From Geothrix oryzisoli (GTDB taxonomy: Bacteria > Acidobacteriota > Holophagae > Holophagales > Holophagaceae): 64,000 nucleotides of DNA. Shown here piece after piece: positions 1-64,000 of this stretch. The stretch is from assembly GCF_022808865.1 (NCBI RefSeq), contig NZ_JAKZLB010000005.1, forward strand, positions 124,001-188,000, in the 5' to 3' direction. Position 1 is the first letter of the stretch, and each line of letters begins with the position of its first letter. A model generated the notes under the pieces. That model saw only the letters and a program-made list of their open reading frames with translations. It was not told the origin of the DNA and did not search any database. Both the position numbers and the translations under genes were made by a program.

Positions 1-541
1 CGGCGCCTCCGCCGTCTACGGCCCGCAGAAGGGCGCCACCCCGGGGATGGTCCAGGAACTGGATGCGGCCCTGGGCGTCTTCGCGGGCGTGGCGAAGGCC
101 GCCACGGGCCGCGACATCGCCCTGCTGCCGGGCGCCGGCGCCGCCGGCGGCCTCGGCGCGGGCCTGCTGTTCTTCACCCCCGCCAGCCTGCGGCCCGGTG
201 TGGCCATCGTGCTGGAGACCACGGGCTTCGAAGCCCTGGTGCAGGGCGCGGACCTGGTCATCACCGGCGAGGGCCGCACGGACTTCCAGACGGCCATGGG
301 CAAGGCGCCCGTGGGTGTGGCGGCCGTGGCCAAGCGCCATGGCGTGCCCGTGGTGTGCATTGCCGGCGGGCTGGGTGACGGCGCCGACGATGTCCTCGGC
401 CACGGCATCGATGCGCTGGCCACCACCGTGCCCCAGCCCATGACCCTGGAAGCCTGCATGGGCCAGGGCGCCATCCTGGTGGAAGCCGCCGCCGCCAGGG
501 CCTGCCGCCTGGTGAAGGTGGGCATGGCCCTGAGGCGGTGA
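1..541 (+). CDS. Glycerate kinase, C-terminal part (5' end outside the window)
   Basis: This is the C-terminal ~179 residues of a type I glycerate kinase (GlxK/GarK family), which phosphorylates D-glycerate with ATP in glyoxylate/glycerate assimilation. The reading frame is open from base 2 with no start in the window. The visible segment opens with the family motif VYGPQKGATP, followed by the Gly-rich LLPGAGAAGGLGAGLL loop and LVITGEGRTDFQT, both typical of the family. The usual length is about 370-380 residues, so roughly the first half is missing because of the window edge, not because of damage. The next gene downstream is a malate synthase, which also uses a glyoxylate-derived carbon flow. 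Confidence 0.9.
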   Translation, partial: GASAVYGPQKGATPGMVQELDAALGVFAGVAKAATGRDIALLPGAGAAGGLGAGLLFFTPASLRPGVAIVLETTGFEALVQGADLVITGEGRTDFQTAMGKAPVGVAAVAKRHGVPVVCIAGGLGDGADDVLGHGIDALATTVPQPMTLEACMGQGAILVEAAAARACRLVKVGMALRR

Positions 542-548
542 GCCTCGA

Positions 549-620
549 TTGACACTCGGGGGCTTTGTGATTGACAAGCGATTGACACGAACACCCGGTT
601 GACAAGCCCTCGACGGAGGG
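549..620 (+). promoter_or_regulatory. TTGACA repeat array and small hairpin before malate synthase
   Basis: Four copies of TTGACA start at 549, 571, 582 and 599, three of them as GATTGACA. The first three are spaced 22 and 11 bases apart, that is on the same helix face. They are followed by a perfect 6-bp hairpin GCCCTC-GACG-GAGGGC at about 606-621. No convincing -10 box lies 16-18 bases after any copy. They could therefore be repeated regulator sites rather than four -35 boxes. The function is inferred only from the repeat pattern and position. Confidence 0.4.
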
Positions 621-684
621 CCGCACCCCGCGATCCGCAAGAATGGATGCACCCGTCCATGCCGATTTCCCCAAGGGAGACACC

Positions 685-2553
685 ATGACCCTCGAATTCC
701 GTGACGCCGTCCTGTCCTCCTACCCGGATGTCTACACGCCGGAGGTGCTCCGCGCCCTCGAGGTGCTGGCGCCCCTCGACGAGAAGCGCAGGGCGCGCAT
801 GGCGGCGCGCACCGCCCGGCGGAAGCAGCGGGCCGAGGCCCGCGAGCGCATCGCCTTCCTCGATCCCGAAGCGCTGATTCCGGGCACCCAGATCAAGGTG
901 GCCGACGCCCGCGCCGGGAACTTCGATGGCGCCGTGATCCCGCCCGACCTCACGCGCCAGTGGATCCAGGGCACGGGGCCGGCCACCAAGCCCCGCTCGG
1001 ACACGCGCTCCGGCATCCGCAACGTGGCCTACGCGCTGCTCTCAGGAGCCGACGGCTGGATGTTCGACGGCGAGGATGCGCTGGGCCAGGTGGACACCAT
1101 GTCCCTGGACAACCACCGCAACCTCAAGCTCGCCATCGCCCGGGATCGGCTCTTCCTGGAGGTGGCCGAAGAGGTCGCCCGCGAGATGAACCAGTGGGCC
1201 CAGGGGTTCTTCGGCAGGCCGATCATCGCGGACTGGCGGAAGCAGCTGGACTTCACCACGCTGCTGTACCGGTGCCGGGGGCTCCACCTGGAGGACCGCC
1301 ACATCCGCCGCGACGGCCACGGGTTCTCCGCCTCCATCACGGACCTGGTGCTCTACGTGGTGAACAACCATGAGCGGCTGCGGGCCGTGGGCCGCAGCAT
1401 CGTCCTCTACCTGCCCAAGACGCAGACCGCCGAGGACGCCGCCCTCTGGAACGACCTGCTGCTCGCCCTGGAAGCCCACCTGGGCCTGCCTGTGGGCACC
1501 ATCAAGGTCTACGTGCTGGTGGAGCAACTCGAGCAGTGCTTCCAGCTCATGGAGATCCGCGCGGCGTTGTCGCCCCACTTCGTGGGCTTCAACACCGGGC
1601 GCTGGGACTACATCAACAGCGTGTCGGACGCCCTGGCCTGGGACCGGGAGTTCGTGAACCCCAACATCCAGTCCATCACCATGACCTACGGCTACATGCG
1701 GACCTACGAGGACCGCGTGCGCCGCGCCATGAACACGCCGGACCGGAATGGGCGCTTCGCCCTCTGGCAGGGCGGCATGGAACCCAACATCCCCGTGGGC
1801 AGCGAGGCCGGCGTCGCCGCCAGCATGAAGCGCGCGGTGGCGGGGGCCGAGCGCGAGCAGCGCGAAGGCGCGTCCGGGAAGTGGGTGGCCCACTGGAAGA
1901 TGGTCCACATCGTGAGGCCCGTGTGGGAGCGCGTGGGCGAGGCCAACCAGATGGGCCGCGCCTTCCCGGCGCTGACCTACAACCCCGGCGACGCCGCGGG
2001 CCTGATGCAGCTCGAGGAGGCGCCCCGGACCATCGCCGGCGCGCGGGACCTGCTGTCCGTGGCCCTGCAGTACGGCAACGCCTTCCTGCGCGGCTTCCAG
2101 GCAGCGGCGCTGAAACCGGCCGACTTCTTCGGCAACGATGACGTCCTCTACCTCATGGAGGACATGGCCACAGGCGAGATCCGCGTGTCGATCCTGTGGG
2201 AATGGCTGCACAAGGGCGCCACCTTCACGGAAGCGGACACGGCCACCGGTGTCGCTGCCGGGGATGCCTTCACGCCGGCCCTCTTCGCGCGTCTGCTGGA
2301 GGAGGAATACGCCAAGCTCCGCAAGGCCAGCAACCGCGACGTCCACGACGACTCCAAGGGCACCACCCTCCCCATCGCCCGCGCCATCGTCCAGACCTAC
2401 GTCCAGAGTCCCGTGAAGGCCCCCTGGTATGTGGATCTGCTGAACCTGAACCTCGGCCTGGACGACCTGGCCGAGGCCGAGGCACGCATCGCCAGGTTCT
2501 TCGCCACCTTCAGCAAGGACGGCACCCGGATCACCGAGAACCTGGACTTCTGA
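685..2553 (+). CDS. aceB: Malate synthase (A-type)
   Basis: The enzyme condenses glyoxylate with acetyl-CoA to malate in the cytoplasm. The 622-residue protein carries malate synthase A landmarks in order: RGLHLEDRHI followed by a DLVLYVVNN segment, the YVLVEQLEQCFQLMEI acid-rich helix, GFNTGRWDYI, and LWQGGMEPNIPV. It is a little longer than the usual ~530-residue A form. The ATG at 685 was chosen because AAGGGAG lies 6 bases upstream; an in-frame ATG at 643 has no comparable site. It follows a glycerate kinase gene, so both may serve glycolate/glyoxylate use. No isocitrate lyase gene is in the window. Confidence 0.88.
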   Translation: MTLEFRDAVLSSYPDVYTPEVLRALEVLAPLDEKRRARMAARTARRKQRAEARERIAFLDPEALIPGTQIKVADARAGNFDGAVIPPDLTRQWIQGTGPATKPRSDTRSGIRNVAYALLSGADGWMFDGEDALGQVDTMSLDNHRNLKLAIARDRLFLEVAEEVAREMNQWAQGFFGRPIIADWRKQLDFTTLLYRCRGLHLEDRHIRRDGHGFSASITDLVLYVVNNHERLRAVGRSIVLYLPKTQTAEDAALWNDLLLALEAHLGLPVGTIKVYVLVEQLEQCFQLMEIRAALSPHFVGFNTGRWDYINSVSDALAWDREFVNPNIQSITMTYGYMRTYEDRVRRAMNTPDRNGRFALWQGGMEPNIPVGSEAGVAASMKRAVAGAEREQREGASGKWVAHWKMVHIVRPVWERVGEANQMGRAFPALTYNPGDAAGLMQLEEAPRTIAGARDLLSVALQYGNAFLRGFQAAALKPADFFGNDDVLYLMEDMATGEIRVSILWEWLHKGATFTEADTATGVAAGDAFTPALFARLLEEEYAKLRKASNRDVHDDSKGTTLPIARAIVQTYVQSPVKAPWYVDLLNLNLGLDDLAEAEARIARFFATFSKDGTRITENLDF

Positions 2554-2556
2554 GGC

Positions 2557-3378
2557 TCAGGCCGGCTGGTCCTGTCCTTCGGGTCGGGGCTCCTGGGCCT
2601 GTCTGCCGGGAAAGTGGATTTTCGCGCAATCGGGGCACATCCCGTGGGTGAAGGCCGCGTCCGTGTGCTCGGCGAGGTACTGCTCCACCTGAGTCCACAG
2701 GCCCGCGTCGTCCCGGATCTTCTTGCACCAGCCACAGATGGGCAGCAGGCCCTGGAGGGTCCGGATCTCGGCCAGACTCTGCTCCAGCTTGGCGTTGGTG
2801 GCGGTGAGCCGCTGCCGCTCCCGATCGTGGGCGGCCAGCACCACGCGCAGGACCAGGACACAGGCGAGGGTGCTCACCACGAAGCTGGTCATGAGGTCCC
2901 ACTGGCGGTCGAGGGCCTGGGAGTAGGGCACGACGAGCTTCGGATAGACCCGCTCCAGCCAAAGCAGCGCCAGCCCGTTGACGATGAAGACGGCCATGCC
3001 CAGCCACCGGGTGAGGCCCCGGAAGAAGATGTTCAGCACCATGGCCCCGGCGAACAGGAACATGCCGACGCTCCCCTGGGACCCCGCATTCATGAACCAG
3101 CTGAAGTTGAGCAGCAGGCCCAGGAGCACGCAGAAGGTCTTCATCGCGTGCCGGCCGTTCAGGGAGGCCCGGTAGAGGGCGTAGGCCACGATGCCGAAGG
3201 CGGCCACCGCCAGATCCAGGCCGAGGGGCAGGTCCTGGAGCAGGTTCACGGGCAGGACGATGAACAGGGACAGGCCCGCCGTCAGCAGGCAGACCTTCCG
3301 GAACAGGCGGATCTCCAGCGTGGCCTGTTCGTCCCAGGGGGCCAGCCATGGCCAGAGCCGGGTCAACCTGCGGATCAT
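2557..3378 (-). CDS. Multi-pass membrane protein with C-terminal CxxC/CPxC domain
   Basis: The 273-residue protein has about six hydrophobic segments in residues 25-190. A short charged coiled-coil stretch (about 190-215) follows. The C-terminal domain reads LLPICGWCKKIRDD ... THGMCPDCAKIHFPG. This four-cysteine domain is often found at the C-terminus of PAS-containing and other bacterial signalling proteins, where its function is not settled; zinc or redox binding is plausible. Here no kinase, GGDEF or PAS part is present, so the protein looks like a sensor with this domain as its only output. It is convergent with malate synthase, with only 3 bases between the stops. The same domain occurs alone in the gene at 3530-3751. 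Confidence 0.6.
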   Translation of the reverse strand: MIRRLTRLWPWLAPWDEQATLEIRLFRKVCLLTAGLSLFIVLPVNLLQDLPLGLDLAVAAFGIVAYALYRASLNGRHAMKTFCVLLGLLLNFSWFMNAGSQGSVGMFLFAGAMVLNIFFRGLTRWLGMAVFIVNGLALLWLERVYPKLVVPYSQALDRQWDLMTSFVVSTLACVLVLRVVLAAHDRERQRLTATNAKLEQSLAEIRTLQGLLPICGWCKKIRDDAGLWTQVEQYLAEHTDAAFTHGMCPDCAKIHFPGRQAQEPRPEGQDQPA

Positions 3379-3514
3379 GGGGATGTCCTCGGGAAAGGCG
3401 GCGCCGGGCGGGCCGGAGAGGTGCTTTCCTTGACCTCATGATCAATGGTCAGGCGCCCTCGTCACAGTGACCTTGGGCACGATTCCGACCTGCTGGGCAC
3501 TCTGTGCCGCCGGC

Positions 3515-3536
3515 AAAAAAACGCCACACTCAGGCG
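3515..3536 (-). terminator. Intrinsic terminator after the small CxxC protein
   Basis: On the minus strand a 4-bp CGCC/GGCG stem with a 7-base loop is followed by seven T residues. It overlaps the stop codon of the 73-residue gene. The stem is short, but the T run makes a terminator likely. Confidence 0.5.
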
Positions 3537-3751
3537 GCCGACCGGCGACGGGGGAAGTGCTGCCGGGCGCAGTCCGGACACACGCCGTGGGTGAGGACCC
3601 TGGCCGCCCTTTCCAGGAGGTCCGGGTCCCCGGGCACCCAGGTTCCCGCGGGGTCGCGGACCTTCCCGCACCAGCCGCACACCGCCACCAGGCCGCCCGG
3701 GGCACGGCGGCCCGTGCGGGCAGATTCTGGCTGACTCAAGACAGGACTCAT
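3530..3751 (-). CDS. Stand-alone CxxC/CPxC domain mini-protein
   Basis: This 73-residue protein is almost entirely the four-cysteine domain that ends the neighbouring membrane protein. It reads AVCGWCGKVRDPAGTW ... LTHGVCPDCARQHFP. The two CxxC pairs and the THGxCPDCA signature are conserved between the two proteins, so they are paralogous domains. There is no signal peptide or membrane segment, so it should be cytoplasmic. A zinc- or redox-dependent partner of the membrane protein is possible but unproven. The start ATG at 3751 is the only in-frame choice before the domain. Confidence 0.55.
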   Translation of the reverse strand: MSPVLSQPESARTGRRAPGGLVAVCGWCGKVRDPAGTWVPGDPDLLERAARVLTHGVCPDCARQHFPRRRSAA

Positions 3752-3874
3752 CGGGGCAGGCTCCCGGGTCTCCGGAAGATCAGCAGATCTTCATCCTGAA
3801 ACCCATCCACGATGGTGAGGCCAAGAAGATGTTTCGACAGTGATCTCCGGCACGATCCCGGAGCCTACCTGCGG

Positions 3875-6682
3875 TCAGGCCTTCAGCTTGGCCGCGAAGG
3901 CCTCCAGGGCCCGGTAGTAGGGATCGATGCTGGGGATGAAGTGGCGCTCGCCGGCGGCATGGGGGCCGATGCCGGTCTGGCCCCAGACCACGCCCTGGCC
4001 CTTGGGGGCGAAGCGGGCCGAGGTGCCGGCGCCCTTGCGGCCCAGGCGCACCTCGCCACCGGCGGCTTCGATGCCCGCCAGCAGGGCCTTGAGGTAGGGG
4101 TTCTCCGGATCGCAGGCCACGCCGGGTTCCCAGGCGGCGGGCACGAACTCCAGCTCCCGCTCCGCGGCCATGGCTTCGATGGCGGCGCGCAGGCTCGAGA
4201 TGTCGTCCTGGGGGATGGGGCGGAGCTCCACGCCCAGGGCGCCGCGGTCCGGCGTGATGTTGTAGACCCCCGGGGTGCCCACCTGGATGTAGGCGAAGCG
4301 GGCCAGGGACTGCCAGCCATCCGAGGCCTTGAGGGTGAGGCGCTTTGCGAACATCTCGCGCAGGGCCTCGCGGGCGCCCAACAGGCGCTCGGTGAGATCG
4401 CTGCCGCCCGCCAGGCCGCTGTGGCCGCGGGTGCCCCTGGCCACCAGCTCGAAGCGAAGGACGCCGCGGTTCTGGGTGCAGACCTCGCCCCAGAGCTCGG
4501 TGCCCTTCTCGCCGGTGCGCTCGCCGGCCACGAAGAAGGAGGGCTCGTAGTCCCACTCCTCCTTGAGCTGTTTGAGCACGTGGGGCGTGCCCATCGGCTC
4601 AAGCTCGCCATTCTCTTCATTGCCGAGCATGAGGAGGCTCACGGGCGGGTAGGGCGCCCCCTTCTTGAGGGTGTCCTTCATCCACACCAGGTAGGTGGAG
4701 AGCACGGTCTTCATGTCCGCCGCGCCGCGGCCCCAGAGGTAGTCGCCCTCGATCTTCGGCTCGAACTGGCTGTCGTCGGGCTCGGGCTCGACCACGTCGA
4801 AGTGGCCGCAGAGCATGACCGGGGCCTTCTCGCCGCCGGGGAAATGGGCCAGCACGGCGGGGAAGGTGGCCTGGTCGAAGTAGCGCACGGGCACGCCGTG
4901 GTTGCGCAGGTAGTCGTAGATGAAGGTGGCCGCCCGGTGGATCTCGGGCATGCGCTCCTCCGGGCAGGCGGTGACGCTGGGAATGCGGATGAGCCGCTGG
5001 GAGACGGACAGCACTTCCGTGGTCTTGTCCACGAAGCCGGATTCCACCAGCTTCTCGGGCCGGGGGCGGAACCGCACGGGGGCGCGGGGGTCCAGGTGCA
5101 CTTCGTCCCGGGCGTGCTCCACGAAGTCCTGCAGCTTGTCCTGCTCGGTGCCGAGGTCCGCCAGGTGGGCGGTGACGGTCTCCACTTCCTCACGGACCTG
5201 GGCGGTCCGGGCCTCGGCCAGCTCGACGAGCAGGGCGGGCGGCACGATGTCCGAAGTCCCGAGCTTGGCCCTCAGCCGCTGGCGCATCTTCTCGGCGGTG
5301 CTTGGGGCGCCATCCACCATCTCGCGGAGCGGCTGGAGGTCCTCCCAGAAGTCGAGGGCCTCCGCCAGGGGGCGCAGCTGGTTGAGCGTCCAGGCGAGGA
5401 AGGCGCGCATGGCCACCGGCTTGGCGGTGAGGGGGTCCTCGATGACGGCGTTGAGGCCCTCGCGGGCCGCCAGGTCTTCGTTGCGGCGGGCCCGGGTGAT
5501 GTCCTCGGCGTCGTAGCGGAAGCCGCGGGCGAAGTCGGGATCGGCATAGAAGCGGAGCAGCAGCAGGTGCTTGAGGGTGAGGTTGGCCACGTCCAGGGCC
5601 AGTTCGTGGCCGGGATCATCCGTGCGCACTTCCACGCGGGCCATGGGCAGGTCGATCCGGGCGAAGAGGTTCTGGCGCTCGATCTGCGCGGCCATGTCCT
5701 CCACGTTCCGGGTTTCGCCGGCGGCGAAGAGGCCGCGGGCGTAGATGTCGTGCAGCTGGTCGCTGGTGACCTGGATGAGGCGCTCCACGGGCTCGACCTG
5801 GGAGCGGGCGCGCACGGGGATCCAGTTGTTGTTGCCGAAGCGAACGCCGCGGCGGACCAGGTCGTAGGACAGGCGCAGGTAGTCGGAGTGGCTGCGGTTC
5901 AGGTCCGGCACGTCCAGGGCGGGCGGGTTCGGGAAGGTGAGGTTGCGCACCGATTCGTAGGGCGTCAGCCGGACGACGGGCTTGCCGCCCTCCTCCGAAG
6001 CCTGCAGGGGCGTGCTGGCGCTGGTGGCGATGAAGAGGGCGGCGAAGGCCCGCATGAGCCGCGTGCTGGTGATGTAGACCTTGTTCTTGTAGGCGTCCAG
6101 GTGGTTGTCCCCGCGCTGGGCGTCGGGCAGGTGCATGAAGTCCCAGGCCAGCATGGGCTCGGGCAGGCTCAGGTTGGAGTGGGTGCCGGCGGTGGCCAGC
6201 TCGGTCCCGTAGATCTCGACGCAGCGCTGCAGGTAGCGCCGCTTGGCCAGGTGCCAGGACATGGGTACGCAGTCGGGCCCGATCTCAGGCAGCACGAGCA
6301 GATTGCCGTGCCAGTAGTACAGGGGTTCCCCGAAGGCCCGGCCGGCCTTGTAGAGGGCGTTGATGAGGGCCGCCTCCAGCAGGCGGCCTTCGTACACCGC
6401 GCCCTTGGGCGTGTGGTAGGGCCGCGTGACCCATTCGATCATCCAGTGGAAGACCTCCAGCTGGTGGTATTCCTCGGTCCAGGGCGCCAGCACCTTCGAG
6501 CGCAGGTGATCGACGAAGGACATGCGGTCGGGCCCGGTACCCACGGTGAGCAGGGGGCGGAACTGGGGGTCCACCAGGTTCCACTCCAGCTCCAGCCCGC
6601 AGAGCCCGCCCTGGGGCCGCGTTTCCTGGGCCGTCTGGCGGGCCAGCTGGAATTTCTCCACGAAGGCGTTCAGGTCGAACAC
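3875..6682 (-). CDS. Fusion of glutamate-cysteine-ligase-like domain with M20 metallopeptidase
   Basis: This is a 935-residue two-enzyme protein. Residues ~1-500 resemble the GCS2/carboxylate-amine ligase superfamily: GLELEWNLVD near the N-terminus, TAGTHSNLSL, and RVEVRTDD correspond to its metal/ATP-binding positions. Residues ~545-935 form an M20 (ArgE/DapE-like) dizinc hydrolase with every expected ligand: GHFDVV (His627), WGRGAADMK, GNEENGE, AGERTG, RGTRGHSG and the last GPHAAGERH. One half should make an amide bond and the other should cleave one. The true substrates are unknown. Translation starts at GTG 6682 with GGAG 7 bases upstream. It lies 41 bases after the aminotransferase gene and is probably co-transcribed with it. 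Confidence 0.75.
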   Translation of the reverse strand: MFDLNAFVEKFQLARQTAQETRPQGGLCGLELEWNLVDPQFRPLLTVGTGPDRMSFVDHLRSKVLAPWTEEYHQLEVFHWMIEWVTRPYHTPKGAVYEGRLLEAALINALYKAGRAFGEPLYYWHGNLLVLPEIGPDCVPMSWHLAKRRYLQRCVEIYGTELATAGTHSNLSLPEPMLAWDFMHLPDAQRGDNHLDAYKNKVYITSTRLMRAFAALFIATSASTPLQASEEGGKPVVRLTPYESVRNLTFPNPPALDVPDLNRSHSDYLRLSYDLVRRGVRFGNNNWIPVRARSQVEPVERLIQVTSDQLHDIYARGLFAAGETRNVEDMAAQIERQNLFARIDLPMARVEVRTDDPGHELALDVANLTLKHLLLLRFYADPDFARGFRYDAEDITRARRNEDLAAREGLNAVIEDPLTAKPVAMRAFLAWTLNQLRPLAEALDFWEDLQPLREMVDGAPSTAEKMRQRLRAKLGTSDIVPPALLVELAEARTAQVREEVETVTAHLADLGTEQDKLQDFVEHARDEVHLDPRAPVRFRPRPEKLVESGFVDKTTEVLSVSQRLIRIPSVTACPEERMPEIHRAATFIYDYLRNHGVPVRYFDQATFPAVLAHFPGGEKAPVMLCGHFDVVEPEPDDSQFEPKIEGDYLWGRGAADMKTVLSTYLVWMKDTLKKGAPYPPVSLLMLGNEENGELEPMGTPHVLKQLKEEWDYEPSFFVAGERTGEKGTELWGEVCTQNRGVLRFELVARGTRGHSGLAGGSDLTERLLGAREALREMFAKRLTLKASDGWQSLARFAYIQVGTPGVYNITPDRGALGVELRPIPQDDISSLRAAIEAMAAERELEFVPAAWEPGVACDPENPYLKALLAGIEAAGGEVRLGRKGAGTSARFAPKGQGVVWGQTGIGPHAAGERHFIPSIDPYYRALEAFAAKLKA

Positions 6683-6723
6683 GGGTGCTCCAGATCAATC
6701 AATTGAAGTGCAAGTGAATCGGT

Positions 6724-8034
6724 TCAACCCTGAAGCGACTTCAGCGCCGCCACGAGCCGCTCGGCGGCGCCCTGGGTGCGCTCGGGCGGGGTGGCGTAGG
6801 AGAAGCGGATCCACTCGGCGCCGTAGGGGCTGAAGAAGGCGCCGGGCACCACCGCCACGCCATGCTCCTCGGCCAGGTACTGGCCCATGGGTTCGGAGTC
6901 GGTCCAGCCCTTGGCCTGGAAGGTGTCCGCCACCTTGATGAAGGCGTAGTAGCCCTGGCCGATGATGTGGGTGAGCCCCTGCGCCTTCAGGAACGCGCGC
7001 AGCCAGGCGCGGCTGGCGCGGGTGGGGTCGGCGATGGGCGCGGAGGCGGCCTGGAAGCCCTTCTCGTAGGCGGCCATGGCCACGGCCAAGCTGAAGAAGG
7101 AGGGCATCACGGTGTGCGAGGCCTGGGCCACGACGACCTTGACCAGCTCCGCGTCCGCCAGCAGGTGGCAGTTGCGGATGTTGGAGGCCCCGAGGCTCTT
7201 GGTGAGACCGTCCAGCACCATCAGGCGCTTGCGCAGGTCCGGCTCGAACGCGCGCAGCAGCACGTTCACATCGTAGGGTTCGCCATCACCCACGGCGTGG
7301 TACATCCAATCGAAGAGCACATAGGCCACGCCGGCTTCCAGCGCCGCGCGGGCGAGGACGATCTGGCGCTCGAGGGTGAGCGTCTGGCCCGTGGGATTGT
7401 CGGGACTGGTGATGACGAGACCCGCGACCTTGCGGCCGTGCTTCGCGGCTTCGGCGACGCAGGCCCGGATGCCTTCTTCGGAGTAGGCCCAGCCTTCCTC
7501 TGCCCGGCCGGGGGCCCACATCACGTTGGCGCCGATGCCGTAGGGCCCCCAGTTGTAGCTGATCCAGGGCACGCGACTCACGACGACCACATCGCCCTGG
7601 CGGCCATGGCCGAGGGCCAGCATGGCCTGGTAGGCCTTCTGGAGGCCGTCGCGGCCGCCCTGCGTGCCGATGATGTTGGCTGGGCCCCAGCCCGTGTCGG
7701 GGGCCAGCTTCCAGTACTGCTCCGCCACGCTCTTCCGGTAGGCGTCCGTGCCGAACGGCATGTCGTACGCGGTGCCGTGCTGCTTCTGCATCTCGAAGGC
7801 GCGGTCCAGCAGCTCCGCGGGCACCCCGGGGAGCGACGCGCCGCCGTCGCCCTGGCTGGCGTCGAAGACGGGCACGCCCGGCTGCTTTTCCTTGAAGACC
7901 TTCAGCGACTTGTTGATGAGGAACATGCGGGAAGCGGGAATCGGCGCCAGCTGTTTCAGGTGGTCGCTCACCGGGACAAGGTTGGCCTCAGGCACGGCGA
8001 AGGCAGGTGTCTCAGGGGAGAGAAGGGCAGCCAT
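6724..8034 (-). CDS. PLP-dependent class I/II aminotransferase
   Basis: This 436-residue cytoplasmic enzyme has fold-type I aminotransferase marks: TSPDNPTGQTL, the aspartate of YVLFDWMYH, the Schiff-base lysine in DGLTKSLGASN (Lys279) and the substrate-carboxylate Arg region IRFSYATPPE. The substrate cannot be read from sequence. The start ATG at 8034 is preceded by GGGAGGA. It heads a probable two-gene operon with the ligase/M20 fusion, which suggests that transamination and amide formation or cleavage act on the same compound. A hairpin with a U-tract sits just before its ribosome-binding site, so expression may be controlled by premature termination. Confidence 0.82.
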   Translation of the reverse strand: MAALLSPETPAFAVPEANLVPVSDHLKQLAPIPASRMFLINKSLKVFKEKQPGVPVFDASQGDGGASLPGVPAELLDRAFEMQKQHGTAYDMPFGTDAYRKSVAEQYWKLAPDTGWGPANIIGTQGGRDGLQKAYQAMLALGHGRQGDVVVVSRVPWISYNWGPYGIGANVMWAPGRAEEGWAYSEEGIRACVAEAAKHGRKVAGLVITSPDNPTGQTLTLERQIVLARAALEAGVAYVLFDWMYHAVGDGEPYDVNVLLRAFEPDLRKRLMVLDGLTKSLGASNIRNCHLLADAELVKVVVAQASHTVMPSFFSLAVAMAAYEKGFQAASAPIADPTRASRAWLRAFLKAQGLTHIIGQGYYAFIKVADTFQAKGWTDSEPMGQYLAEEHGVAVVPGAFFSPYGAEWIRFSYATPPERTQGAAERLVAALKSLQG

Positions 8035-8050
8035 GGGTCCTCCCGATACG

Positions 8051-8083
8051 AAAAAGTCGCCCCTGCGGCAATCCAGGAGCGAC
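8051..8083 (-). terminator. Leader hairpin with U-tract before the aminotransferase (attenuator candidate)
   Basis: On the minus strand GTCGCTCCTG and CAGGGGCGAC form a 10-bp stem with one U-G pair and an 8-base loop, followed by TTTTT. It ends 16 bases before the ATG and about 9 before the Shine-Dalgarno GGGAGGA. There is no room for a promoter between it and the gene. It is therefore better read as a leader attenuator than as a plain terminator for the upstream proBA. Confidence 0.6.
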
Positions 8084-8117
8084 GAGCGTTGGTCAAGGTT
8101 AACAGTTCATCTCTTGG

Positions 8118-8161
8118 GCTCAAAGTTATAGAGTCTTATGTGTCAATAATTGATGCTTATA
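8118..8161 (-). promoter_or_regulatory. AT-rich promoter/operator region for the aminotransferase operon
   Basis: This is a rare AT-rich stretch in very GC-rich DNA. On the minus strand it contains TTGACA (8146-8141), TATAAC (8130-8125) and TATAAG (8161-8156), and a dyad TCAAT-A-ATTGA at 8143-8153. The spacing between TTGACA and TATAAC is only 10 bases, so the exact promoter is unclear. The dyad may be a regulator site. Confidence 0.4.
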
Positions 8162-10337
8162 ATGTCGACCTCAGATCGAGGTGCTGGAAGGGGCGGGCCG
8201 CGGGCCCGGTGTAATTCTCCACCCGGTGGCCATGGCCCCGGAGGAGGTAGCGGTAGCTCAGCAGACCTTCGAGTCCCACGGGTCCGCGGGCGTGGATCCG
8301 CCCGGTGCTGATGCCCACCTCGGCGCCGAATCCGTACCGGAACCCATCGGCGAACCGCGTGGAGGCATTGTGGTAGACGCCCGCGGCATCCACCTCCGCA
8401 AGGAACCGGGCGGCGGCGGCGGGATCTTCCGTGACGATGGCCTCGGTGTGGCCGCTGCCATGGGTGCGGATGTGGGCCAGCGCCTCCTCCAGATCCGCCA
8501 CCACCTTCAGGGCCAGGATGGGCTCGCCGTACTCCGTGTCCCAGTCCGCCGATGTCGCGGCGCCCAGCCAGGGGACCAGGGCGCGGCAGCGCTCGCACCC
8601 CCGCAGCTCGACCTTGCGGGCCTGGAGATCCTCCGTCAGGGCCGGCAGCAGACGCGGCGCGGCGGCCGCATGCACCAGCACCGTCTCCACCGCGTTGCAG
8701 GCGGCGGGGTACTGGAGCTTCGCGTCCCGGACCAGGGCGACGGCCATGTCGGTGTCTGCGAAGGCGTCCAGGTACATGTGGCACACCCCCTCGGCATGAC
8801 CGAGCACGGGGATCCGCGTGGCGTTCTGGATGTGCTTCACGAGATCTTTGGAACCCCGCGGGATCACCAGGTCCACCCATTCGTTCAGCGCCAGGAGCGC
8901 CTCGACGGAGGCGCGATCCTCCAGGCCCTGGATGGCCGCAACCGGAAGCCCGGTGCGGCGCAGGGCCTCCTGGATGGTGTGCAGCAGGGCCGCGTTGGAA
9001 TGGCGCGCCTCGCGCCCGCCCTTCAGCAGCGCGGCATTCCCGCTCTTCAAGGCGAGGGCGCTGATCTGGATGAGGGCGTCGGGCCGGGACTCGAACACCA
9101 CGCCGAGTACGCCCAGGGGGCAGGAGACGCGCGTGAGTTCCAGCCCGTCATCGAGCTGGCGCCGAAGCTGGACCTGGTTCAGCGGATCCGGCAGGGCTGC
9201 GACCGCCCGCACGCCCTCCGCCATGCTGTGCAGCTTGGCTCGGTCGAGGCGCAGGCGCTGGCAGGCCGAGGCGCCGAGCGTGGCCTTCGCCGCGGCCAGG
9301 TCCGCCTCGTTGGCGGCAAGGATCGCCGCCTCCTCCCCCAGGAGGAGGTCGGCGAGGGTGGTGAGGGCCTGGTCGCGGGTGGCGGTGTCCGTGACGGCCA
9401 GGCGCCGCGAGGCCGCCCGGGCGGCCAGGGCCATGGGCCGGATGGGATTGCCGGCTGGCACGGGGTTTTTCGGTCCGCCGGGGTCGGGCGTGAAGAGGGT
9501 CCCCACCGAAGCGCCTTCCAGGATGCGCTCCAGGATCCGGGGCTCGAGCCCGGAGGCGAGCACCACCGGCACGCCCCGATCCGCGGCCAGACGCGCGGCC
9601 GCCACCTTGCTGGTCATGCCCCCTCGCCCGCGGCCGCTCCGCCCCTCGGTCCGCACGGCGGGAACCTGGCCGAAGGGCACCTCGGCCAGGGGGACCGCAG
9701 CGGGATCCAGCCTGGGGTTGCCGGTGTGCAGGGCCGAGACATCCGAGAGCAGAATCAGGAGGTCCGCCTCCAGGTGCGCCGCCACCAGGGCCGACAGATG
9801 GTCGTTGTCGCTGAAGACCGGGGTCCGGCCGGCGGCGGGACGCTCCAGCTCGAGGGTGGAGACGGTGTCGTTCTCATTGAGGACGGGGATGGCCCCCAGC
9901 GAGAGGAGGGTCTCCAGCGTCCGCCGCAGGTTCGCGTGGCGCGTGGGGTCGGCGAAGTCGTCCTCGGTCAGCAGGACCTGGGCGGCCTTGAACCCCAGGC
10001 GGCCCAGGCCCTCCTGATAGAGGGCCATCAGCTCGCCCTGTCCCGCCGCCGCCGCCGCCTGCTTCTCCGCCAGGGACTTGGGCTCGAGCCCGAGCTGCCG
10101 TGCACCGAGCCCCACCGCGCCCGAGGACACCAACACGGGCTGGCAGCCGCGCGAGGCCATCGCCGCCACCGCCTCCATCAGGGCATAGAGGCGGGCGAGG
10201 GCCGGTCGGCCGCCCGGGTCCACCACCACCTGGGTGCCCAGCTTCACCACGACCCGCCGGGCGGACGGGAGGCCGGCGCGATCCAGGATGCGGGGCTTCG
10301 GCCCCGCCTTGGCGGTCGATGTCGGCTGGCGAACCAT
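8157..10337 (-). CDS. proBA: Bifunctional glutamate 5-kinase / gamma-glutamyl phosphate reductase (ProB-ProA fusion)
   Basis: This 726-residue fusion carries out the first two steps of proline synthesis from glutamate, like eukaryotic P5C synthase. The N-terminal kinase (about 20-280) shows VVVKLGTQVV, SSGAVGLGARQLGL, NENDTVST, FSDNDHLSALVA and RGRGGMTSKVAAA. It lacks the PUA domain found in E. coli ProB. The C-terminal reductase (about 300-720) shows FESRPDALIQI, KGGREARHSN, the catalytic-cysteine region KLQYPAACNAVET and the FGAEVGISTGRIHARGP segment. The ATG at 10337, with GAGGT upstream, was chosen. The ~200-base leader carries a proline-rich ORF and attenuator hairpins. The fusion should channel unstable gamma-glutamyl phosphate between the two sites. 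Confidence 0.93.
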   Translation of the reverse strand: MVRQPTSTAKAGPKPRILDRAGLPSARRVVVKLGTQVVVDPGGRPALARLYALMEAVAAMASRGCQPVLVSSGAVGLGARQLGLEPKSLAEKQAAAAAGQGELMALYQEGLGRLGFKAAQVLLTEDDFADPTRHANLRRTLETLLSLGAIPVLNENDTVSTLELERPAAGRTPVFSDNDHLSALVAAHLEADLLILLSDVSALHTGNPRLDPAAVPLAEVPFGQVPAVRTEGRSGRGRGGMTSKVAAARLAADRGVPVVLASGLEPRILERILEGASVGTLFTPDPGGPKNPVPAGNPIRPMALAARAASRRLAVTDTATRDQALTTLADLLLGEEAAILAANEADLAAAKATLGASACQRLRLDRAKLHSMAEGVRAVAALPDPLNQVQLRRQLDDGLELTRVSCPLGVLGVVFESRPDALIQISALALKSGNAALLKGGREARHSNAALLHTIQEALRRTGLPVAAIQGLEDRASVEALLALNEWVDLVIPRGSKDLVKHIQNATRIPVLGHAEGVCHMYLDAFADTDMAVALVRDAKLQYPAACNAVETVLVHAAAAPRLLPALTEDLQARKVELRGCERCRALVPWLGAATSADWDTEYGEPILALKVVADLEEALAHIRTHGSGHTEAIVTEDPAAAARFLAEVDAAGVYHNASTRFADGFRYGFGAEVGISTGRIHARGPVGLEGLLSYRYLLRGHGHRVENYTGPAARPFQHLDLRSTL

Positions 10338-10350
10338 GGGGACCTCGAAA

Positions 10351-10381
10351 ACAAAAACCCCCGATCGCAGGATCGGGGGTT
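10351..10381 (-). terminator. Attenuator terminator in the proBA leader
   Basis: On the minus strand AACCCCCGATC and GATCGGGGGTT form a perfect 11-bp stem with a CTGC loop, followed by a TTTTTGTTTT tract. It ends about 14 bases before the proBA start, immediately ahead of its Shine-Dalgarno GAGGT. The upstream arm (10371-10381) overlaps the antiterminator arm at 10377-10387, so the two hairpins exclude each other. Confidence 0.85.
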
Positions 10382-10459
10382 GGAGAGCGGGTGACGCTTC
10401 GGTCTGGTCTAGACCCTCTCCAACCCATCCGTCGGGGTGGGATGATTGGGGCGAGGGTT
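10377..10459 (-). promoter_or_regulatory. Proline attenuator: protector and antiterminator hairpins upstream of proBA
   Basis: Four segments can be read on the minus strand. Segment 1 (10459-10441) can pair with segment 2 (10430-10413) through about 16 pairs with small interruptions and a 9-base loop. Segment 2 (10426-10416, GGGTTGGAGAG) pairs perfectly over 11 bp with segment 3 (10387-10377, CTCTCCAACCC). Segment 3 also supplies five bases of the terminator stem. Four Pro codons of the leader ORF lie in segment 1 and the loop after it, and the stop codon lies just past segment 2. A ribosome stalled at the Pro codons would free segment 2 and block termination. Confidence 0.75.
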
Positions 10460-10480
10460 GATGGCCGGGAAGGTGGTCAT
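10409..10480 (-). CDS. Proline-rich leader peptide of proBA
   Basis: A 23-codon ORF, MTTFPAINPRPNHPTPTDGL plus ERV, ends in TAG. Five of the 23 residues are proline, four of them within eight codons (residues 9, 11, 14 and 16). An in-frame ATG at 10510 would extend it to 33 residues and six prolines. Neither start has a strong Shine-Dalgarno site; GGGTG lies just before the ATG at 10480. The peptide itself probably has no function: translation speed at the Pro codons is expected to decide which hairpin forms. The stop codon sits inside the palindrome GGTCTAGACC. The upstream decarboxylase gene stops only 30-60 bases before it. Confidence 0.65.
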   Translation of the reverse strand: MTTFPAINPRPNHPTPTDGLERV

Positions 10481-10539
10481 GACACCCACAGTGTGGTGGG
10501 GAATCGCCATGGCGGGCAAGGGAAATCTGTCCGGCGGCC

Positions 10540-11958
10540 TCAGCCGGCCGCTTCCCGGAGGAGGGCCCAGAGCTGCTCGACATGGGTGTGCTCGGTCGTC
10601 TCGGCGCCGATGCTCACCCGGAGGATCTGCGTCCCCTTCAGCATGGAAGGAGTGAGGTAGGCCTTGCCGCCCTCGTTGATCCGGCGGGCGATGTCCAGGT
10701 TGTGGGCGGCGAGGGCGGCCTCGTCGAGTCCCGGCTTCACATGCCGGAGGCAGACGGTCTGCAGGGGCACGGGCGCCAGCCGTTCCCAATCCGGAGCCGC
10801 GTCCACCTGCTCCTTGAGCCACTGGGTGTTCGCCAGGTCGCGGCGGATGCGGGCCTGGAGGCCCGCCACGCCGACGTCCATGAGGTAGAACCACAGCTTC
10901 AGCGCCCGGAAGCGGCGGCCCAGCTGGATGTGCCAGTCGCGGAAGTTGCTCACCTGGCCGTCCTGGGCCGTGCGCAGATAGCTGGGGTTCGTGCTCATGA
11001 CGCGGATGAGGTGCTGGGGATCGCGCACGTAGTAGGCGCTGAGGTCGAAGCCCACGCCCATCCACTTGTGGGGGTTGAACACCAGGCTGTCGGCCCGCTC
11101 GATGCCCTCCCACATCCAGCGGCACTCGGGCAGCACCATGGCCGTGCCCGCCAGGGCCGCGTCTACGTGGAGCCACATGCCATGCTGCTCCGCGAGGTCC
11201 GCCAGAGCGGGAAGGGAATCCAGGGCCGTGGTGGCGGTGGTGCCCACGGCGCCGACGACGGCGCAGGGGCGCAGGCCGATCTCGACGTCCTTCTCGATGG
11301 CCGACCGCAGCAGGTCCAGGCGGATCGCGTGGCGCTCATCCGTGGGGATGAGGCGCAGGTAGCTGCGGCCGAAACCCGCCAGCAGGGCCGCCTTCTCGAT
11401 GGAGCTGTGGGTCTGGTCCGAGGCGTAGACCACGAGTGGCGCCTCGCCGCTCTGGAGGCCCTCGGTGTTCTGCGCGTACTCCGAGACCTTCTCCCGGGCG
11501 CAGAGCAGGGCCGTGAAGGTGGCCGTGCTGGCGGTGTCGTGGATGACGCCGGTGAAGGCCGTGCTCAGGCCCACCATCTGGCGCAGCCAGTCCATCACCA
11601 CCTCCTCGACCTCCGTGGCCGCGGGGCTGGTCTGCCAGCTCATGCCCTGGGCGCCCAGGCCTGATGCGGCCAGGTCACCGAGGATCGAGCTGTAGCTGGT
11701 GTTGCTGGGGAAGTAGGCGAAGAAGGAGGGATGGTTCCAGTGGGTGATGCCGGGCAGCACGTCCCGCTCCAGGGCCGCCAGGGCCTGGGCGACCCGGCCT
11801 CCGTGCAGGGGCGGATGGTCCGGGAAGGCCGCCCGGACCTCGCCAGGCTTGGCCTGGCTCATCACGGGCAGGCGCTCGAGGTTCTCACGGTAGTCCGCGA
11901 TCCAGTCCACGAGCTGGTAACCGAGGCGGCGGAATTCTTGGGCGTCCATGCCCTCCAT
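10540..11958 (-). CDS. PLP-dependent group II amino acid decarboxylase (aromatic-L-amino-acid decarboxylase type)
   Basis: This ~472-residue cytoplasmic decarboxylase resembles aromatic amino acid and tyrosine decarboxylases. It begins EFRRLGYQLVDWIADY, the usual N-terminus. It has the GITHWNHPSFFAYFPSNTS pocket segment, WLHVDAALAGTAM and the Schiff-base lysine in SLVFNPHKWMGVGFD. The substrate (Trp, Tyr, Phe, DOPA or other) cannot be assigned. The start is uncertain: ATG at 11958, ATG at 11949 with GGAGG only 2 bases away, or GTG at 12006 are all possible. It is the first gene upstream of the proBA leader, so the attenuator may regulate readthrough from this gene into proBA. Confidence 0.83.
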   Translation of the reverse strand: MEGMDAQEFRRLGYQLVDWIADYRENLERLPVMSQAKPGEVRAAFPDHPPLHGGRVAQALAALERDVLPGITHWNHPSFFAYFPSNTSYSSILGDLAASGLGAQGMSWQTSPAATEVEEVVMDWLRQMVGLSTAFTGVIHDTASTATFTALLCAREKVSEYAQNTEGLQSGEAPLVVYASDQTHSSIEKAALLAGFGRSYLRLIPTDERHAIRLDLLRSAIEKDVEIGLRPCAVVGAVGTTATTALDSLPALADLAEQHGMWLHVDAALAGTAMVLPECRWMWEGIERADSLVFNPHKWMGVGFDLSAYYVRDPQHLIRVMSTNPSYLRTAQDGQVSNFRDWHIQLGRRFRALKLWFYLMDVGVAGLQARIRRDLANTQWLKEQVDAAPDWERLAPVPLQTVCLRHVKPGLDEAALAAHNLDIARRINEGGKAYLTPSMLKGTQILRVSIGAETTEHTHVEQLWALLREAAG

Positions 11959-12128
11959 TCTGGCCGGATCCAGCCGGGCCCGCGCAGGAGAGATTGGGGA
12001 TGGCACGGGATCCGCCTTCGCGGCGGGCCGCGGAGCCCGGCGCCGCCACCGGTTGTGGCAAGATCGAATGGAGACTCACGAAACCAATGCAGGTCGCGCC
12101 GGAACCCGAATCCGCGCCCGAGGGGACG

Positions 12129-14351
12129 ATGTTCAAACCAAGCCGCATCCTCCTGAGCCTCGCCTTCTGCCTGGGGGCCCTGGCGGCGTCTGCTGCGCCC
12201 GGTGGGCCGGCTGCGGCGACCTCCCGGCGCGGGAAGGCTGCCGACCTCGCCCGCTGGAGGCGCACCGCGCAGCGCGTCACCATCCTGCGCGACACCTGGG
12301 GCATTCCGCACGTGTTCGGGAAGCGCGATGCCGATGCGGTCTTCGGGCTCCTGTACGCCCAGGCGGAAGATGACTTCAACCGGGTCGAACTGAACTACAT
12401 CAACGCGCTGGGCCGCCTGGCGGAAGTTGAGGGGGAAGCCGAGCTCTACCGCGACCTCCGCATGAAGCTGTACATCACGCCCGCAGGGTTGAAGGCGGCC
12501 TATGCCGCCAGTCCCGCCTGGCTGAAGCAACTGATGGTCGGCTTCGCCGATGGCTTGAACTACTACCTGTACACCCACCCGGAGGTCACCCCGAGGCTGA
12601 TCACCCGCTTCGAGCCCTGGATGGCCCTGGCCTTCAGCGAAGGGAGCATTGGCGGCGACATCGAGTCGATCGACCTGAAGGAGCTGGCGCGGATGTACGG
12701 CCCTCGCAGGCCGGAGGCCGTGGCGGGCGCCTCCGCCGGCCTCGATCCTGAACCGCGCGGGTCCAACGGGTTCGCGATCGCCCCGAAGCTCAGCGCCTCG
12801 GGCCATGCGCTCCTGCTGATCAATCCCCACACCTCCTTCTATTTCCGGCCCGAGGTGCAGGTCGCCAGCGAGGAGGGCCTGAACGCCTATGGCGCCGTGA
12901 CCTGGGGCCAGTTCTTCGTCTACCAGGGATTCAACGAGCGGGCCGGATGGATGCACACGTCCGGCGGGGCCGACGTGATCGATGAATACCTCGAGACGGT
13001 CACCGGGAAGGAAGGGCGGTTCTCCTATCGGTATGAACATGGGGAACGGCCGGTGAAGGCCGTGCTGATCGTCCTGCCCTACAGGACCGCTGCGGGAATG
13101 AGCCGGAAGACCGTGACGGCCTACTTCACCCACCACGGCCCGGTCGTGCGGGAGGCGAACGGCAAGTGGGTCGCCGTGAAGCTGATGCAGGAACCCATGA
13201 AGGCGCTGATGCAGTCGTACCTGCGCACCAAGGCCCGGAGCTATGCCGCGTTCCGCAAGACAATGGAACTGCAGACCAACTCCTCGAACAACACCGTCTA
13301 CGCCGACGCTGACGGCAACATCGCCTACTTCCACGGGAACTTCGTGCCGATCCGCGATCCGAAGTTCGACTGGACCCGGCCGGTGGACGGCAGCCTCGCC
13401 GCCACGGAATGGAAGGGACTGCATCCGATCGGAGAGACCATCACCCTGCTGAATCCTGCCAGCGGATGGATCCAGAACACCAACAACTGGCCCTTCTCCG
13501 CTGCGGGTTCCAGCAGCCCCAGGCAGGCGGACTATCCCGCCTACATGTGGGCGAACCCGGAAAATGCGCGGGGCCTGCACGCCGTGAAGGTGCTGCAGCA
13601 CCAGAAGGTGATGACCCTGGACAGCCTGATCGCGGCCGCCTACGACACCTACCTGACCGGCTTCGATCCCCTGCTCCCGGCGCTGTTGGAGGCCTATGAC
13701 GGATTGCCCCCGGCGGACCCGCTCAGGGCGGCGCTGGCGCCCCAGGTCGAGGCCCTGCGCACCTGGGACCGGCGCTATGCGCTGACCTCCGTCCCGACCT
13801 CACTGGCGATCTACTGGGGCCAGGACCTGATCTCCCGTTCGTCCGCCGCCGCGCGCCGGAAGGGCGTTCCGGTGCTGGACTACATCGCAGAGAACCTCGC
13901 CCCACAGGAGAGGCTGGAAGCGCTCGCTCGGGCGAGCGCCAAGCTGGAGGCCGATTTCGGCACCTGGAAGACCCCGTGGGGAGAGATCAACCGGTTCCAG
14001 CGGCTCAGCAGCGACGTGGCCCAGGCCTACGACGACGCCAAGTTCAGCTGGCCGGTCCCGTTCCCCTCGGCCACCTGGGGTTCCCTGGCCGCCTTCGGCG
14101 CCTCCTCGGTCCAACCCACCCGCCGCATCTACGGGGACCGGGGCAACAGCTTCGTCGCCGTCGTCGAATTCGGCCCGCGCCTCCGCGCCAAGAGCCTCCT
14201 CGCCGGTGGCGAGAGCGGGCATCCCGACTCGCCCCATTTCACGGACCAGGCCGAACGGTACAGCCAGGGCCGGTTCAAGGATGTCCTGTTCTACCGCTCT
14301 GACATCGAAAAGCACTTGGAGCGCCGATACCATCCCGGCGAGGGGCGCTAG
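12129..14351 (+). CDS. Secreted penicillin-acylase family (S45) amidohydrolase
   Basis: This 740-residue Ntn-hydrolase precursor has a clear signal peptide (hydrophobic residues 6-22, cleavage near ASA-AP), so it acts in the periplasm. S45 enzymes self-cleave to expose a serine nucleophile. Here this should be Ser212 in RGSNGFAIAP, at the start of the beta chain. The helper-Asn region SNNTVYADADGNIAY is also present, as is the alpha-chain DTWGIPHVFG with GLLYAQAEDDFNR. Likely substrates are N-acyl compounds such as acyl-homoserine lactones or N-acyl amino acids, but this cannot be decided. The ATG at 12129 was chosen because GAGGGG precedes it and the signal peptide begins there. It is transcribed away from the decarboxylase gene. 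Confidence 0.87.
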   Translation: MFKPSRILLSLAFCLGALAASAAPGGPAAATSRRGKAADLARWRRTAQRVTILRDTWGIPHVFGKRDADAVFGLLYAQAEDDFNRVELNYINALGRLAEVEGEAELYRDLRMKLYITPAGLKAAYAASPAWLKQLMVGFADGLNYYLYTHPEVTPRLITRFEPWMALAFSEGSIGGDIESIDLKELARMYGPRRPEAVAGASAGLDPEPRGSNGFAIAPKLSASGHALLLINPHTSFYFRPEVQVASEEGLNAYGAVTWGQFFVYQGFNERAGWMHTSGGADVIDEYLETVTGKEGRFSYRYEHGERPVKAVLIVLPYRTAAGMSRKTVTAYFTHHGPVVREANGKWVAVKLMQEPMKALMQSYLRTKARSYAAFRKTMELQTNSSNNTVYADADGNIAYFHGNFVPIRDPKFDWTRPVDGSLAATEWKGLHPIGETITLLNPASGWIQNTNNWPFSAAGSSSPRQADYPAYMWANPENARGLHAVKVLQHQKVMTLDSLIAAAYDTYLTGFDPLLPALLEAYDGLPPADPLRAALAPQVEALRTWDRRYALTSVPTSLAIYWGQDLISRSSAAARRKGVPVLDYIAENLAPQERLEALARASAKLEADFGTWKTPWGEINRFQRLSSDVAQAYDDAKFSWPVPFPSATWGSLAAFGASSVQPTRRIYGDRGNSFVAVVEFGPRLRAKSLLAGGESGHPDSPHFTDQAERYSQGRFKDVLFYRSDIEKHLERRYHPGEGR

Positions 14352-14443
14352 GCACCGGAGCTGCCACCGCACTGTCCGGGAATCGGGCTTGGTGGCGGCG
14401 GGACTCTGCGAAAAGATGGAAGTCCTGCACGAGGGGACGGCCC

Positions 14444-14842
14444 ATGGACATGCTCATTGATTTTCCCGGCGGCGCCCGCGTGGACGCCCACTTCGGCTCC
14501 TTCACGGTGCAGACGGACCAGCCCCCCCAGGCCGGCGGTGAGGGGTCGGCCCCCACGCCCTTCGCGCTGTTCCAGGCCTCCCTCGCCACCTGCGCCGGCA
14601 TCTACGTGCTGAACTTCTGCCGGCAGCGGGGCTTGTCCTCCGAGGGCATCCGCCTCGTCCAGCGGACCATTCCCGACCCCGCCACGAACATGGTGGGCCA
14701 GGTGGAACTGGAGATCCAGGTGCCCGCCGACTTCCCCGAGAAGTACCACGACGCCCTCGTCCGCACCGCCAGCCAGTGCACCGTGAAGAAGCACATCGAG
14801 CATCCCCCGGCGTTCAGCGTGAAGACCGTCGTGGCGGGCTGA
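14444..14842 (+). CDS. OsmC family protein (thiol peroxidase fold)
   Basis: This 132-residue cytoplasmic protein of the OsmC/YhfA family has the two expected cysteines: one in LATCAGIYV and one in ASQCTVKKHIEHPP. In OsmC/Ohr proteins such a pair reduces organic hydroperoxides, while some YhfA-like members have unknown roles. The extended N-terminal strand (LIDFPGGARVDAHFG) and the PTPFALFQASLATC helix also fit the family. GAGGGG lies 9 bases before the ATG. It is convergent with the MacB-like cluster, and a duplicated fragment of that cluster's last gene begins 6 bases after its stop. Confidence 0.8.
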   Translation: MDMLIDFPGGARVDAHFGSFTVQTDQPPQAGGEGSAPTPFALFQASLATCAGIYVLNFCRQRGLSSEGIRLVQRTIPDPATNMVGQVELEIQVPADFPEKYHDALVRTASQCTVKKHIEHPPAFSVKTVVAG

Positions 14843-14848
14843 CGGCGG

Positions 14849-14904
14849 CTACTCGTAGCGGAGGGCCCCGATCGGGTCCTGTTTCGCGGCCTTCAAGGCG
14901 GGCC
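14849..14904 (-). pseudogene. Duplicated 3' end of a MacB-type permease gene
   Basis: These 56 bases repeat the last 56 bases of the permease gene at 15036-15091 with one mismatch. On the minus strand they encode the same permease C-terminus with Glu changed to Gly, KQDPIGALRYE and the stop codon. No start or further coding sequence is attached, so this is a fragment left by duplication or deletion. Confidence 0.7.
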
Positions 14905-14939
14905 GCGGGACCCGCTCCGCGAGCCAAAGGCGAGCGGGA

Positions 14940-14960
14940 GGACGCGCCGGCGGCGCGTCC
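14940..14960. repeat. GC-rich perfect palindrome between the duplicated ends
   Basis: GGACGCGCC-GGC-GGCGCGTCC is a 9-bp perfect inverted repeat inside the 131-base spacer between the two 56-base copies. The spacer has further imperfect hairpins and looks like a REP/MITE-type intergenic element. I found no second copy in the window. Confidence 0.5.
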
Positions 14961-15035
14961 GTTCGCGGGGGAGCAGGCGCCGTGCGTGAGGCGAAGCCGA
15001 GCGCCCAGGCGCTGGACCACGGGCGATGGAGTGGC

Positions 15036-16321
<1,286 letters not shown>

Positions 16322-16325
<4 letters not shown>

Positions 16326-17548
16326 TCCGCCCGGATCGCGTCGATGATGACGAGGTTGGAAGCCCGGTAGGCGGGCAGGAAGCCGGCCGCCAGGCCCACG
16401 AGGGTGCTGAGGAGGATCCCCGTGAAGACGATGCCCGGGGTGATCTGGGCGGGGAAGTCGGCCAGGGCCCGGACGGTGAAGGCGCCCGCGGAACCCACCA
16501 GCACGCCCACCACGCCGCCGGCCGCGGACAGCAGGGCCGCCTCAAGCAGGAACTGGTGACGGATGTCGCGTTTCCTCGCCCCCAGGGCCATGCGGACGCC
16601 GATCTCCTGGGTGCGTTCGACCACGCTCACCAGCATGATGTTCATGATCACGATGCCGCCCACGCCGAGGCTCACGCTGGAGATGAGCATCAGCAGCAGG
16701 AACGCGGCGCTGCTGATGGTCTTCCAGAGTTCCTGGAGGCTCTCCTGGGTGAGGATGCCGAAGGGATCCGGGCTGCGGAAGCTGGTGTGCCGCATGGCGC
16801 GGAACAGGGCCCGCACTTCGTCCATGGAGGCATCCAGACCTTCCACGCCGTTCCTCGCCTTGATCTGGAGTTCCAGGCTCTCGTTGGAGGTCATGAAGTT
16901 CTTGCGGTAGACCTGCAGGGGAATGTAGATGCGCCCGTCCTGGTTGAAGCCGATGCTCCGTCCCTGCTTGGGCATGAGCCCGATGACCCGGAAGGGGAGG
17001 CCGCGGATCAGGACCGTCCGGCCCACGGGATCCAGGTGGGGGAACAGCTCTTCGCGGGTATCAGCCCCGATGACGGCGACGTTCATGGCCGCGTCGTTCT
17101 CGTTTTCCGTGAAGAACCGGCCCGCCTCGAATTCCAGGTTGAAGAGATCCGCGAAGTTGGAGGTGATCCCGATCACGGCGATGCTGTCCAGATGGCGGGT
17201 TCCCGAGTTCACCGGCATCGCGTTGCCGGCGGCCGCGGAGACCTGGGAGGCCTCTTTGAGGATGCCGCTGGAGAGCCGCTCGTACTCCTGCCAGGTGATC
17301 GGCGGGCGCTTGAGGGCGTCGATGAACTCCTTCCGGCTGCGGATGACCCCGAACTTCTGGACGACGTAGACGTCCGGGGCCAGGACGATGATCTTCTCCT
17401 TCACATAGGTGTTCAGGCCGGAGATCACGCCCACCACGGCGACGATGGTGGCCACGCCGATGATGACGCCCAGCAGCGTGAGGAAGCTGCGCAGGGTGTG
17501 CGCCCGGATCGCCCGGAGGGAGGCGCGGAGGAGTTCGGTCGGGTTCAT
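16322..17548 (-). CDS. MacB-like ABC transporter permease
   Basis: This second permease of the cluster has 408 residues and the same architecture: an N-terminal helix (LRSFLTLLGVIIGVATIVAV), a periplasmic MacB-type core domain and three C-terminal helices around VSVVERTQEIGVRMALGARK. It is a diverged paralogue of the neighbouring permease. The two probably form a heterodimer. It follows the adaptor gene by 9 bases, so all three genes form one operon. Confidence 0.88.
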
Positions 17549-17557
17549 GGTCGGGTC

Positions 17558-18784
17558 TCAGGACTTGGCGTCGTCCTTGTCCTTCTTCTTCGCCTTCTCG
17601 ACCCGGACCGCCTCGCCACCCTTGAGATCGCGCAGCGCCCGGTTGGGGCCGGTGATGAGCGTTTCGCCGCCCTTGAGGCCGGAGAGCACCTCCACGGAGA
17701 GGTCGCCCATCAGTCCGGTCTTCACGGCCGTGAACTTGGCCTTGCCAGCCTCCATCAGGAACACGCCCTCCTCTTCGCGCGGGGCGCCCGGCTTGTGGGT
17801 CTCGCCCTTCTTGAGCTTGATCTCGCGCATGACCAGGGCCTGAAAGGGGATGGCCAGGGCCTGATCGCGGCTGCCGGTGAAGATGTCCGCCTGGGCTGAG
17901 AGGCCGGGCTTGATGGTGAGGGGCGGGTCCTTGATCCAGACCTTCACCTTGAACTTGGTGGCTTCGTTGACGGTGAGCTTGAGGATGGGGCTGCCACCCA
18001 CCTCCGTGACCTGACCCTGGAAGGTCTGGTTGGGATAGGCATCGATGCGGATCTGGGCTTCCTGCCCCAGCTTCACGCTGGGGATGGACGCCTCATCCAC
18101 CTCCATCTCCGCCTCGACCTTGCTCATGTCGGACACGGTGAGCAGCACGGTGCCGGGCTGGTTCTGGATGCCGGGCACGGCGGTCTCGCCCAGCTCGATG
18201 CGGCGGGCGGTGACGACGCCGTCCATGGGGGCCGTGATGGTGGAGAACCCGAGGCCCACATGGGACTGGCTCACGTTGGCTTTGGCCTGGTCCGTCCGGC
18301 GGCGGGCGGTCTCCTGGGCGGCCTGGGCGGTCTCGAAGGCCGTCTTGGCCCGCTCGAAGTCCGCCACGGAAATGATGCCCGCGGTGCGGTTCGCCTTGGC
18401 GCGGTCGAAGTCGGAACGGGCCTGGGCGAGGTTGGCGGTCGCGGAGATCAGGTCCGACTGGGCCGCGTGCAGGTTGGCCTGCATGGCCTCGGTGTTGGCC
18501 CGGGCGCTGCGGGGGTCGATCTCCATGAGGAACTGGCCCTTGTGGACCCGGTCGCCTTCCTGCACGGCCAGCCGCGTGACCTGGCCCATGATGCTGGCCG
18601 AGATATCCGCCTTGGTCACCGCCTGGATCTTGCCGTTGGCACTCACCTTCGCCTGGAGGTTCTCGCGGCCCACGGTGGCCACCTGGACGGCGATGCCCTT
18701 GTCCCGCATGCCGGCGAGGCTCAGCCCGCCGATCAGGACCACCGCCAGTCCTCCTCCGAGGATCCACATCTGCTTCCGCTTCAT
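17558..18784 (-). CDS. MacA/HlyD-type periplasmic adaptor subunit
   Basis: This 408-residue membrane-fusion protein has an N-terminal membrane anchor (residues ~6-24). A lipoyl half-motif (QVTRLAVQEGDRVHKGQFL) follows, then a long alanine-rich coiled-coil hairpin (about 90-175), the second lipoyl half (TITAPMDGVVTARRIELGE) and beta-barrel and membrane-proximal domains. The C-terminus is rich in lysine. It links an inner-membrane transporter to an outer-membrane channel. GGAGG lies 9 bases before the ATG. It is the first gene of the adaptor-permease-permease operon and is divergent from the TonB receptor, with a dyad-bearing 147-base region between them. Confidence 0.88.
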   Translation of the reverse strand: MKRKQMWILGGGLAVVLIGGLSLAGMRDKGIAVQVATVGRENLQAKVSANGKIQAVTKADISASIMGQVTRLAVQEGDRVHKGQFLMEIDPRSARANTEAMQANLHAAQSDLISATANLAQARSDFDRAKANRTAGIISVADFERAKTAFETAQAAQETARRRTDQAKANVSQSHVGLGFSTITAPMDGVVTARRIELGETAVPGIQNQPGTVLLTVSDMSKVEAEMEVDEASIPSVKLGQEAQIRIDAYPNQTFQGQVTEVGGSPILKLTVNEATKFKVKVWIKDPPLTIKPGLSAQADIFTGSRDQALAIPFQALVMREIKLKKGETHKPGAPREEEGVFLMEAGKAKFTAVKTGLMGDLSVEVLSGLKGGETLITGPNRALRDLKGGEAVRVEKAKKKDKDDAKS

Positions 18785-18866
18785 GTCAAAGGCCTCCCCA
18801 ACGGGCTGGATTCATCTCAATCTTCGCGCAGATAGGCAAGGGGTTTAGTGGCCCTGTGTGTCACAA

Positions 18867-18916
18867 ATGGAATCAATTTCTATTGACGCGAGCCATTAAT
18901 TGGAAAATGATTCCAT
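18867..18916. promoter_or_regulatory. Divergent promoter/operator with 9-bp inverted repeat
   Basis: ATGGAATCA at 18867-18875 and TGATTCCAT at 18908-18916 form a perfect 9-bp inverted repeat 32 bases apart. Between them lie TTGACG (18883-18888), a possible -35 box for the TonB receptor, and a near-palindrome CCATTAATTGG (18893-18903). A weak -10 (AATGAT, 18906-18911) overlaps the right arm. A repressor bound to both arms would cover the promoter. The regulator is unknown. Confidence 0.5.
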
Positions 18917-18931
18917 CTGGAGGCACCCCCT

Positions 18932-21343
18932 TTGGCGCACCACACGCTCGGCCCCACCATCCTGGCTCTCCTCGCCGCCGGTCCGGTCTTCGCCGCGGCC
19001 GCGGGCAGCGGGGCGCTCACCGGGCGGGTGACCGATGACCAGGGCCGGCCGGTGGCCAGGGCCCAGGTCCGTCTGGAGAACCGGGTCTCGGGGTTCCGCC
19101 TGACGGTGGTCACGGACGATTCGGGGGCCTACGCCGCCTACAACATCCCGTTCAGCGACTACCACCTGGAGGTGGCGGCCCCCGGGATGCTCGACCTGCA
19201 CCAGACCCTCGGCGTGCGCTCGAACCTGCCGACGGAGCTGAACCTGAGGCTGAAGCCCGCCCAGGCCTCGGCCACGGTGGTGGTGGAGGATACGGTGTCG
19301 CTGGTGGAGGCCCATCCCTCGGCCCATATCGACATCGACCACTCCACCATCGAGAAGATCCCCACCGCCGTGCAGAGCCGGGCCATGGAGAGCATCCTCC
19401 TCACCACGCCGGGCTTCATCCAGGATGAGAACGGGCGGTTCCATTTCCGGGGCAGCCACGGGCAGGTGACCTACGTCGTGGATGGCGTGCCCGTCACGGA
19501 CCAGGTGCAGTCCACCTTCTCGAACTCCCTGGACCCCTCGCAGGTCGAGAGCATGGAGGTGATCACCGGCGGGGTGAGCGCCGAATACGGGGGGAAGCCG
19601 GCGGCGGTGGTGAACCTCACCAGCAAGTCCGGCCTGGGATCGGCGGGCGCGTTCCAGGGCGACGCGTCCCTGGGCGCTTCGCGCTTCAGCACCCGGGAGT
19701 TGGGCTTCAGCGCCCGGGGCGGCACCGCGGCCTTCGGCTACTTCGTGACCGGAGCGGCCTCGTCGAGCGACCGGTTCCTGGATCCGGTGAACTTCGAGAA
19801 CCTGCACAACCACGGGACGACGGACCGCCTGTTCACCCGCTTTGACTGGCTGCTGGGCGCCAACGATATTCTGCGGTTCTCGGCCAGCGGCGGCCGCACG
19901 GATCGGGACGTGGTGAATCTGGCCTCCCAGGAGGCGGCAGGACAGGACCAGCGGGCGCACAACACGGACGTGAACCTGAACCTGGGCTGGACCCACCTGC
20001 TGGGCGCAGACCGCAGCCTGGATGCGGCGATCTTCTACCGGGGCGCCACCTCCCGTCTGGATCCCACCCGGGACCTGCAGCCCGGCTTCAGCACCGGTGG
20101 CTCGGACACCCCGGTGTGGATTCGTTCCGACCGGCGCCTGGACAACCAGGGCGCCCAGGTGGGCTACACCCAGCGGAACGGGGCCAACACCTTCAAGGTG
20201 GGCCTCCAGGTCGTCCGGTACCCTCTGCACGAGCGCTTCGACCTGGCCATCACCGATCCTTCGCAGGTATCCGGTCCCTCCGATCCGCTCTATCCCTACA
20301 CGGCCGCCGGGGGCGGGAACATCCTGCGCTTCGTGGACGGGTTCGCGCCCTCGCTGGCTTCGGCCTACCTCCAGGACGACTGGAAGGCCGGGCGGTGGAC
20401 CCTGTCCGCGGGCCTCCGGTACGACAGCTACAAGGGGCGGAACGCCACCCAGAACGAGCTGCAGCCCCGCCTGGGCCTCACCTACACGCTGCCCGGGACC
20501 GGCACCCTGGTACGGGTGGTCTATGACCGGCTGCTCATCACGCCCGAGAACGAGAACCTGGCCTTCTCCACCTCCCAGACGGTCTGGAGCCTGGTCACCC
20601 AGTCGGCCACGCCCGTGCCGCCGTTGCGGGCGGAGACCCAGGACAGCTACCTGGTGGGCCTGGAGCAGCAGCTGGGGCAGGTGGCGCGGGTGAGCCTCGA
20701 CTACTGGTGGAAGGACAGCCGGAACTCCGCGGACAACAGCCAGTTCCTGAACACCGGCATCCTCTTCCCCATCTCCGCCTGGAAGGGCCGCTTCCACGGC
20801 CTGGACCTCCGGGTGGACACCGTCCCCATCCAGGGCTGGTCCGCCTACCTGAGCGCGGGCACCGTCCGGACGCTCTACTTCAGCCCCACCCTCGGCGGCC
20901 TGGATTCGGCGGATCCCACGGTGAACGGGCCCAACGGCACCCCGTACCTCATCGACCACGACCAGAAGCTCACCGCCCAGGTCGGCGTGCGCTACGAGCA
21001 GGGCGGCTTCTTCAGCCAGGCCTCGGTCCGGTACGACTCGGGCCTGGAGGCGGGCGATCCCGCCACCGTGGCGGGGAACCCGGACTACGCCTTCGGCATC
21101 CCCTACGTCCGGGCCGAGCACGACAGCCTGGTGGGTCTCAACTACCGCATCAAGTCCCGCACGGTCCTGGATCTCAACGCCGGGCAGGAATGGAAGCTGA
21201 AGAGCGGGCGGCGGCTGTCGGCCGGGCTGGACCTGCTGAACGCCACGAACGAGAAGGGCCTCTACAACTTCCTCAGCACCTTCGGCGGCACCCACGTCAT
21301 CCCGCCCCGCACCCTGGCGGCGCACCTGAAGCTGAAGTTCTGA
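18932..21343 (+). CDS. TonB-dependent outer-membrane receptor with carboxypeptidase-regulatory-like N-terminus
   Basis: This 803-residue protein starts at TTG 18932, with GGAGG 9 bases upstream. After a signal peptide (about residues 1-22) comes an Ig-like carboxypeptidase-regulatory domain (GALTGRVTDDQGRPVARAQV ... to about 105). A plug domain follows (YVVDGVPVTDQ, MEVITGGVSAEYGGKPAAVV), then a long beta-barrel ending in an aromatic-poor LKLKF strand. Such receptors import siderophores, metal complexes, peptides or glycans with TonB energy. The substrate is not clear. It is divergent from a MacA/MacB-like export operon and convergent with a barrel protein gene, so the three may share a substrate or signal. 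Confidence 0.88.
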   Translation: MAHHTLGPTILALLAAGPVFAAAAGSGALTGRVTDDQGRPVARAQVRLENRVSGFRLTVVTDDSGAYAAYNIPFSDYHLEVAAPGMLDLHQTLGVRSNLPTELNLRLKPAQASATVVVEDTVSLVEAHPSAHIDIDHSTIEKIPTAVQSRAMESILLTTPGFIQDENGRFHFRGSHGQVTYVVDGVPVTDQVQSTFSNSLDPSQVESMEVITGGVSAEYGGKPAAVVNLTSKSGLGSAGAFQGDASLGASRFSTRELGFSARGGTAAFGYFVTGAASSSDRFLDPVNFENLHNHGTTDRLFTRFDWLLGANDILRFSASGGRTDRDVVNLASQEAAGQDQRAHNTDVNLNLGWTHLLGADRSLDAAIFYRGATSRLDPTRDLQPGFSTGGSDTPVWIRSDRRLDNQGAQVGYTQRNGANTFKVGLQVVRYPLHERFDLAITDPSQVSGPSDPLYPYTAAGGGNILRFVDGFAPSLASAYLQDDWKAGRWTLSAGLRYDSYKGRNATQNELQPRLGLTYTLPGTGTLVRVVYDRLLITPENENLAFSTSQTVWSLVTQSATPVPPLRAETQDSYLVGLEQQLGQVARVSLDYWWKDSRNSADNSQFLNTGILFPISAWKGRFHGLDLRVDTVPIQGWSAYLSAGTVRTLYFSPTLGGLDSADPTVNGPNGTPYLIDHDQKLTAQVGVRYEQGGFFSQASVRYDSGLEAGDPATVAGNPDYAFGIPYVRAEHDSLVGLNYRIKSRTVLDLNAGQEWKLKSGRRLSAGLDLLNATNEKGLYNFLSTFGGTHVIPPRTLAAHLKLKF

Positions 21344-21349
21344 GCGGGG

Positions 21350-22186
21350 CTACCGGGTTTTCGTAAACGGGTGCTCGAAGCTCAGGTAGAGGAAGATGGC
21401 CTTCTCGCCGCGGCTGGCGCCCACGCCGATGGGCACCGCGAGGCCGGGCACGATCTGGAGGCCGCTGGGGAAGTTGTGGGCCCAGCGGACGCCGGGAGAG
21501 ATGAAGGAGGTGCTCTGCCGCTGGGTCTGGCCGGGGCCGGCGACGGCCTGCCCGCTGGTGTAGACGTATTCCAGCATCAGGTTGAAGCGTGGGCTCGCCA
21601 GCCAGATGAGGCTCTGGCCCGCCGTGAAATCCTGCGTGGTGGCCTTTTCCCCGAGGGCGTTCCTGGCGTCGGGGGTCCGGGTGGCGCCCAGGTTGGAATG
21701 GGCCACCAGGGCCTCCGACAGGACCCAGCTGAGGGGGAACATGACCTGCACGCCGACCGCGCCGCGGCCATAGCCCTGCTTCTCATCGCCCGTGGGCAGC
21801 AGGACGGACAGCCGGGGAGCGAAGGCCACCTTTGCCGCGCCGTCGCCCACCAGCTGGTAGCGGTAGTTCAGAGCCACGTCCCCGAAGGCCCGCCTGCCAT
21901 CGGGGGAGGCGCCCAGGCGCTGCCAGGGCAGGGTGTAGCTGAGCTGGTGGGCCAGGCCGCCCACGGGCCATTCCTGGGTGAAGGTGTAGACCCAGTCCTT
22001 GCTCTCCTGGTAGCGGGTGAAGGTGCTGATGTGCTGCACCACGCCCGGCTCCTGGTTGTAGGCCTCCTCCACGAGGAAGGAGTTGTCCTGGATGGGGCCT
22101 TCCTTTTTCTCCTGGGCCGCCAGGGATGCGGTGAGCAGGAGGGCGGGAAGGAGGCGCGGAAGGAGGGGGGTGGTGGGTGTCAGCAT
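21350..22186 (-). CDS. Outer-membrane beta-barrel protein (putative transporter)
   Basis: The protein has about 278 residues with a signal peptide (LLPRLLPALLLTASLAAQ). Alternating hydrophobic beta strands follow, such as LSYTLPWQRLG, ALNYRYQLV, APRLSVLLPTGDE, FNLMLEYVYTS and a final IFLYLSFEHPF. The pattern and the LPTGD motif resemble barrels of the phenol-degradation MetA-like family. The true role is unknown. The ATG at 22186 fits the signal peptide, but a TTG at 22222 with GAGGT just upstream is possible. Fur-like and dyad sequences overlap its start region. Only 6 bases separate its stop from that of the TonB receptor. Confidence 0.6.
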   Translation of the reverse strand: MLTPTTPLLPRLLPALLLTASLAAQEKKEGPIQDNSFLVEEAYNQEPGVVQHISTFTRYQESKDWVYTFTQEWPVGGLAHQLSYTLPWQRLGASPDGRRAFGDVALNYRYQLVGDGAAKVAFAPRLSVLLPTGDEKQGYGRGAVGVQVMFPLSWVLSEALVAHSNLGATRTPDARNALGEKATTQDFTAGQSLIWLASPRFNLMLEYVYTSGQAVAGPGQTQRQSTSFISPGVRWAHNFPSGLQIVPGLAVPIGVGASRGEKAIFLYLSFEHPFTKTR

Positions 22187-22207
22187 GATTATGATATTGA
22201 GTCTCAA
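22187..22207 (-). promoter_or_regulatory. Fur-like box and TTGAG-T-CTCAA dyad
   Basis: GATTATGATATTGAGTCTC (22187-22205) matches 14 of 19 positions of the classical Fur box. TTGAG-T-CTCAA (22197-22207) is a perfect 5-bp dyad, flanked by further near-symmetric AT bases. The site overlaps the start of the barrel gene, where a metal-responsive repressor could act. Confidence 0.4.
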
Positions 22208-22238
22208 AAATAAACGATTCAAGACCTCGTGGTTGGGA

Positions 22239-22254
22239 AGTGATCCCCATCACT
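22239..22254. promoter_or_regulatory. CRP/FNR-type dyad AGTGAT-N4-ATCACT
   Basis: AGTGATCCCCATCACT is a perfect 6-bp dyad with a 4-base spacer, the geometry of FNR/CRP-family sites (TTGAT-N4-ATCAA is the FNR consensus). It lies in the 191-base region between the divergent barrel and S46 genes. Its occupancy is not known. Confidence 0.4.
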
Positions 22255-22377
22255 GGGCCTGGCTCCGGGGGCTCCAGCGCAGCGGGCCGATCGGCGCGCC
22301 TGGGCTTGAAGTGAGGGAAGTCCTGTGAGGCCGAATACGTAGTGATACGATGGTTATTCCTCTGGCTTGGAGATTTC

Positions 22378-24465
22378 ATGTTGTTCCGCGCAAGACCTTT
22401 GCTGCTGCCTCTGATGGCGTTCGCCCTGGCTTCCGCACCCGTGCGCGCCGAAGAGGGCATGTGGACCTTCGACAACCTGCCGACCAAGAAGCTCCAGGCG
22501 GCCTACGGCTGGGCGCCGGACCAGGCCTGGCTCGACCATGTGCGCCTCTCCGTGCTCCGGTTTCCCGGCGGTTCCGGTTCTTTCGTGAGCCGGGATGGGC
22601 TGGTGCTGACCAACGAGCACGTCGGCCGGGGCTGGCTTCAGCGCGTGAGCAGCCCGGGAGCCGACTACGTGAAGAACGGGTTCGCGGCCGCCTCGCGGGA
22701 GCAGGAGATCAAGGTGCCCGGCCTTGAGCTCATGACGCTCATGGCCATGGACAACATCACGGATCGCCTGGCCAAGACCCAGGTGCCCGGCGCCTCCGAG
22801 AAGGAGATCTCGAAGGCCCGCCATGCCGAGATCGAGAAGATCAAGCAGGAGATGCAGGCCAGGAGCGGCCTGACCTGCGAGTATGTGACGCTCTACCAGG
22901 GCGGCGAGCACTGGATCTACTCGTACAAGAAGCACACCGATGTGCGCCTGGTCTTCGCCCCCGAGCTCCAGATCGCCCTGTTCGGCGGGGACTACGACAA
23001 CTTCACCTATCCGCGCCATAACCTCGATTTCACGCTGTTCCGCGTCTACGAGAACGGCAGGCCCTACACCCCCCCCGAGCACCTGGCCTGGACCCGGGCG
23101 GGCCTGAAGGCGGGCGACCTCACCTTCGTGATCGGCCACCCCGGCAGCACCAAGCGGCAGGACACCTTCGCCCAGATGCTCTATTCCCGGGATGTCGCCA
23201 TCCCCATGCGGCTGAAGGGGCTGGAGCGCCAGAAGGAGGCCCTGGTCCAGTACGGCAAGACCTCGCCCGAGGCGGCACGCCAGGTCGGGACCCAGATCCT
23301 CAGGATCGAGAACAGCCTCAAAGCCCTGGGCGGCTACTGGTCCGGCCTGAAGAACAAGGAGGCCATGGCCCGCATCGAAGCCAATGAGAAGGCCTTCCGC
23401 GCCAAGGTGGCCAAGGATCCCAAGCTGCAGGCCGAGGCCGGTTCCAGCTGGGGCCGGATCGAGGCGGCCCTGAAAGAGGCCCGGGGCCTGGCGAAGGAGA
23501 ACGCCTACGTCGGCCCGGCCCACTCCACCCTGCTGGGCCACGCCCTGGCCCTGGTCCGCATCGCGGAGGAAGAGCGCCTCCCCGGCGAAAAGCGCCTGCC
23601 CGAATACAGCGACACCAACCTGAAGTCCGCCAAGGCCCGGCTGGTCGTTCCTGCCCCCTACTACCCGGAGCAGGAGGCCTTCGTGTTCACCCGCGGCCTC
23701 GAAGAGGCTGCCCGGGAGCTGGGTCCGAAGCACCCGTTCGTGAAGGCCATGCTCTGCGGCAAGTCCCCGGCAGAGGTCGCCAAGACGGCGGTGACCGGGT
23801 CGAAGCTCGGGGATCCCGAGGTCCGCAAGGCCCTGCTGGCCGGCGGGAAGCAGGCCATCGTGGAAAGCCGGGATCCGATGATCCTCCTGGCGAAGAAGCT
23901 GGATCCCCTGAGCCGCGCCATCCGCCGGAAGCAGGAGGAGCGGGTCCACAGCGTCATCTCCGAGCATGCCGCCCACATCGCCAAGGCCCGCTTCGCGGTC
24001 TTCGGCAAGAACACCTACCCGGACGCCACCTTCACCATGCGCCTCACCTACGGTCCCGTGGCCGAGTTCCCCGCCAACGGCACCCTGATCCAGCCCTTCA
24101 CGACCTTCGGCGGGCTCTTCGACCGCTACGACGGCTGGGGCGGCAACGCGGCGGGGGCCCACGGCGGTGCCTGGGCCCTGCCGCAGCGCTGGCTCGACAA
24201 GCGCGGCGCGCTGGATCCCGCCATGCCCTTCAACTTCGTCCACAAGGTCGACATCATCGGCGGCAATTCAGGCTCTCCCGTGGTGGATCGCAAGGGCGAA
24301 CTGGTGGGCCTCATCTTCGATGGCGATATCGACATGCTGCCCGGCAACTTCTTCTACGACGACACCGCCAACCGCGGCGTCTCCGTGGATGCCCGGGCCA
24401 TCATCCACGCCCTCGAGAGGGTCTACGGGGCCACGGCCCTGGCTGCCGAACTCACCGGGAAATAA
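22378..24465 (+). CDS. S46 family dipeptidyl-peptidase (copy 1)
   Basis: This 695-residue secreted serine exopeptidase is of the DPP7/DPP11 family, which removes dipeptides from peptide N-termini in the periplasm. A signal peptide ends near VRA-EE. The catalytic triad is visible: His81 in LTNEHVGR (most relatives have NHH), Asp207 in GGDYDNFTYPRH, and Ser631 in GGNSGSPV. The residue 18 after the serine, which sets S1 specificity in this family (Gly in DPP7, Arg in DPP11), is Gly649. A hydrophobic P1 preference is therefore expected. The ATG at 22378 has GGAG upstream. It is the first of three tandem paralogues, 18 bases before the next. Confidence 0.92.
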   Translation: MLFRARPLLLPLMAFALASAPVRAEEGMWTFDNLPTKKLQAAYGWAPDQAWLDHVRLSVLRFPGGSGSFVSRDGLVLTNEHVGRGWLQRVSSPGADYVKNGFAAASREQEIKVPGLELMTLMAMDNITDRLAKTQVPGASEKEISKARHAEIEKIKQEMQARSGLTCEYVTLYQGGEHWIYSYKKHTDVRLVFAPELQIALFGGDYDNFTYPRHNLDFTLFRVYENGRPYTPPEHLAWTRAGLKAGDLTFVIGHPGSTKRQDTFAQMLYSRDVAIPMRLKGLERQKEALVQYGKTSPEAARQVGTQILRIENSLKALGGYWSGLKNKEAMARIEANEKAFRAKVAKDPKLQAEAGSSWGRIEAALKEARGLAKENAYVGPAHSTLLGHALALVRIAEEERLPGEKRLPEYSDTNLKSAKARLVVPAPYYPEQEAFVFTRGLEEAARELGPKHPFVKAMLCGKSPAEVAKTAVTGSKLGDPEVRKALLAGGKQAIVESRDPMILLAKKLDPLSRAIRRKQEERVHSVISEHAAHIAKARFAVFGKNTYPDATFTMRLTYGPVAEFPANGTLIQPFTTFGGLFDRYDGWGGNAAGAHGGAWALPQRWLDKRGALDPAMPFNFVHKVDIIGGNSGSPVVDRKGELVGLIFDGDIDMLPGNFFYDDTANRGVSVDARAIIHALERVYGATALAAELTGK

Positions 24466-24483
24466 TTGTCTTCTGGAGTCACC

Positions 24484-26568
24484 ATGAAACGCCTTTCCGC
24501 GCTTGCGCTCCTGCTCGCCCTGCCCGTTCTCCGGGCCGAAGACGGCATGTGGACCTTCGACAACCTGCCCCTGAAGCAGCTGAAGGAGAAGTACGCCTTC
24601 GAACCGGGGAAGGACTGGATCGACCATGTCCGCCTCTCCACCCTCACCCTGGGCGGCTGCACCGGCTCCTTCGTGAGCGCGGATGGGCTCGTCGTCACCA
24701 ACCACCACTGCACCCGGGGCTCCATCCAGCGCCTGTCCACCAAGGACCGCGACCTGGTGAAGAACGGCTTCGTGGCCATGAGCCGTGACCAGGAGATCAA
24801 GATCCCCGGCCTCACCTACCGCACCCTCATGGCCATGGAGAACGTGACGGAGCGGGTGGCCAAGGCCGTCAAGCCGGGCCTCGGCGAGAAGGCGGCGGCC
24901 GCGGTGCGGGCGAAGGAGCTGGATGCCATCAAGGCGGAGCTGGAGAAGGCCAGCGGGCTGACCTACGACGTGGTGAACCTCTACCAGGGCGGCGAGACCT
25001 GGATGTACGGCTTCAAGGTGTTCAAGGACATCCGTCTGGTGGCTGCGCCTGAGATCGCCGTGGCGGCCTTCGGCGGGGACTACGACAACTTCACCTACCC
25101 CCGCCACGACCTGGACTTCTCCATGGTCCGCGTCTACGAGAACGACCAGCCCTACCATCCCGCCCACCACCTCACCTGGAGCACCGAGGGGCTGAAGCTG
25201 GGCGACCTCACCTTCGTGGTGGGCCACCCCGGCCGCACCAGCCGCCTCCAGACCTTCGCCCAGATGAAGTACGACCGGGACCTGGGCATTCCCGCCTACC
25301 TGCGCAGCGCCGACCGCACCCGCGCCATCCTTGAGGAATACGGCAAGCGGGATGCCGAGCACGCCCGCCAGGTGCAGACCCTGATCCTGGGCGTCAACAA
25401 CGGCGCCAAGGCCAACGAGGGCGCCCTGGTTGGCCTGAAGGATGCTGAGGCCATGAAGCGGATCGAGACCGCGGAGAAGGCCCTCAAGGCCGCCGTCGCC
25501 AAGGATCCCAAGCTGACCGCCAGCGCCGGCCAGAGCTGGGCGCGCATCGAGCAGGCGATCCAGCTGCAGAAGGGGTACCTCAAGGAGGCCCAGTCCGTCG
25601 GCTCGGCCCGCTCCACGACGCTGGGCCAGGCCCAGGCCCTGGTGCGCCTGGCCGAGCAGCAGGAGCTTCCCGTGGAGAAGCGCCTGACGGAGTACCGCTC
25701 GGAAGGCAGCCTGAAGACCCTGAAGACCCGCCTCGGCGGACCCGCCATGGGCATGATGGGGCAGGGTGCCAACCCCGAGCTGGAGACGCTGCTCTTCACG
25801 CGCGGCCTGGAAGACGCGGCCCGGGAGCTGGGGCCGCAGCATCCCTTCGTCCTGGCGATCCTGGGCGGCAAGAAACCCGCAGAGGTGGCCAAGGCCGCCG
25901 TGGACGGCACGAAGCTGAATGACCCGGCCGTGCGCAAGGCCCTGATCGAGGGCGGGAAGAAGGCCGTGGCCGAGAGCGCCGACCCCATGATCGTGCTGGC
26001 CCGCAAGCTCGAGCCCATCCTGCTCAGCCTCCGCAAGAAGCAGGACGATGTGAAGGCCATCCTCGAAGAGCACGGTGCCCGCATCGCCAAGGCCCGCTTC
26101 GCCGTCTACGGCAAGACCCTGCCGCCGGATGCCACGGGCACGCTCCGCATCACCTACGGTGCCGTGGCCACCTATCCCGCCAACGGCACCCTCCAGCAGC
26201 CCTTCACCACCTGGGCCGGTCTCTACGACCGCCACTTCGGCTGGGGCGGCAATGACGCGAAGGACTATACGGACTGGCGCCTGCCCCAGCGCTGGCTGGA
26301 CCGCATGGGCAAGCTGGACCTCAAGACGCCCCTCAACTTCTCCCACGCCGTGGACACCACGGGCGGCAACTCCGGCAGCCCCGTGGTGAACCGCAAGGGC
26401 GAGCTGGTGGGCCTGCTCTTCGACGGCAACATCGAAGGCAACGCCGGCCGCTACTACTACGACGAGAAGGTGAACCGCAGCGTCTCCGTGGACGCCCGCG
26501 CCATCCTCGAAGCGCTCGTGAAGGTCTATGATGCGCCGCACCTCGCCGCCGAACTGACCGGGAAGTAG
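24484..26568 (+). CDS. S46 family dipeptidyl-peptidase (copy 2)
   Basis: This 694-residue paralogue of the preceding gene has a signal peptide ending near LRA-ED and the conserved mature N-terminus DGMWTFDNLP. The triad is His75 in VTNHHCTRG (the usual family form), the Asp of GGDYDNFTYPRH and Ser630 in GGNSGSPV. The S1-determining position is Gly648, again DPP7-like. A Met/Gly-rich insertion (MGMMGQG, about residue 420) is absent from the other two copies. GGAG precedes the ATG at 24484. It is followed by a strong GGGGCCCC hairpin before copy 3. Confidence 0.92.
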   Translation: MKRLSALALLLALPVLRAEDGMWTFDNLPLKQLKEKYAFEPGKDWIDHVRLSTLTLGGCTGSFVSADGLVVTNHHCTRGSIQRLSTKDRDLVKNGFVAMSRDQEIKIPGLTYRTLMAMENVTERVAKAVKPGLGEKAAAAVRAKELDAIKAELEKASGLTYDVVNLYQGGETWMYGFKVFKDIRLVAAPEIAVAAFGGDYDNFTYPRHDLDFSMVRVYENDQPYHPAHHLTWSTEGLKLGDLTFVVGHPGRTSRLQTFAQMKYDRDLGIPAYLRSADRTRAILEEYGKRDAEHARQVQTLILGVNNGAKANEGALVGLKDAEAMKRIETAEKALKAAVAKDPKLTASAGQSWARIEQAIQLQKGYLKEAQSVGSARSTTLGQAQALVRLAEQQELPVEKRLTEYRSEGSLKTLKTRLGGPAMGMMGQGANPELETLLFTRGLEDAARELGPQHPFVLAILGGKKPAEVAKAAVDGTKLNDPAVRKALIEGGKKAVAESADPMIVLARKLEPILLSLRKKQDDVKAILEEHGARIAKARFAVYGKTLPPDATGTLRITYGAVATYPANGTLQQPFTTWAGLYDRHFGWGGNDAKDYTDWRLPQRWLDRMGKLDLKTPLNFSHAVDTTGGNSGSPVVNRKGELVGLLFDGNIEGNAGRYYYDEKVNRSVSVDARAILEALVKVYDAPHLAAELTGK

Positions 26569-26588
26569 TCTCGTACCGCTGAATGCCA

Positions 26589-26612
26589 GGGGCCCCGTCC
26601 GGGGCCCCTTTT
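26589..26612 (+). terminator. Hairpin with short T run between S46 copies 2 and 3
   Basis: GGGGCCCC-GTCC-GGGGCCCC is followed by TTTT. It lies 21 bases after the copy 2 stop and just before the Shine-Dalgarno of copy 3. It may terminate or attenuate transcription into the third gene. Confidence 0.6.
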
Positions 26613-26623
26613 CGGAGTCCCCC

Positions 26624-28723
26624 GTGCGCCTCAACGCCCTCGCCCTGTCCCTCGTCTCCGTGTTCGCCTTGCCCGCGCTGCGCGCGGACGAGGGCATGTG
26701 GACCTTCGACAACATCCCGGTGCAGCAGATCAAGGCGAAATATGGCGTGACCCTGGATGCCGCCTGGCTGAAGAACCTGCAGCTCGCCACGGTGCGCTTC
26801 CCCGGCGGCACGGGGGCCTTCGTGAGCCGCGACGGCCTGGTGGTGACGAACCATCACGTGGGCCGGAGCGCCATCGCCCAGGTGTCCACGGCCCAGGCCG
26901 ATCTGGTGAAGAACGGGTTCACCGCGGCCCGGCGGAGCCAGGAGATCAAGGTGCCGGGCCTGGAGCTGATGATGCTCGTCTCCATGAAGGATGTGACGGC
27001 GCGGGTGAACGGCGCCGTGAAGCCCGGCATGGCGGACCAGGAGGCCCTGGCGGCGCGGCTCAACGCCCTGGCGGACCTCCGCCGGACCGAGGAGGCGAAG
27101 ACCGGCCTCACCTGCGAGCCCGTCACCCTGTACCAGGGCGGCGAGTACTGGCTCTACCGCTACAAGAAGTTCGGCGACGTGCGGCTGGTCGCGGCGCCGG
27201 AGCTCCAGGTGGCGGCCTTTGGCGGCGACCCCGACAACTACACCTACCCCCGCCACAACCTGGATTTCTCCCTGTTCCGCGTCTACGAGGATGGGAAGCC
27301 CTACCGGCCCGAGGCCATCCTGCCCTTCAGCGCAAAGGGCGTGGCCATGGGCGAGCTGACCTTCATCTCGGGACATCCGGGCATCACCTACCGCCAGCAG
27401 ACCTACGCCCAGATGGCCTATGCCCGCGACATCGGCATCCCCTTCCAGCTCCACACTCTGGAGCGCCAGAAGCAGGCCCTCCAGGCCTTTTCGGCCACCT
27501 CACCCGAGGCGCGCCGCCTCGCCGCCGAGGCCATCTACGGCATCGAGAACGGTCACAAGCGGCTCAGCGGGCAGCTGCTGGGCCTGGCCAAGCCGGAGAA
27601 CCTGAAGAAGGTCGCGGCGGCTGAAGCCGCCCTGAAGGCGGCCGTGGCCAAGGATCCTGCCCTGCAGGCCCGCGTGGGGGAGAGCTGGGGCCGGGTGGCC
27701 CTGGCTGTGGAACGGCAGAAGGCACTGCTGAAGGAAGCCACCTACCTCGACAGCGGACGCGGGACCCTGGTGGGCCGGGTGGCCGCCCTGCGCCACGCCC
27801 TCACCCTGGTGCGGCTCGCGGACGAACTGGCCAAGCCCTCGGCTGAGCGGCTCAGCGAGTTCAGCGACGGCAACCTCAAGGCCACCCGGGCGCAGCTCCT
27901 CTCGCCCCGGCCCGTTCAGAAGCCCATCGACACCACCCTGCTGGCGGCCGGGCTGCAGGAGGCTCAGGACGAGCTGGGTGCGGAGCACCCCTTCGTGAAG
28001 GCGCTACTGGCCGGCCAGTCCCCGGAGGCCGTGGCCCAGGCCGCGGTGGCGGGCACGAAGCTGGATGACCCGGCCGTGCGGAAGGCGCTGGCCGAAGGAG
28101 GCAAGGCCGCGCTCGACGCCAGCACGGATCCCATGATCCTCCTGGCCAGGAAGGTCGATCCCTTCGGGCGCGCCATCCACCAGCGGCTGGAGGCGGAGGT
28201 CACCGGCGTCTTCAACGAGCACGGCGGGCGCATCGCCGAGGCCCGCTTCAAGGCCTTCGGCCGGGGCGTGTATCCCGATGCCACCTTCACCCTGCGGCTG
28301 GGCTACGGCCCTGTCGCCACCTATGCCAACGGCACGGGCACCCTGGCCCAGCCCTTCACGACGTTCATGGGCATGTACGACCGGCACCTGGGCTGGGGCG
28401 GCAATGCGGCGGCCGCGGAGCACGGGGCCTGGACCCTGCCGGAGCGCTGGCTCAAGCGGCAGTCGAAGCTGGACCTGACGACTCCCTTCAACTTCATCTA
28501 CGCCTGCGACACCGTGGGTGGCAACAGCGGCAGCCCCGTGGTGAACGTGAAGGGCGAGTTCGTGGGCATCAACTTCGACAGCGTGTTCGAAGGTCAGGGC
28601 GGCTACTACGTCTACGACCCCGACACCAAGCGCGCCGTCGCCACGGACGCCCGCGCCATCCTCGAGGCCCTGCGGAAGATCATGGACGCGGGGTACCTCG
28701 CGGACGAGTTGGTGGGAAAGTAG
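26624..28723 (+). CDS. S46 family dipeptidyl-peptidase (copy 3, unusual S1 residue)
   Basis: This 699-residue protein starts at GTG 26624 with GGAG upstream. It has a signal peptide (to about ALRA-DE) and the shared DEGMWTFDN mature start. The triad is His78 in VTNHHVGRS, the Asp of GGDPDNYTYPRH and Ser635 in GGNSGSPV. The segment after the serine, GEFVGINFDSVFEG, resembles DPP11 (NFDRVWE) more than DPP7. The key S1 position, however, is Ser653, neither the Gly of DPP7 nor the Arg of DPP11. A different side-chain preference is therefore possible. It is the most diverged of the three copies and is separated from copy 2 by a terminator-like hairpin. Confidence 0.92.
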   Translation: MRLNALALSLVSVFALPALRADEGMWTFDNIPVQQIKAKYGVTLDAAWLKNLQLATVRFPGGTGAFVSRDGLVVTNHHVGRSAIAQVSTAQADLVKNGFTAARRSQEIKVPGLELMMLVSMKDVTARVNGAVKPGMADQEALAARLNALADLRRTEEAKTGLTCEPVTLYQGGEYWLYRYKKFGDVRLVAAPELQVAAFGGDPDNYTYPRHNLDFSLFRVYEDGKPYRPEAILPFSAKGVAMGELTFISGHPGITYRQQTYAQMAYARDIGIPFQLHTLERQKQALQAFSATSPEARRLAAEAIYGIENGHKRLSGQLLGLAKPENLKKVAAAEAALKAAVAKDPALQARVGESWGRVALAVERQKALLKEATYLDSGRGTLVGRVAALRHALTLVRLADELAKPSAERLSEFSDGNLKATRAQLLSPRPVQKPIDTTLLAAGLQEAQDELGAEHPFVKALLAGQSPEAVAQAAVAGTKLDDPAVRKALAEGGKAALDASTDPMILLARKVDPFGRAIHQRLEAEVTGVFNEHGGRIAEARFKAFGRGVYPDATFTLRLGYGPVATYANGTGTLAQPFTTFMGMYDRHLGWGGNAAAAEHGAWTLPERWLKRQSKLDLTTPFNFIYACDTVGGNSGSPVVNVKGEFVGINFDSVFEGQGGYYVYDPDTKRAVATDARAILEALRKIMDAGYLADELVGK

Positions 28724-28726
28724 CCC

Positions 28727-29140
28727 ATGGACCTCTACCTCTCCTGCTCCCTCACCGGCGGACGCCAGGACCAGCCCGTGGTGGCGGCCCTCGTGGATCG
28801 GATGGAGGCCCTGGGCCACCGCGTGCTGACGGCCCACCTGGCCGACGCCTCCGCCATGGCCGCGGATGGGGGTCTGTCGCCCGAGGCTGTCTACGAGCGC
28901 GACACGGCCTGGCTCCGCGCCAGCGAGGCGGTGATCGCGGAGGTGAGCACGCCTTCCCACGGCGTGGGCTTCGAGATCGCCTACGCCCTGGAGCGCGGCA
29001 AGCCCGTGCTCTGCCTGGCCCGCGCAGGCGTCCGCGTCAGCAAGATGCTCACGGGCATCCGCCAGGAGAGTGTGGCCTTCCGGACCTACGGGGGCGTTGA
29101 CGAAGCCCTCGCACACCTGGACGCCTTCCTGGCGCGATAA
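28727..29140 (+). CDS. DNPH1-like nucleoside 2-deoxyribosyltransferase-fold hydrolase
   Basis: This 137-residue cytoplasmic protein of the nucleoside deoxyribosyltransferase superfamily is close in size and motifs to DNPH1/Rcl, which hydrolyses deoxynucleoside 5'-monophosphates. The N-terminal LYLSCSLTGGRQD forms the phosphate loop. YERDTAWLRASEAVIAEVS and SHGVGFEIAYAL supply the conserved Asp and Glu of the active site. It starts 3 bases after the third S46 gene, so translation may be coupled, though a functional link with peptidases is not obvious. A nucleotide-salvage or pool-cleaning role is inferred. Confidence 0.7.
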   Translation: MDLYLSCSLTGGRQDQPVVAALVDRMEALGHRVLTAHLADASAMAADGGLSPEAVYERDTAWLRASEAVIAEVSTPSHGVGFEIAYALERGKPVLCLARAGVRVSKMLTGIRQESVAFRTYGGVDEALAHLDAFLAR

Positions 29141-29166
29141 TCAGGCACGCACTTCCGGAGGACGCC

Positions 29167-30252
29167 ATGTCCGAGCCCGGCACCACCCGACGCGATCTCT
29201 TCAAGCTGGGGGCCGCCGCCGCGGCAGGCCTGGTCGCCACGCGCCTCGCGGCCCTGGAGGGCGCCCCGGCATCCATCGAGCCCGTGGCCCTGCATCCCGC
29301 GCCCCACGCGCCCTTCAATCCCGCCACGGCCGCGGCCATGCCCACGCGCAACCTGGGGCGCACGGGGCACAAGGTGGGGATCTTCAGCCTCGGTGGCCAG
29401 GCGGCCATCGAGAAGCCCCACAACGAGAAGGTGGCCATCCCCCTCATCGAGCGGGCCCTGGACCTCGGCGTGAACTACTGCGACACCTCCGCCCGCTATG
29501 GCGGCGAGGCCCGCTGGAGCGAGCAGTACTTCGGGCAGGTGATGAAGCGGCGGCGGCACGAGGCCTTCCTCGCCACCAAGACCCACGACCGCACGGCCGA
29601 CGGCTCGATGCGGCTGCTGGAGACCTCCCTCAAGCTGCTCCAGACCGACCATGTGGACCTCTGGCAGCTCCACGCCATGAGCTCCATGAAGGATGTGGAT
29701 GATGTCTGTGCCAAGGGCGGCGCCCTGGAGGCCTTCCAGAAGGCCCGCGACCAGAAGCTGGTGCGCTTCCTGGGCCTCAGCGGCCATACGGATCCGGATG
29801 TGCTGGCCGAGGCCATCCGCCGCTTCCCCTTCGACACGGTGCTCATGGCCTTCAACGCCGCCGACACCTGGCACCTGCCCTTCAAGAAGACCCTGCTGCC
29901 CCTGGCCGTGGAGAAGGAGATGGGCATCATCGGCATGAAGATCCCCGCCCGCGGCCGCATCCTGGCCGGTGTGCAGCCGCCGCCCCCCGAGCAGCGGCGC
30001 GGTACCGCAAAGCACGACCGCCCCGGCACCCTCACCATCAAAGAGGCCATGCGCTACACCTTGAGCCATCCCGTGAGCACCATCATCATCGGCGTGGACA
30101 ACGTGGCCCAGCTCGAAGAGAACGTCCGCATCGCGGGGGAGTTCCTGCCCCTGAATCAGGCTCAGCTGGTCGCCCTTGAACAGAAGGTGAAGCCCGTCTA
30201 TGGACAGGCCTCGTGGTACAAGCGCGACGCGCCGGCGAATCCGGAGAAATGA
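29167..30252 (+). CDS. Aldo/keto reductase with twin-arginine signal
   Basis: This 361-residue protein has a Tat signal, TTRRDLFKLG, followed by an alanine-rich hydrophobic segment, so a folded, cofactor-loaded enzyme should be exported to the periplasm. The catalytic tetrad of aldo/keto reductases is visible: Asp and Tyr in YCDTSARYGGE, Lys in LATKTHDR and His in DLWQLHAMSS. The TIM-barrel core runs from about residue 60 to 310. The substrate is unknown. Exported Tat members of this family with a C-terminal extension are common in Acidobacteriota and Planctomycetes; this statement is from general knowledge. Confidence 0.85.
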   Translation: MSEPGTTRRDLFKLGAAAAAGLVATRLAALEGAPASIEPVALHPAPHAPFNPATAAAMPTRNLGRTGHKVGIFSLGGQAAIEKPHNEKVAIPLIERALDLGVNYCDTSARYGGEARWSEQYFGQVMKRRRHEAFLATKTHDRTADGSMRLLETSLKLLQTDHVDLWQLHAMSSMKDVDDVCAKGGALEAFQKARDQKLVRFLGLSGHTDPDVLAEAIRRFPFDTVLMAFNAADTWHLPFKKTLLPLAVEKEMGIIGMKIPARGRILAGVQPPPPEQRRGTAKHDRPGTLTIKEAMRYTLSHPVSTIIIGVDNVAQLEENVRIAGEFLPLNQAQLVALEQKVKPVYGQASWYKRDAPANPEK

Positions 30253-30461
30253 GAAAGGAACCCTGAGCCACCGATGACCCCGGATGGGCCGCGGTCACCC
30301 GGACATGCCGTCGAGGTCGCCCGAAGGCAACCGCCAAGATGCCCCGGTGGACCGGTGGTGATCCCACCTCCCAGCGGTTTGCCGAGTTCAAGGTCAGGTC
30401 TGCAACCCGGGCGGCATGCTCCGGAAGGTTCGCCCGAATGCCAGGGCAGTAGAATGGCCTC

Positions 30462-31037
30462 ATGACTCCCCACAAGCCTTCCCTTGATGATCTCGTGGCT
30501 GTTTTGTCGCGCACCCCCGCCAGCCTGTCAGCCCTGCTTGGGGGATTGCCCCAGGCCCTGGTCACCGCCACCGAAGGCGGCGCCACATGGTCTCCATATG
30601 ATGTGATGGGCCACCTGATTTACGGCGAACGCGCCAACTGGATCCCCCGCGCACGGCACATCCTCGCGGGCGAGACCCGCCCCTTCGAGCCATTTGACCG
30701 AACGGCTCAATTCAATCAGAGCCAAGGCAAGCCGCTGTCCGAGCTGCTCCAGACATTCGAAGGGCTCAGGCGGGACAATATGGCCACCCTCCTGGGCATG
30801 AACCTCAGGGAAACGGACTTCGACCGGACCGGGCTTCATCCTGAACTCGGTGAGGTCACCCTGGGCCAGCTCCTGGCCACTTGGGCTGTGCATGACCTGG
30901 ACCATCTCGGCCAAATCGCCCGAACGCTCGCCAAGGTACACACCCGGGCGGTGGGCCCCTGGGGGCGCTACCTCTCGATTTTGAAGGATCGTCAGCCCGA
31001 GTCCGCCTCACCTCAGCCCGGGTTGAACAGGACCTGA
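30462..31037 (+). CDS. DinB-like metal-binding four-helix protein
   Basis: This 191-residue cytoplasmic protein has the DinB/YfiT fold. Three histidines expected to bind a metal are at VMGHLIYGE, in WAVHDLDH and at the last His of that segment. The C-terminal LATWAVHDLDHLGQIAR is the family hallmark. These proteins often act as bacillithiol- or mycothiol-type thiol transferases, or have unknown roles. The base composition of this gene and the next is visibly less GC-rich than its neighbours. An intergenic stretch of 209 bases (30253-30461) with no recognisable gene precedes it. Confidence 0.7.
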   Translation: MTPHKPSLDDLVAVLSRTPASLSALLGGLPQALVTATEGGATWSPYDVMGHLIYGERANWIPRARHILAGETRPFEPFDRTAQFNQSQGKPLSELLQTFEGLRRDNMATLLGMNLRETDFDRTGLHPELGEVTLGQLLATWAVHDLDHLGQIARTLAKVHTRAVGPWGRYLSILKDRQPESASPQPGLNRT

Positions 31038-31131
31038 TCGTTCGCGGCAGCGGATAACGGCGCAAGGGTCCAGTCCGCCGAGCTTCCTTTCTAAGGCATC
31101 CCAGAACACCATCACGCCACGAGACGCCACC

Positions 31132-31482
31132 ATGCCCCCACGCGATATCTCAAAGCTGCTTTTCACGACGGTCTATCCGCTCTATGTGCAAAAAGCCGAA
31201 CGGAAGCATCGGACCAAGGAAGAGGTGGACACGATCATCTGCTGGCTGACGGGCTACAGCCGCGAACAGCTCCGCCACCACACAGCGGTCCAAATCGATT
31301 TCCAGACCTTTTTCGACCAGGCCCCGGCGATCCATCCAAACAGGGCTCACATCAAGGGGGTCGTCTGCGGCATTCGCGTCGAAGACATTCAAGATCCCAT
31401 CACGCAGAAAATCAGGTATCTCGACAAGCTCATTGACGAGCTCGCCAAGGGCAAATCAATGGACAAGATCCTGCGCCAGTGA
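31132..31482 (+). CDS. DUF2200 family protein
   Basis: This 116-residue protein of the DUF2200 family has no known function. The family is recognised by VYPLYVQKAERK, the central CWLTGYSREQL, GVVCGIRVEDIQDPITQKI and the ending LIDELAKGKSMDKIL. No signal peptide or membrane segment is present, so it should be cytoplasmic. The gene is clearly AT-richer than the surrounding ones and is flanked by the similarly composed DinB-like gene, so both may have been acquired together. No promoter can be assigned in the short preceding gap. Confidence 0.75.
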   Translation: MPPRDISKLLFTTVYPLYVQKAERKHRTKEEVDTIICWLTGYSREQLRHHTAVQIDFQTFFDQAPAIHPNRAHIKGVVCGIRVEDIQDPITQKIRYLDKLIDELAKGKSMDKILRQ

Positions 31483-31554
31483 ACCCAGCCTCCGATCTCT
31501 GGGCGCCATCTCCTCCCGCTAGACTGCCTTCGATGGTTTTTGAGCGAGGGCGCG

Positions 31555-32412
31555 ATGCGTGAGAGACCTCTGGCGGCACCGGACAGTACGGCGGTTCGGG
31601 TGGCGTTGTGGCGGGCGCTGCACCTGGAGGTGGATGGGGCGCCGCCGGTGTTCCGGGACGAGGTGGGGCTGCGGCTGGCGGCGCCGGAGGCGGGCTGGCG
31701 GGAGCGGCCGGACATGGGGCCGTTCACGCGGCCCTTCCGGGCGTCCATCGTGGCCCGGGCGCGGTTCATCGAGGACTGGGTCGAGGAGCAAGCCGCCGGG
31801 GGCGTGGCGCAGGTTGTGTTCCTGGGCGCGGGGCTGGATACCTTCGCCCAGCGCCGGGCCGACCTGACCTCCCACATGACCGTCTTCGAGGTGGACCAGC
31901 CTGGGCCCCAGGCCTGGAAGCGCCAGCGGCTGCTGGACCTCGGCTTCGGCATCCCGGCTTGGCTGCGGCTCGTGCCCGTGGACTTCGAAGCCGGCGACGG
32001 CGAGTGGGAGCGGCTGGTGGCGGCGGGCTTCGACCCGCGTCGGCCGGCGGTGGTGGCTTCCACCGGCGTGAGCATGTACCTCACCCGGAAGGCCGTCGCG
32101 GCGATGCTGGGCCGGGTCGCGGCCCTGGCGCCGGGCTCCACGCTGGTGATGTCCTTCCTGGTACCCCTGGACATGGCTGCTCCCGAAGTGCGCCCCGGCA
32201 TGGTGCGGGCCATGGAGGGCGCGCGGGCCAGCGGCACGCCCTTCCTCAGCTTCTTCGAGCCGCCGGAGCTGGTGGCCCTCGCCCGCGCCGCCGGGTTCCG
32301 CGAGGCCCGGCACGTGTCGTCCGGCCTGCTGGCCCAGCGCTACTTCACCGGTCGCACCGACGGCCTCCGCCCCCCGGATCCCGCCGAAGAGCTGCTGGTG
32401 GCGACCACCTGA
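31555..32412 (+). CDS. Class I SAM-dependent methyltransferase (LCM/TIGR00027 family)
   Basis: This ~285-residue cytoplasmic methyltransferase of the leucine-carboxyl-methyltransferase-like family is common as small O-methyltransferases in bacteria. The SAM-binding glycine motif is VVFLGAGLDTFAQR, followed by the acidic VFEVDQPGPQAWKRQRL. The ASTGVSMYLTRKAV segment is also typical. The substrate is unknown. The ATG at 31555 with GAGGG before it was chosen; an upstream TTG at 31540 is in frame. GC content returns to the window's usual high value here, in contrast to the two preceding genes. Confidence 0.78.
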   Translation: MRERPLAAPDSTAVRVALWRALHLEVDGAPPVFRDEVGLRLAAPEAGWRERPDMGPFTRPFRASIVARARFIEDWVEEQAAGGVAQVVFLGAGLDTFAQRRADLTSHMTVFEVDQPGPQAWKRQRLLDLGFGIPAWLRLVPVDFEAGDGEWERLVAAGFDPRRPAVVASTGVSMYLTRKAVAAMLGRVAALAPGSTLVMSFLVPLDMAAPEVRPGMVRAMEGARASGTPFLSFFEPPELVALARAAGFREARHVSSGLLAQRYFTGRTDGLRPPDPAEELLVATT

Positions 32413-32443
32413 CGGCCATTCCGGACCCTTCGGCCCGGGCGTC

Positions 32444-33697
32444 TCAGCCCCCGTTCCGCTCCGCCCCCTGGGCGTGGAACAGCGTCCGGGCGCTCTGCCT
32501 CCAGGCCGGCAGGCGCAGCGCGAACACCAGACCGCCCAGCAGGCAGCCGGCGCCGCCCAGGGCCACGGTGAGGGGCGCCCCGAGGCGGTGCGCCAGGGTG
32601 CCGCCGAGGAGGGCGCCGATGGGGGCCATGCCCATGAACATCATCGAGTAGACGGACATGACCCGGCCCCGGAGGACATCCGGGACCATCATCTGGATGA
32701 GGGTGTTGCTGGAGGCCATCTGCACGATCATGCCGAAGCCCACGGGCAGCATGAGGAGCACGGAGAGCGGGAAGGCCCGCGACAGGGAGAAGGCGATGAG
32801 GGCCGCACCGAACCCTGACGCGCAGGCGGCGATCCACGCGCCGAGGCCCTTCGGGCTGGGCCGCATCGCCAGGATCACGGCCCCGGCCAGGGCGCCCATG
32901 CCGGAAGCGCCCATGAGGGTGCCCAGGGCTTTGGCCCCGCCGTGGAGGATCTGGCCCGCGAAGATCGGCATGAGCACGCTGTAGGGCATCCCCAGGAGGC
33001 TCACCAGGCCCAGCAGCAGGAGCAGGTCCCGGACGGGGCGGGTCCGGCGGACGTACCGGAACCCCTCGAGGATCGAGTGGCCGCTCGGCGAAGGCCGGCT
33101 GGGGGCGGGCTCGAGGTGCATGGCCAGCAGCCCGGCGATGACCGCGAGGTAGCTCACGCTGTTGATGAGGAAGCACCAGCCTTCGCCGACGGAGGCCACC
33201 AGCACACCGGCCACGGCGGGCCCCAGGATGCGCGCCCCGTTGAACATGGAGGAGTTCAGGGCGATGGCGTTCATCAGGTCGGTCCGCCCGACGGTCTGGG
33301 CCACGAAGACCTGGCGGGCCGGGATGTCGAAGGCGTTCACGAGGCCCAGCAGCAGCGAGGTGGTGATGATGTGCCACAGGTGGACGTGGCCCGTGAGCGT
33401 CAGGATCGCGAGGATGAGCGTCAGGCCCATGGAGGCGCTCTGGGTGATGACGATCAGCGTGTGGGGCTTCATGTGGTCGGCGGCCAGGCCGCCCACCGTG
33501 GCCAGGAGGAACACCGGGATCTGCCCGGCGAAAGCCACGAGGCCCAGCATGGAGGCCTGGCCCGTGAGCCGGTACACCAGCCAGGACTGGGCCACGGTCT
33601 GCATCCAGGTGCCGATGAGCGAGATCAGCTGGCCCGAGAAGAAGAGGCGGTAGTTGCGGTAGCGGAGGGCGCGGAGGGCGTCGGGGAGGCCGGGCAT
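32444..33697 (-). CDS. MFS exporter (EntS-like, MFS_3 family)
   Basis: This 417-residue inner-membrane protein has twelve predicted helices. The start ALRYRNYRLFFSGQLISLIGTW is typical of the MFS_3 group, which includes the enterobactin exporter EntS. Other conserved segments are the loop GGLAADHM and the NAFDIPARQVFVAQ and DLMNAIALNSSMFNGARILGP signatures. It probably exports a small molecule by proton antiport. The nearest genes give no clear substrate. It is convergent with the methyltransferase and lies 43 bases upstream, in transcription order, of no other gene; the ABC cluster behind it is read in the same direction. Confidence 0.85.
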   Translation of the reverse strand: MPGLPDALRALRYRNYRLFFSGQLISLIGTWMQTVAQSWLVYRLTGQASMLGLVAFAGQIPVFLLATVGGLAADHMKPHTLIVITQSASMGLTLILAILTLTGHVHLWHIITTSLLLGLVNAFDIPARQVFVAQTVGRTDLMNAIALNSSMFNGARILGPAVAGVLVASVGEGWCFLINSVSYLAVIAGLLAMHLEPAPSRPSPSGHSILEGFRYVRRTRPVRDLLLLLGLVSLLGMPYSVLMPIFAGQILHGGAKALGTLMGASGMGALAGAVILAMRPSPKGLGAWIAACASGFGAALIAFSLSRAFPLSVLLMLPVGFGMIVQMASSNTLIQMMVPDVLRGRVMSVYSMMFMGMAPIGALLGGTLAHRLGAPLTVALGGAGCLLGGLVFALRLPAWRQSARTLFHAQGAERNGG

Positions 33698-33740
33698 GGC
33701 CCGATTCTACCGGGTGCCTCGGGGGCGGTCGGCGCGGGAG

Positions 33741-34952
33741 CTACTCCGCCCGCAGGGCCTCGATGGGATCCAGGGAGGCGGCCTTTCTCGCGGGGAGCAC
33801 GCCGGCGGCGGCGCCCACGACGAGGGTCACCAGGAGGGCGGCGGCCACGGCTTCGGGCGGCGTAGCCAGGGGCAGGCCGGGCACCAGCAGGCGGAGGAGG
33901 GCCTGAACCAGGCCGCCGAGGGCGAGGCCGCCGAGCCCTCCGCCCACGGCCAGCAGCACCGCCTCCAGGAAGAAGAGGGCCTGGACCGTCGGGCCGTCCA
34001 CGCCCAGGGCCCGGAGGAGGCCGATCTCGGCGGTGCGCTCGTGTACGGAGATCCACAGCACCGTCAGGATCCCCATGGCGCCCACCACGAGGGAGATGGC
34101 GGCGATGGCGGTGACGGCCAGGGTCACGATGCCGATCACGCGTCCGAAGACCTCCAGCATCTCGGTCTGCGTGGTGAGGGTGAAGTCCTCCTCGCCGCGG
34201 TGCCGGGCCATGAGGGTGGCCTTGATCTGGCCCGTCAGGGCGGGGATGCCCTCGCTGGTGGCGGCCAGAAGGTCGATCTCCTGCAGCTCCGCCAGGTTGA
34301 ACAGGCCCATGGCCGTGCCCACGGGGATGTAGGCGGTGTCGTCCAGATCGAAGCCCAGCAGCTGGCCCTTGGGCTCCATGACTCCGATGACGACGAGGCT
34401 CTCGGAGCCGATGCGGATCCGCTGGCCCAGGGGCGAGGCGCTGCCGAAGATCTCCCGGGCCAGCTTGGGTCCCAGCACCGCCAGGGAGGCTCGGCGCCCG
34501 GGGTCCAGGGGCGGGAGGAAGCTGCCCTGGGCCGTGCCGACGCCCCAGGCGCGGGGCAGCTCGTGGTTGACGCCGTAGATGTAGACGCTGCGCCCCCGTC
34601 CGCCCGCCTCCACCCGCCCCTGGCCCATGGCGACCGGGATCACGGCCTCCACGCCCGGCAGGCGGCGGAGGGCCTCCGCGTCCTCCGGCGTGAGCAGGTG
34701 GGTGGTGCCGCCGAACACGCCGGGCAGGCCCATGGTCTTCACCTTGCCGGGATTGATGGCCAGCAGGTTGGTGCCGAACTGGCTGAACTGGGACACGATG
34801 TACCGCCGCGTGCCCTCCCCCAGCGATGTCAGCAGCACCACGGCGGCCACGCCGATGCCCACGCCCAGCACCGAGAGGGCGGACCGGAGCCGGTGGCCGG
34901 CCACGGCCCCGAGGGCGAAGCGGAGGAGCTCGGCGGAGGGCAGCAGGGGCAT
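33741..34952 (-). CDS. MacB-like ABC transporter permease
   Basis: This 403-residue permease has one N-terminal helix (LRSALSVLGVGIGVAAVVLL), a periplasmic MacB-type domain and three C-terminal helices around ISVHERTAEIGLLRALGVDG. It ends DPIEALRAE. The ATG at 34952 follows GGAGG inside the end of the preceding gene, and only 2 bases separate the two. The reading frame stays open far upstream, but that part is antisense or overlapping noise over the next genes. It is the last gene of an adaptor-ATPase-permease-permease operon. Confidence 0.88.
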   Translation of the reverse strand: MPLLPSAELLRFALGAVAGHRLRSALSVLGVGIGVAAVVLLTSLGEGTRRYIVSQFSQFGTNLLAINPGKVKTMGLPGVFGGTTHLLTPEDAEALRRLPGVEAVIPVAMGQGRVEAGGRGRSVYIYGVNHELPRAWGVGTAQGSFLPPLDPGRRASLAVLGPKLAREIFGSASPLGQRIRIGSESLVVIGVMEPKGQLLGFDLDDTAYIPVGTAMGLFNLAELQEIDLLAATSEGIPALTGQIKATLMARHRGEEDFTLTTQTEMLEVFGRVIGIVTLAVTAIAAISLVVGAMGILTVLWISVHERTAEIGLLRALGVDGPTVQALFFLEAVLLAVGGGLGGLALGGLVQALLRLLVPGLPLATPPEAVAAALLVTLVVGAAAGVLPARKAASLDPIEALRAE

Positions 34953-34954
34953 CC

Positions 34955-36154
34955 TCACCTCCGCGCCAGGGCCGCGATGGGATCGAGCTGCGTGGCCCGC
35001 CGCGCCGGCCACACGCCGAACCCCACGCCGACCAGGAAGGAGAGGGCCATGGCCGCGCCCACGGACCAGAGGGGGATGGCGACCGGGAAGCCCGGGTAGG
35101 CGAGCGCCAGCAGGCCCACGCCGGCGGCGCCCGCCGCCAGCCCCGCCGCGCCGCCCAGGGCCGCGAGGATCACGGCCTCGGCGAGGAAGGCCAGGAGGAT
35201 CCGCGGGGCCGGGGCGCCCAGGGCCTTGAGCAGGCCGATCTCCGCGCGCCGCTCGGTGACGGAGACGAGCATGACGTTCATGATCCCCACGCCCGCCACC
35301 ACCAGGGAGACCGAGGCGATGCCCGCCAGCGAGAGCGTCAGGACCCGAAGGATGGCGGAGAAGGAGGCGAGCATGGCGTCCTGGGTGTAGACGGTCGCGT
35401 CCTCGGCCCGGTGGCGGTCCTTCAGGAGGGCGAGGACCTCGGCCTTGGCCTGGTCCATCTCGGCGAAGATCCGCACCTCGGCCACGATGCGGAAGAGGCT
35501 GGTGCGGTTGAACAGCCGCATGGCGGTGCGTACCGGAATGAAGGCCGCCTCGTCCAGGTCGAAGCCGAGCATGGACAGGCCGCGGGGCGCGAGGACGCCC
35601 ACCACGCGGAAGCGGTCCGGGCCCACGCGGACCACCTGGCCCAGGGGGTTCTCCCCGCGGAACAGTTCCTGGGCCACCTTCGTGCCGAGGACGATCTCCG
35701 TCCCCGAACGCTCGGGATCGCCGGAGGGCAGGAAGGTCCCGACGGCCAGGCGGAGGCGGCGGATCTCCTGGTAGTCGGCGGTGGTGCCCAGGATGGGGGC
35801 CGAGCGGCCCAGGTCGCGGAAGCGCAGCGTCTCGGTGGCCACGGCGATGGGCGCGGCGCGGCGCAGGCGGCCCAGCCGCGCGAGGGCGGCGTGGTCCTCC
35901 AGCGTGAGGTCGTGGGTGACGCCGCCGAAGGGCACGCCACCGGTGGTCTCCACCTTGCCCGGCAGGATGATGACCAGGTTGGAGCCGAGGGTGGCGAACT
36001 CGTCCACGATGTAGCGCCGGGCGCCTTCCCCCAGGGCCGTGAGCGCGAGGACCGCCGTGATCCCGATGGCCACGCCCGCCACCGAGAGCGCGGTGCGCAG
36101 CCTGTGGCCCCGGAGGGCGCCCACGGCGAAGCCGAGCAGGTCGAGGAAGGCCAT
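34955..36154 (-). CDS. MacB-like ABC transporter permease
   Basis: This 399-residue permease has the same architecture as its neighbour: N-terminal helix (LRTALSVAGVAIGITAVLAL), periplasmic core and C-terminal helices with VSVTERRAEIGLLKALGAPA. It begins directly after the ATPase stop codon. The presence of two different permeases and one ATPase suggests a heterodimeric transporter. Confidence 0.88.
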   Translation of the reverse strand: MAFLDLLGFAVGALRGHRLRTALSVAGVAIGITAVLALTALGEGARRYIVDEFATLGSNLVIILPGKVETTGGVPFGGVTHDLTLEDHAALARLGRLRRAAPIAVATETLRFRDLGRSAPILGTTADYQEIRRLRLAVGTFLPSGDPERSGTEIVLGTKVAQELFRGENPLGQVVRVGPDRFRVVGVLAPRGLSMLGFDLDEAAFIPVRTAMRLFNRTSLFRIVAEVRIFAEMDQAKAEVLALLKDRHRAEDATVYTQDAMLASFSAILRVLTLSLAGIASVSLVVAGVGIMNVMLVSVTERRAEIGLLKALGAPAPRILLAFLAEAVILAALGGAAGLAAGAAGVGLLALAYPGFPVAIPLWSVGAAMALSFLVGVGFGVWPARRATQLDPIAALARR

Positions 36155-36835
36155 CTAGGCCTCCCCGCCGGGCGCGTCCGACGGCCGGCCGTCCGCCAGG
36201 TGCACCACCCGCCTGGCCCGGGCGGCGAGTAGGGGGTCGTGGGTTACCACCACCAGCGTCAGGCCCTGCCGGTTCATGGCCTCCAGCACCCCCATCACCT
36301 CCTGGGCCGAGGCGCGGTCCAGGTTGCCCGTGGGCTCGTCGGCGAGCACCACGGCGGGGTTCATGACCACGGCCCGGGCGATGGCGACCCGCTGGCGCTC
36401 CCCGCCCGAGAGCTGGTCCGGCCGGTGCGCGGCGCGTGGGAGGAGGCCCACGGAGGCGAGGGCCTGGGCCGCCCGCGCCTTCCGCTCCTTGCGGGGGACG
36501 CCGCTGAACAGCATGGGCAGCTCCACGTTCCCCTGGGCGGTGAGGCGGGGCAGCAGGTGGAAGAACTGGAAGACGAAGCCGATCCGCGTCCGGCGCAGCA
36601 GCGACCGCTCGGCTTCCGGCAGCGCCACCACGTCCCGGCCCTCGAAGCAGTAGCGGCCCTGGCTGGGGCGGTCCAGGCAGCCCAGGATGTGCAGCAGGGT
36701 GGACTTGCCAGACCCCGACGGGCCGATGAGCGCCACGTGCTCGCCCGGCGTGATGCTGAGGCTGACGTCCCGCAGGGCATGGACCACGCCCTCCCCCACC
36801 GGGTAGGTGCGCCACACGCCCTGCAGCTCGATCAT
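36155..36835 (-). CDS. ABC transporter ATP-binding protein (MacB/LolD type)
   Basis: This 226-residue ATPase powers the two neighbouring permeases. All motifs are intact: Walker A GPSGSGKST, Q-loop FVFQFFHLLP, signature LSGGERQRVAIARA, Walker B VVLADEPTGNLD and the switch histidine in VVVTHDP. It is of the LolD/MacB-ATPase type (o228 family). The ATG at 36835 follows GGAGGGG and overlaps the adaptor stop by 4 bases. It is the only such ATPase in the window. The second MacB-like cluster at 15-18.8 kb lacks one. Confidence 0.93.
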   Translation of the reverse strand: MIELQGVWRTYPVGEGVVHALRDVSLSITPGEHVALIGPSGSGKSTLLHILGCLDRPSQGRYCFEGRDVVALPEAERSLLRRTRIGFVFQFFHLLPRLTAQGNVELPMLFSGVPRKERKARAAQALASVGLLPRAAHRPDQLSGGERQRVAIARAVVMNPAVVLADEPTGNLDRASAQEVMGVLEAMNRQGLTLVVVTHDPLLAARARRVVHLADGRPSDAPGGEA

Positions 36836-37989
36836 GGCCCCTCCCGGCCCTGATCTTGGGCATGGGCACGAGCTCCGGGGCGGATGGCCGTGGCGTCCCG
36901 CACCGTGACCACCGGATCCCCCGCCGTGAGGCCCGAAAGGACCTCCGTGAACTGCCAGTTGCGCAGGCCGGTCTTCACCGTGCGCTCCACCAGCCGCCCG
37001 CCCTCCAGCACCAGCACCTTCCCACCCTCGGCGATGGCCGCGGTGGGGATGCGGAGCACGCCGTCCCGCCGGGCCACGATCACCTCCACATCGCTGGAGG
37101 TGCCGGGCAGGAAGCCCTGGGCGGACCAGGGATCCAGGGGCGACACTTCGACCTCCACCGTGCGGTTCTGCTCCTGGACATCCAGGACGTAGGGGGCCAC
37201 GCGGTCGAGTCGGCCCGTCAGCTTCTGGCCGGGGTGGGAGTCGACGGTGATCCGCACCGGCATCCCGGCCCGCACCCGCTGGGAATCCACCTCGTCGATG
37301 GGCGCGCTGACGTAGAGCGTGGCCGGGTCGAAGAGGTCCAGCACCGCCGGGATGGGGATGCCCGTGGGCGAGGGCGTGATCCACTCACCCACCTCGCCCG
37401 AGCACTCCGCCACGAGGCCCGCGAAGGGCGCCCGCAGCTGGGTGAGGGCGAGCTGGGCCCGGGCCAGCCGCACCTGGCTGCGGGCCTCCCCCAGGGCGGC
37501 CCGCAGGGCCTGGCAGGTGGCGATGGCCCGGTCCCTGGCGCTCTGGAGGGCGTCCAGAGCCTGCGGACTGAGGACACCGTCCCGGCTCAGGGCTAGGCCC
37601 CGGGCCAGCTCCTTCTCCGCCAGGTCCGCCGCGAGGCAGGCTTCCCGCGTGCGCGCCTCCGCGGTGCGCACCTGGTCCTCCGCCAGGTTCAGCGCCGCCC
37701 GCTGCACCGAGTCCTCGATCTGGAGGAGCAGGTCCCCGGCGGCCACCCGGCTGCCCTTGCGGTGGGGCAGGGCGATCACCACGCCAGGGATCTGCGGCGA
37801 GAGCTTGGCCCGGCGGTGGGCCTTCACGGTACCCGCCCGGGTGTTGGCGACGATCTCCTCCACCGGCCCCGGCTCTGCGCGGGCGACCTTCACCGCCAGG
37901 CTCGGCTTCCGGAGGAGCCACGCCATGAGAAGGATCGCCCCGGCTCCGATCGCGAGGAGGACGGCGGCCCAGCGCGGCACCTTTCGCAT
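36832..37989 (-). CDS. HlyD/MacA-type periplasmic adaptor subunit
   Basis: This 385-residue membrane-fusion protein has an N-terminal anchor (WAAVLLAIGAGAILLMAWLL), a lipoyl half (GVVIALPHRKGSRVAAGDLL), a coiled-coil hairpin (about 100-180) and a second lipoyl half (LRAPFAGLVAECSGEVGEW). Beta-barrel and membrane-proximal domains complete it. It is the first gene of the operon and overlaps the ATPase by 4 bases. The ATG at 37989 was chosen; a GTG two codons upstream is also possible. No outer-membrane channel gene is adjacent. Confidence 0.87.
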   Translation of the reverse strand: MRKVPRWAAVLLAIGAGAILLMAWLLRKPSLAVKVARAEPGPVEEIVANTRAGTVKAHRRAKLSPQIPGVVIALPHRKGSRVAAGDLLLQIEDSVQRAALNLAEDQVRTAEARTREACLAADLAEKELARGLALSRDGVLSPQALDALQSARDRAIATCQALRAALGEARSQVRLARAQLALTQLRAPFAGLVAECSGEVGEWITPSPTGIPIPAVLDLFDPATLYVSAPIDEVDSQRVRAGMPVRITVDSHPGQKLTGRLDRVAPYVLDVQEQNRTVEVEVSPLDPWSAQGFLPGTSSDVEVIVARRDGVLRIPTAAIAEGGKVLVLEGGRLVERTVKTGLRNWQFTEVLSGLTAGDPVVTVRDATAIRPGARAHAQDQGREGP

Positions 37990-38070
37990 ACGCACCCATT
38001 CTAGGTTCCGCGCGCGGCCCAGGTAGGGGCGATCAAAGGCCCTCGAGGGCGGTGGACCCCGGGTCGGGGC

Positions 38071-38874
38071 TCATTCAACCAGGCGCCGGTACACCTCAGG
38101 CCGCCGGTCCTTGAGCACGGGAAACCGCTCACGCCACGCCCTCAGCGCCGAAAGGTCGAGGTCGCCCACCACCAGTCCCTCGGCTGCGTCACCCTTTGCC
38201 ACAACCTCGCCGAAGGCGTCGTGGAGCGCGGAGGCGCCGGGGTAGTCGAGCCCGGCCCCGTCGCGGCCCACGCGGTTGGCGCCACAGACGGCCATCTGGT
38301 TCTCGATGGCGCGGGCTGCCAGCAGCGTCGACCAGGCGGCGATGCGGCGCACGGGCCAGTTGGCGGGGATGAAGACCACCTCGGCGCCCTTGGCCGCCAG
38401 GGCGCGGAAGGGTTCCGGGAAGCGCAGGTCGTAGCAGATCTGCAGGCCGCAGGGGACGCCATCGATCTCGAAGACGGGGCCGTCCGAACCGCCCGAGTAG
38501 TGCTGGTGCTCCTCGCCGTAGGAGAAGGGGTGGATCTTGCGGTAGGCCGCGAGCAGCGAGCCGCCCGGTGCGGTGACGAAGGCCGCGTTGCGGGGGTGGG
38601 GCGCGTGGGCCTCCACCGCGGAGGCCACCAGGTAGAGGCCGAACTCCCGGGACAGTGCCGCGACGGCCTCGGTGGTGGGGCCGGGAATGGATTCCGCGAA
38701 GGGCTCCGGCGCCATGGTGAAGCCCAGGGTGAACAGCTCCGGGAACACGGCCACCCGCGCGCCGGAACGGGCCGCTTCCGCCACGAAGCCCCGGGCCCGG
38801 GCCAGATTCGCGGCCGGGTCCTGCCAGACCGTGTCCTGCTGGACGAGGGCGACGCGGAGGGAGGCGGGGCGCAT
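38071..38874 (-). CDS. Nitrilase-superfamily amidase (omega-amidase/YafV-like)
   Basis: This 267-residue cytoplasmic carbon-nitrogen hydrolase has the catalytic Glu in VFPELFTLGF, Lys in YRKIHPFSYGEE and Cys in GLQICYDLRFPEPF, a complete triad. The FTLGFTMAPEPFAE segment and the CYDLRFP signature resemble omega-amidases (YafV/Nit2). These hydrolyse alpha-ketoglutaramate and alpha-ketosuccinamate made by glutamine or methionine transamination. This fits an amino-acid-using organism but is not proven. It starts at ATG 38874 and is divergent from the thioesterase gene. Confidence 0.8.
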   Translation of the reverse strand: MRPASLRVALVQQDTVWQDPAANLARARGFVAEAARSGARVAVFPELFTLGFTMAPEPFAESIPGPTTEAVAALSREFGLYLVASAVEAHAPHPRNAAFVTAPGGSLLAAYRKIHPFSYGEEHQHYSGGSDGPVFEIDGVPCGLQICYDLRFPEPFRALAAKGAEVVFIPANWPVRRIAAWSTLLAARAIENQMAVCGANRVGRDGAGLDYPGASALHDAFGEVVAKGDAAEGLVVGDLDLSALRAWRERFPVLKDRRPEVYRRLVE

Positions 38875-38953
38875 GGCCTGATCCTACCCGATCGGCGGGG
38901 TCGTTCCGAACCCGGGGGCGATACGCTGGAACCAGAGCCGCTCGGGCTCCCGG

Positions 38954-39391
38954 ATGGATGGGCGCGTGGAACAGGTCTGGAAAACCCCCCTCTCGGTCGA
39001 ACGGCTGACGGCCATGTGCGCGGACACGGCGGTGTCCCACCTCGGCATCGAATTCCTGGAGGTCGGGGACGACTTCATCCGGGCCCGGGTGCCGGTGAAT
39101 GCCACCACCCGCCAGCCCATGGGCCTGCTGCATGGCGGCGTCTCGGTCGTCCTGGCGGAGACCATCGGGTCCTGCGGCGCAGCCTTCGCAGCGCCGCCGG
39201 GGCATCAGGTCGTGGGCCTCGAGATCAACGCCAACCACCTCCGCAGCGTGACCTCCGGGTGGGTCATCGGGACCGGCCGGCTGCTGCACCTCGGCCGCTC
39301 GACTCAGGTCTGGCAGATTGAGATGGCTGATGAGGCGGGTCGTCCCACCTGCATCTCGCGGCTCACCATCGCGGTGCTCGCGCCCCGCTGA
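38954..39391 (+). CDS. menI: Hotdog-fold acyl-CoA thioesterase (YdiI/MenI-like)
   Basis: This 145-residue thioesterase is strikingly similar in order and motifs to E. coli YdiI (MenI): VSHLGIEFLEVGDDFIRA, QPMGLLHGGVSVVLAETIGS with the catalytic Glu, VVGLEINANHLRSV and LLHLGRSTQVWQIEM. MenI hydrolyses 1,4-dihydroxy-2-naphthoyl-CoA in menaquinone synthesis. Members also act on other aromatic acyl-CoAs, so the substrate remains inferred. No other menaquinone gene is nearby. The start ATG at 38954 has no strong ribosome-binding site. Confidence 0.75.
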   Translation: MDGRVEQVWKTPLSVERLTAMCADTAVSHLGIEFLEVGDDFIRARVPVNATTRQPMGLLHGGVSVVLAETIGSCGAAFAAPPGHQVVGLEINANHLRSVTSGWVIGTGRLLHLGRSTQVWQIEMADEAGRPTCISRLTIAVLAPR

Positions 39392-39403
39392 ACCGGGTGG
39401 CGA

Positions 39404-40468
39404 TCAGCGGAAGCGGGCCGGATCCAGGGGGCCTCCCCCACGGCGGTCCATGAACCGCTCGGCCGCCAGGGCGCCCACGGCGAGGCCGCTGGTCATGCCG
39501 TGGCCGCCCAGGCCCGCGGACCAGAACAGGCGCGGGTTCCAGGGGTCCCAGCCGATGACGAAGCGGCGGTCCGGCGCGAAGGTGCGCAGGCCGGTCCAGT
39601 AGCGGGTGATGGGGCGTTCCGCCAGATCCGGCGCCAGCTCGCGCAGGCTGGCGAAGAGGCCCTCGAGCACCGCGGGATCCGTATCCGGCTGGCGGCCGCG
39701 TGGGGGCAGGGGCACGGCCACCTCCTCGCAGGGGCACATGAGGACGCCGCCGCTCTCGGGCCGCAGGTAGAAGGGGCGGTCCACCCACCAGGCCCAGGGC
39801 TCGGCCTGGGGATGGGCCGCGCCGCTCCAGACCAGCGAGCGCCGCAGGGGCGTGAAGCCGATGTGCGAGCCCGCCATCCGGCCGAGCTCGCCCGCCCAGG
39901 CGCCCGCGGCGATGGCCAGGGCTTTCGCGTGGAGGGGGCCGCGATCTGTGTCCAGGTCAAAGCCTGTTCCGGTGGCCTGCACGGCCGCCACCGCGCAGCC
40001 GAAGCGCAGCTCCGCGCCGCCGGCCCGGGCGCCCTCGGCGCAGGTCTGCAGCAGGCCCGCGGCGTCGATGACGCCATCGCCGGGGATGGCGAGATGTTCG
40101 GCAGCCCGGAGGCCGGGCAGGGGGATGCCTTCGCCGCGGTGGACCTCCACGCCGTGGCGGGCGGCCTCGGCCTCGAAGGCATCCAGGGGGCCGCGTTCCA
40201 CGCTCACCAGGAGGCCGCCGCCGGCGGTCATCAGGCCGGCCTCCGCCAGCCGCCGGCGGCCCTCCACCGTCAGGGCCGTGTGCTCGTCACGGCCGGTCAG
40301 CGACCGGGCCACGGCCGCGTTGTGACCGCTGGCGTAGGTTCCGGGCTGGTCTTCGCGCTCCAGTAGGACGAGGCCCCGCTGGCCGGCCCGGGTCAGGTGG
40401 AACGCCAAGCTCAATCCGGCGATGCCGCCGCCGATGATCGCCACTTCCGCCGTCTCAACCGTGCCCAT
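39404..40468 (-). CDS. FAD-dependent D-amino-acid dehydrogenase-type oxidoreductase
   Basis: This 354-residue protein of the DAO family has the N-terminal dinucleotide fold VAIIGGGIAGLSLAFHL, the ribose-binding LLEREDQPGTYASGHNAA and the C-terminal GLGGHGMTSGLAVG FAD loop. The ASGHNAAVARSL segment resembles D-arginine dehydrogenase (DauA), which oxidises cationic D-amino acids. Use of another amine or imino acid is equally possible. It is convergent with the thioesterase gene, with 12 bases between the stops. Confidence 0.78.
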   Translation of the reverse strand: MGTVETAEVAIIGGGIAGLSLAFHLTRAGQRGLVLLEREDQPGTYASGHNAAVARSLTGRDEHTALTVEGRRRLAEAGLMTAGGGLLVSVERGPLDAFEAEAARHGVEVHRGEGIPLPGLRAAEHLAIPGDGVIDAAGLLQTCAEGARAGGAELRFGCAVAAVQATGTGFDLDTDRGPLHAKALAIAAGAWAGELGRMAGSHIGFTPLRRSLVWSGAAHPQAEPWAWWVDRPFYLRPESGGVLMCPCEEVAVPLPPRGRQPDTDPAVLEGLFASLRELAPDLAERPITRYWTGLRTFAPDRRFVIGWDPWNPRLFWSAGLGGHGMTSGLAVGALAAERFMDRRGGGPLDPARFR

Positions 40469-40606
40469 CTCTCCATCCTAGCGCCGATGGGCGCCGGGAC
40501 TCGGTTTGGCGATGGGCGGGGCCTTTTCCGGTGTGACCGGCGTCAACCTTTTCGTGTTGCCACATGAGTGGAAGGCCTATCATGGAAGCCATCCGGAGGT
40601 TTCTCC

Positions 40607-41002
40607 GTGCGGACGATCCTGCGCGCCATCCTGGCCGTCGCGCTGCTCCTGGGCGGCGTGGGCGGGGACTGGGCGCTGGCGGGCGACCGGACCGCGTCGG
40701 CCCCGCACGAGTGCTGCTGCGGAATGATGCCCGGCGGCATGGGCGATCCCTGCCCATGCCCCAAGCCGGAGGGGAACCGCACGCCCCAGCGCGGCGCCTG
40801 CGCCGAGCGCCAGGTGGTCGTCGCCCCGGCGGCCCGCCGGGCCGAGCAGGGCGCCCGCCGGACCGAGCCCCGGCCCGAGCCGGCCGGCTGGGCCCGCGCG
40901 GCCTCCGAAGCGGGCCCCGTCCTTCGTCCTGTCTCCACCGAAGGCGGCCGCGACCCGGATCTGGGGCGGCACCTGGCGCGATTGGACACGCTCCGGATCT
41001 GA
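40607..41002 (+). CDS. Small secreted Cys/Met-rich protein heading the metal-efflux operon
   Basis: This is a 131-residue protein with no recognised family. A hydrophobic N-terminus (ILRAILAVALLLGGVGGDWA) looks like a signal peptide. It is followed by a metal-ligand cluster HECCCGMMPGGMGDPCPCP, which holds five cysteines and three methionines within 19 residues, then a Cys further on. The C-terminal half is arginine- and proline-rich. The GTG at 40607, with GGAGG 8 bases upstream, was chosen over an ATG at 40568. Its position 69 bases before the CusC-like gene suggests periplasmic Cu/Ag or other soft-metal binding. Confidence 0.55.
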   Translation: MRTILRAILAVALLLGGVGGDWALAGDRTASAPHECCCGMMPGGMGDPCPCPKPEGNRTPQRGACAERQVVVAPAARRAEQGARRTEPRPEPAGWARAASEAGPVLRPVSTEGGRDPDLGRHLARLDTLRI

Positions 41003-41071
41003 TCCGGGATTGAGCGAAGCTCTGCCTGCCCGCGGGCGGGCCGTTCCTCTTTCCCGTTTCCGGAGATTCCC

Positions 41072-42475
41072 ATGCGCACGCTGCTGCGCCTGGCCCCGGC
41101 CCTGGTGCTCGCCGCACCGGCCGTGGCCCAGGCCCCCATCCACCACCCCTCCCCATCCCCACTGGCCGCGGAGGCCGATCCGGTCCTGGCGGGCCTCCTG
41201 GCGGAAGCCCTCGGGAGATACCCCGACGTCCAGAAGGCCGAGGCGGCCGTGCGCATGGACCAGGAGCGCATCCCCCAGGCGGGCGTGCTGCCGGATCCCA
41301 CCCTGTCCCTGGGCCTCCAGAACGACGGCTTCAACGGGATCCAGGTCGGCAAGATGGAGACCAGCTTCTACAGCGTGGCCTTCACCCAGCCCTTGCCATG
41401 GCCGGGCAAGCGCGGCCTGCGGAAGGAGGTGGCCGCCGCCGGCGTCGGCGTGTCGGAGGCCACCCGCAGCCGCGTGCAGATGAGCCTGGAAGCCGATGTG
41501 CGCCGGGGCTACGCGGCCCTGCTGCTGGTGCGCGGCCAGAAGGAGCTGCTGGCGCAGCAGGCCGTCTTCCTGGAGCAGGCTGAGCGCCTGGCCCGCACCC
41601 GCTACGAGGTGGGCCAGGGCAGCCAGGGCGACCTGCTGCGGGCCCAGCTGGAGCTCACGCGCCTCAAGCAGGCGACCTGGTCCCTGGAGGCCGAGGAACG
41701 GTCGGCCCTCGCAGGACTGAACCGCCTCCGGCAGCACGACCCGGTGGATCCCATTCCCACCACAGCCGCGCTGGCGGACCTGCCGGAACCCGCCCCCCTC
41801 ACGCCGGAGCAGGTCGAGGCCCGCAGCCCCGAGCTGGCCGGCGCCCGTGCCAGCGTGCGGCAGACCGACAAGCTGCTGGAGCTGGCGAAGCTGGACCGCC
41901 GCCCCGATTTCGCCGTCACCGCCGGGATCATGCCCCGGGGCAGCCTGGATCCCATGTGGCAGGTGGGCGTGAGCATCTCCCTGCCCATCTATGGCCGCTC
42001 CAAGCAGCAGCGCGCCATCGCCGAGCACGAGCACCACCGCCTCGGCCAGGGCGCCGAGGTGGAATCCGTGCGCACCCTCCTGCGCCAGCGGACCGAGGAG
42101 CGGGCCATCCAGATCGAGACCCTGCGCCGCACCCGCGACCTCTACCGCGAGGGCCTCCTGGTGCAGAGTGAGGCCAATTTCAAAGCGTCGCTGGCCCAGT
42201 ACGAAGCCGGCCGCGCGCCCTTCCTGGGGGCCCTCGAAGCCCTCAACGGCTGGGTGGGCGACCAGGGCACCTACCTGCAGACCCTGGCCCAGCTCCAGGC
42301 CCAGCACATCGCCCTGGCCGAAGCGACCCTCGGGTCCACTCCGCCCATCAGCGGCGGGTCGCTGGCTTCCGCCAGTCTTGCCGCAGGCGCCGCCGCCTCC
42401 CCCGCCAAGTCCGCCTCCTCCGCCAAAGCCCCGGGCCAGGCCCAGGACAGCGGCCCCGCCATGTCCAAGATGTAG
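41072..42475 (+). CDS. cusC: TolC-family outer-membrane efflux channel (CusC-like)
   Basis: This 467-residue outer-membrane factor has a signal peptide (LLRLAPALVLAAPAVAQ) and two repeats of long helices with short strands. Typical segments are QAGVLPDPTLSLGLQNDGF, AFTQPLPWPGKRGLRKEV, ADVRRGYAALLLVRGQKELL and VGVSISLPIYGRSKQQRAI. The C-terminus is Ala/Ser/Pro/Lys-rich. GGAG precedes the ATG. It lies just upstream of CusB- and CusA-like genes and should complete the tripartite heavy-metal pump. Confidence 0.88.
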   Translation: MRTLLRLAPALVLAAPAVAQAPIHHPSPSPLAAEADPVLAGLLAEALGRYPDVQKAEAAVRMDQERIPQAGVLPDPTLSLGLQNDGFNGIQVGKMETSFYSVAFTQPLPWPGKRGLRKEVAAAGVGVSEATRSRVQMSLEADVRRGYAALLLVRGQKELLAQQAVFLEQAERLARTRYEVGQGSQGDLLRAQLELTRLKQATWSLEAEERSALAGLNRLRQHDPVDPIPTTAALADLPEPAPLTPEQVEARSPELAGARASVRQTDKLLELAKLDRRPDFAVTAGIMPRGSLDPMWQVGVSISLPIYGRSKQQRAIAEHEHHRLGQGAEVESVRTLLRQRTEERAIQIETLRRTRDLYREGLLVQSEANFKASLAQYEAGRAPFLGALEALNGWVGDQGTYLQTLAQLQAQHIALAEATLGSTPPISGGSLASASLAAGAAASPAKSASSAKAPGQAQDSGPAMSKM

Positions 42476-42485
42476 GAGATCCGCC

Positions 42486-43970
42486 ATGACCAACGAACGA
42501 CCTGATTTCGATTCCCCGTCGCCAGCTCGCGCCCCGCGCCTCCGCACCCTCGGCCTGGTGGCCCTGGGCCTCGTCGCCGGGGTGGGCGGCACGCTCCTCC
42601 TCCGGCCCGCCCCGAAGCACGACCACGAGCACGAAGCCGCCAGCGCGGCGGCGCCGAAGAAGCAGATGTACCAGTGCCCCATGCACCCCCAGATCATCCA
42701 GGACCACGCGGGCACCTGCCCCATCTGCGGCATGGACCTGGTGCCCATGGAAGGCGAGGCCCCCAAGGACAGGGGCAAGATCGTCTACTACCGCTCCCCC
42801 ATGAACCCGAGCCAGACCTCTCCGGTCCCCATGAAGGACGAGATGGGGATGGACTATGTCCCCGTCTACGAAGGTGATCTGAAAGGCGAAGGCGCGGGGA
42901 TCGAGTCCCACGCCACGGTGAAGATCGACCACGAGCGCCAGCAGCTCATCGGCCTGCGCACGGAGAAGGTGGTGGAGGGGACCGTCAGCGGCGAGCTGCG
43001 GGCCCTGGGCCGCGTGGCCATCGACGAGACCCGCGTCCGCAAGGTGACCGTGAAGGTGGAGGGCTTCGTGGAGCGGCTCTTCGTGGACTTCGTGGGCAAG
43101 CCCGTGGCCAAGGGCCAGCCCCTGTTCAGCCTCTACGCCCCCGAGTTCGTCAGCGCCCAGCGGGAGTACCTGCTGGCCCTGAAGACCCAGAAGGCCCTGT
43201 CCGGCGGCTCGCTGCAGGCCAGCGGCGGCGACCTGCTGGAGGCCGCCCGGCGGCGGCTCCTGCTCTGGGATGTGCCCGCCGAAGCTGTCGAGCGCCTGGA
43301 GAAGACGGGCGAGGTCCAGCGGGCCCTGACGCTGCGCAGCCCCATCTCCGGCATCGTGACCGCGAAGACCGTGGTGGAGGGCGCCCGGCTCACACCAGCG
43401 GACATCCCCTTCGAGATCACGGACCTGAGCCGGGTCTGGGTGCAGGTGGATGTCTACGAGGCCGAGTTGGGCCGTGTGAAGGTGGGCCTGCCCGCCGAAC
43501 TCACGGTCCAGGCCTCTCCGGGGAAGGTCCTGAAGGGGCGCATCGCCTTTGTGGATCCCGTCATGGATCCCAAGACCCGCACCGCGCGGGCCCGCCTGGA
43601 GTTCCCCAATCCTGGCGGGGTCCTCAAGCCGGAGATGTTCGGCGACGTGGTGCTCCACGGGCCGGGCCACAAGGGCCTGCTCATCCCCCTGGATGCGGTG
43701 CTGGACGCAGGCACCACCAAGGTGGCATTCGTGTCCCTGGGCGACGGCAAGTTCGAGCCCCGCGAAGTCACCACCGGCGCCACGGTGGGGGAGCAGGTGG
43801 AGATCCGCTCCGGCCTGGCGGCCGGGGACGAGGTCGTCGTCCGCGCCAACTTCCTGGTGGATTCCGAATCCCGCCTCAAGGCCGCCCTGGCCCACATGAG
43901 CCAGAAGAACGCCCAACCCGCGGCCCCCGCGGGCGCCTCCCAGCCGGCCCCGTCCGGCCACCAGCACTGA
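42486..43970 (+). CDS. cusB: CusB-like periplasmic adaptor with N-terminal heavy-metal-binding domain
   Basis: This 494-residue membrane-fusion protein follows the channel gene by 10 bases. After an anchor (LRTLGLVALGLVAGVGGTLL) and a His-rich linker comes a heavy-metal-binding domain, MYQCPMHPQIIQDHAGTCPI then CGMDLVPM, with two cysteines and several Met/His. A second Met-rich segment (SPMNPSQTSPVPMKDEMGMD) follows, then the CusB barrel, lipoyl and hairpin domains (GFVERLFVDFVGKPVAKGQP, LYAPEFVSAQREYLLA). It ends in a His tail GHQH. The start ATG at 42486 was chosen; the frame is open further upstream only as an overlap with the channel gene. Confidence 0.9.
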   Translation: MTNERPDFDSPSPARAPRLRTLGLVALGLVAGVGGTLLLRPAPKHDHEHEAASAAAPKKQMYQCPMHPQIIQDHAGTCPICGMDLVPMEGEAPKDRGKIVYYRSPMNPSQTSPVPMKDEMGMDYVPVYEGDLKGEGAGIESHATVKIDHERQQLIGLRTEKVVEGTVSGELRALGRVAIDETRVRKVTVKVEGFVERLFVDFVGKPVAKGQPLFSLYAPEFVSAQREYLLALKTQKALSGGSLQASGGDLLEAARRRLLLWDVPAEAVERLEKTGEVQRALTLRSPISGIVTAKTVVEGARLTPADIPFEITDLSRVWVQVDVYEAELGRVKVGLPAELTVQASPGKVLKGRIAFVDPVMDPKTRTARARLEFPNPGGVLKPEMFGDVVLHGPGHKGLLIPLDAVLDAGTTKVAFVSLGDGKFEPREVTTGATVGEQVEIRSGLAAGDEVVVRANFLVDSESRLKAALAHMSQKNAQPAAPAGASQPAPSGHQH

Positions 43971-43980
43971 GGGGGCCGAG

Positions 43981-46900
43981 ATGAGCGGAACCACGGCCTA
44001 CGATCCCGAACACCCGACCTTCCTCCAGCGGATCATCCGCTTCTCTGCGGAGAACCGCTGGCTGGTCATCGCCGCCTCAGCGGTGCTGCTGGCCATGTCC
44101 TTCTGGACCATGCGGAACATCCCCCTGGATGCGCTGCCGGACCTCAGCGACACCCAGGTCATCGTCTACAGCAAGTGGGACCGGAGCCCCGACATCGTCG
44201 AGGACCAGGTTACCTACCCCATCGTCACCAGCCTGCTGGGGGCGCCGAAGGTGAAGGCCGTGCGCGGCCTCTCGGACTTCGGGTTCTCCTACGTCTACGT
44301 GATCTTCGAGGACGGCACGGACATCTACTGGGCCCGCAGCCGGGTGATGGAGTACCTCTCGAAGATCACCGCCAACCTGCCGCCCGGGGTGCAGACCTCC
44401 CTCGGCCCGGACGCCACCTCCGTGGGCTGGGTCTACCAGTACGCCCTGGTGGACCGCAGCGGCAAGCACAGCTCGGACGAGCTGCGCTCCCTCCAGGACT
44501 GGTTCCTCCGCTACGGCCTCCAGAGCACGCCCGGCGTGGCCGAGGTGGCCACCGTGGGCGGCCAGGCCCGGCAGTTCCAGGTGCAGGTCGATCCCAACAA
44601 GCTGGCGGCCTACCGCATCCCCATCGAGTCCGTCATCGGGGCGGTGAAGGGGGCCAACGCGGAAGTGGGCGGGCGTCTCGTCGAATACAGCGGCCGCGAG
44701 TACATGGTCCGGGGCCGGGGCTATGTGAAGGCCACGAAGGACCTGGAGTCGGCCGTGCTCAAAGCCGAGAACGGCACCCCTGTCCGCCTGGGCGACGTGG
44801 CCACCGTGACTCTGGGCCCCGAGATGCGCCGGGGCCTCGCGGACCTGGACGGCCAGGGCGATGTGGTGGGCGGCATCGTGGTCATGCGCCAGGGCGAGAA
44901 CGCCCTTAACGTCATCGAGCGCGTGAAGGCCCGGATCATCGAGCTGAAACAGGGCCTGCCCGAAGGCGTGGACGTGATCACGGTCTACGACCGCTCCGAG
45001 CTGATCCACAACGCCATCAAGACGGTGAAGCACAAGCTCATCGAGGAGATGATCGTCGTCTCCATCATCATCCTCATCTTCCTGTGGCACGTGCCCTCGG
45101 CCCTGGTGCCCATCATCACCATCCCCGTGAGCGTGGCGCTCGCCTTCATCCCGATGTACGGGATCGGCCAGAACGCCAACCTCATGAGCCTGGCGGGCAT
45201 CGCCATCTCCATCGGCGTGCTGGTGGACGGCGCCATCGTGGAGGTGGAGAACGCCTACAAGAAGATCGAGAAATGGATCGAGGCGGGGAAACCCGGCAGC
45301 TTCCACCAGGTGCGGCTGGAGGCCCTGATGGAGGTGGGGCCTTCGGTCTTCTTCTCCCTGCTGGTGGTGGCGGTGAGCTTCATGCCCATCTTCACCCTGC
45401 TGGATCAGGAGGGCCGCCTCTTCAAGCCCCTGGCCTATTCCAAGAACCTGGCCATGGCCATCGCCGCCATCCTGGCGCTGACCCTGGACCCCGCCATGCG
45501 CATGCTCTTCGCGCGGGTGGAGCCCTTCATGTTCAAGCCCAAGTGGCTGGCCTGGACCTTCACCCAGCTCGCCGTGGGCAAGTACTACGCGGAGGAGAAG
45601 CACCCCATCAGCGTCTTCCTCCACCGGATCTACGAAGGGCCCTGCCGCTTCGTGGTGAAGCACGCCAAGGCGACCATCGCCGTGGCCGTGCTGATGGTGG
45701 CGGCCACCATCCCGGCCTTCCTGAACCTGGGCAGCGAGTTCATGCCGCCCCTCAACGAAGGCACGATCCTCTACATGCCCTCGACCTTGCCGGGCCTCAG
45801 CCAGACCGAGGCCCAGCGCATCCTCCAGGTGCAGGACCGCCTCATCCGAACCGTGCCCGAAGTGGAGCGCGTCTTCGGCAAGGCCGGCCGCGCCGATACG
45901 GCCACGGATCCGGCGCCCTTCTCCATGATGGAGACGGTCATCGTCCTCAAGCCCGAGGAGCAGTGGCGCGCGAAGCCCCGCTGGTTCAGCGCCTGGGCGC
46001 CCGACTTCCTCAAGGCCGCCCTGCGCCCCCTCTGGCGGGACCGCATCACCGAGGAGGAGATCGTGGCGGACCTGGACCGCGTGGTGCGGCTCCCGGCCAT
46101 CCCCAACGCCTGGACCATGCCCATCAAGGCCCGCCAGGACATGCTCTCCACGGGCATCCGCACGCCCGTAGGCCTCAAGATCAATGGCGCCGACCTGGCG
46201 ACCATCGAGAAGGTGGCCGTGGACGCCGAGCGCATCCTCGCCGGCGTGCCCGGCACCCGCAGCGCCTTCGCGGAGCGCACGGCCCAGGGCTACTTCCTGG
46301 ACTTCGTGTTGAAGCGCGAGCAGCTCGCCCGCTACGGGCTCAGCGTGGAGCAGGCCAACATGCTGGTGATGACCGCCATCGGCGGCGACAACCAGAGCAC
46401 GGTCTTTGACGGCCGGGCCCGCTACCCCGTGAATGTCCGCTACGCCCGGGACTTCCGCGAAAGCCCCGACGCCCTGAAGCGGGTGCTCATCCCGACGCCC
46501 AGCGGCGCCATGATCCCCATGGAGGAGATCGCGGACCTCACCTGGGCCAACGGACCCGCCATGATCCGCGACGAGAACGGCCAGATGAACGGCTACGTGC
46601 TGGTGGACTTCGACACGTCGAAGTTCGACGTGGGCACCTACGTCCATCACGCCAAGGCCGCCGTGGAGAAGGACCTCAAGCTGCCGCCGGGCTACAGCCT
46701 CACCTGGTCGGGGCAGTACGAGAACATGATCCGCGTGAAGGAGCGGCTGAAGGTCATCCTGCCCATCACGCTGGTGCTGATCTTCGGCCTGCTCTACGCC
46801 AACACCAAGAGCGCCTTCAAGGCCTCGGTGGTGATGCTGGCCGTACCCTTCAGCGCCATCGGCGCCTTCTGGCTGCTGTGGGCCCTGGGCTACAACATGA

Positions 46901-47289
46901 GCATCGCCGTGTGGGTGGGGCTCATCGCCCTCATGGGCCTGGACGCCGAGACCGGCGTGTTCATGCTGCTCTTCCTGGACCTCAGCCACGACGAGGCGAA
47001 ACGGGAGGGCCGGCTGAACACCACGGGCGACCTGGTGGAGGCCATCATCCACGGGGCCGTGAAGCGCGTGCGGCCCAAGGCCATGACCGTCTTCGCCGCC
47101 TTCATGGGTCTGCTGCCCATCATGTGGAGCACGGGCACCGGCGCCGACGTCATGAAGCGCATCGCCGCGCCCATGGTGGGCGGCCTGGCCACCAGCTTCC
47201 TGCTGGAGCTGCTGGTCTACCCGGCCATCTACTACCTCTGGAAGCGCCGGGAGGTGGCGGAAGGCCCGGTCACCCCACTGCCAGCCTGA
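43981..47289 (+). CDS. cusA: CusA-like heavy-metal RND efflux transporter
   Basis: This 1102-residue inner-membrane RND pump has twelve helices. It opens with the HME-RND signature around LPDLSDTQVIVYSKW and VEDQVTYPIVTSLLGAP. The three metal-binding methionines of CusA are represented in ILYMPSTLPGLSQTE, PAPFSMMETVIVLKPEEQW and KARQDMLSTGIRTPVGL. Proton-relay residues appear as the Asp in SIGVLVDGAIVEVENAY, the Glu in LMGLDAETGVFMLL and the Lys in VRPKAMTVFAAFMG. It should export Cu(I)/Ag(I) or a related cation with the neighbouring channel and adaptor. No regulator gene is in the operon. Confidence 0.93.
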   Translation: MSGTTAYDPEHPTFLQRIIRFSAENRWLVIAASAVLLAMSFWTMRNIPLDALPDLSDTQVIVYSKWDRSPDIVEDQVTYPIVTSLLGAPKVKAVRGLSDFGFSYVYVIFEDGTDIYWARSRVMEYLSKITANLPPGVQTSLGPDATSVGWVYQYALVDRSGKHSSDELRSLQDWFLRYGLQSTPGVAEVATVGGQARQFQVQVDPNKLAAYRIPIESVIGAVKGANAEVGGRLVEYSGREYMVRGRGYVKATKDLESAVLKAENGTPVRLGDVATVTLGPEMRRGLADLDGQGDVVGGIVVMRQGENALNVIERVKARIIELKQGLPEGVDVITVYDRSELIHNAIKTVKHKLIEEMIVVSIIILIFLWHVPSALVPIITIPVSVALAFIPMYGIGQNANLMSLAGIAISIGVLVDGAIVEVENAYKKIEKWIEAGKPGSFHQVRLEALMEVGPSVFFSLLVVAVSFMPIFTLLDQEGRLFKPLAYSKNLAMAIAAILALTLDPAMRMLFARVEPFMFKPKWLAWTFTQLAVGKYYAEEKHPISVFLHRIYEGPCRFVVKHAKATIAVAVLMVAATIPAFLNLGSEFMPPLNEGTILYMPSTLPGLSQTEAQRILQVQDRLIRTVPEVERVFGKAGRADTATDPAPFSMMETVIVLKPEEQWRAKPRWFSAWAPDFLKAALRPLWRDRITEEEIVADLDRVVRLPAIPNAWTMPIKARQDMLSTGIRTPVGLKINGADLATIEKVAVDAERILAGVPGTRSAFAERTAQGYFLDFVLKREQLARYGLSVEQANMLVMTAIGGDNQSTVFDGRARYPVNVRYARDFRESPDALKRVLIPTPSGAMIPMEEIADLTWANGPAMIRDENGQMNGYVLVDFDTSKFDVGTYVHHAKAAVEKDLKLPPGYSLTWSGQYENMIRVKERLKVILPITLVLIFGLLYANTKSAFKASVVMLAVPFSAIGAFWLLWALGYNMSIAVWVGLIALMGLDAETGVFMLLFLDLSHDEAKREGRLNTTGDLVEAIIHGAVKRVRPKAMTVFAAFMGLLPIMWSTGTGADVMKRIAAPMVGGLATSFLLELLVYPAIYYLWKRREVAEGPVTPLPA

Positions 47290-47382
47290 TCCCCGCTGCG
47301 ACACCCACCTCAACCCGGCGGTCCCGGACACGGCCCAGGGACCGCCGCCCACCCCAGGGCCGTGCTCTCGAAAGGATCTCCC

Positions 47383-47610
47383 ATGCTCAACCTCCTGCTC
47401 ACGCTGGCCGTCGCGGCCACACCCCAGGCCAAGCCCGCCACCAACACCAAGTGCCCCGTCCTCGGGGGCAAGGTGACTGAAACCTCCAAGACCGTGGTCG
47501 TGCGCGGCCAGACCTACCGGCTCTGCTGCGGCGGCTGCGACGCCACGCTTCTGAAGAACCCCGACAAGTACCTCGAGAAGGACGGCACCCCGAAGAACGC
47601 CCGGAAGTAG
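47383..47610 (+). CDS. Small secreted YHS/TRASH-like metal-binding protein (copy 1)
   Basis: This 75-residue protein has a short signal peptide (MLNLLLTLAVAATPQA) and one YHS/TRASH-type domain: KCPVLGGKV ... YRLCCGGCDATLLKNPDKYL. The three closely spaced cysteines CCGGC plus CP at the start are metal-ligand candidates. AAGGA precedes the ATG at 47383. It is followed by a paralogue and closes the Cus-type operon, so a periplasmic metal sponge or chaperone role for the pump is likely. Confidence 0.7.
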   Translation: MLNLLLTLAVAATPQAKPATNTKCPVLGGKVTETSKTVVVRGQTYRLCCGGCDATLLKNPDKYLEKDGTPKNARK

Positions 47611-47641
47611 GAGATAAACTGGTTTCCCGAAGGAGAACCCC

Positions 47642-47881
47642 ATGCTGAACACCGCCCTGCTGAGCCTCGCCGTCCTGGCCGCCCCCGCGGCCCAGAAGGC
47701 CAAGCCCGCCACCAACACCAAGGATCCCGTCTGCAAGATGACGGTGGATGCGAAGTCCACCACCGTCGCCGTGCGGGGCCGCGACTACCGCGTGTGCAGC
47801 AAGCACTGCGGCGAGGCCCTCCAGAAGGATCCCGACAAGTACCTGGACAAGGATGGCTCGGTGAAGGCCGAGAAGAAGTAG
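47642..47881 (+). CDS. Small secreted YHS-domain protein (copy 2)
   Basis: This 79-residue paralogue of the preceding gene shares the AKPATNTK linker and the DPDKYLDKDG ending. The YHS domain reads KDPVCKMTVD ... YRVCSKHCGEALQKDPDKYL, the classical form with VCKM and a C-x3-C pair. A signal peptide (LLSLAVLAAPAAQ) directs it to the periplasm. The two copies differ in their cysteine arrangement, so they may bind different metals or oxidation states. A strong hairpin follows the stop and ends the operon. Confidence 0.75.
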   Translation: MLNTALLSLAVLAAPAAQKAKPATNTKDPVCKMTVDAKSTTVAVRGRDYRVCSKHCGEALQKDPDKYLDKDGSVKAEKK

Positions 47882-47895
47882 TCCCCCGAATCCGG

Positions 47896-47929
47896 AAGGC
47901 CCGGGCACGCAAGTGCGCGCCCGGGCCTT
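47896..47929. terminator. Long GC hairpin at the end of the metal operon
   Basis: AAGGCCCGGGC and GCCCGGGCCTT form a perfect 11-bp stem, with a further CGCA/TGCG pairing inside the loop. There is no T run, so it may act as a weak or bidirectional terminator, or as an mRNA 3' end. Confidence 0.55.
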
Positions 47930-48075
47930 GTCGTGCCTGCCCAAGTCCAGTGCCGGGAATAATTAGTTTGCCAGTACAAAAGGGGTCGAAAAATTAACAC
48001 AACTTAACTGCTGGGAGTAGCATCGTGGCCCCAGGTCGGTTGGACACTCCGACCCTCCTCTTGTCTGGAGGTTCC

Positions 48076-49737
48076 ATGCGCCATGTGGTTCCCTTCCTCC
48101 TTCCCGCCTGCCTGCTGGCCGTGCCTGCGGACCAGGCCCGCACCGATGCCCTGGTCCGCGACGCCCGGGGCCACCTGGCTGCCCGGGCCTTCCAGATGGG
48201 TCTGGGCCAGCACGCAGGCTTCACCTTCCGGAACCTCGTCTCCGATGCCCTCGGCGAGGATCACGTCCGGCTGGAGCAGACCTATAAGGGCTTGCCCGTG
48301 TTCGAGGGCGAGGCCATCGTCCACTTCCGGAGCGGCCGGGTGCGGGCGGTGACCGACGACCTGGTGCGGGGCCTGACGCTCAGTGTGGAGCCGACCCTGG
48401 GCCGGGCCGAGGCCCTGGCGGCGGCCCATGCGGCGCTGGCCCCCCGCGGCACTTATGCCTATGAGCCGACCGCCACCCTGGTCGTGGCCGGCCTCGAGCC
48501 GGGCGGTCCCGGCCGGGCCACGCGGTACGCCCTGGCCTACCACGTCCACACGGAGCTGGAGAACGGGGCCCGGGAGACGAAGCACACCGACTTCCTGGTG
48601 GACGCCCACACGGGCCGGATCCTCGACACCTGGGATACCCTCCGCACCGCCGGTGCCACCGGCAGCGGCCAGTCCCAGTGGTACGGAACCGTGAGCCTCG
48701 CCACGAACAGCACGGCCACGGGCTATGAGCTGCGGGACACCACCCGGGGCACCGGTGGCACCTTCGGCAACAACGCCACCACCAACCTGCTCAACGGCAC
48801 CTCCGGCGCGGGGACGATCTTCACGGACGCCGACAACGCCTGGGGCGACGGCCTCCAGTACAATGGCACGGCGGGCATGGGCGCGAACGCCCAGACTGCG
48901 GGCGTGGACGGCCACCGGGGCATGCAGGCCACCTGGGACTTCTACCTGAACGCCTTCGGTCGGGACGGCATCGACGATGCCGGCAGGGCCACCTTCAGCC
49001 GCATGCACTACAGCAGTCAGTACGACAACGCCTTCTGGTCCGACAGCTGCTTCTGCATGACCTATGGGGATGGCCAGGTGGGCGGTTCCGTGGGCGAGGC
49101 GGACCTGGATACGGCCGGCCACGAGATGAGCCACGGCGTCTGTGCGGCCACGGCCAACCTCCAGTACCGGAAAGAGTCCGGCGGCCTCAACGAAGCCAAC
49201 TCGGACATCTTCGGCACCCTGGTGGAGTTCTACACCCTGAACAACAGCACCGGCAGCTTCATCCCCAGCACGCCGGGACCCGGCGTGGGTCCCAACCATG
49301 TCACCGCCAACTACAAGCTGTTCGAGAACAGCTGGGGCCACGCTTACCCGAACGAGGCCCTGCGCTGGATGTACAAGCCCAGCCGCGATGGCCGCAGCCC
49401 GGACTTCTACAGCAGCACCATCGGCCGGCTGGACGTCCACTACAGCTCCGGCGTGGCCAACCACTTCTTCTTCCTCCTCGCCCACGGCAGCCTGGTGGAC
49501 GGACTCTGCGACAACATCGCCTCGCCCATGACCAACGGCGTCACCAGCATCACCGGCATCGGCAACGACAAGGCCGGCCGCATCTGGTACCGGGCCCTCA
49601 CCACCTACATGACCAAGCGCACGAATTATGCGGGTGCGCGCGTGGCGACCTTGAACGCGGCCGCGGATCTCTATGGGGCCGCCTCCGACGAGTACGCCAC
49701 TGTGAACACCGCCTGGCTGGCCGTGAATGTGAAGTAG
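48076..49737 (+). CDS. Secreted M4 (thermolysin-like) metallopeptidase
   Basis: This 553-residue zinc protease precursor has a signal peptide (MRHVVPFLLPACLLAVPA). A propeptide follows (about 20-190, with an FTP/PepSY-type region TYKGLPVFEGEAIVHFRSG). The mature catalytic domain starts near SQWYGTV. The zinc ligands are His349 and His353 in GHEMSHGV and Glu373 in GLNEANSD, and the transition-state His lies in DVHYSSGVANHFFFLL. Thermolysins hydrolyse bonds before bulky hydrophobic residues. The ATG at 48076 has TGGAGG upstream. An emfourin-like inhibitor gene faces it with 29 bases between the stops, which suggests that its activity is restrained inside the cell. Confidence 0.93.
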   Translation: MRHVVPFLLPACLLAVPADQARTDALVRDARGHLAARAFQMGLGQHAGFTFRNLVSDALGEDHVRLEQTYKGLPVFEGEAIVHFRSGRVRAVTDDLVRGLTLSVEPTLGRAEALAAAHAALAPRGTYAYEPTATLVVAGLEPGGPGRATRYALAYHVHTELENGARETKHTDFLVDAHTGRILDTWDTLRTAGATGSGQSQWYGTVSLATNSTATGYELRDTTRGTGGTFGNNATTNLLNGTSGAGTIFTDADNAWGDGLQYNGTAGMGANAQTAGVDGHRGMQATWDFYLNAFGRDGIDDAGRATFSRMHYSSQYDNAFWSDSCFCMTYGDGQVGGSVGEADLDTAGHEMSHGVCAATANLQYRKESGGLNEANSDIFGTLVEFYTLNNSTGSFIPSTPGPGVGPNHVTANYKLFENSWGHAYPNEALRWMYKPSRDGRSPDFYSSTIGRLDVHYSSGVANHFFFLLAHGSLVDGLCDNIASPMTNGVTSITGIGNDKAGRIWYRALTTYMTKRTNYAGARVATLNAAADLYGAASDEYATVNTAWLAVNVK

Positions 49738-49742
49738 GGCTT

Positions 49743-49770
49743 CTGAAGGGCCTTCGGCCGGCCCCTTCAG
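49743..49770. terminator. Bidirectional hairpin between M4 protease and inhibitor genes
   Basis: CTGAAGGGCC pairs with GGCCCCTTCAG (one bulged C) in the short gap between the convergent stops, overlapping the inhibitor's last codons. No T run follows on either strand. Confidence 0.45.
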
Positions 49771-50069
49771 GGTGGGGGCAGGCCGAGGGTTCGCATCAGG
49801 GCGCCCAGGGCCTTGAAGGCGGGCTGATCCGGATCTCCTTCGTCGTCCACGGCCAGGAGGTTGCGGGACCGGCCCGGGCCCTGGACTTCCACTTCGTAGC
49901 GGAAGCAGTCGGCGTCAATGGGCTCATGGCCGATGGTCAGATCCGTCAGGTCCTCCAACTGGATGGCGAGGATCCGCCGGGTCTCCGCGTCCAGGTGCGT
50001 CGCGTCCACGGTGCCCAGCATCTCCGAGATGGCTGCCGAGCCGCCCGTCTTCCGGATGGTGAGGATCAT
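49767..50069 (-). CDS. Emfourin-like M4 protease inhibitor
   Basis: This ~100-residue protein without a signal peptide resembles emfourin, the protein inhibitor of protealysin-type M4 peptidases, whose genes sit next to M4 genes. Matching features are the start TIRKTGGSAAI, the VDATHLDAETRRILA helix and CFRYEVEVQGPGRSRNLLAVDD before the C-terminal helix FKALGALMRTLGL. It is convergent with the M4 gene. The ATG at 50069 follows GGAGG. The protease carries an export signal while the inhibitor does not, so the inhibitor may protect the cytoplasm. The assignment rests on motif pattern and context. Confidence 0.72.
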   Translation of the reverse strand: MILTIRKTGGSAAISEMLGTVDATHLDAETRRILAIQLEDLTDLTIGHEPIDADCFRYEVEVQGPGRSRNLLAVDDEGDPDQPAFKALGALMRTLGLPPP

Positions 50070-50177
50070 GGCTCCTCCGCGCCGCTCAAGGGAGGTCCGG
50101 ACCGGGACCTGCGGCCGGAATGTAGGTCCACCGGGAAGGGGTGTCAATCGACCCATCGGGTGTGTATGGCCGGAGGC

Positions 50178-50816
50178 TCAGCGGTCCGCCGGGCCCGGAT
50201 CGGGGCACTCGCGCAGCACATCCAGCCAGGCTTTCAGCACGAAGGCCGTCGCCCCCCAGAGCGGAGCCTGGGGCAGTTCGAGCCTGGGAACGTCCAGGGC
50301 CAGGCCGTGGCGTTCGAGGCGCTCGATGGTCCAGGGTGCTTCCATCAGTGGGGCGAGGGGGAGCAGGAGGACCTGCTCGAGCTCGTGGTCCAGGCGGAAG
50401 CTGGGCTTCGGCTCCTCCCAGCGGAAGAAGACCGGCGTGAAGCGCACACGGGCCTTGGCCACGCCATCGGGGAAGCAGCCCAGTTCCCAGAGGCCTTCGG
50501 ACACGCCGATCTCCTCGGCCACCTCCCGGCGGGCCGTGGCGGGCAGGTCGCGGTCGCGGGGCTCCACCATGCCTCCGGGGAAGGCGATCTCGCCGGGGTG
50601 GTGGGGCGCCCCATAGCCGCGCTGGACCAGCACCAGCTTGCGGGCGCCGGCGGCATCGCCCCAGAGGATCACCCCCACCGCCGCCCGGCGCGGGTCCTCG
50701 GGGATGCGGGCGCTGATCTTGTGGGGATCGGGCCCGAGCTGGGGCCGCCGCAGGCTCTCGGCGATGCGGGCCCAGGAGAGCGGCGGGGCTTCGTCGGGGG
50801 CGCGCCAAGCGGTCAT
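50178..50816 (-). CDS. Nudix hydrolase (CoA pyrophosphatase-like)
   Basis: This 212-residue hydrolase has the Nudix box GGMVEPRDRDLPATARREVA followed by EEIG, in the form seen in NudL-type CoA pyrophosphatases. Upstream is the NudL-like QRGYGAPHHPGEIAFPGG. It probably removes phosphate-linked nucleotides from CoA or related compounds. It overlaps the RelA/SpoT gene's end by 4 bases, so the two are co-transcribed and translationally coupled. A role near nucleotide alarmone turnover is only suggested by position. Confidence 0.83.
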   Translation of the reverse strand: MTAWRAPDEAPPLSWARIAESLRRPQLGPDPHKISARIPEDPRRAAVGVILWGDAAGARKLVLVQRGYGAPHHPGEIAFPGGMVEPRDRDLPATARREVAEEIGVSEGLWELGCFPDGVAKARVRFTPVFFRWEEPKPSFRLDHELEQVLLLPLAPLMEAPWTIERLERHGLALDVPRLELPQAPLWGATAFVLKAWLDVLRECPDPGPADR

Positions 50817-53038
50817 TTGATCTTCCCGAACACGGATCCCTTCACCCGTTCGACGGTGTAGACGCCGCGGATGCGGCGCAGGCCGGCCATGAGCTCCACG
50901 AGGTGGGTCCGGTCCCGCACCCGCAGGGCGATGTGGAAGAGGCCCGCGCCCTCCTCCGTGGCCGAGCCGTGGAAGCGCTGCACGTTGATGCCCACGCGCT
51001 GGATGCCCTCGGAGATGGCGGCCACCATGCCCGGCCGGTCCTCGGTGGTGAGGGCGATCTCCGTGTCGTAGAGTTCCGTCCCGTGCTTGCCCCAGGCCAC
51101 GTTCACGCGGCGCTCGGGGTGCATGGTCCCCTTCGTCAGCTGGGGACAGTCGGCCCGGTGGATGGCGGTGCCGCGGGTGCGGGTGATGTAGCCCACCACC
51201 TCGTCGCCCCAGATGGGCTTGCAGCAGGCGGCCAGGGCATAGAGGATGCCGGCGGTATCGCCCACCACCACCGAGTCCATGAGGTTCGAGACATTCTCCT
51301 TGGGCCTGGCGCGCTCGGGTTCGGGCACCAGGGGCTCGAGGAGCTTGTGGACCGTGATGCGCCCGAAGCCCAGGGCGGCGTAGGCCGCGTCCCAGTTCGC
51401 CAGCTTCAGCTCGGTCAGCCGCGCCTCGAGCTTGGTCTGCGCTTCGGTGTCGTCCAGGCGCACGCCCAGGGCGCGGGCCTCGCGCTCCAGCCGCTCCCGG
51501 CCCAGGGTGACGGCGTGGGCGCGCTCCTCTTCGCGGATGAAGGCCTGGATGCGGCTCTTGGCGCCAGCGGACTTCACGAAGCCCAGCCAGTCGCGGCTGG
51601 GCTTGTGGTCGAGGCGGGTGAGGATCTCCACGCGGTCGCCGTTCTGCAGGGTGTGCTTGAGCGGCACCATGCGCCCGTTCACCTTGGCGCCCACGCAGCG
51701 GTGCCCCACCTGGGTATGGATGGCGTAGGCGAAATCCACCGGGGTGCTGCCCTCCACCAGGCTGCGGAGGTCGCCCTTGGGCGTGAAGACCTGGATGCGG
51801 TTGAAGGTCAGTTCGCCCCGCAGGTTGGCCACCAGGTCACGGCTGTCCTGGGCGTCCTGGTGCAGCTCCACCATGCGGCGCAGGAACGCCACCTGGTTGA
51901 TCTCCAGGCGGTTGGCGATGCGGCCGTCCTTGTAGGTCCAATGGCTGGCGATGCCGGCCTCGGCGTGGACGTGCATCTCCTCGGTGCGGATCTGCACTTC
52001 GAAGATGTCGCCGGAGCTCATCAGCACCGTGGTGTGGATGCTCTGGTAGCCATTCTCCTTGGGCAGGCTGATGTAGTCCTTGAACTTGCCGGGGACGGGT
52101 CGGTAGAGGCCGTGCACGAGGCCCATGGCCGTGTAGCAGCTGGCCCGGTCGGGACAGATGATGCGGTAGGCCAGCCAGTCGTGGATGTCCTCGAAGCCCT
52201 TGGCCTGGGCGCCCATCTTCTTCCAGATGCCGTAGAGGTGTTTGACGCGGCCGTAGACGTGGGCATTGATGCCCTGCTGGCGCAGGATGGCCTGGAGCGA
52301 GCCGTGGATCTCCTGGATGGTGCCGGAGAGCTTGGCGCGCTTGGCCTCCACCGCGTTCTTCAGGTACTCGTACTGTTCGGGCTCCAGCTGGCGGAAGGCC
52401 AGATCCTCGAGTTCGAGGCGCACCACGCCCATGCCCAGGCGGTTGGCCAGGGGGGCGTAGAGCTCCAGCGTCTCCCGGGAGATGCGGCGGCGCTTCTCCT
52501 CCTCCATGACGCCCAGGGTCTTCATGTTGTGCAGGCGGTCCGCCAGCTTCACCAGCAGCACGCGCACGTCCTTGCCCATGGCCACCAGCAGCTTGCGGAC
52601 GTTCTCGGCGTTCAGCAGGTGCTTGTCCGTGAAGGCCAGCTTGCTCATCTTGGTGAGGCCGTCCACGATCTCGCCGATCTCGTCCCCGAACTGCGCCTTC
52701 ACCTGGGGCAGGGTCATGAGGGTGTCTTCCACCACGTCGTGCAGCAGGCCGCAGGCCACGCTCACGGCGTCCAGCCGCCAGTCCGCCAGGCTCTGGGCCA
52801 CGGCCAGGGGATGGAAGAAGTAGGGCTCGCCGCTCTTCCGGAGCTGGGTGGCGTGCATGTCCCGGCCCACGGTGAAGGCCCGGCGGAGCAGGGCCACATC
52901 CCCCTTGGGGTGGTGCTGGAGGAAGGCCGCCTTCACCCGATCGAAGGCCCCGTCCAGCGTGAGGCAACTGTCCCCTTCGCAGGCCGAGCCTTCCCCCTCG
53001 CGGAGGACGGGCTCCAGGGTTTTCCCAGGCACGGCCAT
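50813..53038 (-). CDS. rel: Bifunctional (p)ppGpp synthetase/hydrolase (RelA/SpoT)
   Basis: This ~741-residue long Rel protein controls the stringent response. It has an HD hydrolase domain (FFHPLAVAQSLADWRLDA, LLHDVVEDT), then the synthetase domain with RIICPDRASCYTAMG and YQSIHTTVLM. A TGS domain follows (IQVFTPKGDLRSLVEGSTPV, DFAYAIHTQVGHRCVGAKV), then a helical/zinc region (YALAACCKPIWGDEVVGYIT) and an ACT/RRM domain. The intact HDxxED motif indicates that hydrolysis is retained. The start is uncertain: ATG 53038 was chosen because GTG 53089 would leave only 7 bases before a divergent gene start. It overlaps the Nudix gene by 4 bases. Confidence 0.93.
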   Translation of the reverse strand: MAVPGKTLEPVLREGEGSACEGDSCLTLDGAFDRVKAAFLQHHPKGDVALLRRAFTVGRDMHATQLRKSGEPYFFHPLAVAQSLADWRLDAVSVACGLLHDVVEDTLMTLPQVKAQFGDEIGEIVDGLTKMSKLAFTDKHLLNAENVRKLLVAMGKDVRVLLVKLADRLHNMKTLGVMEEEKRRRISRETLELYAPLANRLGMGVVRLELEDLAFRQLEPEQYEYLKNAVEAKRAKLSGTIQEIHGSLQAILRQQGINAHVYGRVKHLYGIWKKMGAQAKGFEDIHDWLAYRIICPDRASCYTAMGLVHGLYRPVPGKFKDYISLPKENGYQSIHTTVLMSSGDIFEVQIRTEEMHVHAEAGIASHWTYKDGRIANRLEINQVAFLRRMVELHQDAQDSRDLVANLRGELTFNRIQVFTPKGDLRSLVEGSTPVDFAYAIHTQVGHRCVGAKVNGRMVPLKHTLQNGDRVEILTRLDHKPSRDWLGFVKSAGAKSRIQAFIREEERAHAVTLGRERLEREARALGVRLDDTEAQTKLEARLTELKLANWDAAYAALGFGRITVHKLLEPLVPEPERARPKENVSNLMDSVVVGDTAGILYALAACCKPIWGDEVVGYITRTRGTAIHRADCPQLTKGTMHPERRVNVAWGKHGTELYDTEIALTTEDRPGMVAAISEGIQRVGINVQRFHGSATEEGAGLFHIALRVRDRTHLVELMAGLRRIRGVYTVERVKGSVFGKIK

Positions 53039-53096
53039 GCTCGAGTGTCGCGCAGGGGCGCTTCTGAATCCAGGCGGTTTATCGGACACTCAAGGA

Positions 53097-53957
53097 ATGC
53101 CGCGCCGATCCGCTCCCGACGATGCCCCCGCCTACAAGGGCTGGACCCGCCCGGGACCCGTCCCGCCGGGCGGCGTGGAGCTGGAACCCGGCGAGACCCT
53201 GGATGGCCTGTGCGGGCACTGGCGGATCTTCCAGCTGGCGAAAGGCAACCGCTTCAGCACGGATGACCTGGTGACGGCCTGGTACGGAACCACCTGGTGC
53301 CCGCGGGCGGGCCGCATCGCCGATCTGGGTTCGGGGATCGGCAGCGTGGCCCTCCTGACCGCCTGGCGCTGCCCCGGGGCCGTGGTCCATACGGTGGAGG
53401 CCCAGGAGCAGAGCCTGCGCCTGGCCCGGAAAAGCATCCGCTACAACGGCCAGGAAGGCCGGATCTTCCCGCGCCTGGGCGACCTCCGCGAGCCGGCCCT
53501 GTTCGAGGGGGACGCACCCTTCGACCTGGTGACGGGCACGCCCCCCTATTGGCCCGAAGGCCACCGCCTGCCGGCGGCGCACCCCCAGTCCGTACCCGCC
53601 CGCCTGGAGGTGCGCGGCAGCATCGCGGACTACGCGCAGACCGCCGCCCGGCTCCTGGCCCCCGGCGGGATCTTCGCATGTGTCTTTCCCAACGATCAGC
53701 GCGATCGCGCCCTGGCCGCGCTGGGCGACGCCGGCCTGCTCTGCCTCCACCGCCGCGAGATCGTCTTCAAGGCCGACGAGCCCTACGGCCTGGATGTCTT
53801 TGCCGCCGGGCGCCGCCAGGACTATCCGGAGGCTTTCGGGGCCAGGGCGCAGTGCCCGGAGGTCGAGTCGCCCATCCTCATCCGCCGCGCCGATGGCAGC
53901 GTGGACCCCGCCATCGCCCGGGTGAGGCTTGCCGTGGGGTTCCCGCCGGGGGTGTGA
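53097..53957 (+). CDS. TrmN6-like tRNA adenine methyltransferase
   Basis: This 286-residue class I methyltransferase is of the tRNA1(Val) m6A37 (YfiC/TrmN6) type. An N-terminal segment GNRFSTDDLVTAWYG precedes the SAM motif IADLGSGIGSVALL and the acidic VHTVEAQEQSLRLA. The catalytic loop reads GTPPYWPEG, with TPPY in place of the usual NPPY. It lacks the N-terminal Lys-rich part of E. coli TrmN6. The substrate is therefore uncertain. It is divergent from the rel gene. Confidence 0.72.
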   Translation: MPRRSAPDDAPAYKGWTRPGPVPPGGVELEPGETLDGLCGHWRIFQLAKGNRFSTDDLVTAWYGTTWCPRAGRIADLGSGIGSVALLTAWRCPGAVVHTVEAQEQSLRLARKSIRYNGQEGRIFPRLGDLREPALFEGDAPFDLVTGTPPYWPEGHRLPAAHPQSVPARLEVRGSIADYAQTAARLLAPGGIFACVFPNDQRDRALAALGDAGLLCLHRREIVFKADEPYGLDVFAAGRRQDYPEAFGARAQCPEVESPILIRRADGSVDPAIARVRLAVGFPPGV

Positions 53958-53967
53958 GCTGCGGGAA

Positions 53968-55425
53968 TCAGGTCTGCAGCGCCGCCAGCAACTCGTCCAG
54001 GGGGACGCTGGCGAAGGCGGTGGCCCGGTCACTCATGGCAAAGGGGAGGATGAGGTCGCGGCCGTGGAGGAGGGACCCGCAGCTGTAGACCACGTTGGGG
54101 ACATAGCCCTCCCTCCCGGAGCCCTCCGGCGACAGCAGGGGCTCGCGGAGGCGGCCGAGGACCTTCGTCGGATCGTGCAGGTCCAGTAGGGCGGCCCCGA
54201 TGCAGTACTTCCGCATGGGCCCGACGCCGTGGGTCAGCACCAGCCAGCCGGCCTCGGTCTCGATCGGCGATCCGCAGTTCCCGATCTTCACGGACTCCCA
54301 CATCTCGGTCGGACGGAGCAGGACGGTCGAATCGCTCCAGTGGTGGGGGTTATCCGAGAACATGATGAAGAGATTCTCGTCATCCTGGCGGGAAAGCATC
54401 GCGTAGTTGCCGTCGATCCGCCGGGGGAAGAGGGCCATGCCCTTGTTCTGCACCGCCGTGCCATTGAGGGTGAGGATGCGGAAGTGGAGGAAGTCCTTGG
54501 TCTCGATGAGCTGGGGCAGGATGGCGTGCCCGTTGTAGGCGGTATAGGTGGCGTAGTACATCACCGATCCGTCCTCCTCGACGAAGCGGACGAACCGCGC
54601 ATCCTCGATGCCGTGGCTCTCGTTCGTCGATACGGGGAAGATGATCCGCTCGCTCATGGCGAGCTTGGCGGAGAAGTGAAGCTCGTAGTTGGAGTCGGCC
54701 AGCCACTGGATGCAGCGGAGGGTGTTGCTGAGGTCCTGGGTGAGGGGCCGGGTTTCGCGCCGGATCCGGAGGACGCAGCGGTTCAGGTCGCTCCGGGTGA
54801 AGGTCTCTCCGAGGGCATCCATCACCATGGACGCATGCCCATTCTCGAAGCCCATCTCGTGCAGCTTGACGATGAACGGCAGCTTCTTGTAGCTGGGATT
54901 GGGGTTGAGGTCCGGCAGCGCCACGAAGGGCGAGATGGGGTCCAGGTGGAGGCCGCCATCCCTGTCGACGAGTCCGGTCCGGAACTCGATGGAGGAGATG
55001 TGCCCCTCGCCCGTGGCCCGCAGGCTCAGGATGAACCGCAAGGCGCCCTCGGGTACGCCCTCCTGGTCGGGATGCGGGACGATCGAGGGGTTGAAGAGGG
55101 CCGCGGATTCGAGTGCGTACTCCCCGGAGAACAGGGCGCCGATGAGGAGTTTGCGGGCGTGGGTGAGGGGGCGGTGCGTGAAGATGTGGGGCAGTACCCG
55201 GTCGAAGTTCGCCAGCAGGGGCGTCTCGATGTCGAGGTGCCGGGAGGCGAACTCGCCCAGCATGGAGTCCAGCTCGCCCGCGGCCTCGGTCTCGCTCAGC
55301 GCGAGGGCACGGCCGAGGATGGTGGTGATGCGGTGGGCGCTGGAGGGCACGAAGGGGCGGATGATGACCCGGGCGCTCTCGGGGACGAGCGTGACATCGT
55401 GGCGGCGGAGCGGGATGGTCGTCAT
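53968..55425 (-). CDS. Glycoside hydrolase family 130 (mannoside phosphorylase-type) protein
   Basis: This 485-residue protein resembles GH130 enzymes, five-bladed beta-propellers that phosphorolyse or hydrolyse beta-mannosides. Recognisable parts are the N-terminal helical region, SSIEFRTGLVDRDGGLHL, NESHGIEDARFVRF, YTAYNGHAILPQLIET, FPRRIDGNYAMLSRQD and SPIETEAGWLVLTHGVGP. It has no signal peptide and should act in the cytoplasm. It overlaps the stop of the glycosyltransferase fusion gene by 4 bases. GH130 genes linked to a GT4 gene recur in other bacteria, but the glycan is unknown. Confidence 0.8.
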   Translation of the reverse strand: MTTIPLRRHDVTLVPESARVIIRPFVPSSAHRITTILGRALALSETEAAGELDSMLGEFASRHLDIETPLLANFDRVLPHIFTHRPLTHARKLLIGALFSGEYALESAALFNPSIVPHPDQEGVPEGALRFILSLRATGEGHISSIEFRTGLVDRDGGLHLDPISPFVALPDLNPNPSYKKLPFIVKLHEMGFENGHASMVMDALGETFTRSDLNRCVLRIRRETRPLTQDLSNTLRCIQWLADSNYELHFSAKLAMSERIIFPVSTNESHGIEDARFVRFVEEDGSVMYYATYTAYNGHAILPQLIETKDFLHFRILTLNGTAVQNKGMALFPRRIDGNYAMLSRQDDENLFIMFSDNPHHWSDSTVLLRPTEMWESVKIGNCGSPIETEAGWLVLTHGVGPMRKYCIGAALLDLHDPTKVLGRLREPLLSPEGSGREGYVPNVVYSCGSLLHGRDLILPFAMSDRATAFASVPLDELLAALQT

Positions 55426-57704
55426 GGGGCGGGAGTCGGGGCAGGTGCGATGGCATGGGCAGCGAGGTTCATCTCGGCAAGGGACAGGTGGAAGGCCAGG
55501 GTGGATTCCGCGCCCTGGTTCTCGCTGACCCGATCCGTATGCAGCCCGTCACTGCAGCCTCCGCTGTTGGAATCGTACAGAGGCAGGCCGAGGTCGTTGC
55601 GGCCCAGGAACCACTCGAAGGCCCGCTTCGCCTCCCGCAACCACTGATCATCCCGGGTGGCCCGGAAGGCCGCGAGGCAGGCGGAGACCATGGATTGCGC
55701 CTCCACCGGCTGCTGGTCGAAATAGGCGCGGGCGCCTCCCCTGACATAGAAACCATTGCTTCCAATGGGGCGGAAGTGCCCCTCCTGGGTCTTCTGCACC
55801 GAGATCAGCCAGCCCAGCGACTTGAGCGCGATGTCCAGGGCTTCGGGGTGGGCCATTCTCTGGCCGCTGAGAATCAGGGCCTGGCAGAGTCGGGCGTTGT
55901 CGTAGGTGGCGCTCGATTCGAACCAGGGCCAATCCTCGGTGGCGCAGTCCTTCCAAAGGCCGATGAGCCTGGCCGTCAGGGTTTCTCGGAGAGCCAAGGC
56001 CTGGGCGTGGTCCGGGAAGGTGCGGAGGTACTCATGGATGCCCAGCAGCGTGAAGGCCCAGGCGCGGGGGGACGTGAAGGATTCGAGCACGGGCAGGCCA
56101 CGCTCGAAGAGCTGGGCCGAAAGCCGCCGGTGGCCGGGGTTGCGCGAGCGCCCCGAGCCGGTGCCCGCAGCCCAGAGAGCGCGCGCGTGGCTGTCCTCGC
56201 TGCCGGCTTCCTCCAGCCATTGCCGGCCGTGGCTCATGAAGTTCCGGAAGCGGCCCGTTCCGGGGTTCAGGGCCGCCGCCAGGAAGGCAAGGTAGCTTGT
56301 GGCCAGGCGGTCGATGCCCTCCATCGGCGGGCGGCCGCCAAGTTCATCCAGGAGGTTGCACAGGATGAAGGCCCTCGCGTTGTCGTCGGTACAGTAGCCT
56401 TCGTGGAAATTCGGCACGTTGAAGGTGGCATGCTGGAGGATGCCGGTGCCGTCGCTCATGCGTACGAGGTGATCGAGCCGGAGCGGGGGCAGGTCGTAGG
56501 GCCGGCTGGCGAGGGTCCACCCGGCGAAGGCCGATCGGGGCACCGCCCTCCGTTCCGTGCGGGCGCGCTGGAAGGATTCGATGAAGCGCTGCGCCACGGC
56601 GGGCCAGATCATCGCGCGCCCGAGCTGATAGGCCTCATCCCGCGTCGCCTTCAGGCGGCCCGGGTCGTCGAGGAAGGCGCACACGCCCTCGGCAATGGCG
56701 TGCGGATCCCGGAAGGGCACGAGGATGCCGCGGCCCTCGGCAAGCAGCTCCTGCGCGTGCCAGTAGGGCGTGGAGACCACGGCCTTGCCTGCGCCGAAGA
56801 CATAGGCGAGGGTGCCTGACGTGATCTGGGCCTCGTTGAGGTAGGGCGTGAGGTAGATGTCCGTCGCGCCGATGAACTCCTTGAGATCCTCCAGGGACAC
56901 GAAGCGATTGTAGAAGATCACGTGTTCCTTGACGCCGCGGTCCTCGGCCAGCCTCTCCAGGCTGAGCCGGTAGCTTTCGCCTTCCCGGGCGACCAGATGG
57001 GGATGGGTGGCGCCCAGCACGAGGTAGACCACATTCGGATGGCGCTTCACGATCTCAGGCAGGGCCTCGATGGCATGCTCGATGCCTTTCCCCGGCCCGA
57101 GCAGGCCGAAGGTGAGCAGCACCTTGCGCCCTTCCACGCCGAGCTGCGCCTTGTAGAAGCTGGAGTCGATGAAGGGCATGTCCGGGATGCCATGGGGGAT
57201 GATGTCCACCTTGGTCAGCGGAACCGCGTAGGTGTCCCGCAGGATCTCCGCGCCCCTGCGGGCCATGACCACCAGGCGGTCGCTGCGGAGGATCAGCTCC
57301 TCCATCACCCTGCGCTGCGTCGCGTTCGGCTCGCGGAGGACCGTGTGGAGCGTGGTCACCACCGGCATCCGGACTTCCTTGAGCAAGGCCAGGAGATGGC
57401 TGCCGGCCCCTCCGCCGTAGATGCCGAATTCGTGCTGGACGCAGAGGACGTCCGTGTTGTTGAAGTTCAGGAAATCCGCGGCGCGGCGATAGGAATCGAG
57501 CTCCTTCTCGTCCAGCTCGAAGCGGACGCGGGCGGGGTAGTCGTAGGCGTCCATGCGGTCATTCACCGCTCCGGCGAAGCACTGCGACGAGGGCGCCGCG
57601 AGGGCCACCGCCTCGCAGAGGTCGTGCGTGAACGTGGCGATCCCGCAGAGCCGCGGCAGATAGCCGCCCAGAAAGGCGATGCGGTTCGGCAGGGCGGAGT
57701 CCAT
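55422..57704 (-). CDS. GT4 glycosyltransferase fused to a C-terminal alpha/alpha-toroid domain
   Basis: This 760-residue fusion starts with a GT4-type N-domain, IAFLGGYLPRLCGIATFTHD, and a C-terminal nucleotide-sugar domain: LLTFGLLGPGKGIEHAIEAL, then TDIYLTPYLNEAQITSGTL and YVFGAGKAVVSTPYW. Residues from about 400 form a helical-repeat domain (HEGYCTDDNARAFILCNLL, EDSHARALWAAGTG, GGCSDGLHTDRVSENQGAES) resembling toroid glycosidases or epimerases. It probably transfers a mannose-type sugar and recognises its product. GGGAGA precedes the ATG. It is translationally coupled to the GH130 gene, so synthesis and degradation of one glycan may be coordinated. Confidence 0.82.
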   Translation of the reverse strand: MDSALPNRIAFLGGYLPRLCGIATFTHDLCEAVALAAPSSQCFAGAVNDRMDAYDYPARVRFELDEKELDSYRRAADFLNFNNTDVLCVQHEFGIYGGGAGSHLLALLKEVRMPVVTTLHTVLREPNATQRRVMEELILRSDRLVVMARRGAEILRDTYAVPLTKVDIIPHGIPDMPFIDSSFYKAQLGVEGRKVLLTFGLLGPGKGIEHAIEALPEIVKRHPNVVYLVLGATHPHLVAREGESYRLSLERLAEDRGVKEHVIFYNRFVSLEDLKEFIGATDIYLTPYLNEAQITSGTLAYVFGAGKAVVSTPYWHAQELLAEGRGILVPFRDPHAIAEGVCAFLDDPGRLKATRDEAYQLGRAMIWPAVAQRFIESFQRARTERRAVPRSAFAGWTLASRPYDLPPLRLDHLVRMSDGTGILQHATFNVPNFHEGYCTDDNARAFILCNLLDELGGRPPMEGIDRLATSYLAFLAAALNPGTGRFRNFMSHGRQWLEEAGSEDSHARALWAAGTGSGRSRNPGHRRLSAQLFERGLPVLESFTSPRAWAFTLLGIHEYLRTFPDHAQALALRETLTARLIGLWKDCATEDWPWFESSATYDNARLCQALILSGQRMAHPEALDIALKSLGWLISVQKTQEGHFRPIGSNGFYVRGGARAYFDQQPVEAQSMVSACLAAFRATRDDQWLREAKRAFEWFLGRNDLGLPLYDSNSGGCSDGLHTDRVSENQGAESTLAFHLSLAEMNLAAHAIAPAPTPAP

Positions 57705-57796
57705 CTAGCTGTCTCCCTCATTCGCTGCAACACGTCACAGCGCGCCCAGTTGTACTGGACTGAGGTTACCACCCCTTGGCGAGGCCTGGTCTGAGG

Positions 57797-57820
57797 GCCG
57801 GGGGAATCCGTGCCCCCGGC
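57797..57820 (-). terminator. Hairpin after the M28 peptidase gene
   Basis: GCCGGGGG and CCCCCGGC form a perfect 8-bp stem with an 8-base loop, 10 bases past the M28 stop on the minus strand. There is no T run. Confidence 0.5.
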
Positions 57821-57829
57821 TCCGGGCCG

Positions 57830-59188
57830 CTACTGGAACTTCACGTCCGACTGCGCCAGCGCGAAGGCGAACGAGGCCAGGGCGGCGGCGTTGAAGGCGA
57901 GGTCGTCCTTGTCCACTTTGTCGAACGTGTCGGCCTGGGTGTGGTGGATGTCGAAGTAGTGGGTGGCGGCGTGGCCCACGCCGATGCCCGGAACGCCTTC
58001 GGCCACCATGGGGCTCACATCCGCACCGGATCCGCCGAGCCGCACATCGATGGACCCGAAGGGTTCGAGGCTCGAGGCCAGACCCTTCAACGAGGCCAGG
58101 GCGGCGGTCCTGGCCTCCGGCGTGGCCTTGCGGAGGTCGAGGCCGAAGGACTTGATGCGCTCGCTGCCGGAATCGGATTCGAACGCGGCCACGATGTTCC
58201 CCAGCTCGGCGCGGTGGGCATCCCGGTAGGCGAGGCCGCCGCGCAGGCCGTTCTCCTCATTGGTCCAGAGCACCACGCGGAGGGTGCGGCGGGGCTTCAG
58301 ACCCAGAGCCTGGATGAGGCGTGCCGCCTCCAGGACGGTGACGGTGCCCGCGCCATCGTCCTGGGCGCCCTGGCCCACATCCCAGCTGTCCAGGTGGCCG
58401 CTGAGGATGACCACCTCCTCAGGTTTTTCCGTACCCCGGATCTCGCCCACCACGTTGGCCGAGGGGACATCGGGGAGCGTCTGCGCGCCCATCTCGAGGT
58501 GGACCCGCACCTGCTCGCCGCGATCCTGCATGCGCCGCATCTGGGTGGAGGCCTCCAGGGTCACCGAGGCGGTGGGGATCTTGGGGTAGGCGGGGTCGTA
58601 GCCCATGACGCCGGTGTGGGGCGTGTCCAGGCTCACGGGCCCCACGGAGCGCACCAGGGCGGCCACCGCGCCGTACTTCGCCGCCTTCGCCGCCCCGTCG
58701 TGGCGGTAGACCACCGTGTGGCCGTAGCCCTGGAAGGGCACGTCGAAGAGGACGATCTTCCCCTTCACGGCCCCGCCGAGCTTGTCGAGCTCGTCGAAGG
58801 AACCCACCACCACCACGTCGGCGGTGAGGCCGCCCTCGGGCGTGCCCACGCTGCCGCCCAGGCCCAGGATGTTCAGGCGATGGGGGGTGGGCAGGAGCAT
58901 CTCGGCGGATTCCCGGCCGCGCACCCAGTGGGGCACCATGGCCGGCTCGAGGTGGACGTTGGCGAATCCGGCCGCCTTCATCCGCGCCTGCGCCCAGGCG
59001 ATGGCCTGGTCCAGCTGCGGCGAGCCGCTGAGGCGAGGCCCGATGCGGTCGCAGAGCCAGGCGAGGTCCGTGTAGGCGCCGTGCGTGCGGAAGGCCTCGC
59101 TCCGCAGGCGCTCAGCGGGCTTCTGGGAGCCCTGGGCGCCGAGGGTGAGGGAAACCAGGAGGAGGGGAAGGCAGCGGAGAGGAGTCAT
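57830..59188 (-). CDS. Secreted M28 metallopeptidase with PA domain (carboxypeptidase Q-like)
   Basis: This 452-residue co-catalytic zinc exopeptidase is close to plasma glutamate carboxypeptidase (CPQ). A signal peptide (LRCLPLLLVSLTLGAQG) leads to a PA domain insert (about 110-230). The metal ligands lie in ILSGHLDSWDVGQGAQDD, LWTNEENGLRGG, FESDSGSERI and the final HHTQADTFDKV. It should release N-terminal residues from small peptides outside the cytoplasm. It is the last of three secreted-protein genes in this minus-strand run (59.7-57.8 kb). Confidence 0.88.
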   Translation of the reverse strand: MTPLRCLPLLLVSLTLGAQGSQKPAERLRSEAFRTHGAYTDLAWLCDRIGPRLSGSPQLDQAIAWAQARMKAAGFANVHLEPAMVPHWVRGRESAEMLLPTPHRLNILGLGGSVGTPEGGLTADVVVVGSFDELDKLGGAVKGKIVLFDVPFQGYGHTVVYRHDGAAKAAKYGAVAALVRSVGPVSLDTPHTGVMGYDPAYPKIPTASVTLEASTQMRRMQDRGEQVRVHLEMGAQTLPDVPSANVVGEIRGTEKPEEVVILSGHLDSWDVGQGAQDDGAGTVTVLEAARLIQALGLKPRRTLRVVLWTNEENGLRGGLAYRDAHRAELGNIVAAFESDSGSERIKSFGLDLRKATPEARTAALASLKGLASSLEPFGSIDVRLGGSGADVSPMVAEGVPGIGVGHAATHYFDIHHTQADTFDKVDKDDLAFNAAALASFAFALAQSDVKFQ

Positions 59189-59217
59189 GCCTCATCTTAC
59201 TTGGCAATTCCCCTGAT

Positions 59218-59685
59218 TCATGGCTTTTTTGCCAGGGCCTCGATCTGGGCCTTGACGGCCTTCATCAGGTCGTTGGGGATCGGCACGCTCAGGTTGTACT
59301 GCCGGATCCGCCAGCCGCCTGGCTCCCGGGTGAGCACCCCGGTGCCCCGGGCCGGGCCCAGGTTCGGCGTCTCCAGATCCTCGTCGAACCAGGCTGTCCG
59401 GCCGTCCCGCGCCAGGGTGATGGCCCGGCGCCTGGCTTTGAACGTCCAGGCCCGGCCGCGCTGGAAGATGGGATGGGCCCAGGCTTGGAACGAAGTCTTG
59501 GTCCAGCGCTCGGTCGGGTCCGTGCCCAGGAACACCGCGTCTTCTGCCAGCAGGCCGAAGTAGCGTCCCTCGTCCGCCTGCGCCGCCGCGAGGTGCCAGC
59601 CATCCAGCACAGCGGCGATGGCCTGCTCGGCCGGAGCCTGGGCGGCGAGGGTGAGGGTGGCGCAGAAAAGCAGGGCGGGGCGCAT
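59218..59685 (-). CDS. Secreted NTF2/SnoaL-like small protein
   Basis: This 155-residue protein has a signal peptide (LLFCATLTLAAQAPA) and the cone-shaped NTF2-like fold of the SnoaL_3/DUF4440 kind. Matching segments are VLDGWHLAAAQADEGRYFGL, AVFLGTDPTERW and GVLTREPGGWRIRQYNLSVP. Such proteins bind small molecules or serve as enzyme accessory domains, and no activity can be inferred here. GGAG lies before the ATG. It sits between a metalloprotease and an M28 peptidase gene with short gaps. Confidence 0.72.
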   Translation of the reverse strand: MRPALLFCATLTLAAQAPAEQAIAAVLDGWHLAAAQADEGRYFGLLAEDAVFLGTDPTERWTKTSFQAWAHPIFQRGRAWTFKARRRAITLARDGRTAWFDEDLETPNLGPARGTGVLTREPGGWRIRQYNLSVPIPNDLMKAVKAQIEALAKKP

Positions 59686-59711
59686 GGGGGGCTCCTGTCG
59701 ACAGCCGGGTC

Positions 59712-61208
59712 TCAGCGGCGCCGGAGGCTGACCCGCACACGCAGGCGCCCGCTGGCGTCGGTCTCCAGGACCTCCCAGGACAGCGGCCCGCTGCGGCCCT
59801 TGGGGTTTTCGCCGGGACCCAGGTTGAAGGCGGCGTCATCCAGTTCCCAGCGCCGGCAGGGGAAGCGGGGCTTGGGTGGCTCGGGGCTGCCGGGATGGGC
59901 GTCCACCACGCGCACGGGGCCCCGCGGATCGCCAGCGCTCAACAGCGAAGGATCGATGGTGGCCACGATCAGGCCCTCGTAGCCGGGTCCGAAGCGGCCC
60001 CCCACGCGGCCCCGCTCGAAGCCCCAGGGCCGGCGCACTTCCAGGCTGAAGAAGCGGCCCTTCTTCCGGGGATCCGGCAGGGTCACCCACTGCGGATCGG
60101 CGCCCGGAGCGCGGGAGGCGGGTGCGATCCAGCCCTCCCAGGCGCGGCCCTTCACGGCATGGCGCGTCATCAGGGAACGGAAGTACCCCCGGTACCAGAG
60201 CTCGGACCGCACCCAGGCGGTGGGGTGGGAGGGGCTGTAGCCGGTGTCCTCCACCCAGGGGCCCTCTTCGGGGTGGGAGCGGTCCCAGCCGCGGTACTGG
60301 CCTGCGTCCATGAGGTCCCAGATGCCAGCCGTCAGGGGATCGTCGCAACCCAGGTAGAGGTCATCCACCCGGTGCTCGCCCATGGCATGGAAGGCTTCGT
60401 GGACGATGTTCCCGAGGGGGACCTCCTCGGTCATGAAGATCAGCGGCCACCGGCGGGCCCGGTTCCAGGGCAGGGGCAGCAGCAGGCTCACGGCCTTGAG
60501 GTCGGCGTCATCGGCGGTCAGCGACTGGGGCTTGCCGGGCGTGATGATCCAGAGGTGGTCCGGCTTGCCGTCGGGCCGGAGCGCGCCGGTGCGGTTGTCG
60601 ATGCGGTCGCAGTCGCCAAGGTCCTCGCCCTGCAGGCGCTCCACCACCCATCCGGCCATGTCCATCTTGCGGGCATCGGTCCGCGGGGCAGGAAAATCGG
60701 CGCTCCGGAGCTTGAGGAAGCGGCCTTCGACGAGGGACACGACCCCCTTGCTCACTTCGTACAGGTAGTTGGCTGCGCTGGCCACGCCGGGCCGGCGGGA
60801 GAAGATCAGTTCCCGCAGGGCGCCGTCCGGCAGCTTGGAGGGCTCGTCGGTGAAGTCGAGGCGGACCAGGAAGACCGCTTCCTTCCGGTGTCGGGGCTCC
60901 GGGCTGAGGGTGATGTCGCCGCGCCATTCGGAGGCCGGCACCAGGTCGCGGCGCCAGCCGTCCTTCTCCACCGCCAGGACGGTGTCCTCCGGCGCCAGGT
61001 CCAGCTGGAAGCGCCCCTCCCCATCGGTCACGGCCAGCGGTGGATCCGCGGCAGGGGACACCCGGGGCTGCCGGTCGGGGTAGACACGGACACCTGCCAG
61101 GCCCCGGTGGCCATCCGTGACGCGGCCCTCCATGGCAGAGGCCGGCGAGGCGAGGGCGGCCAGGAGGCTGAGAGCCGCTCCAAAACCGCGGCTGGAACGA
61201 CGCGTCAT
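59712..61208 (-). CDS. Secreted M6-like metalloprotease with carboxypeptidase-regulatory-like domain
   Basis: This 498-residue protein has a signal peptide (AALSLLAALASPASAM). An Ig-like regulatory domain follows (GRVTDGHRGLAGVRVYPDRQ, then TDGEGRFQLDLAPEDTVLAV). The catalytic region VFLVRLDFTDEPSKLPDGAL leads to the zinc motif VHEAFHAMGEHRVDDLYLG (His270, Glu271, His274). This is near the M6 pattern HExxHxxGxxDLYD but has an extra residue pair before DLY. A DAGQYRGW/GYSP segment follows. It probably acts outside the cytoplasm on proteins. It overlaps the receiver-domain gene by 4 bases. Confidence 0.68.
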   Translation of the reverse strand: MTRRSSRGFGAALSLLAALASPASAMEGRVTDGHRGLAGVRVYPDRQPRVSPAADPPLAVTDGEGRFQLDLAPEDTVLAVEKDGWRRDLVPASEWRGDITLSPEPRHRKEAVFLVRLDFTDEPSKLPDGALRELIFSRRPGVASAANYLYEVSKGVVSLVEGRFLKLRSADFPAPRTDARKMDMAGWVVERLQGEDLGDCDRIDNRTGALRPDGKPDHLWIITPGKPQSLTADDADLKAVSLLLPLPWNRARRWPLIFMTEEVPLGNIVHEAFHAMGEHRVDDLYLGCDDPLTAGIWDLMDAGQYRGWDRSHPEEGPWVEDTGYSPSHPTAWVRSELWYRGYFRSLMTRHAVKGRAWEGWIAPASRAPGADPQWVTLPDPRKKGRFFSLEVRRPWGFERGRVGGRFGPGYEGLIVATIDPSLLSAGDPRGPVRVVDAHPGSPEPPKPRFPCRRWELDDAAFNLGPGENPKGRSGPLSWEVLETDASGRLRVRVSLRRR

Positions 61209-62020
61209 GCCTGCCCGACGAGTTTCTGCAGCTGGGCCAGCCGGGCCAGCAGGGCCAGGCGGCGGCGGGTCTCCGTCGCCACCAGCGGCTTCTCCAGCGC
61301 ATCGGCCACGGGTTCGCGCAAGCGTGACCAGGTTTCCAGCTCACCGGGTTCATGCAGCAGGAGGATCGGCATGCTCTTCAGCTCTTCGGACTGGTGCAGG
61401 GTCACGACCAGGTTCTGGGCGCCGCCTTCAGAGAGGTCCGTGTCGAGCACCAGCAGGTCGGGGCGGTGGGCGAGGATCTGGGCCCGGGCCCGGCTTTCGC
61501 TCTGGGCCTCGAGGTACATCGCCTGGTCCTTGCCGAAGTGGTTCTGGACCTGGGTGAGCACCAGCGCGCTGGCGGAGGCCACCAGCACCTTGGGACGGGC
61601 CGTCGGCAGCGAGCCTGTGCGGAGCGACAGGGCCCGGATGCGGAGGTGGGTCTGCACGCGCACCTGGAGCAGCAGCGTGTTGGCAGGCTTGCGGATGAAA
61701 TCGTCAGCGCCGGCGGCGTAGCTGCGGTCCTTGGCGTCCCGGCTCAGGGCCGTCAGCACCAGGATGGGGATGTCCGCCAAAGCGGGATCGGATTTGATGG
61801 CCTCGCAGGTCTTGAACCCATCCAGGGAGGGCATGACCACATCCATGATGAGCATGTCGGGGCGCGGGCCGCTGCCCTTGAGGCGTCCCAGGGCCTCTTC
61901 GCCGTTCGCCGCCACCATGAGGTGGTGCCCCAGCGGCTGGAGCTGCGCCTCCAACAGGCGTCGCTGCAGGGCATTGTCCTCCACCATCAGGATGGTCATG
62001 GGAGACGCGAACTGGGACAA
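61205..62020 (-). CDS. Double receiver-domain response regulator (second domain degenerate)
   Basis: This 271-residue protein has two receiver domains and no effector. The first (about 8-130) is intact: acidic pair MVEDN, phosphoacceptor Asp in LIMDVVMPSLDGF, Thr in LVLTALS and Lys in FIRKPAN. The second (about 145-265) keeps an Asp (LVLDTDLSEGG) and Lys (EKPLV) but lacks the acidic pair and the Thr, so it is probably not phosphorylated. It starts at TTG 62020 with a perfect AAGGAG 5 bases upstream. It is coupled to the M6-like protease gene, so it may help control secreted enzymes. A separate kinase must exist. Confidence 0.82.
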   Translation of the reverse strand: MSQFASPMTILMVEDNALQRRLLEAQLQPLGHHLMVAANGEEALGRLKGSGPRPDMLIMDVVMPSLDGFKTCEAIKSDPALADIPILVLTALSRDAKDRSYAAGADDFIRKPANTLLLQVRVQTHLRIRALSLRTGSLPTARPKVLVASASALVLTQVQNHFGKDQAMYLEAQSESRARAQILAHRPDLLVLDTDLSEGGAQNLVVTLHQSEELKSMPILLLHEPGELETWSRLREPVADALEKPLVATETRRRLALLARLAQLQKLVGQA

Positions 62021-62108
62021 GCGAACTCCTTAGCTCTCGTATATCGAGGGTATAGGCCTCATCGGCCCCGATCAACCACAGGATGAGCCCCGAGTAGGTA
62101 AAACCCCG

Positions 62109-62137
62109 CAGACAGCAAGGGTTTCCAACAGTACAAT
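62109..62137 (+). promoter_or_regulatory. Candidate lepA promoter
   Basis: CAGACA (62109-62114) and TACAAT (62132-62137) are 17 bases apart, a weak -35 and good -10. They lie about 20 bases before the lepA start, so transcription would begin close to the ribosome-binding site. Confidence 0.45.
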
Positions 62138-62157
62138 GACCAGTTCGAGGTTCCTCA

Positions 62158-63975
<1,818 letters not shown>

Positions 63976-64000
63976 TCACCTTTATCGCCGTTCTTGATCT

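Follow-up and report, generated by a model that had tools for sequence, protein, structure and literature searches.

Predicted proline-sensing leader-peptide attenuators at proBA and proC, and codon-matched leaders at other amino-acid genes, in Geothrix oryzisoli and related Holophagaceae

Introduction

Classical leader-peptide attenuators (trp, his, leu, thr, phe and ilv; His_leader, Trp_leader and others in Rfam) combine a short ORF carrying cognate codons with an overlapping antiterminator and terminator and a stop codon adjoining segment 2, and they control the cognate biosynthetic gene. The leader of the fused proBA gene of Geothrix oryzisoli described here resembles them in all of these respects, with control of proBA predicted. 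However, it differs in its proline codons, in the proBA and proC targets, in its occurrence in Acidobacteriota, in having no match to an Rfam family and in an ORF that is predicted to be nearly leaderless. In Firmicutes, the charging of tRNA-Pro controls proline synthesis genes through T-boxes by termination and antitermination. The T-box resembles the proposed leader in sensing tRNA-Pro but binds the tRNA directly.

Leader-peptide systems had been known from Proteobacteria and Actinobacteria only, before a histidine case was reported in Firmicutes, and almost none of the predicted attenuators of Acidobacteria had associated functions (Naville and Gautheret 2010; PMC2965389). Proline synthesis genes were also the subject of a study of transcriptional regulation in Gammaproteobacteria by comparative genomics, from an attenuation group, as far as its title tells (Lopatovskaya et al. 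2010, cited in PMC3985182 and PMC4717669); judged by the title alone, that system differs from the present one in bacterial class. In Salmonella, Pro codons in a short leader ORF are reported to modulate downstream expression of mgtCBR and mgtA (PMC3641672, PMC6460261), whose products serve Mg2+ transport and virulence, whereas the targets here are proline synthesis genes. The trpL RNA of Sinorhizobium meliloti begins at its ATG (PMC7298713). Like the proBA leader, as predicted here, it has little or no RNA ahead of its start codon and precedes an amino-acid gene. It differs in that it concerns tryptophan, belongs to Alphaproteobacteria and has known functions in trans.

The original prediction for this locus was a proline attenuator, and no leader-peptide attenuator of proBA was known to have been described in this group. 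None for proBA or proC turned up in full-text literature searches, and neither did a published asparagine leader on asnB. The 2010 title indicates that the transcriptional regulation of proline synthesis had already been studied in Gammaproteobacteria, a different group.

Results

The leader was analysed in the window, i.e., the whole stretch of 64,000 nucleotides of G. oryzisoli DNA that was examined (contig NZ_JAKZLB010000005.1, positions 124,001 to 188,000), and its features are collected in Table 1. The leader ORF contains five Pro codons (residues 5, 9, 11, 14 and 16) and precedes a fused gene that matched the NCBIfam models of proB (248 bits) and proA (488 bits), each over its cut-off. 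Upstream in-frame starts (ATG at 10510 and others) were left out of the model, as 10480 is the aligned start; among the 26 leaders compared below, the aligned codon is ATG in 25 and GTG in one. Segment 2 is the exact reverse complement of segment 3 over 11 bp. The terminator stem consists of 11 pairs, seven of which are G-C, and its tail TTTTTGTTTT stops at 10348; this was the best-scoring terminator-like site of the region, in which two overlapping sites were found against 0.3 expected. Segment 2 and the leader stop codon are 4 nt apart, and a further 27 nt separate the stop codon from the terminator. The Pro-rich ORF, the perfect 11-bp antiterminator overlapping a perfect 11-bp terminator with a T tract, and the stop codon adjoining segment 2 had all been proposed earlier, and the first two agreed with the sequence base for base. 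When the leader was compared with Rfam, nothing reached the gathering score and no amino-acid leader family was found. A T-box riboswitch was rejected, there being no match at the gathering score and no T-box among the weak matches.

Table 1. Positions of the proBA leader elements and neighbouring genes in the window, and of codon-matched leaders elsewhere in the same genome (L and G coordinates; for the pheA, DAHP synthase, trpE, ilvA, ilvB and thrA leaders they mark the ORF or its recognisable 3' part)
Feature	Position	Strand	Description
-35-like box	10514..10519	minus	TTGCCC; TTG at the same place, at -35 distance, in 25/26 leaders
-10-like box	10490..10495	minus	CACACT; CA.A.T invariant, 26/26; predicted transcription start ~10483
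Leader ORF	10480-10409	minus	23 codons, MTTFPAINPRPNHPTPTDGLERV; ATG at 10480, stop TAG 10411-10409
Candidate control codons	10439..10456	minus	Pro9 10456-10454, Pro11 10450-10448, Pro14 10441-10439
Pro16 codon	10435-10433	minus	directly past the control codons
Candidate 1:2 protector stem	10420..10449	minus	CCAATCATCC (10449-10440) with GGATGGGTTGG (10430-10420), one bulged G
Antiterminator segment 2	10416..10426	minus	GGGTTGGAGAG
Antiterminator segment 3	10377..10387	minus	CTCTCCAACCC; overlaps the terminator 5' arm
Intrinsic terminator	10348..10381	minus	AACCCCCGATC-CTGC-GATCGGGGGTT; stem 10381-10371 with 10366-10356; T tract to 10348
SD-like GAGG of proBA	10346-10343	minus
Fused proBA	8157..10337	minus	726 aa; glutamate 5-kinase and glutamate-5-semialdehyde dehydrogenase; regulated gene in the proposed model
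PLP-dependent decarboxylase	10540-12006	minus	upstream of the leader, 3' end at 10540; best model L-2,4-diaminobutyrate decarboxylase, score far under cut-off
935-aa ORF	3875-6682	minus	weak glutamate-cysteine ligase similarity N-terminally, M20 peptidase domain C-terminally; unusual pairing
Penicillin amidase family protein	11994-14351	plus	weak likeness to acylase PvdQ
asnB leader	L145:534-615 (G000:C1:514033)		MTFPCPRFNRNFNNRLPRANRAWAGEGLT; Asn codons, terminator
pheA leader	L242:1938-2003		MTLSCSFFFSFRTPGARVGGV; Phe codons, terminator
DAHP synthase leader	L273:14160-14234		MTPRFHRYYWFPRADRAWHGEGPA; Tyr, Trp, Phe codons, terminator
trpE leader	L184:15516-15569		...HGAWWWRTGLDGSLCEA; Trp codons, terminator
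ilvA leader	L191:13813-13881		MSHAGFALIPAAIAIIRSREGA; Ile codons, terminator
ilvB leader	L171:7959-8012		...LVAIPAVLMISGEVGAS; branched-chain codons, terminator
thrA leader	L238:9574-9624		MMTTNGTITHPVSRGA; Thr codons, terminator

The arrangement very probably is a ribosome-mediated transcription attenuator through which charged tRNA-Pro is sensed and proBA controlled. The RNA would begin some 3 nt ahead of the leader ATG, which would give the ribosome a nearly leaderless mRNA to load on. Under proline shortage, the ribosome would stall at Pro9, Pro11 or Pro14 and mask segment 1; segment 2 would thereby be left free to pair with segment 3, the terminator would be blocked and RNA polymerase could continue into proBA. 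When proline is ample, the ribosome would reach the stop codon and cover segment 2, the terminator would form and transcription would stop near 10348. Translation of the leader, stalling and the response to proline are predictions of this model, and the promoter and the start site are predicted from conserved promoter-like boxes.

The window leader by itself is suggestive of such a mechanism but short of proof, and its Pro count alone is weak evidence, near chance. Because Pro makes up 12% of random-frame residues in this GC-rich genome, four Pro within eight codons is only about a 1% event (p ~0.01). The leader was absent from the biased short ORFs flagged by systematic scans of 2.45 Mb of the genome, and the fold of the whole leader was mildly unusual relative to shuffled sequences (z = -1.9).

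Relatives were drawn from 26 proB or proBA loci of one collection and from a search across 77 family genomes. Upstream of proB or proBA, 27 distinct leaders had a similarly placed Pro-rich ORF, and 26 of them also had a strong terminator, usually 25-31 nt past the stop codon; these 26 terminator-bearing Holophagaceae leaders are the basis of the conservation counts that follow. All of them retain the ORF (22-23 codons) with its motif and spacing, and also the switchable stems. The peptides vary widely between species (e.g., MTVSVSSDPRPSHPTPMVGSKGV, MIPVATLNPIPSQPIPGAPVGGI and MLFTKITNPRPNHATPVVRWTGI) yet share N-P-x-P, with N replaced by D, Y or I in six leaders. The second Pro of the motif, equivalent to Pro11, is invariant (26/26), and the first, equivalent to Pro9, is found in 25. 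Synonymous changes (CCG/CCT and CCC/CCT) occur at the conserved Pro codons. The second one is CCT in 20 of the leaders, a codon that is rare in five window genes (11/215 Pro codons), and the span from it through the stop codon measures 42 nt in 22 leaders and 39 nt in the other four. The x position is occupied by R in 17 leaders, P in five, I in three and N in one; arginine sensing through a PRP motif was ruled out, since Arg is replaced in nine.

The Pro codons, terminator and antiterminator that the original prediction expected to find in related Holophagaceae are thus retained, and proB without a Pro-rich ORF was encountered only in a few outgroup genomes. As judged from these alignments, it is the conservation among Holophagaceae, and not the Pro cluster, that goes beyond chance. 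Elsewhere in Acidobacteriota no convincing proline leader was found before proB among the 30 best proB loci, 29 of which lie outside the family, and a covariance model of the proBA leader gave outside the family weak matches only, mostly terminator-like. The fusion of proB and proA occurs in five of the 26 loci, probably in a sixth, and is independent of the leader. In one genome (G069), the Pro-rich leader upstream of proB (L057, MLNLRPIPRPPFRPTGA) lacks an intrinsic terminator; a hairpin across the proB start region is possible there, and control may be exerted at translation instead.

The promoter-like boxes were conserved in their distance from the leader. In every one of the 26 leaders, exactly 9 nt separate the end of the -10-like box (CACACT, or in a few cases CACAAT or CAGACT) from the start codon, and a purine occupies the predicted +1 position throughout. 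At proC, the corresponding box TATAGT, TATGCT or TATATT (TATnnT) ends 6-7 nt before the ATG. These conserved boxes lead to predicted 5' untranslated stretches of 0-3 nt, i.e., leaderless or nearly so, and from them the mRNA of the proBA leader looks nearly leaderless, with a start about 3 nt before the ATG. The -10-like box of proBA is a weak match to the consensus, and site prediction called no promoter in the region. The layout is not universal among the leaders in the genome, as the box of asnB sits farther upstream. Since S. meliloti trpL shares a nearly leaderless leader mRNA (PMC7298713), it could be argued that the peptide or a released short RNA acts in trans, besides or instead of attenuation, as do peTrpL and rnTrpL in Sinorhizobium. 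However, the peptide beyond the Pro motif differs widely between species, whereas the position in cis and the switchable stems are conserved, and we regard action in trans as very unlikely.

The pairings were evaluated by three kinds of tests. In the swap test, the pairing energy of each leader's own segments was compared with that of segments permuted between leaders (5000 permutations). Permuted segments were as good as the native ones in 0 of 5000 cases for 3:4, in 8 for 2:3 and in 1533 for 1:2. With 11 representatives of less than 85% identity, the corresponding numbers were 0, 11 and 3128, and with six representatives 37, 13 and 1951. In the state test, a stalled ribosome was modelled by making RNA visible only from 15 nt downstream of where the second conserved Pro codon begins. 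The mean expected number of 2:3 pairs, counted between segment 2 and the 5' side of the terminator, was 14.7 with the ribosome at that codon, 0 with the ribosome at the stop codon and 7.2 without a ribosome. Moreover, native leaders had 14.3 expected 2:3 pairs against 6.4 in dinucleotide shuffles. The 2:3 and 3:4 pairings, whose native segments paired better than swapped ones, are thus supported by prediction and comparison. RNAalifold on the whole leader alignment recovered the terminator only, and therefore the case for 2:3 rests on the swap and shuffle tests.

The protector hairpin proposed earlier was a different matter. It can fold, with about -22 kcal/mol, but no covariation signal was detected for the 1:2 stem, and its native pairing was no better than swapped pairing, with the representatives too. 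In addition, in the RNA preceding completion of the terminator, the window leader without a ribosome favours 2:3 over 1:2, which would weaken termination in the absence of translation. A 1:2 protector is thus possible according to the folding calculations, without comparative support, and would be the weakest part of the attenuator model. The computations also indicated that the completed terminator usually outcompetes the antiterminator at equilibrium, and hence the model depends on the order of folding during transcription.

The proline leader is not confined to proB. In proC-proB-proA operons headed by proC, a Pro leader with a terminator precedes proC (MTSFAFNPAPSPRPSVAGGGPGTD, MRSFAFNPAHSPRPIEAGDGHGAG, MYIVPRISIPHPRPFSRGGWGVSR and MSVAPRITMPNPNPGVTAVR). 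In the window genome, proC is unlinked (G000:C2:656226) and is preceded by a separate Pro leader, MIRIPAIHPRPSTLRAGGSRTTG, and a terminator; the HPRPST leader at proC is also found in many relatives. One leader type would thus track the pathway, whether at proB or at proC.

The hairpin could alternatively be the terminator of the upstream decarboxylase only, with the Pro-rich ORF and the 2:3 match produced by chance in a GC-rich spacer. The decarboxylase gene does end close upstream of the leader, and the GC-rich genome contains many short Pro-rich ORFs. However, while 14 of the 26 loci have a decarboxylase ahead of the leader, none was found in the other 12, in which the leader is nevertheless kept before proB, and this indicates that the leader belongs to proB. 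The leader also occurs before proC where proC heads the operon, and the frame of the ORF, the Pro codons and the spacing are all conserved. An explanation by a decarboxylase terminator and chance is therefore considered highly improbable, and the reading of the region as a proline attenuator is supported by the conservation in 26 leaders and by the recurrence at proC.

About three quarters of the window genome were scanned in pieces, and the covariance model of the proBA leader was also run on the family. The matches to the model and the genome scan together yielded seven further leaders in the window genome, each with codons that suit the gene behind it (Table 1), and the genes behind all seven were confirmed by NCBIfam. 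One match of the model in the same genome, L148, was discarded as a plain terminator without a leader. An Asn-rich leader with a terminator is also present upstream of asnB in relatives (L149, L150, L153, L161 and L162), and in one relative a hisG-like gene, named from its own sequence, lies behind MTTFTFHHHHAHPPPPG. The ilvB, thrA and trpE leaders, each predicted from one genome, are the least certain. That codons and pathway agree at each of these leaders is an independent argument for the proposed proBA mechanism.

These leaders also bear on what is sensed. Slow peptide bond formation at prolines, reflecting EF-P or the general status of translation, might be sensed instead of the charging of tRNA-Pro. 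For example, Pro leaders of Mg2+ genes in Salmonella are reported to be tied to EF-P as well as to proline, and five of the leaders studied here read N-P-P-P. However, most leaders, including that of the window, have no adjacent Pro-Pro, the targets are genes of the proline pathway, and the sister leaders use Asn, Phe, Trp, Ile and Thr codons before their own pathways. Sensing of EF-P or of translation status is thus very unlikely, and sensing of charged tRNA-Pro is the preferred reading.

Discussion

Based on the results of this study, amino-acid biosynthesis in Holophagaceae is probably controlled largely via ribosome-mediated attenuators, of which the window genome would have at least nine. 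Several of the leader mRNAs would be nearly leaderless, and the set includes the proline leaders of proBA and proC and the asparagine leader of asnB, for which no description was found. This would represent a whole set of codon-matched leaders in one family of a phylum with almost none annotated, and would, in Acidobacteriota, add proline to the amino acids whose synthesis genes carry leader peptides that sense them. The mechanism at proBA would belong to a known type. Its leader mRNA would begin in an unusual way, and the genome carries an unexpectedly wide range of related leaders. Moreover, the near-leaderless leaders of cultured, non-pathogenic Geothrix strains could serve as a comparative set for attenuation without a ribosome binding site.

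Four nearly complete genomes of the same genus (G011, G020, G023 and G035) had no match to proBA but kept proC, and in three of them (G011, G020 and G023) a leader match lies beside proC. This suggests another route to pyrroline-5-carboxylate, or reliance on external precursors, in these genomes.
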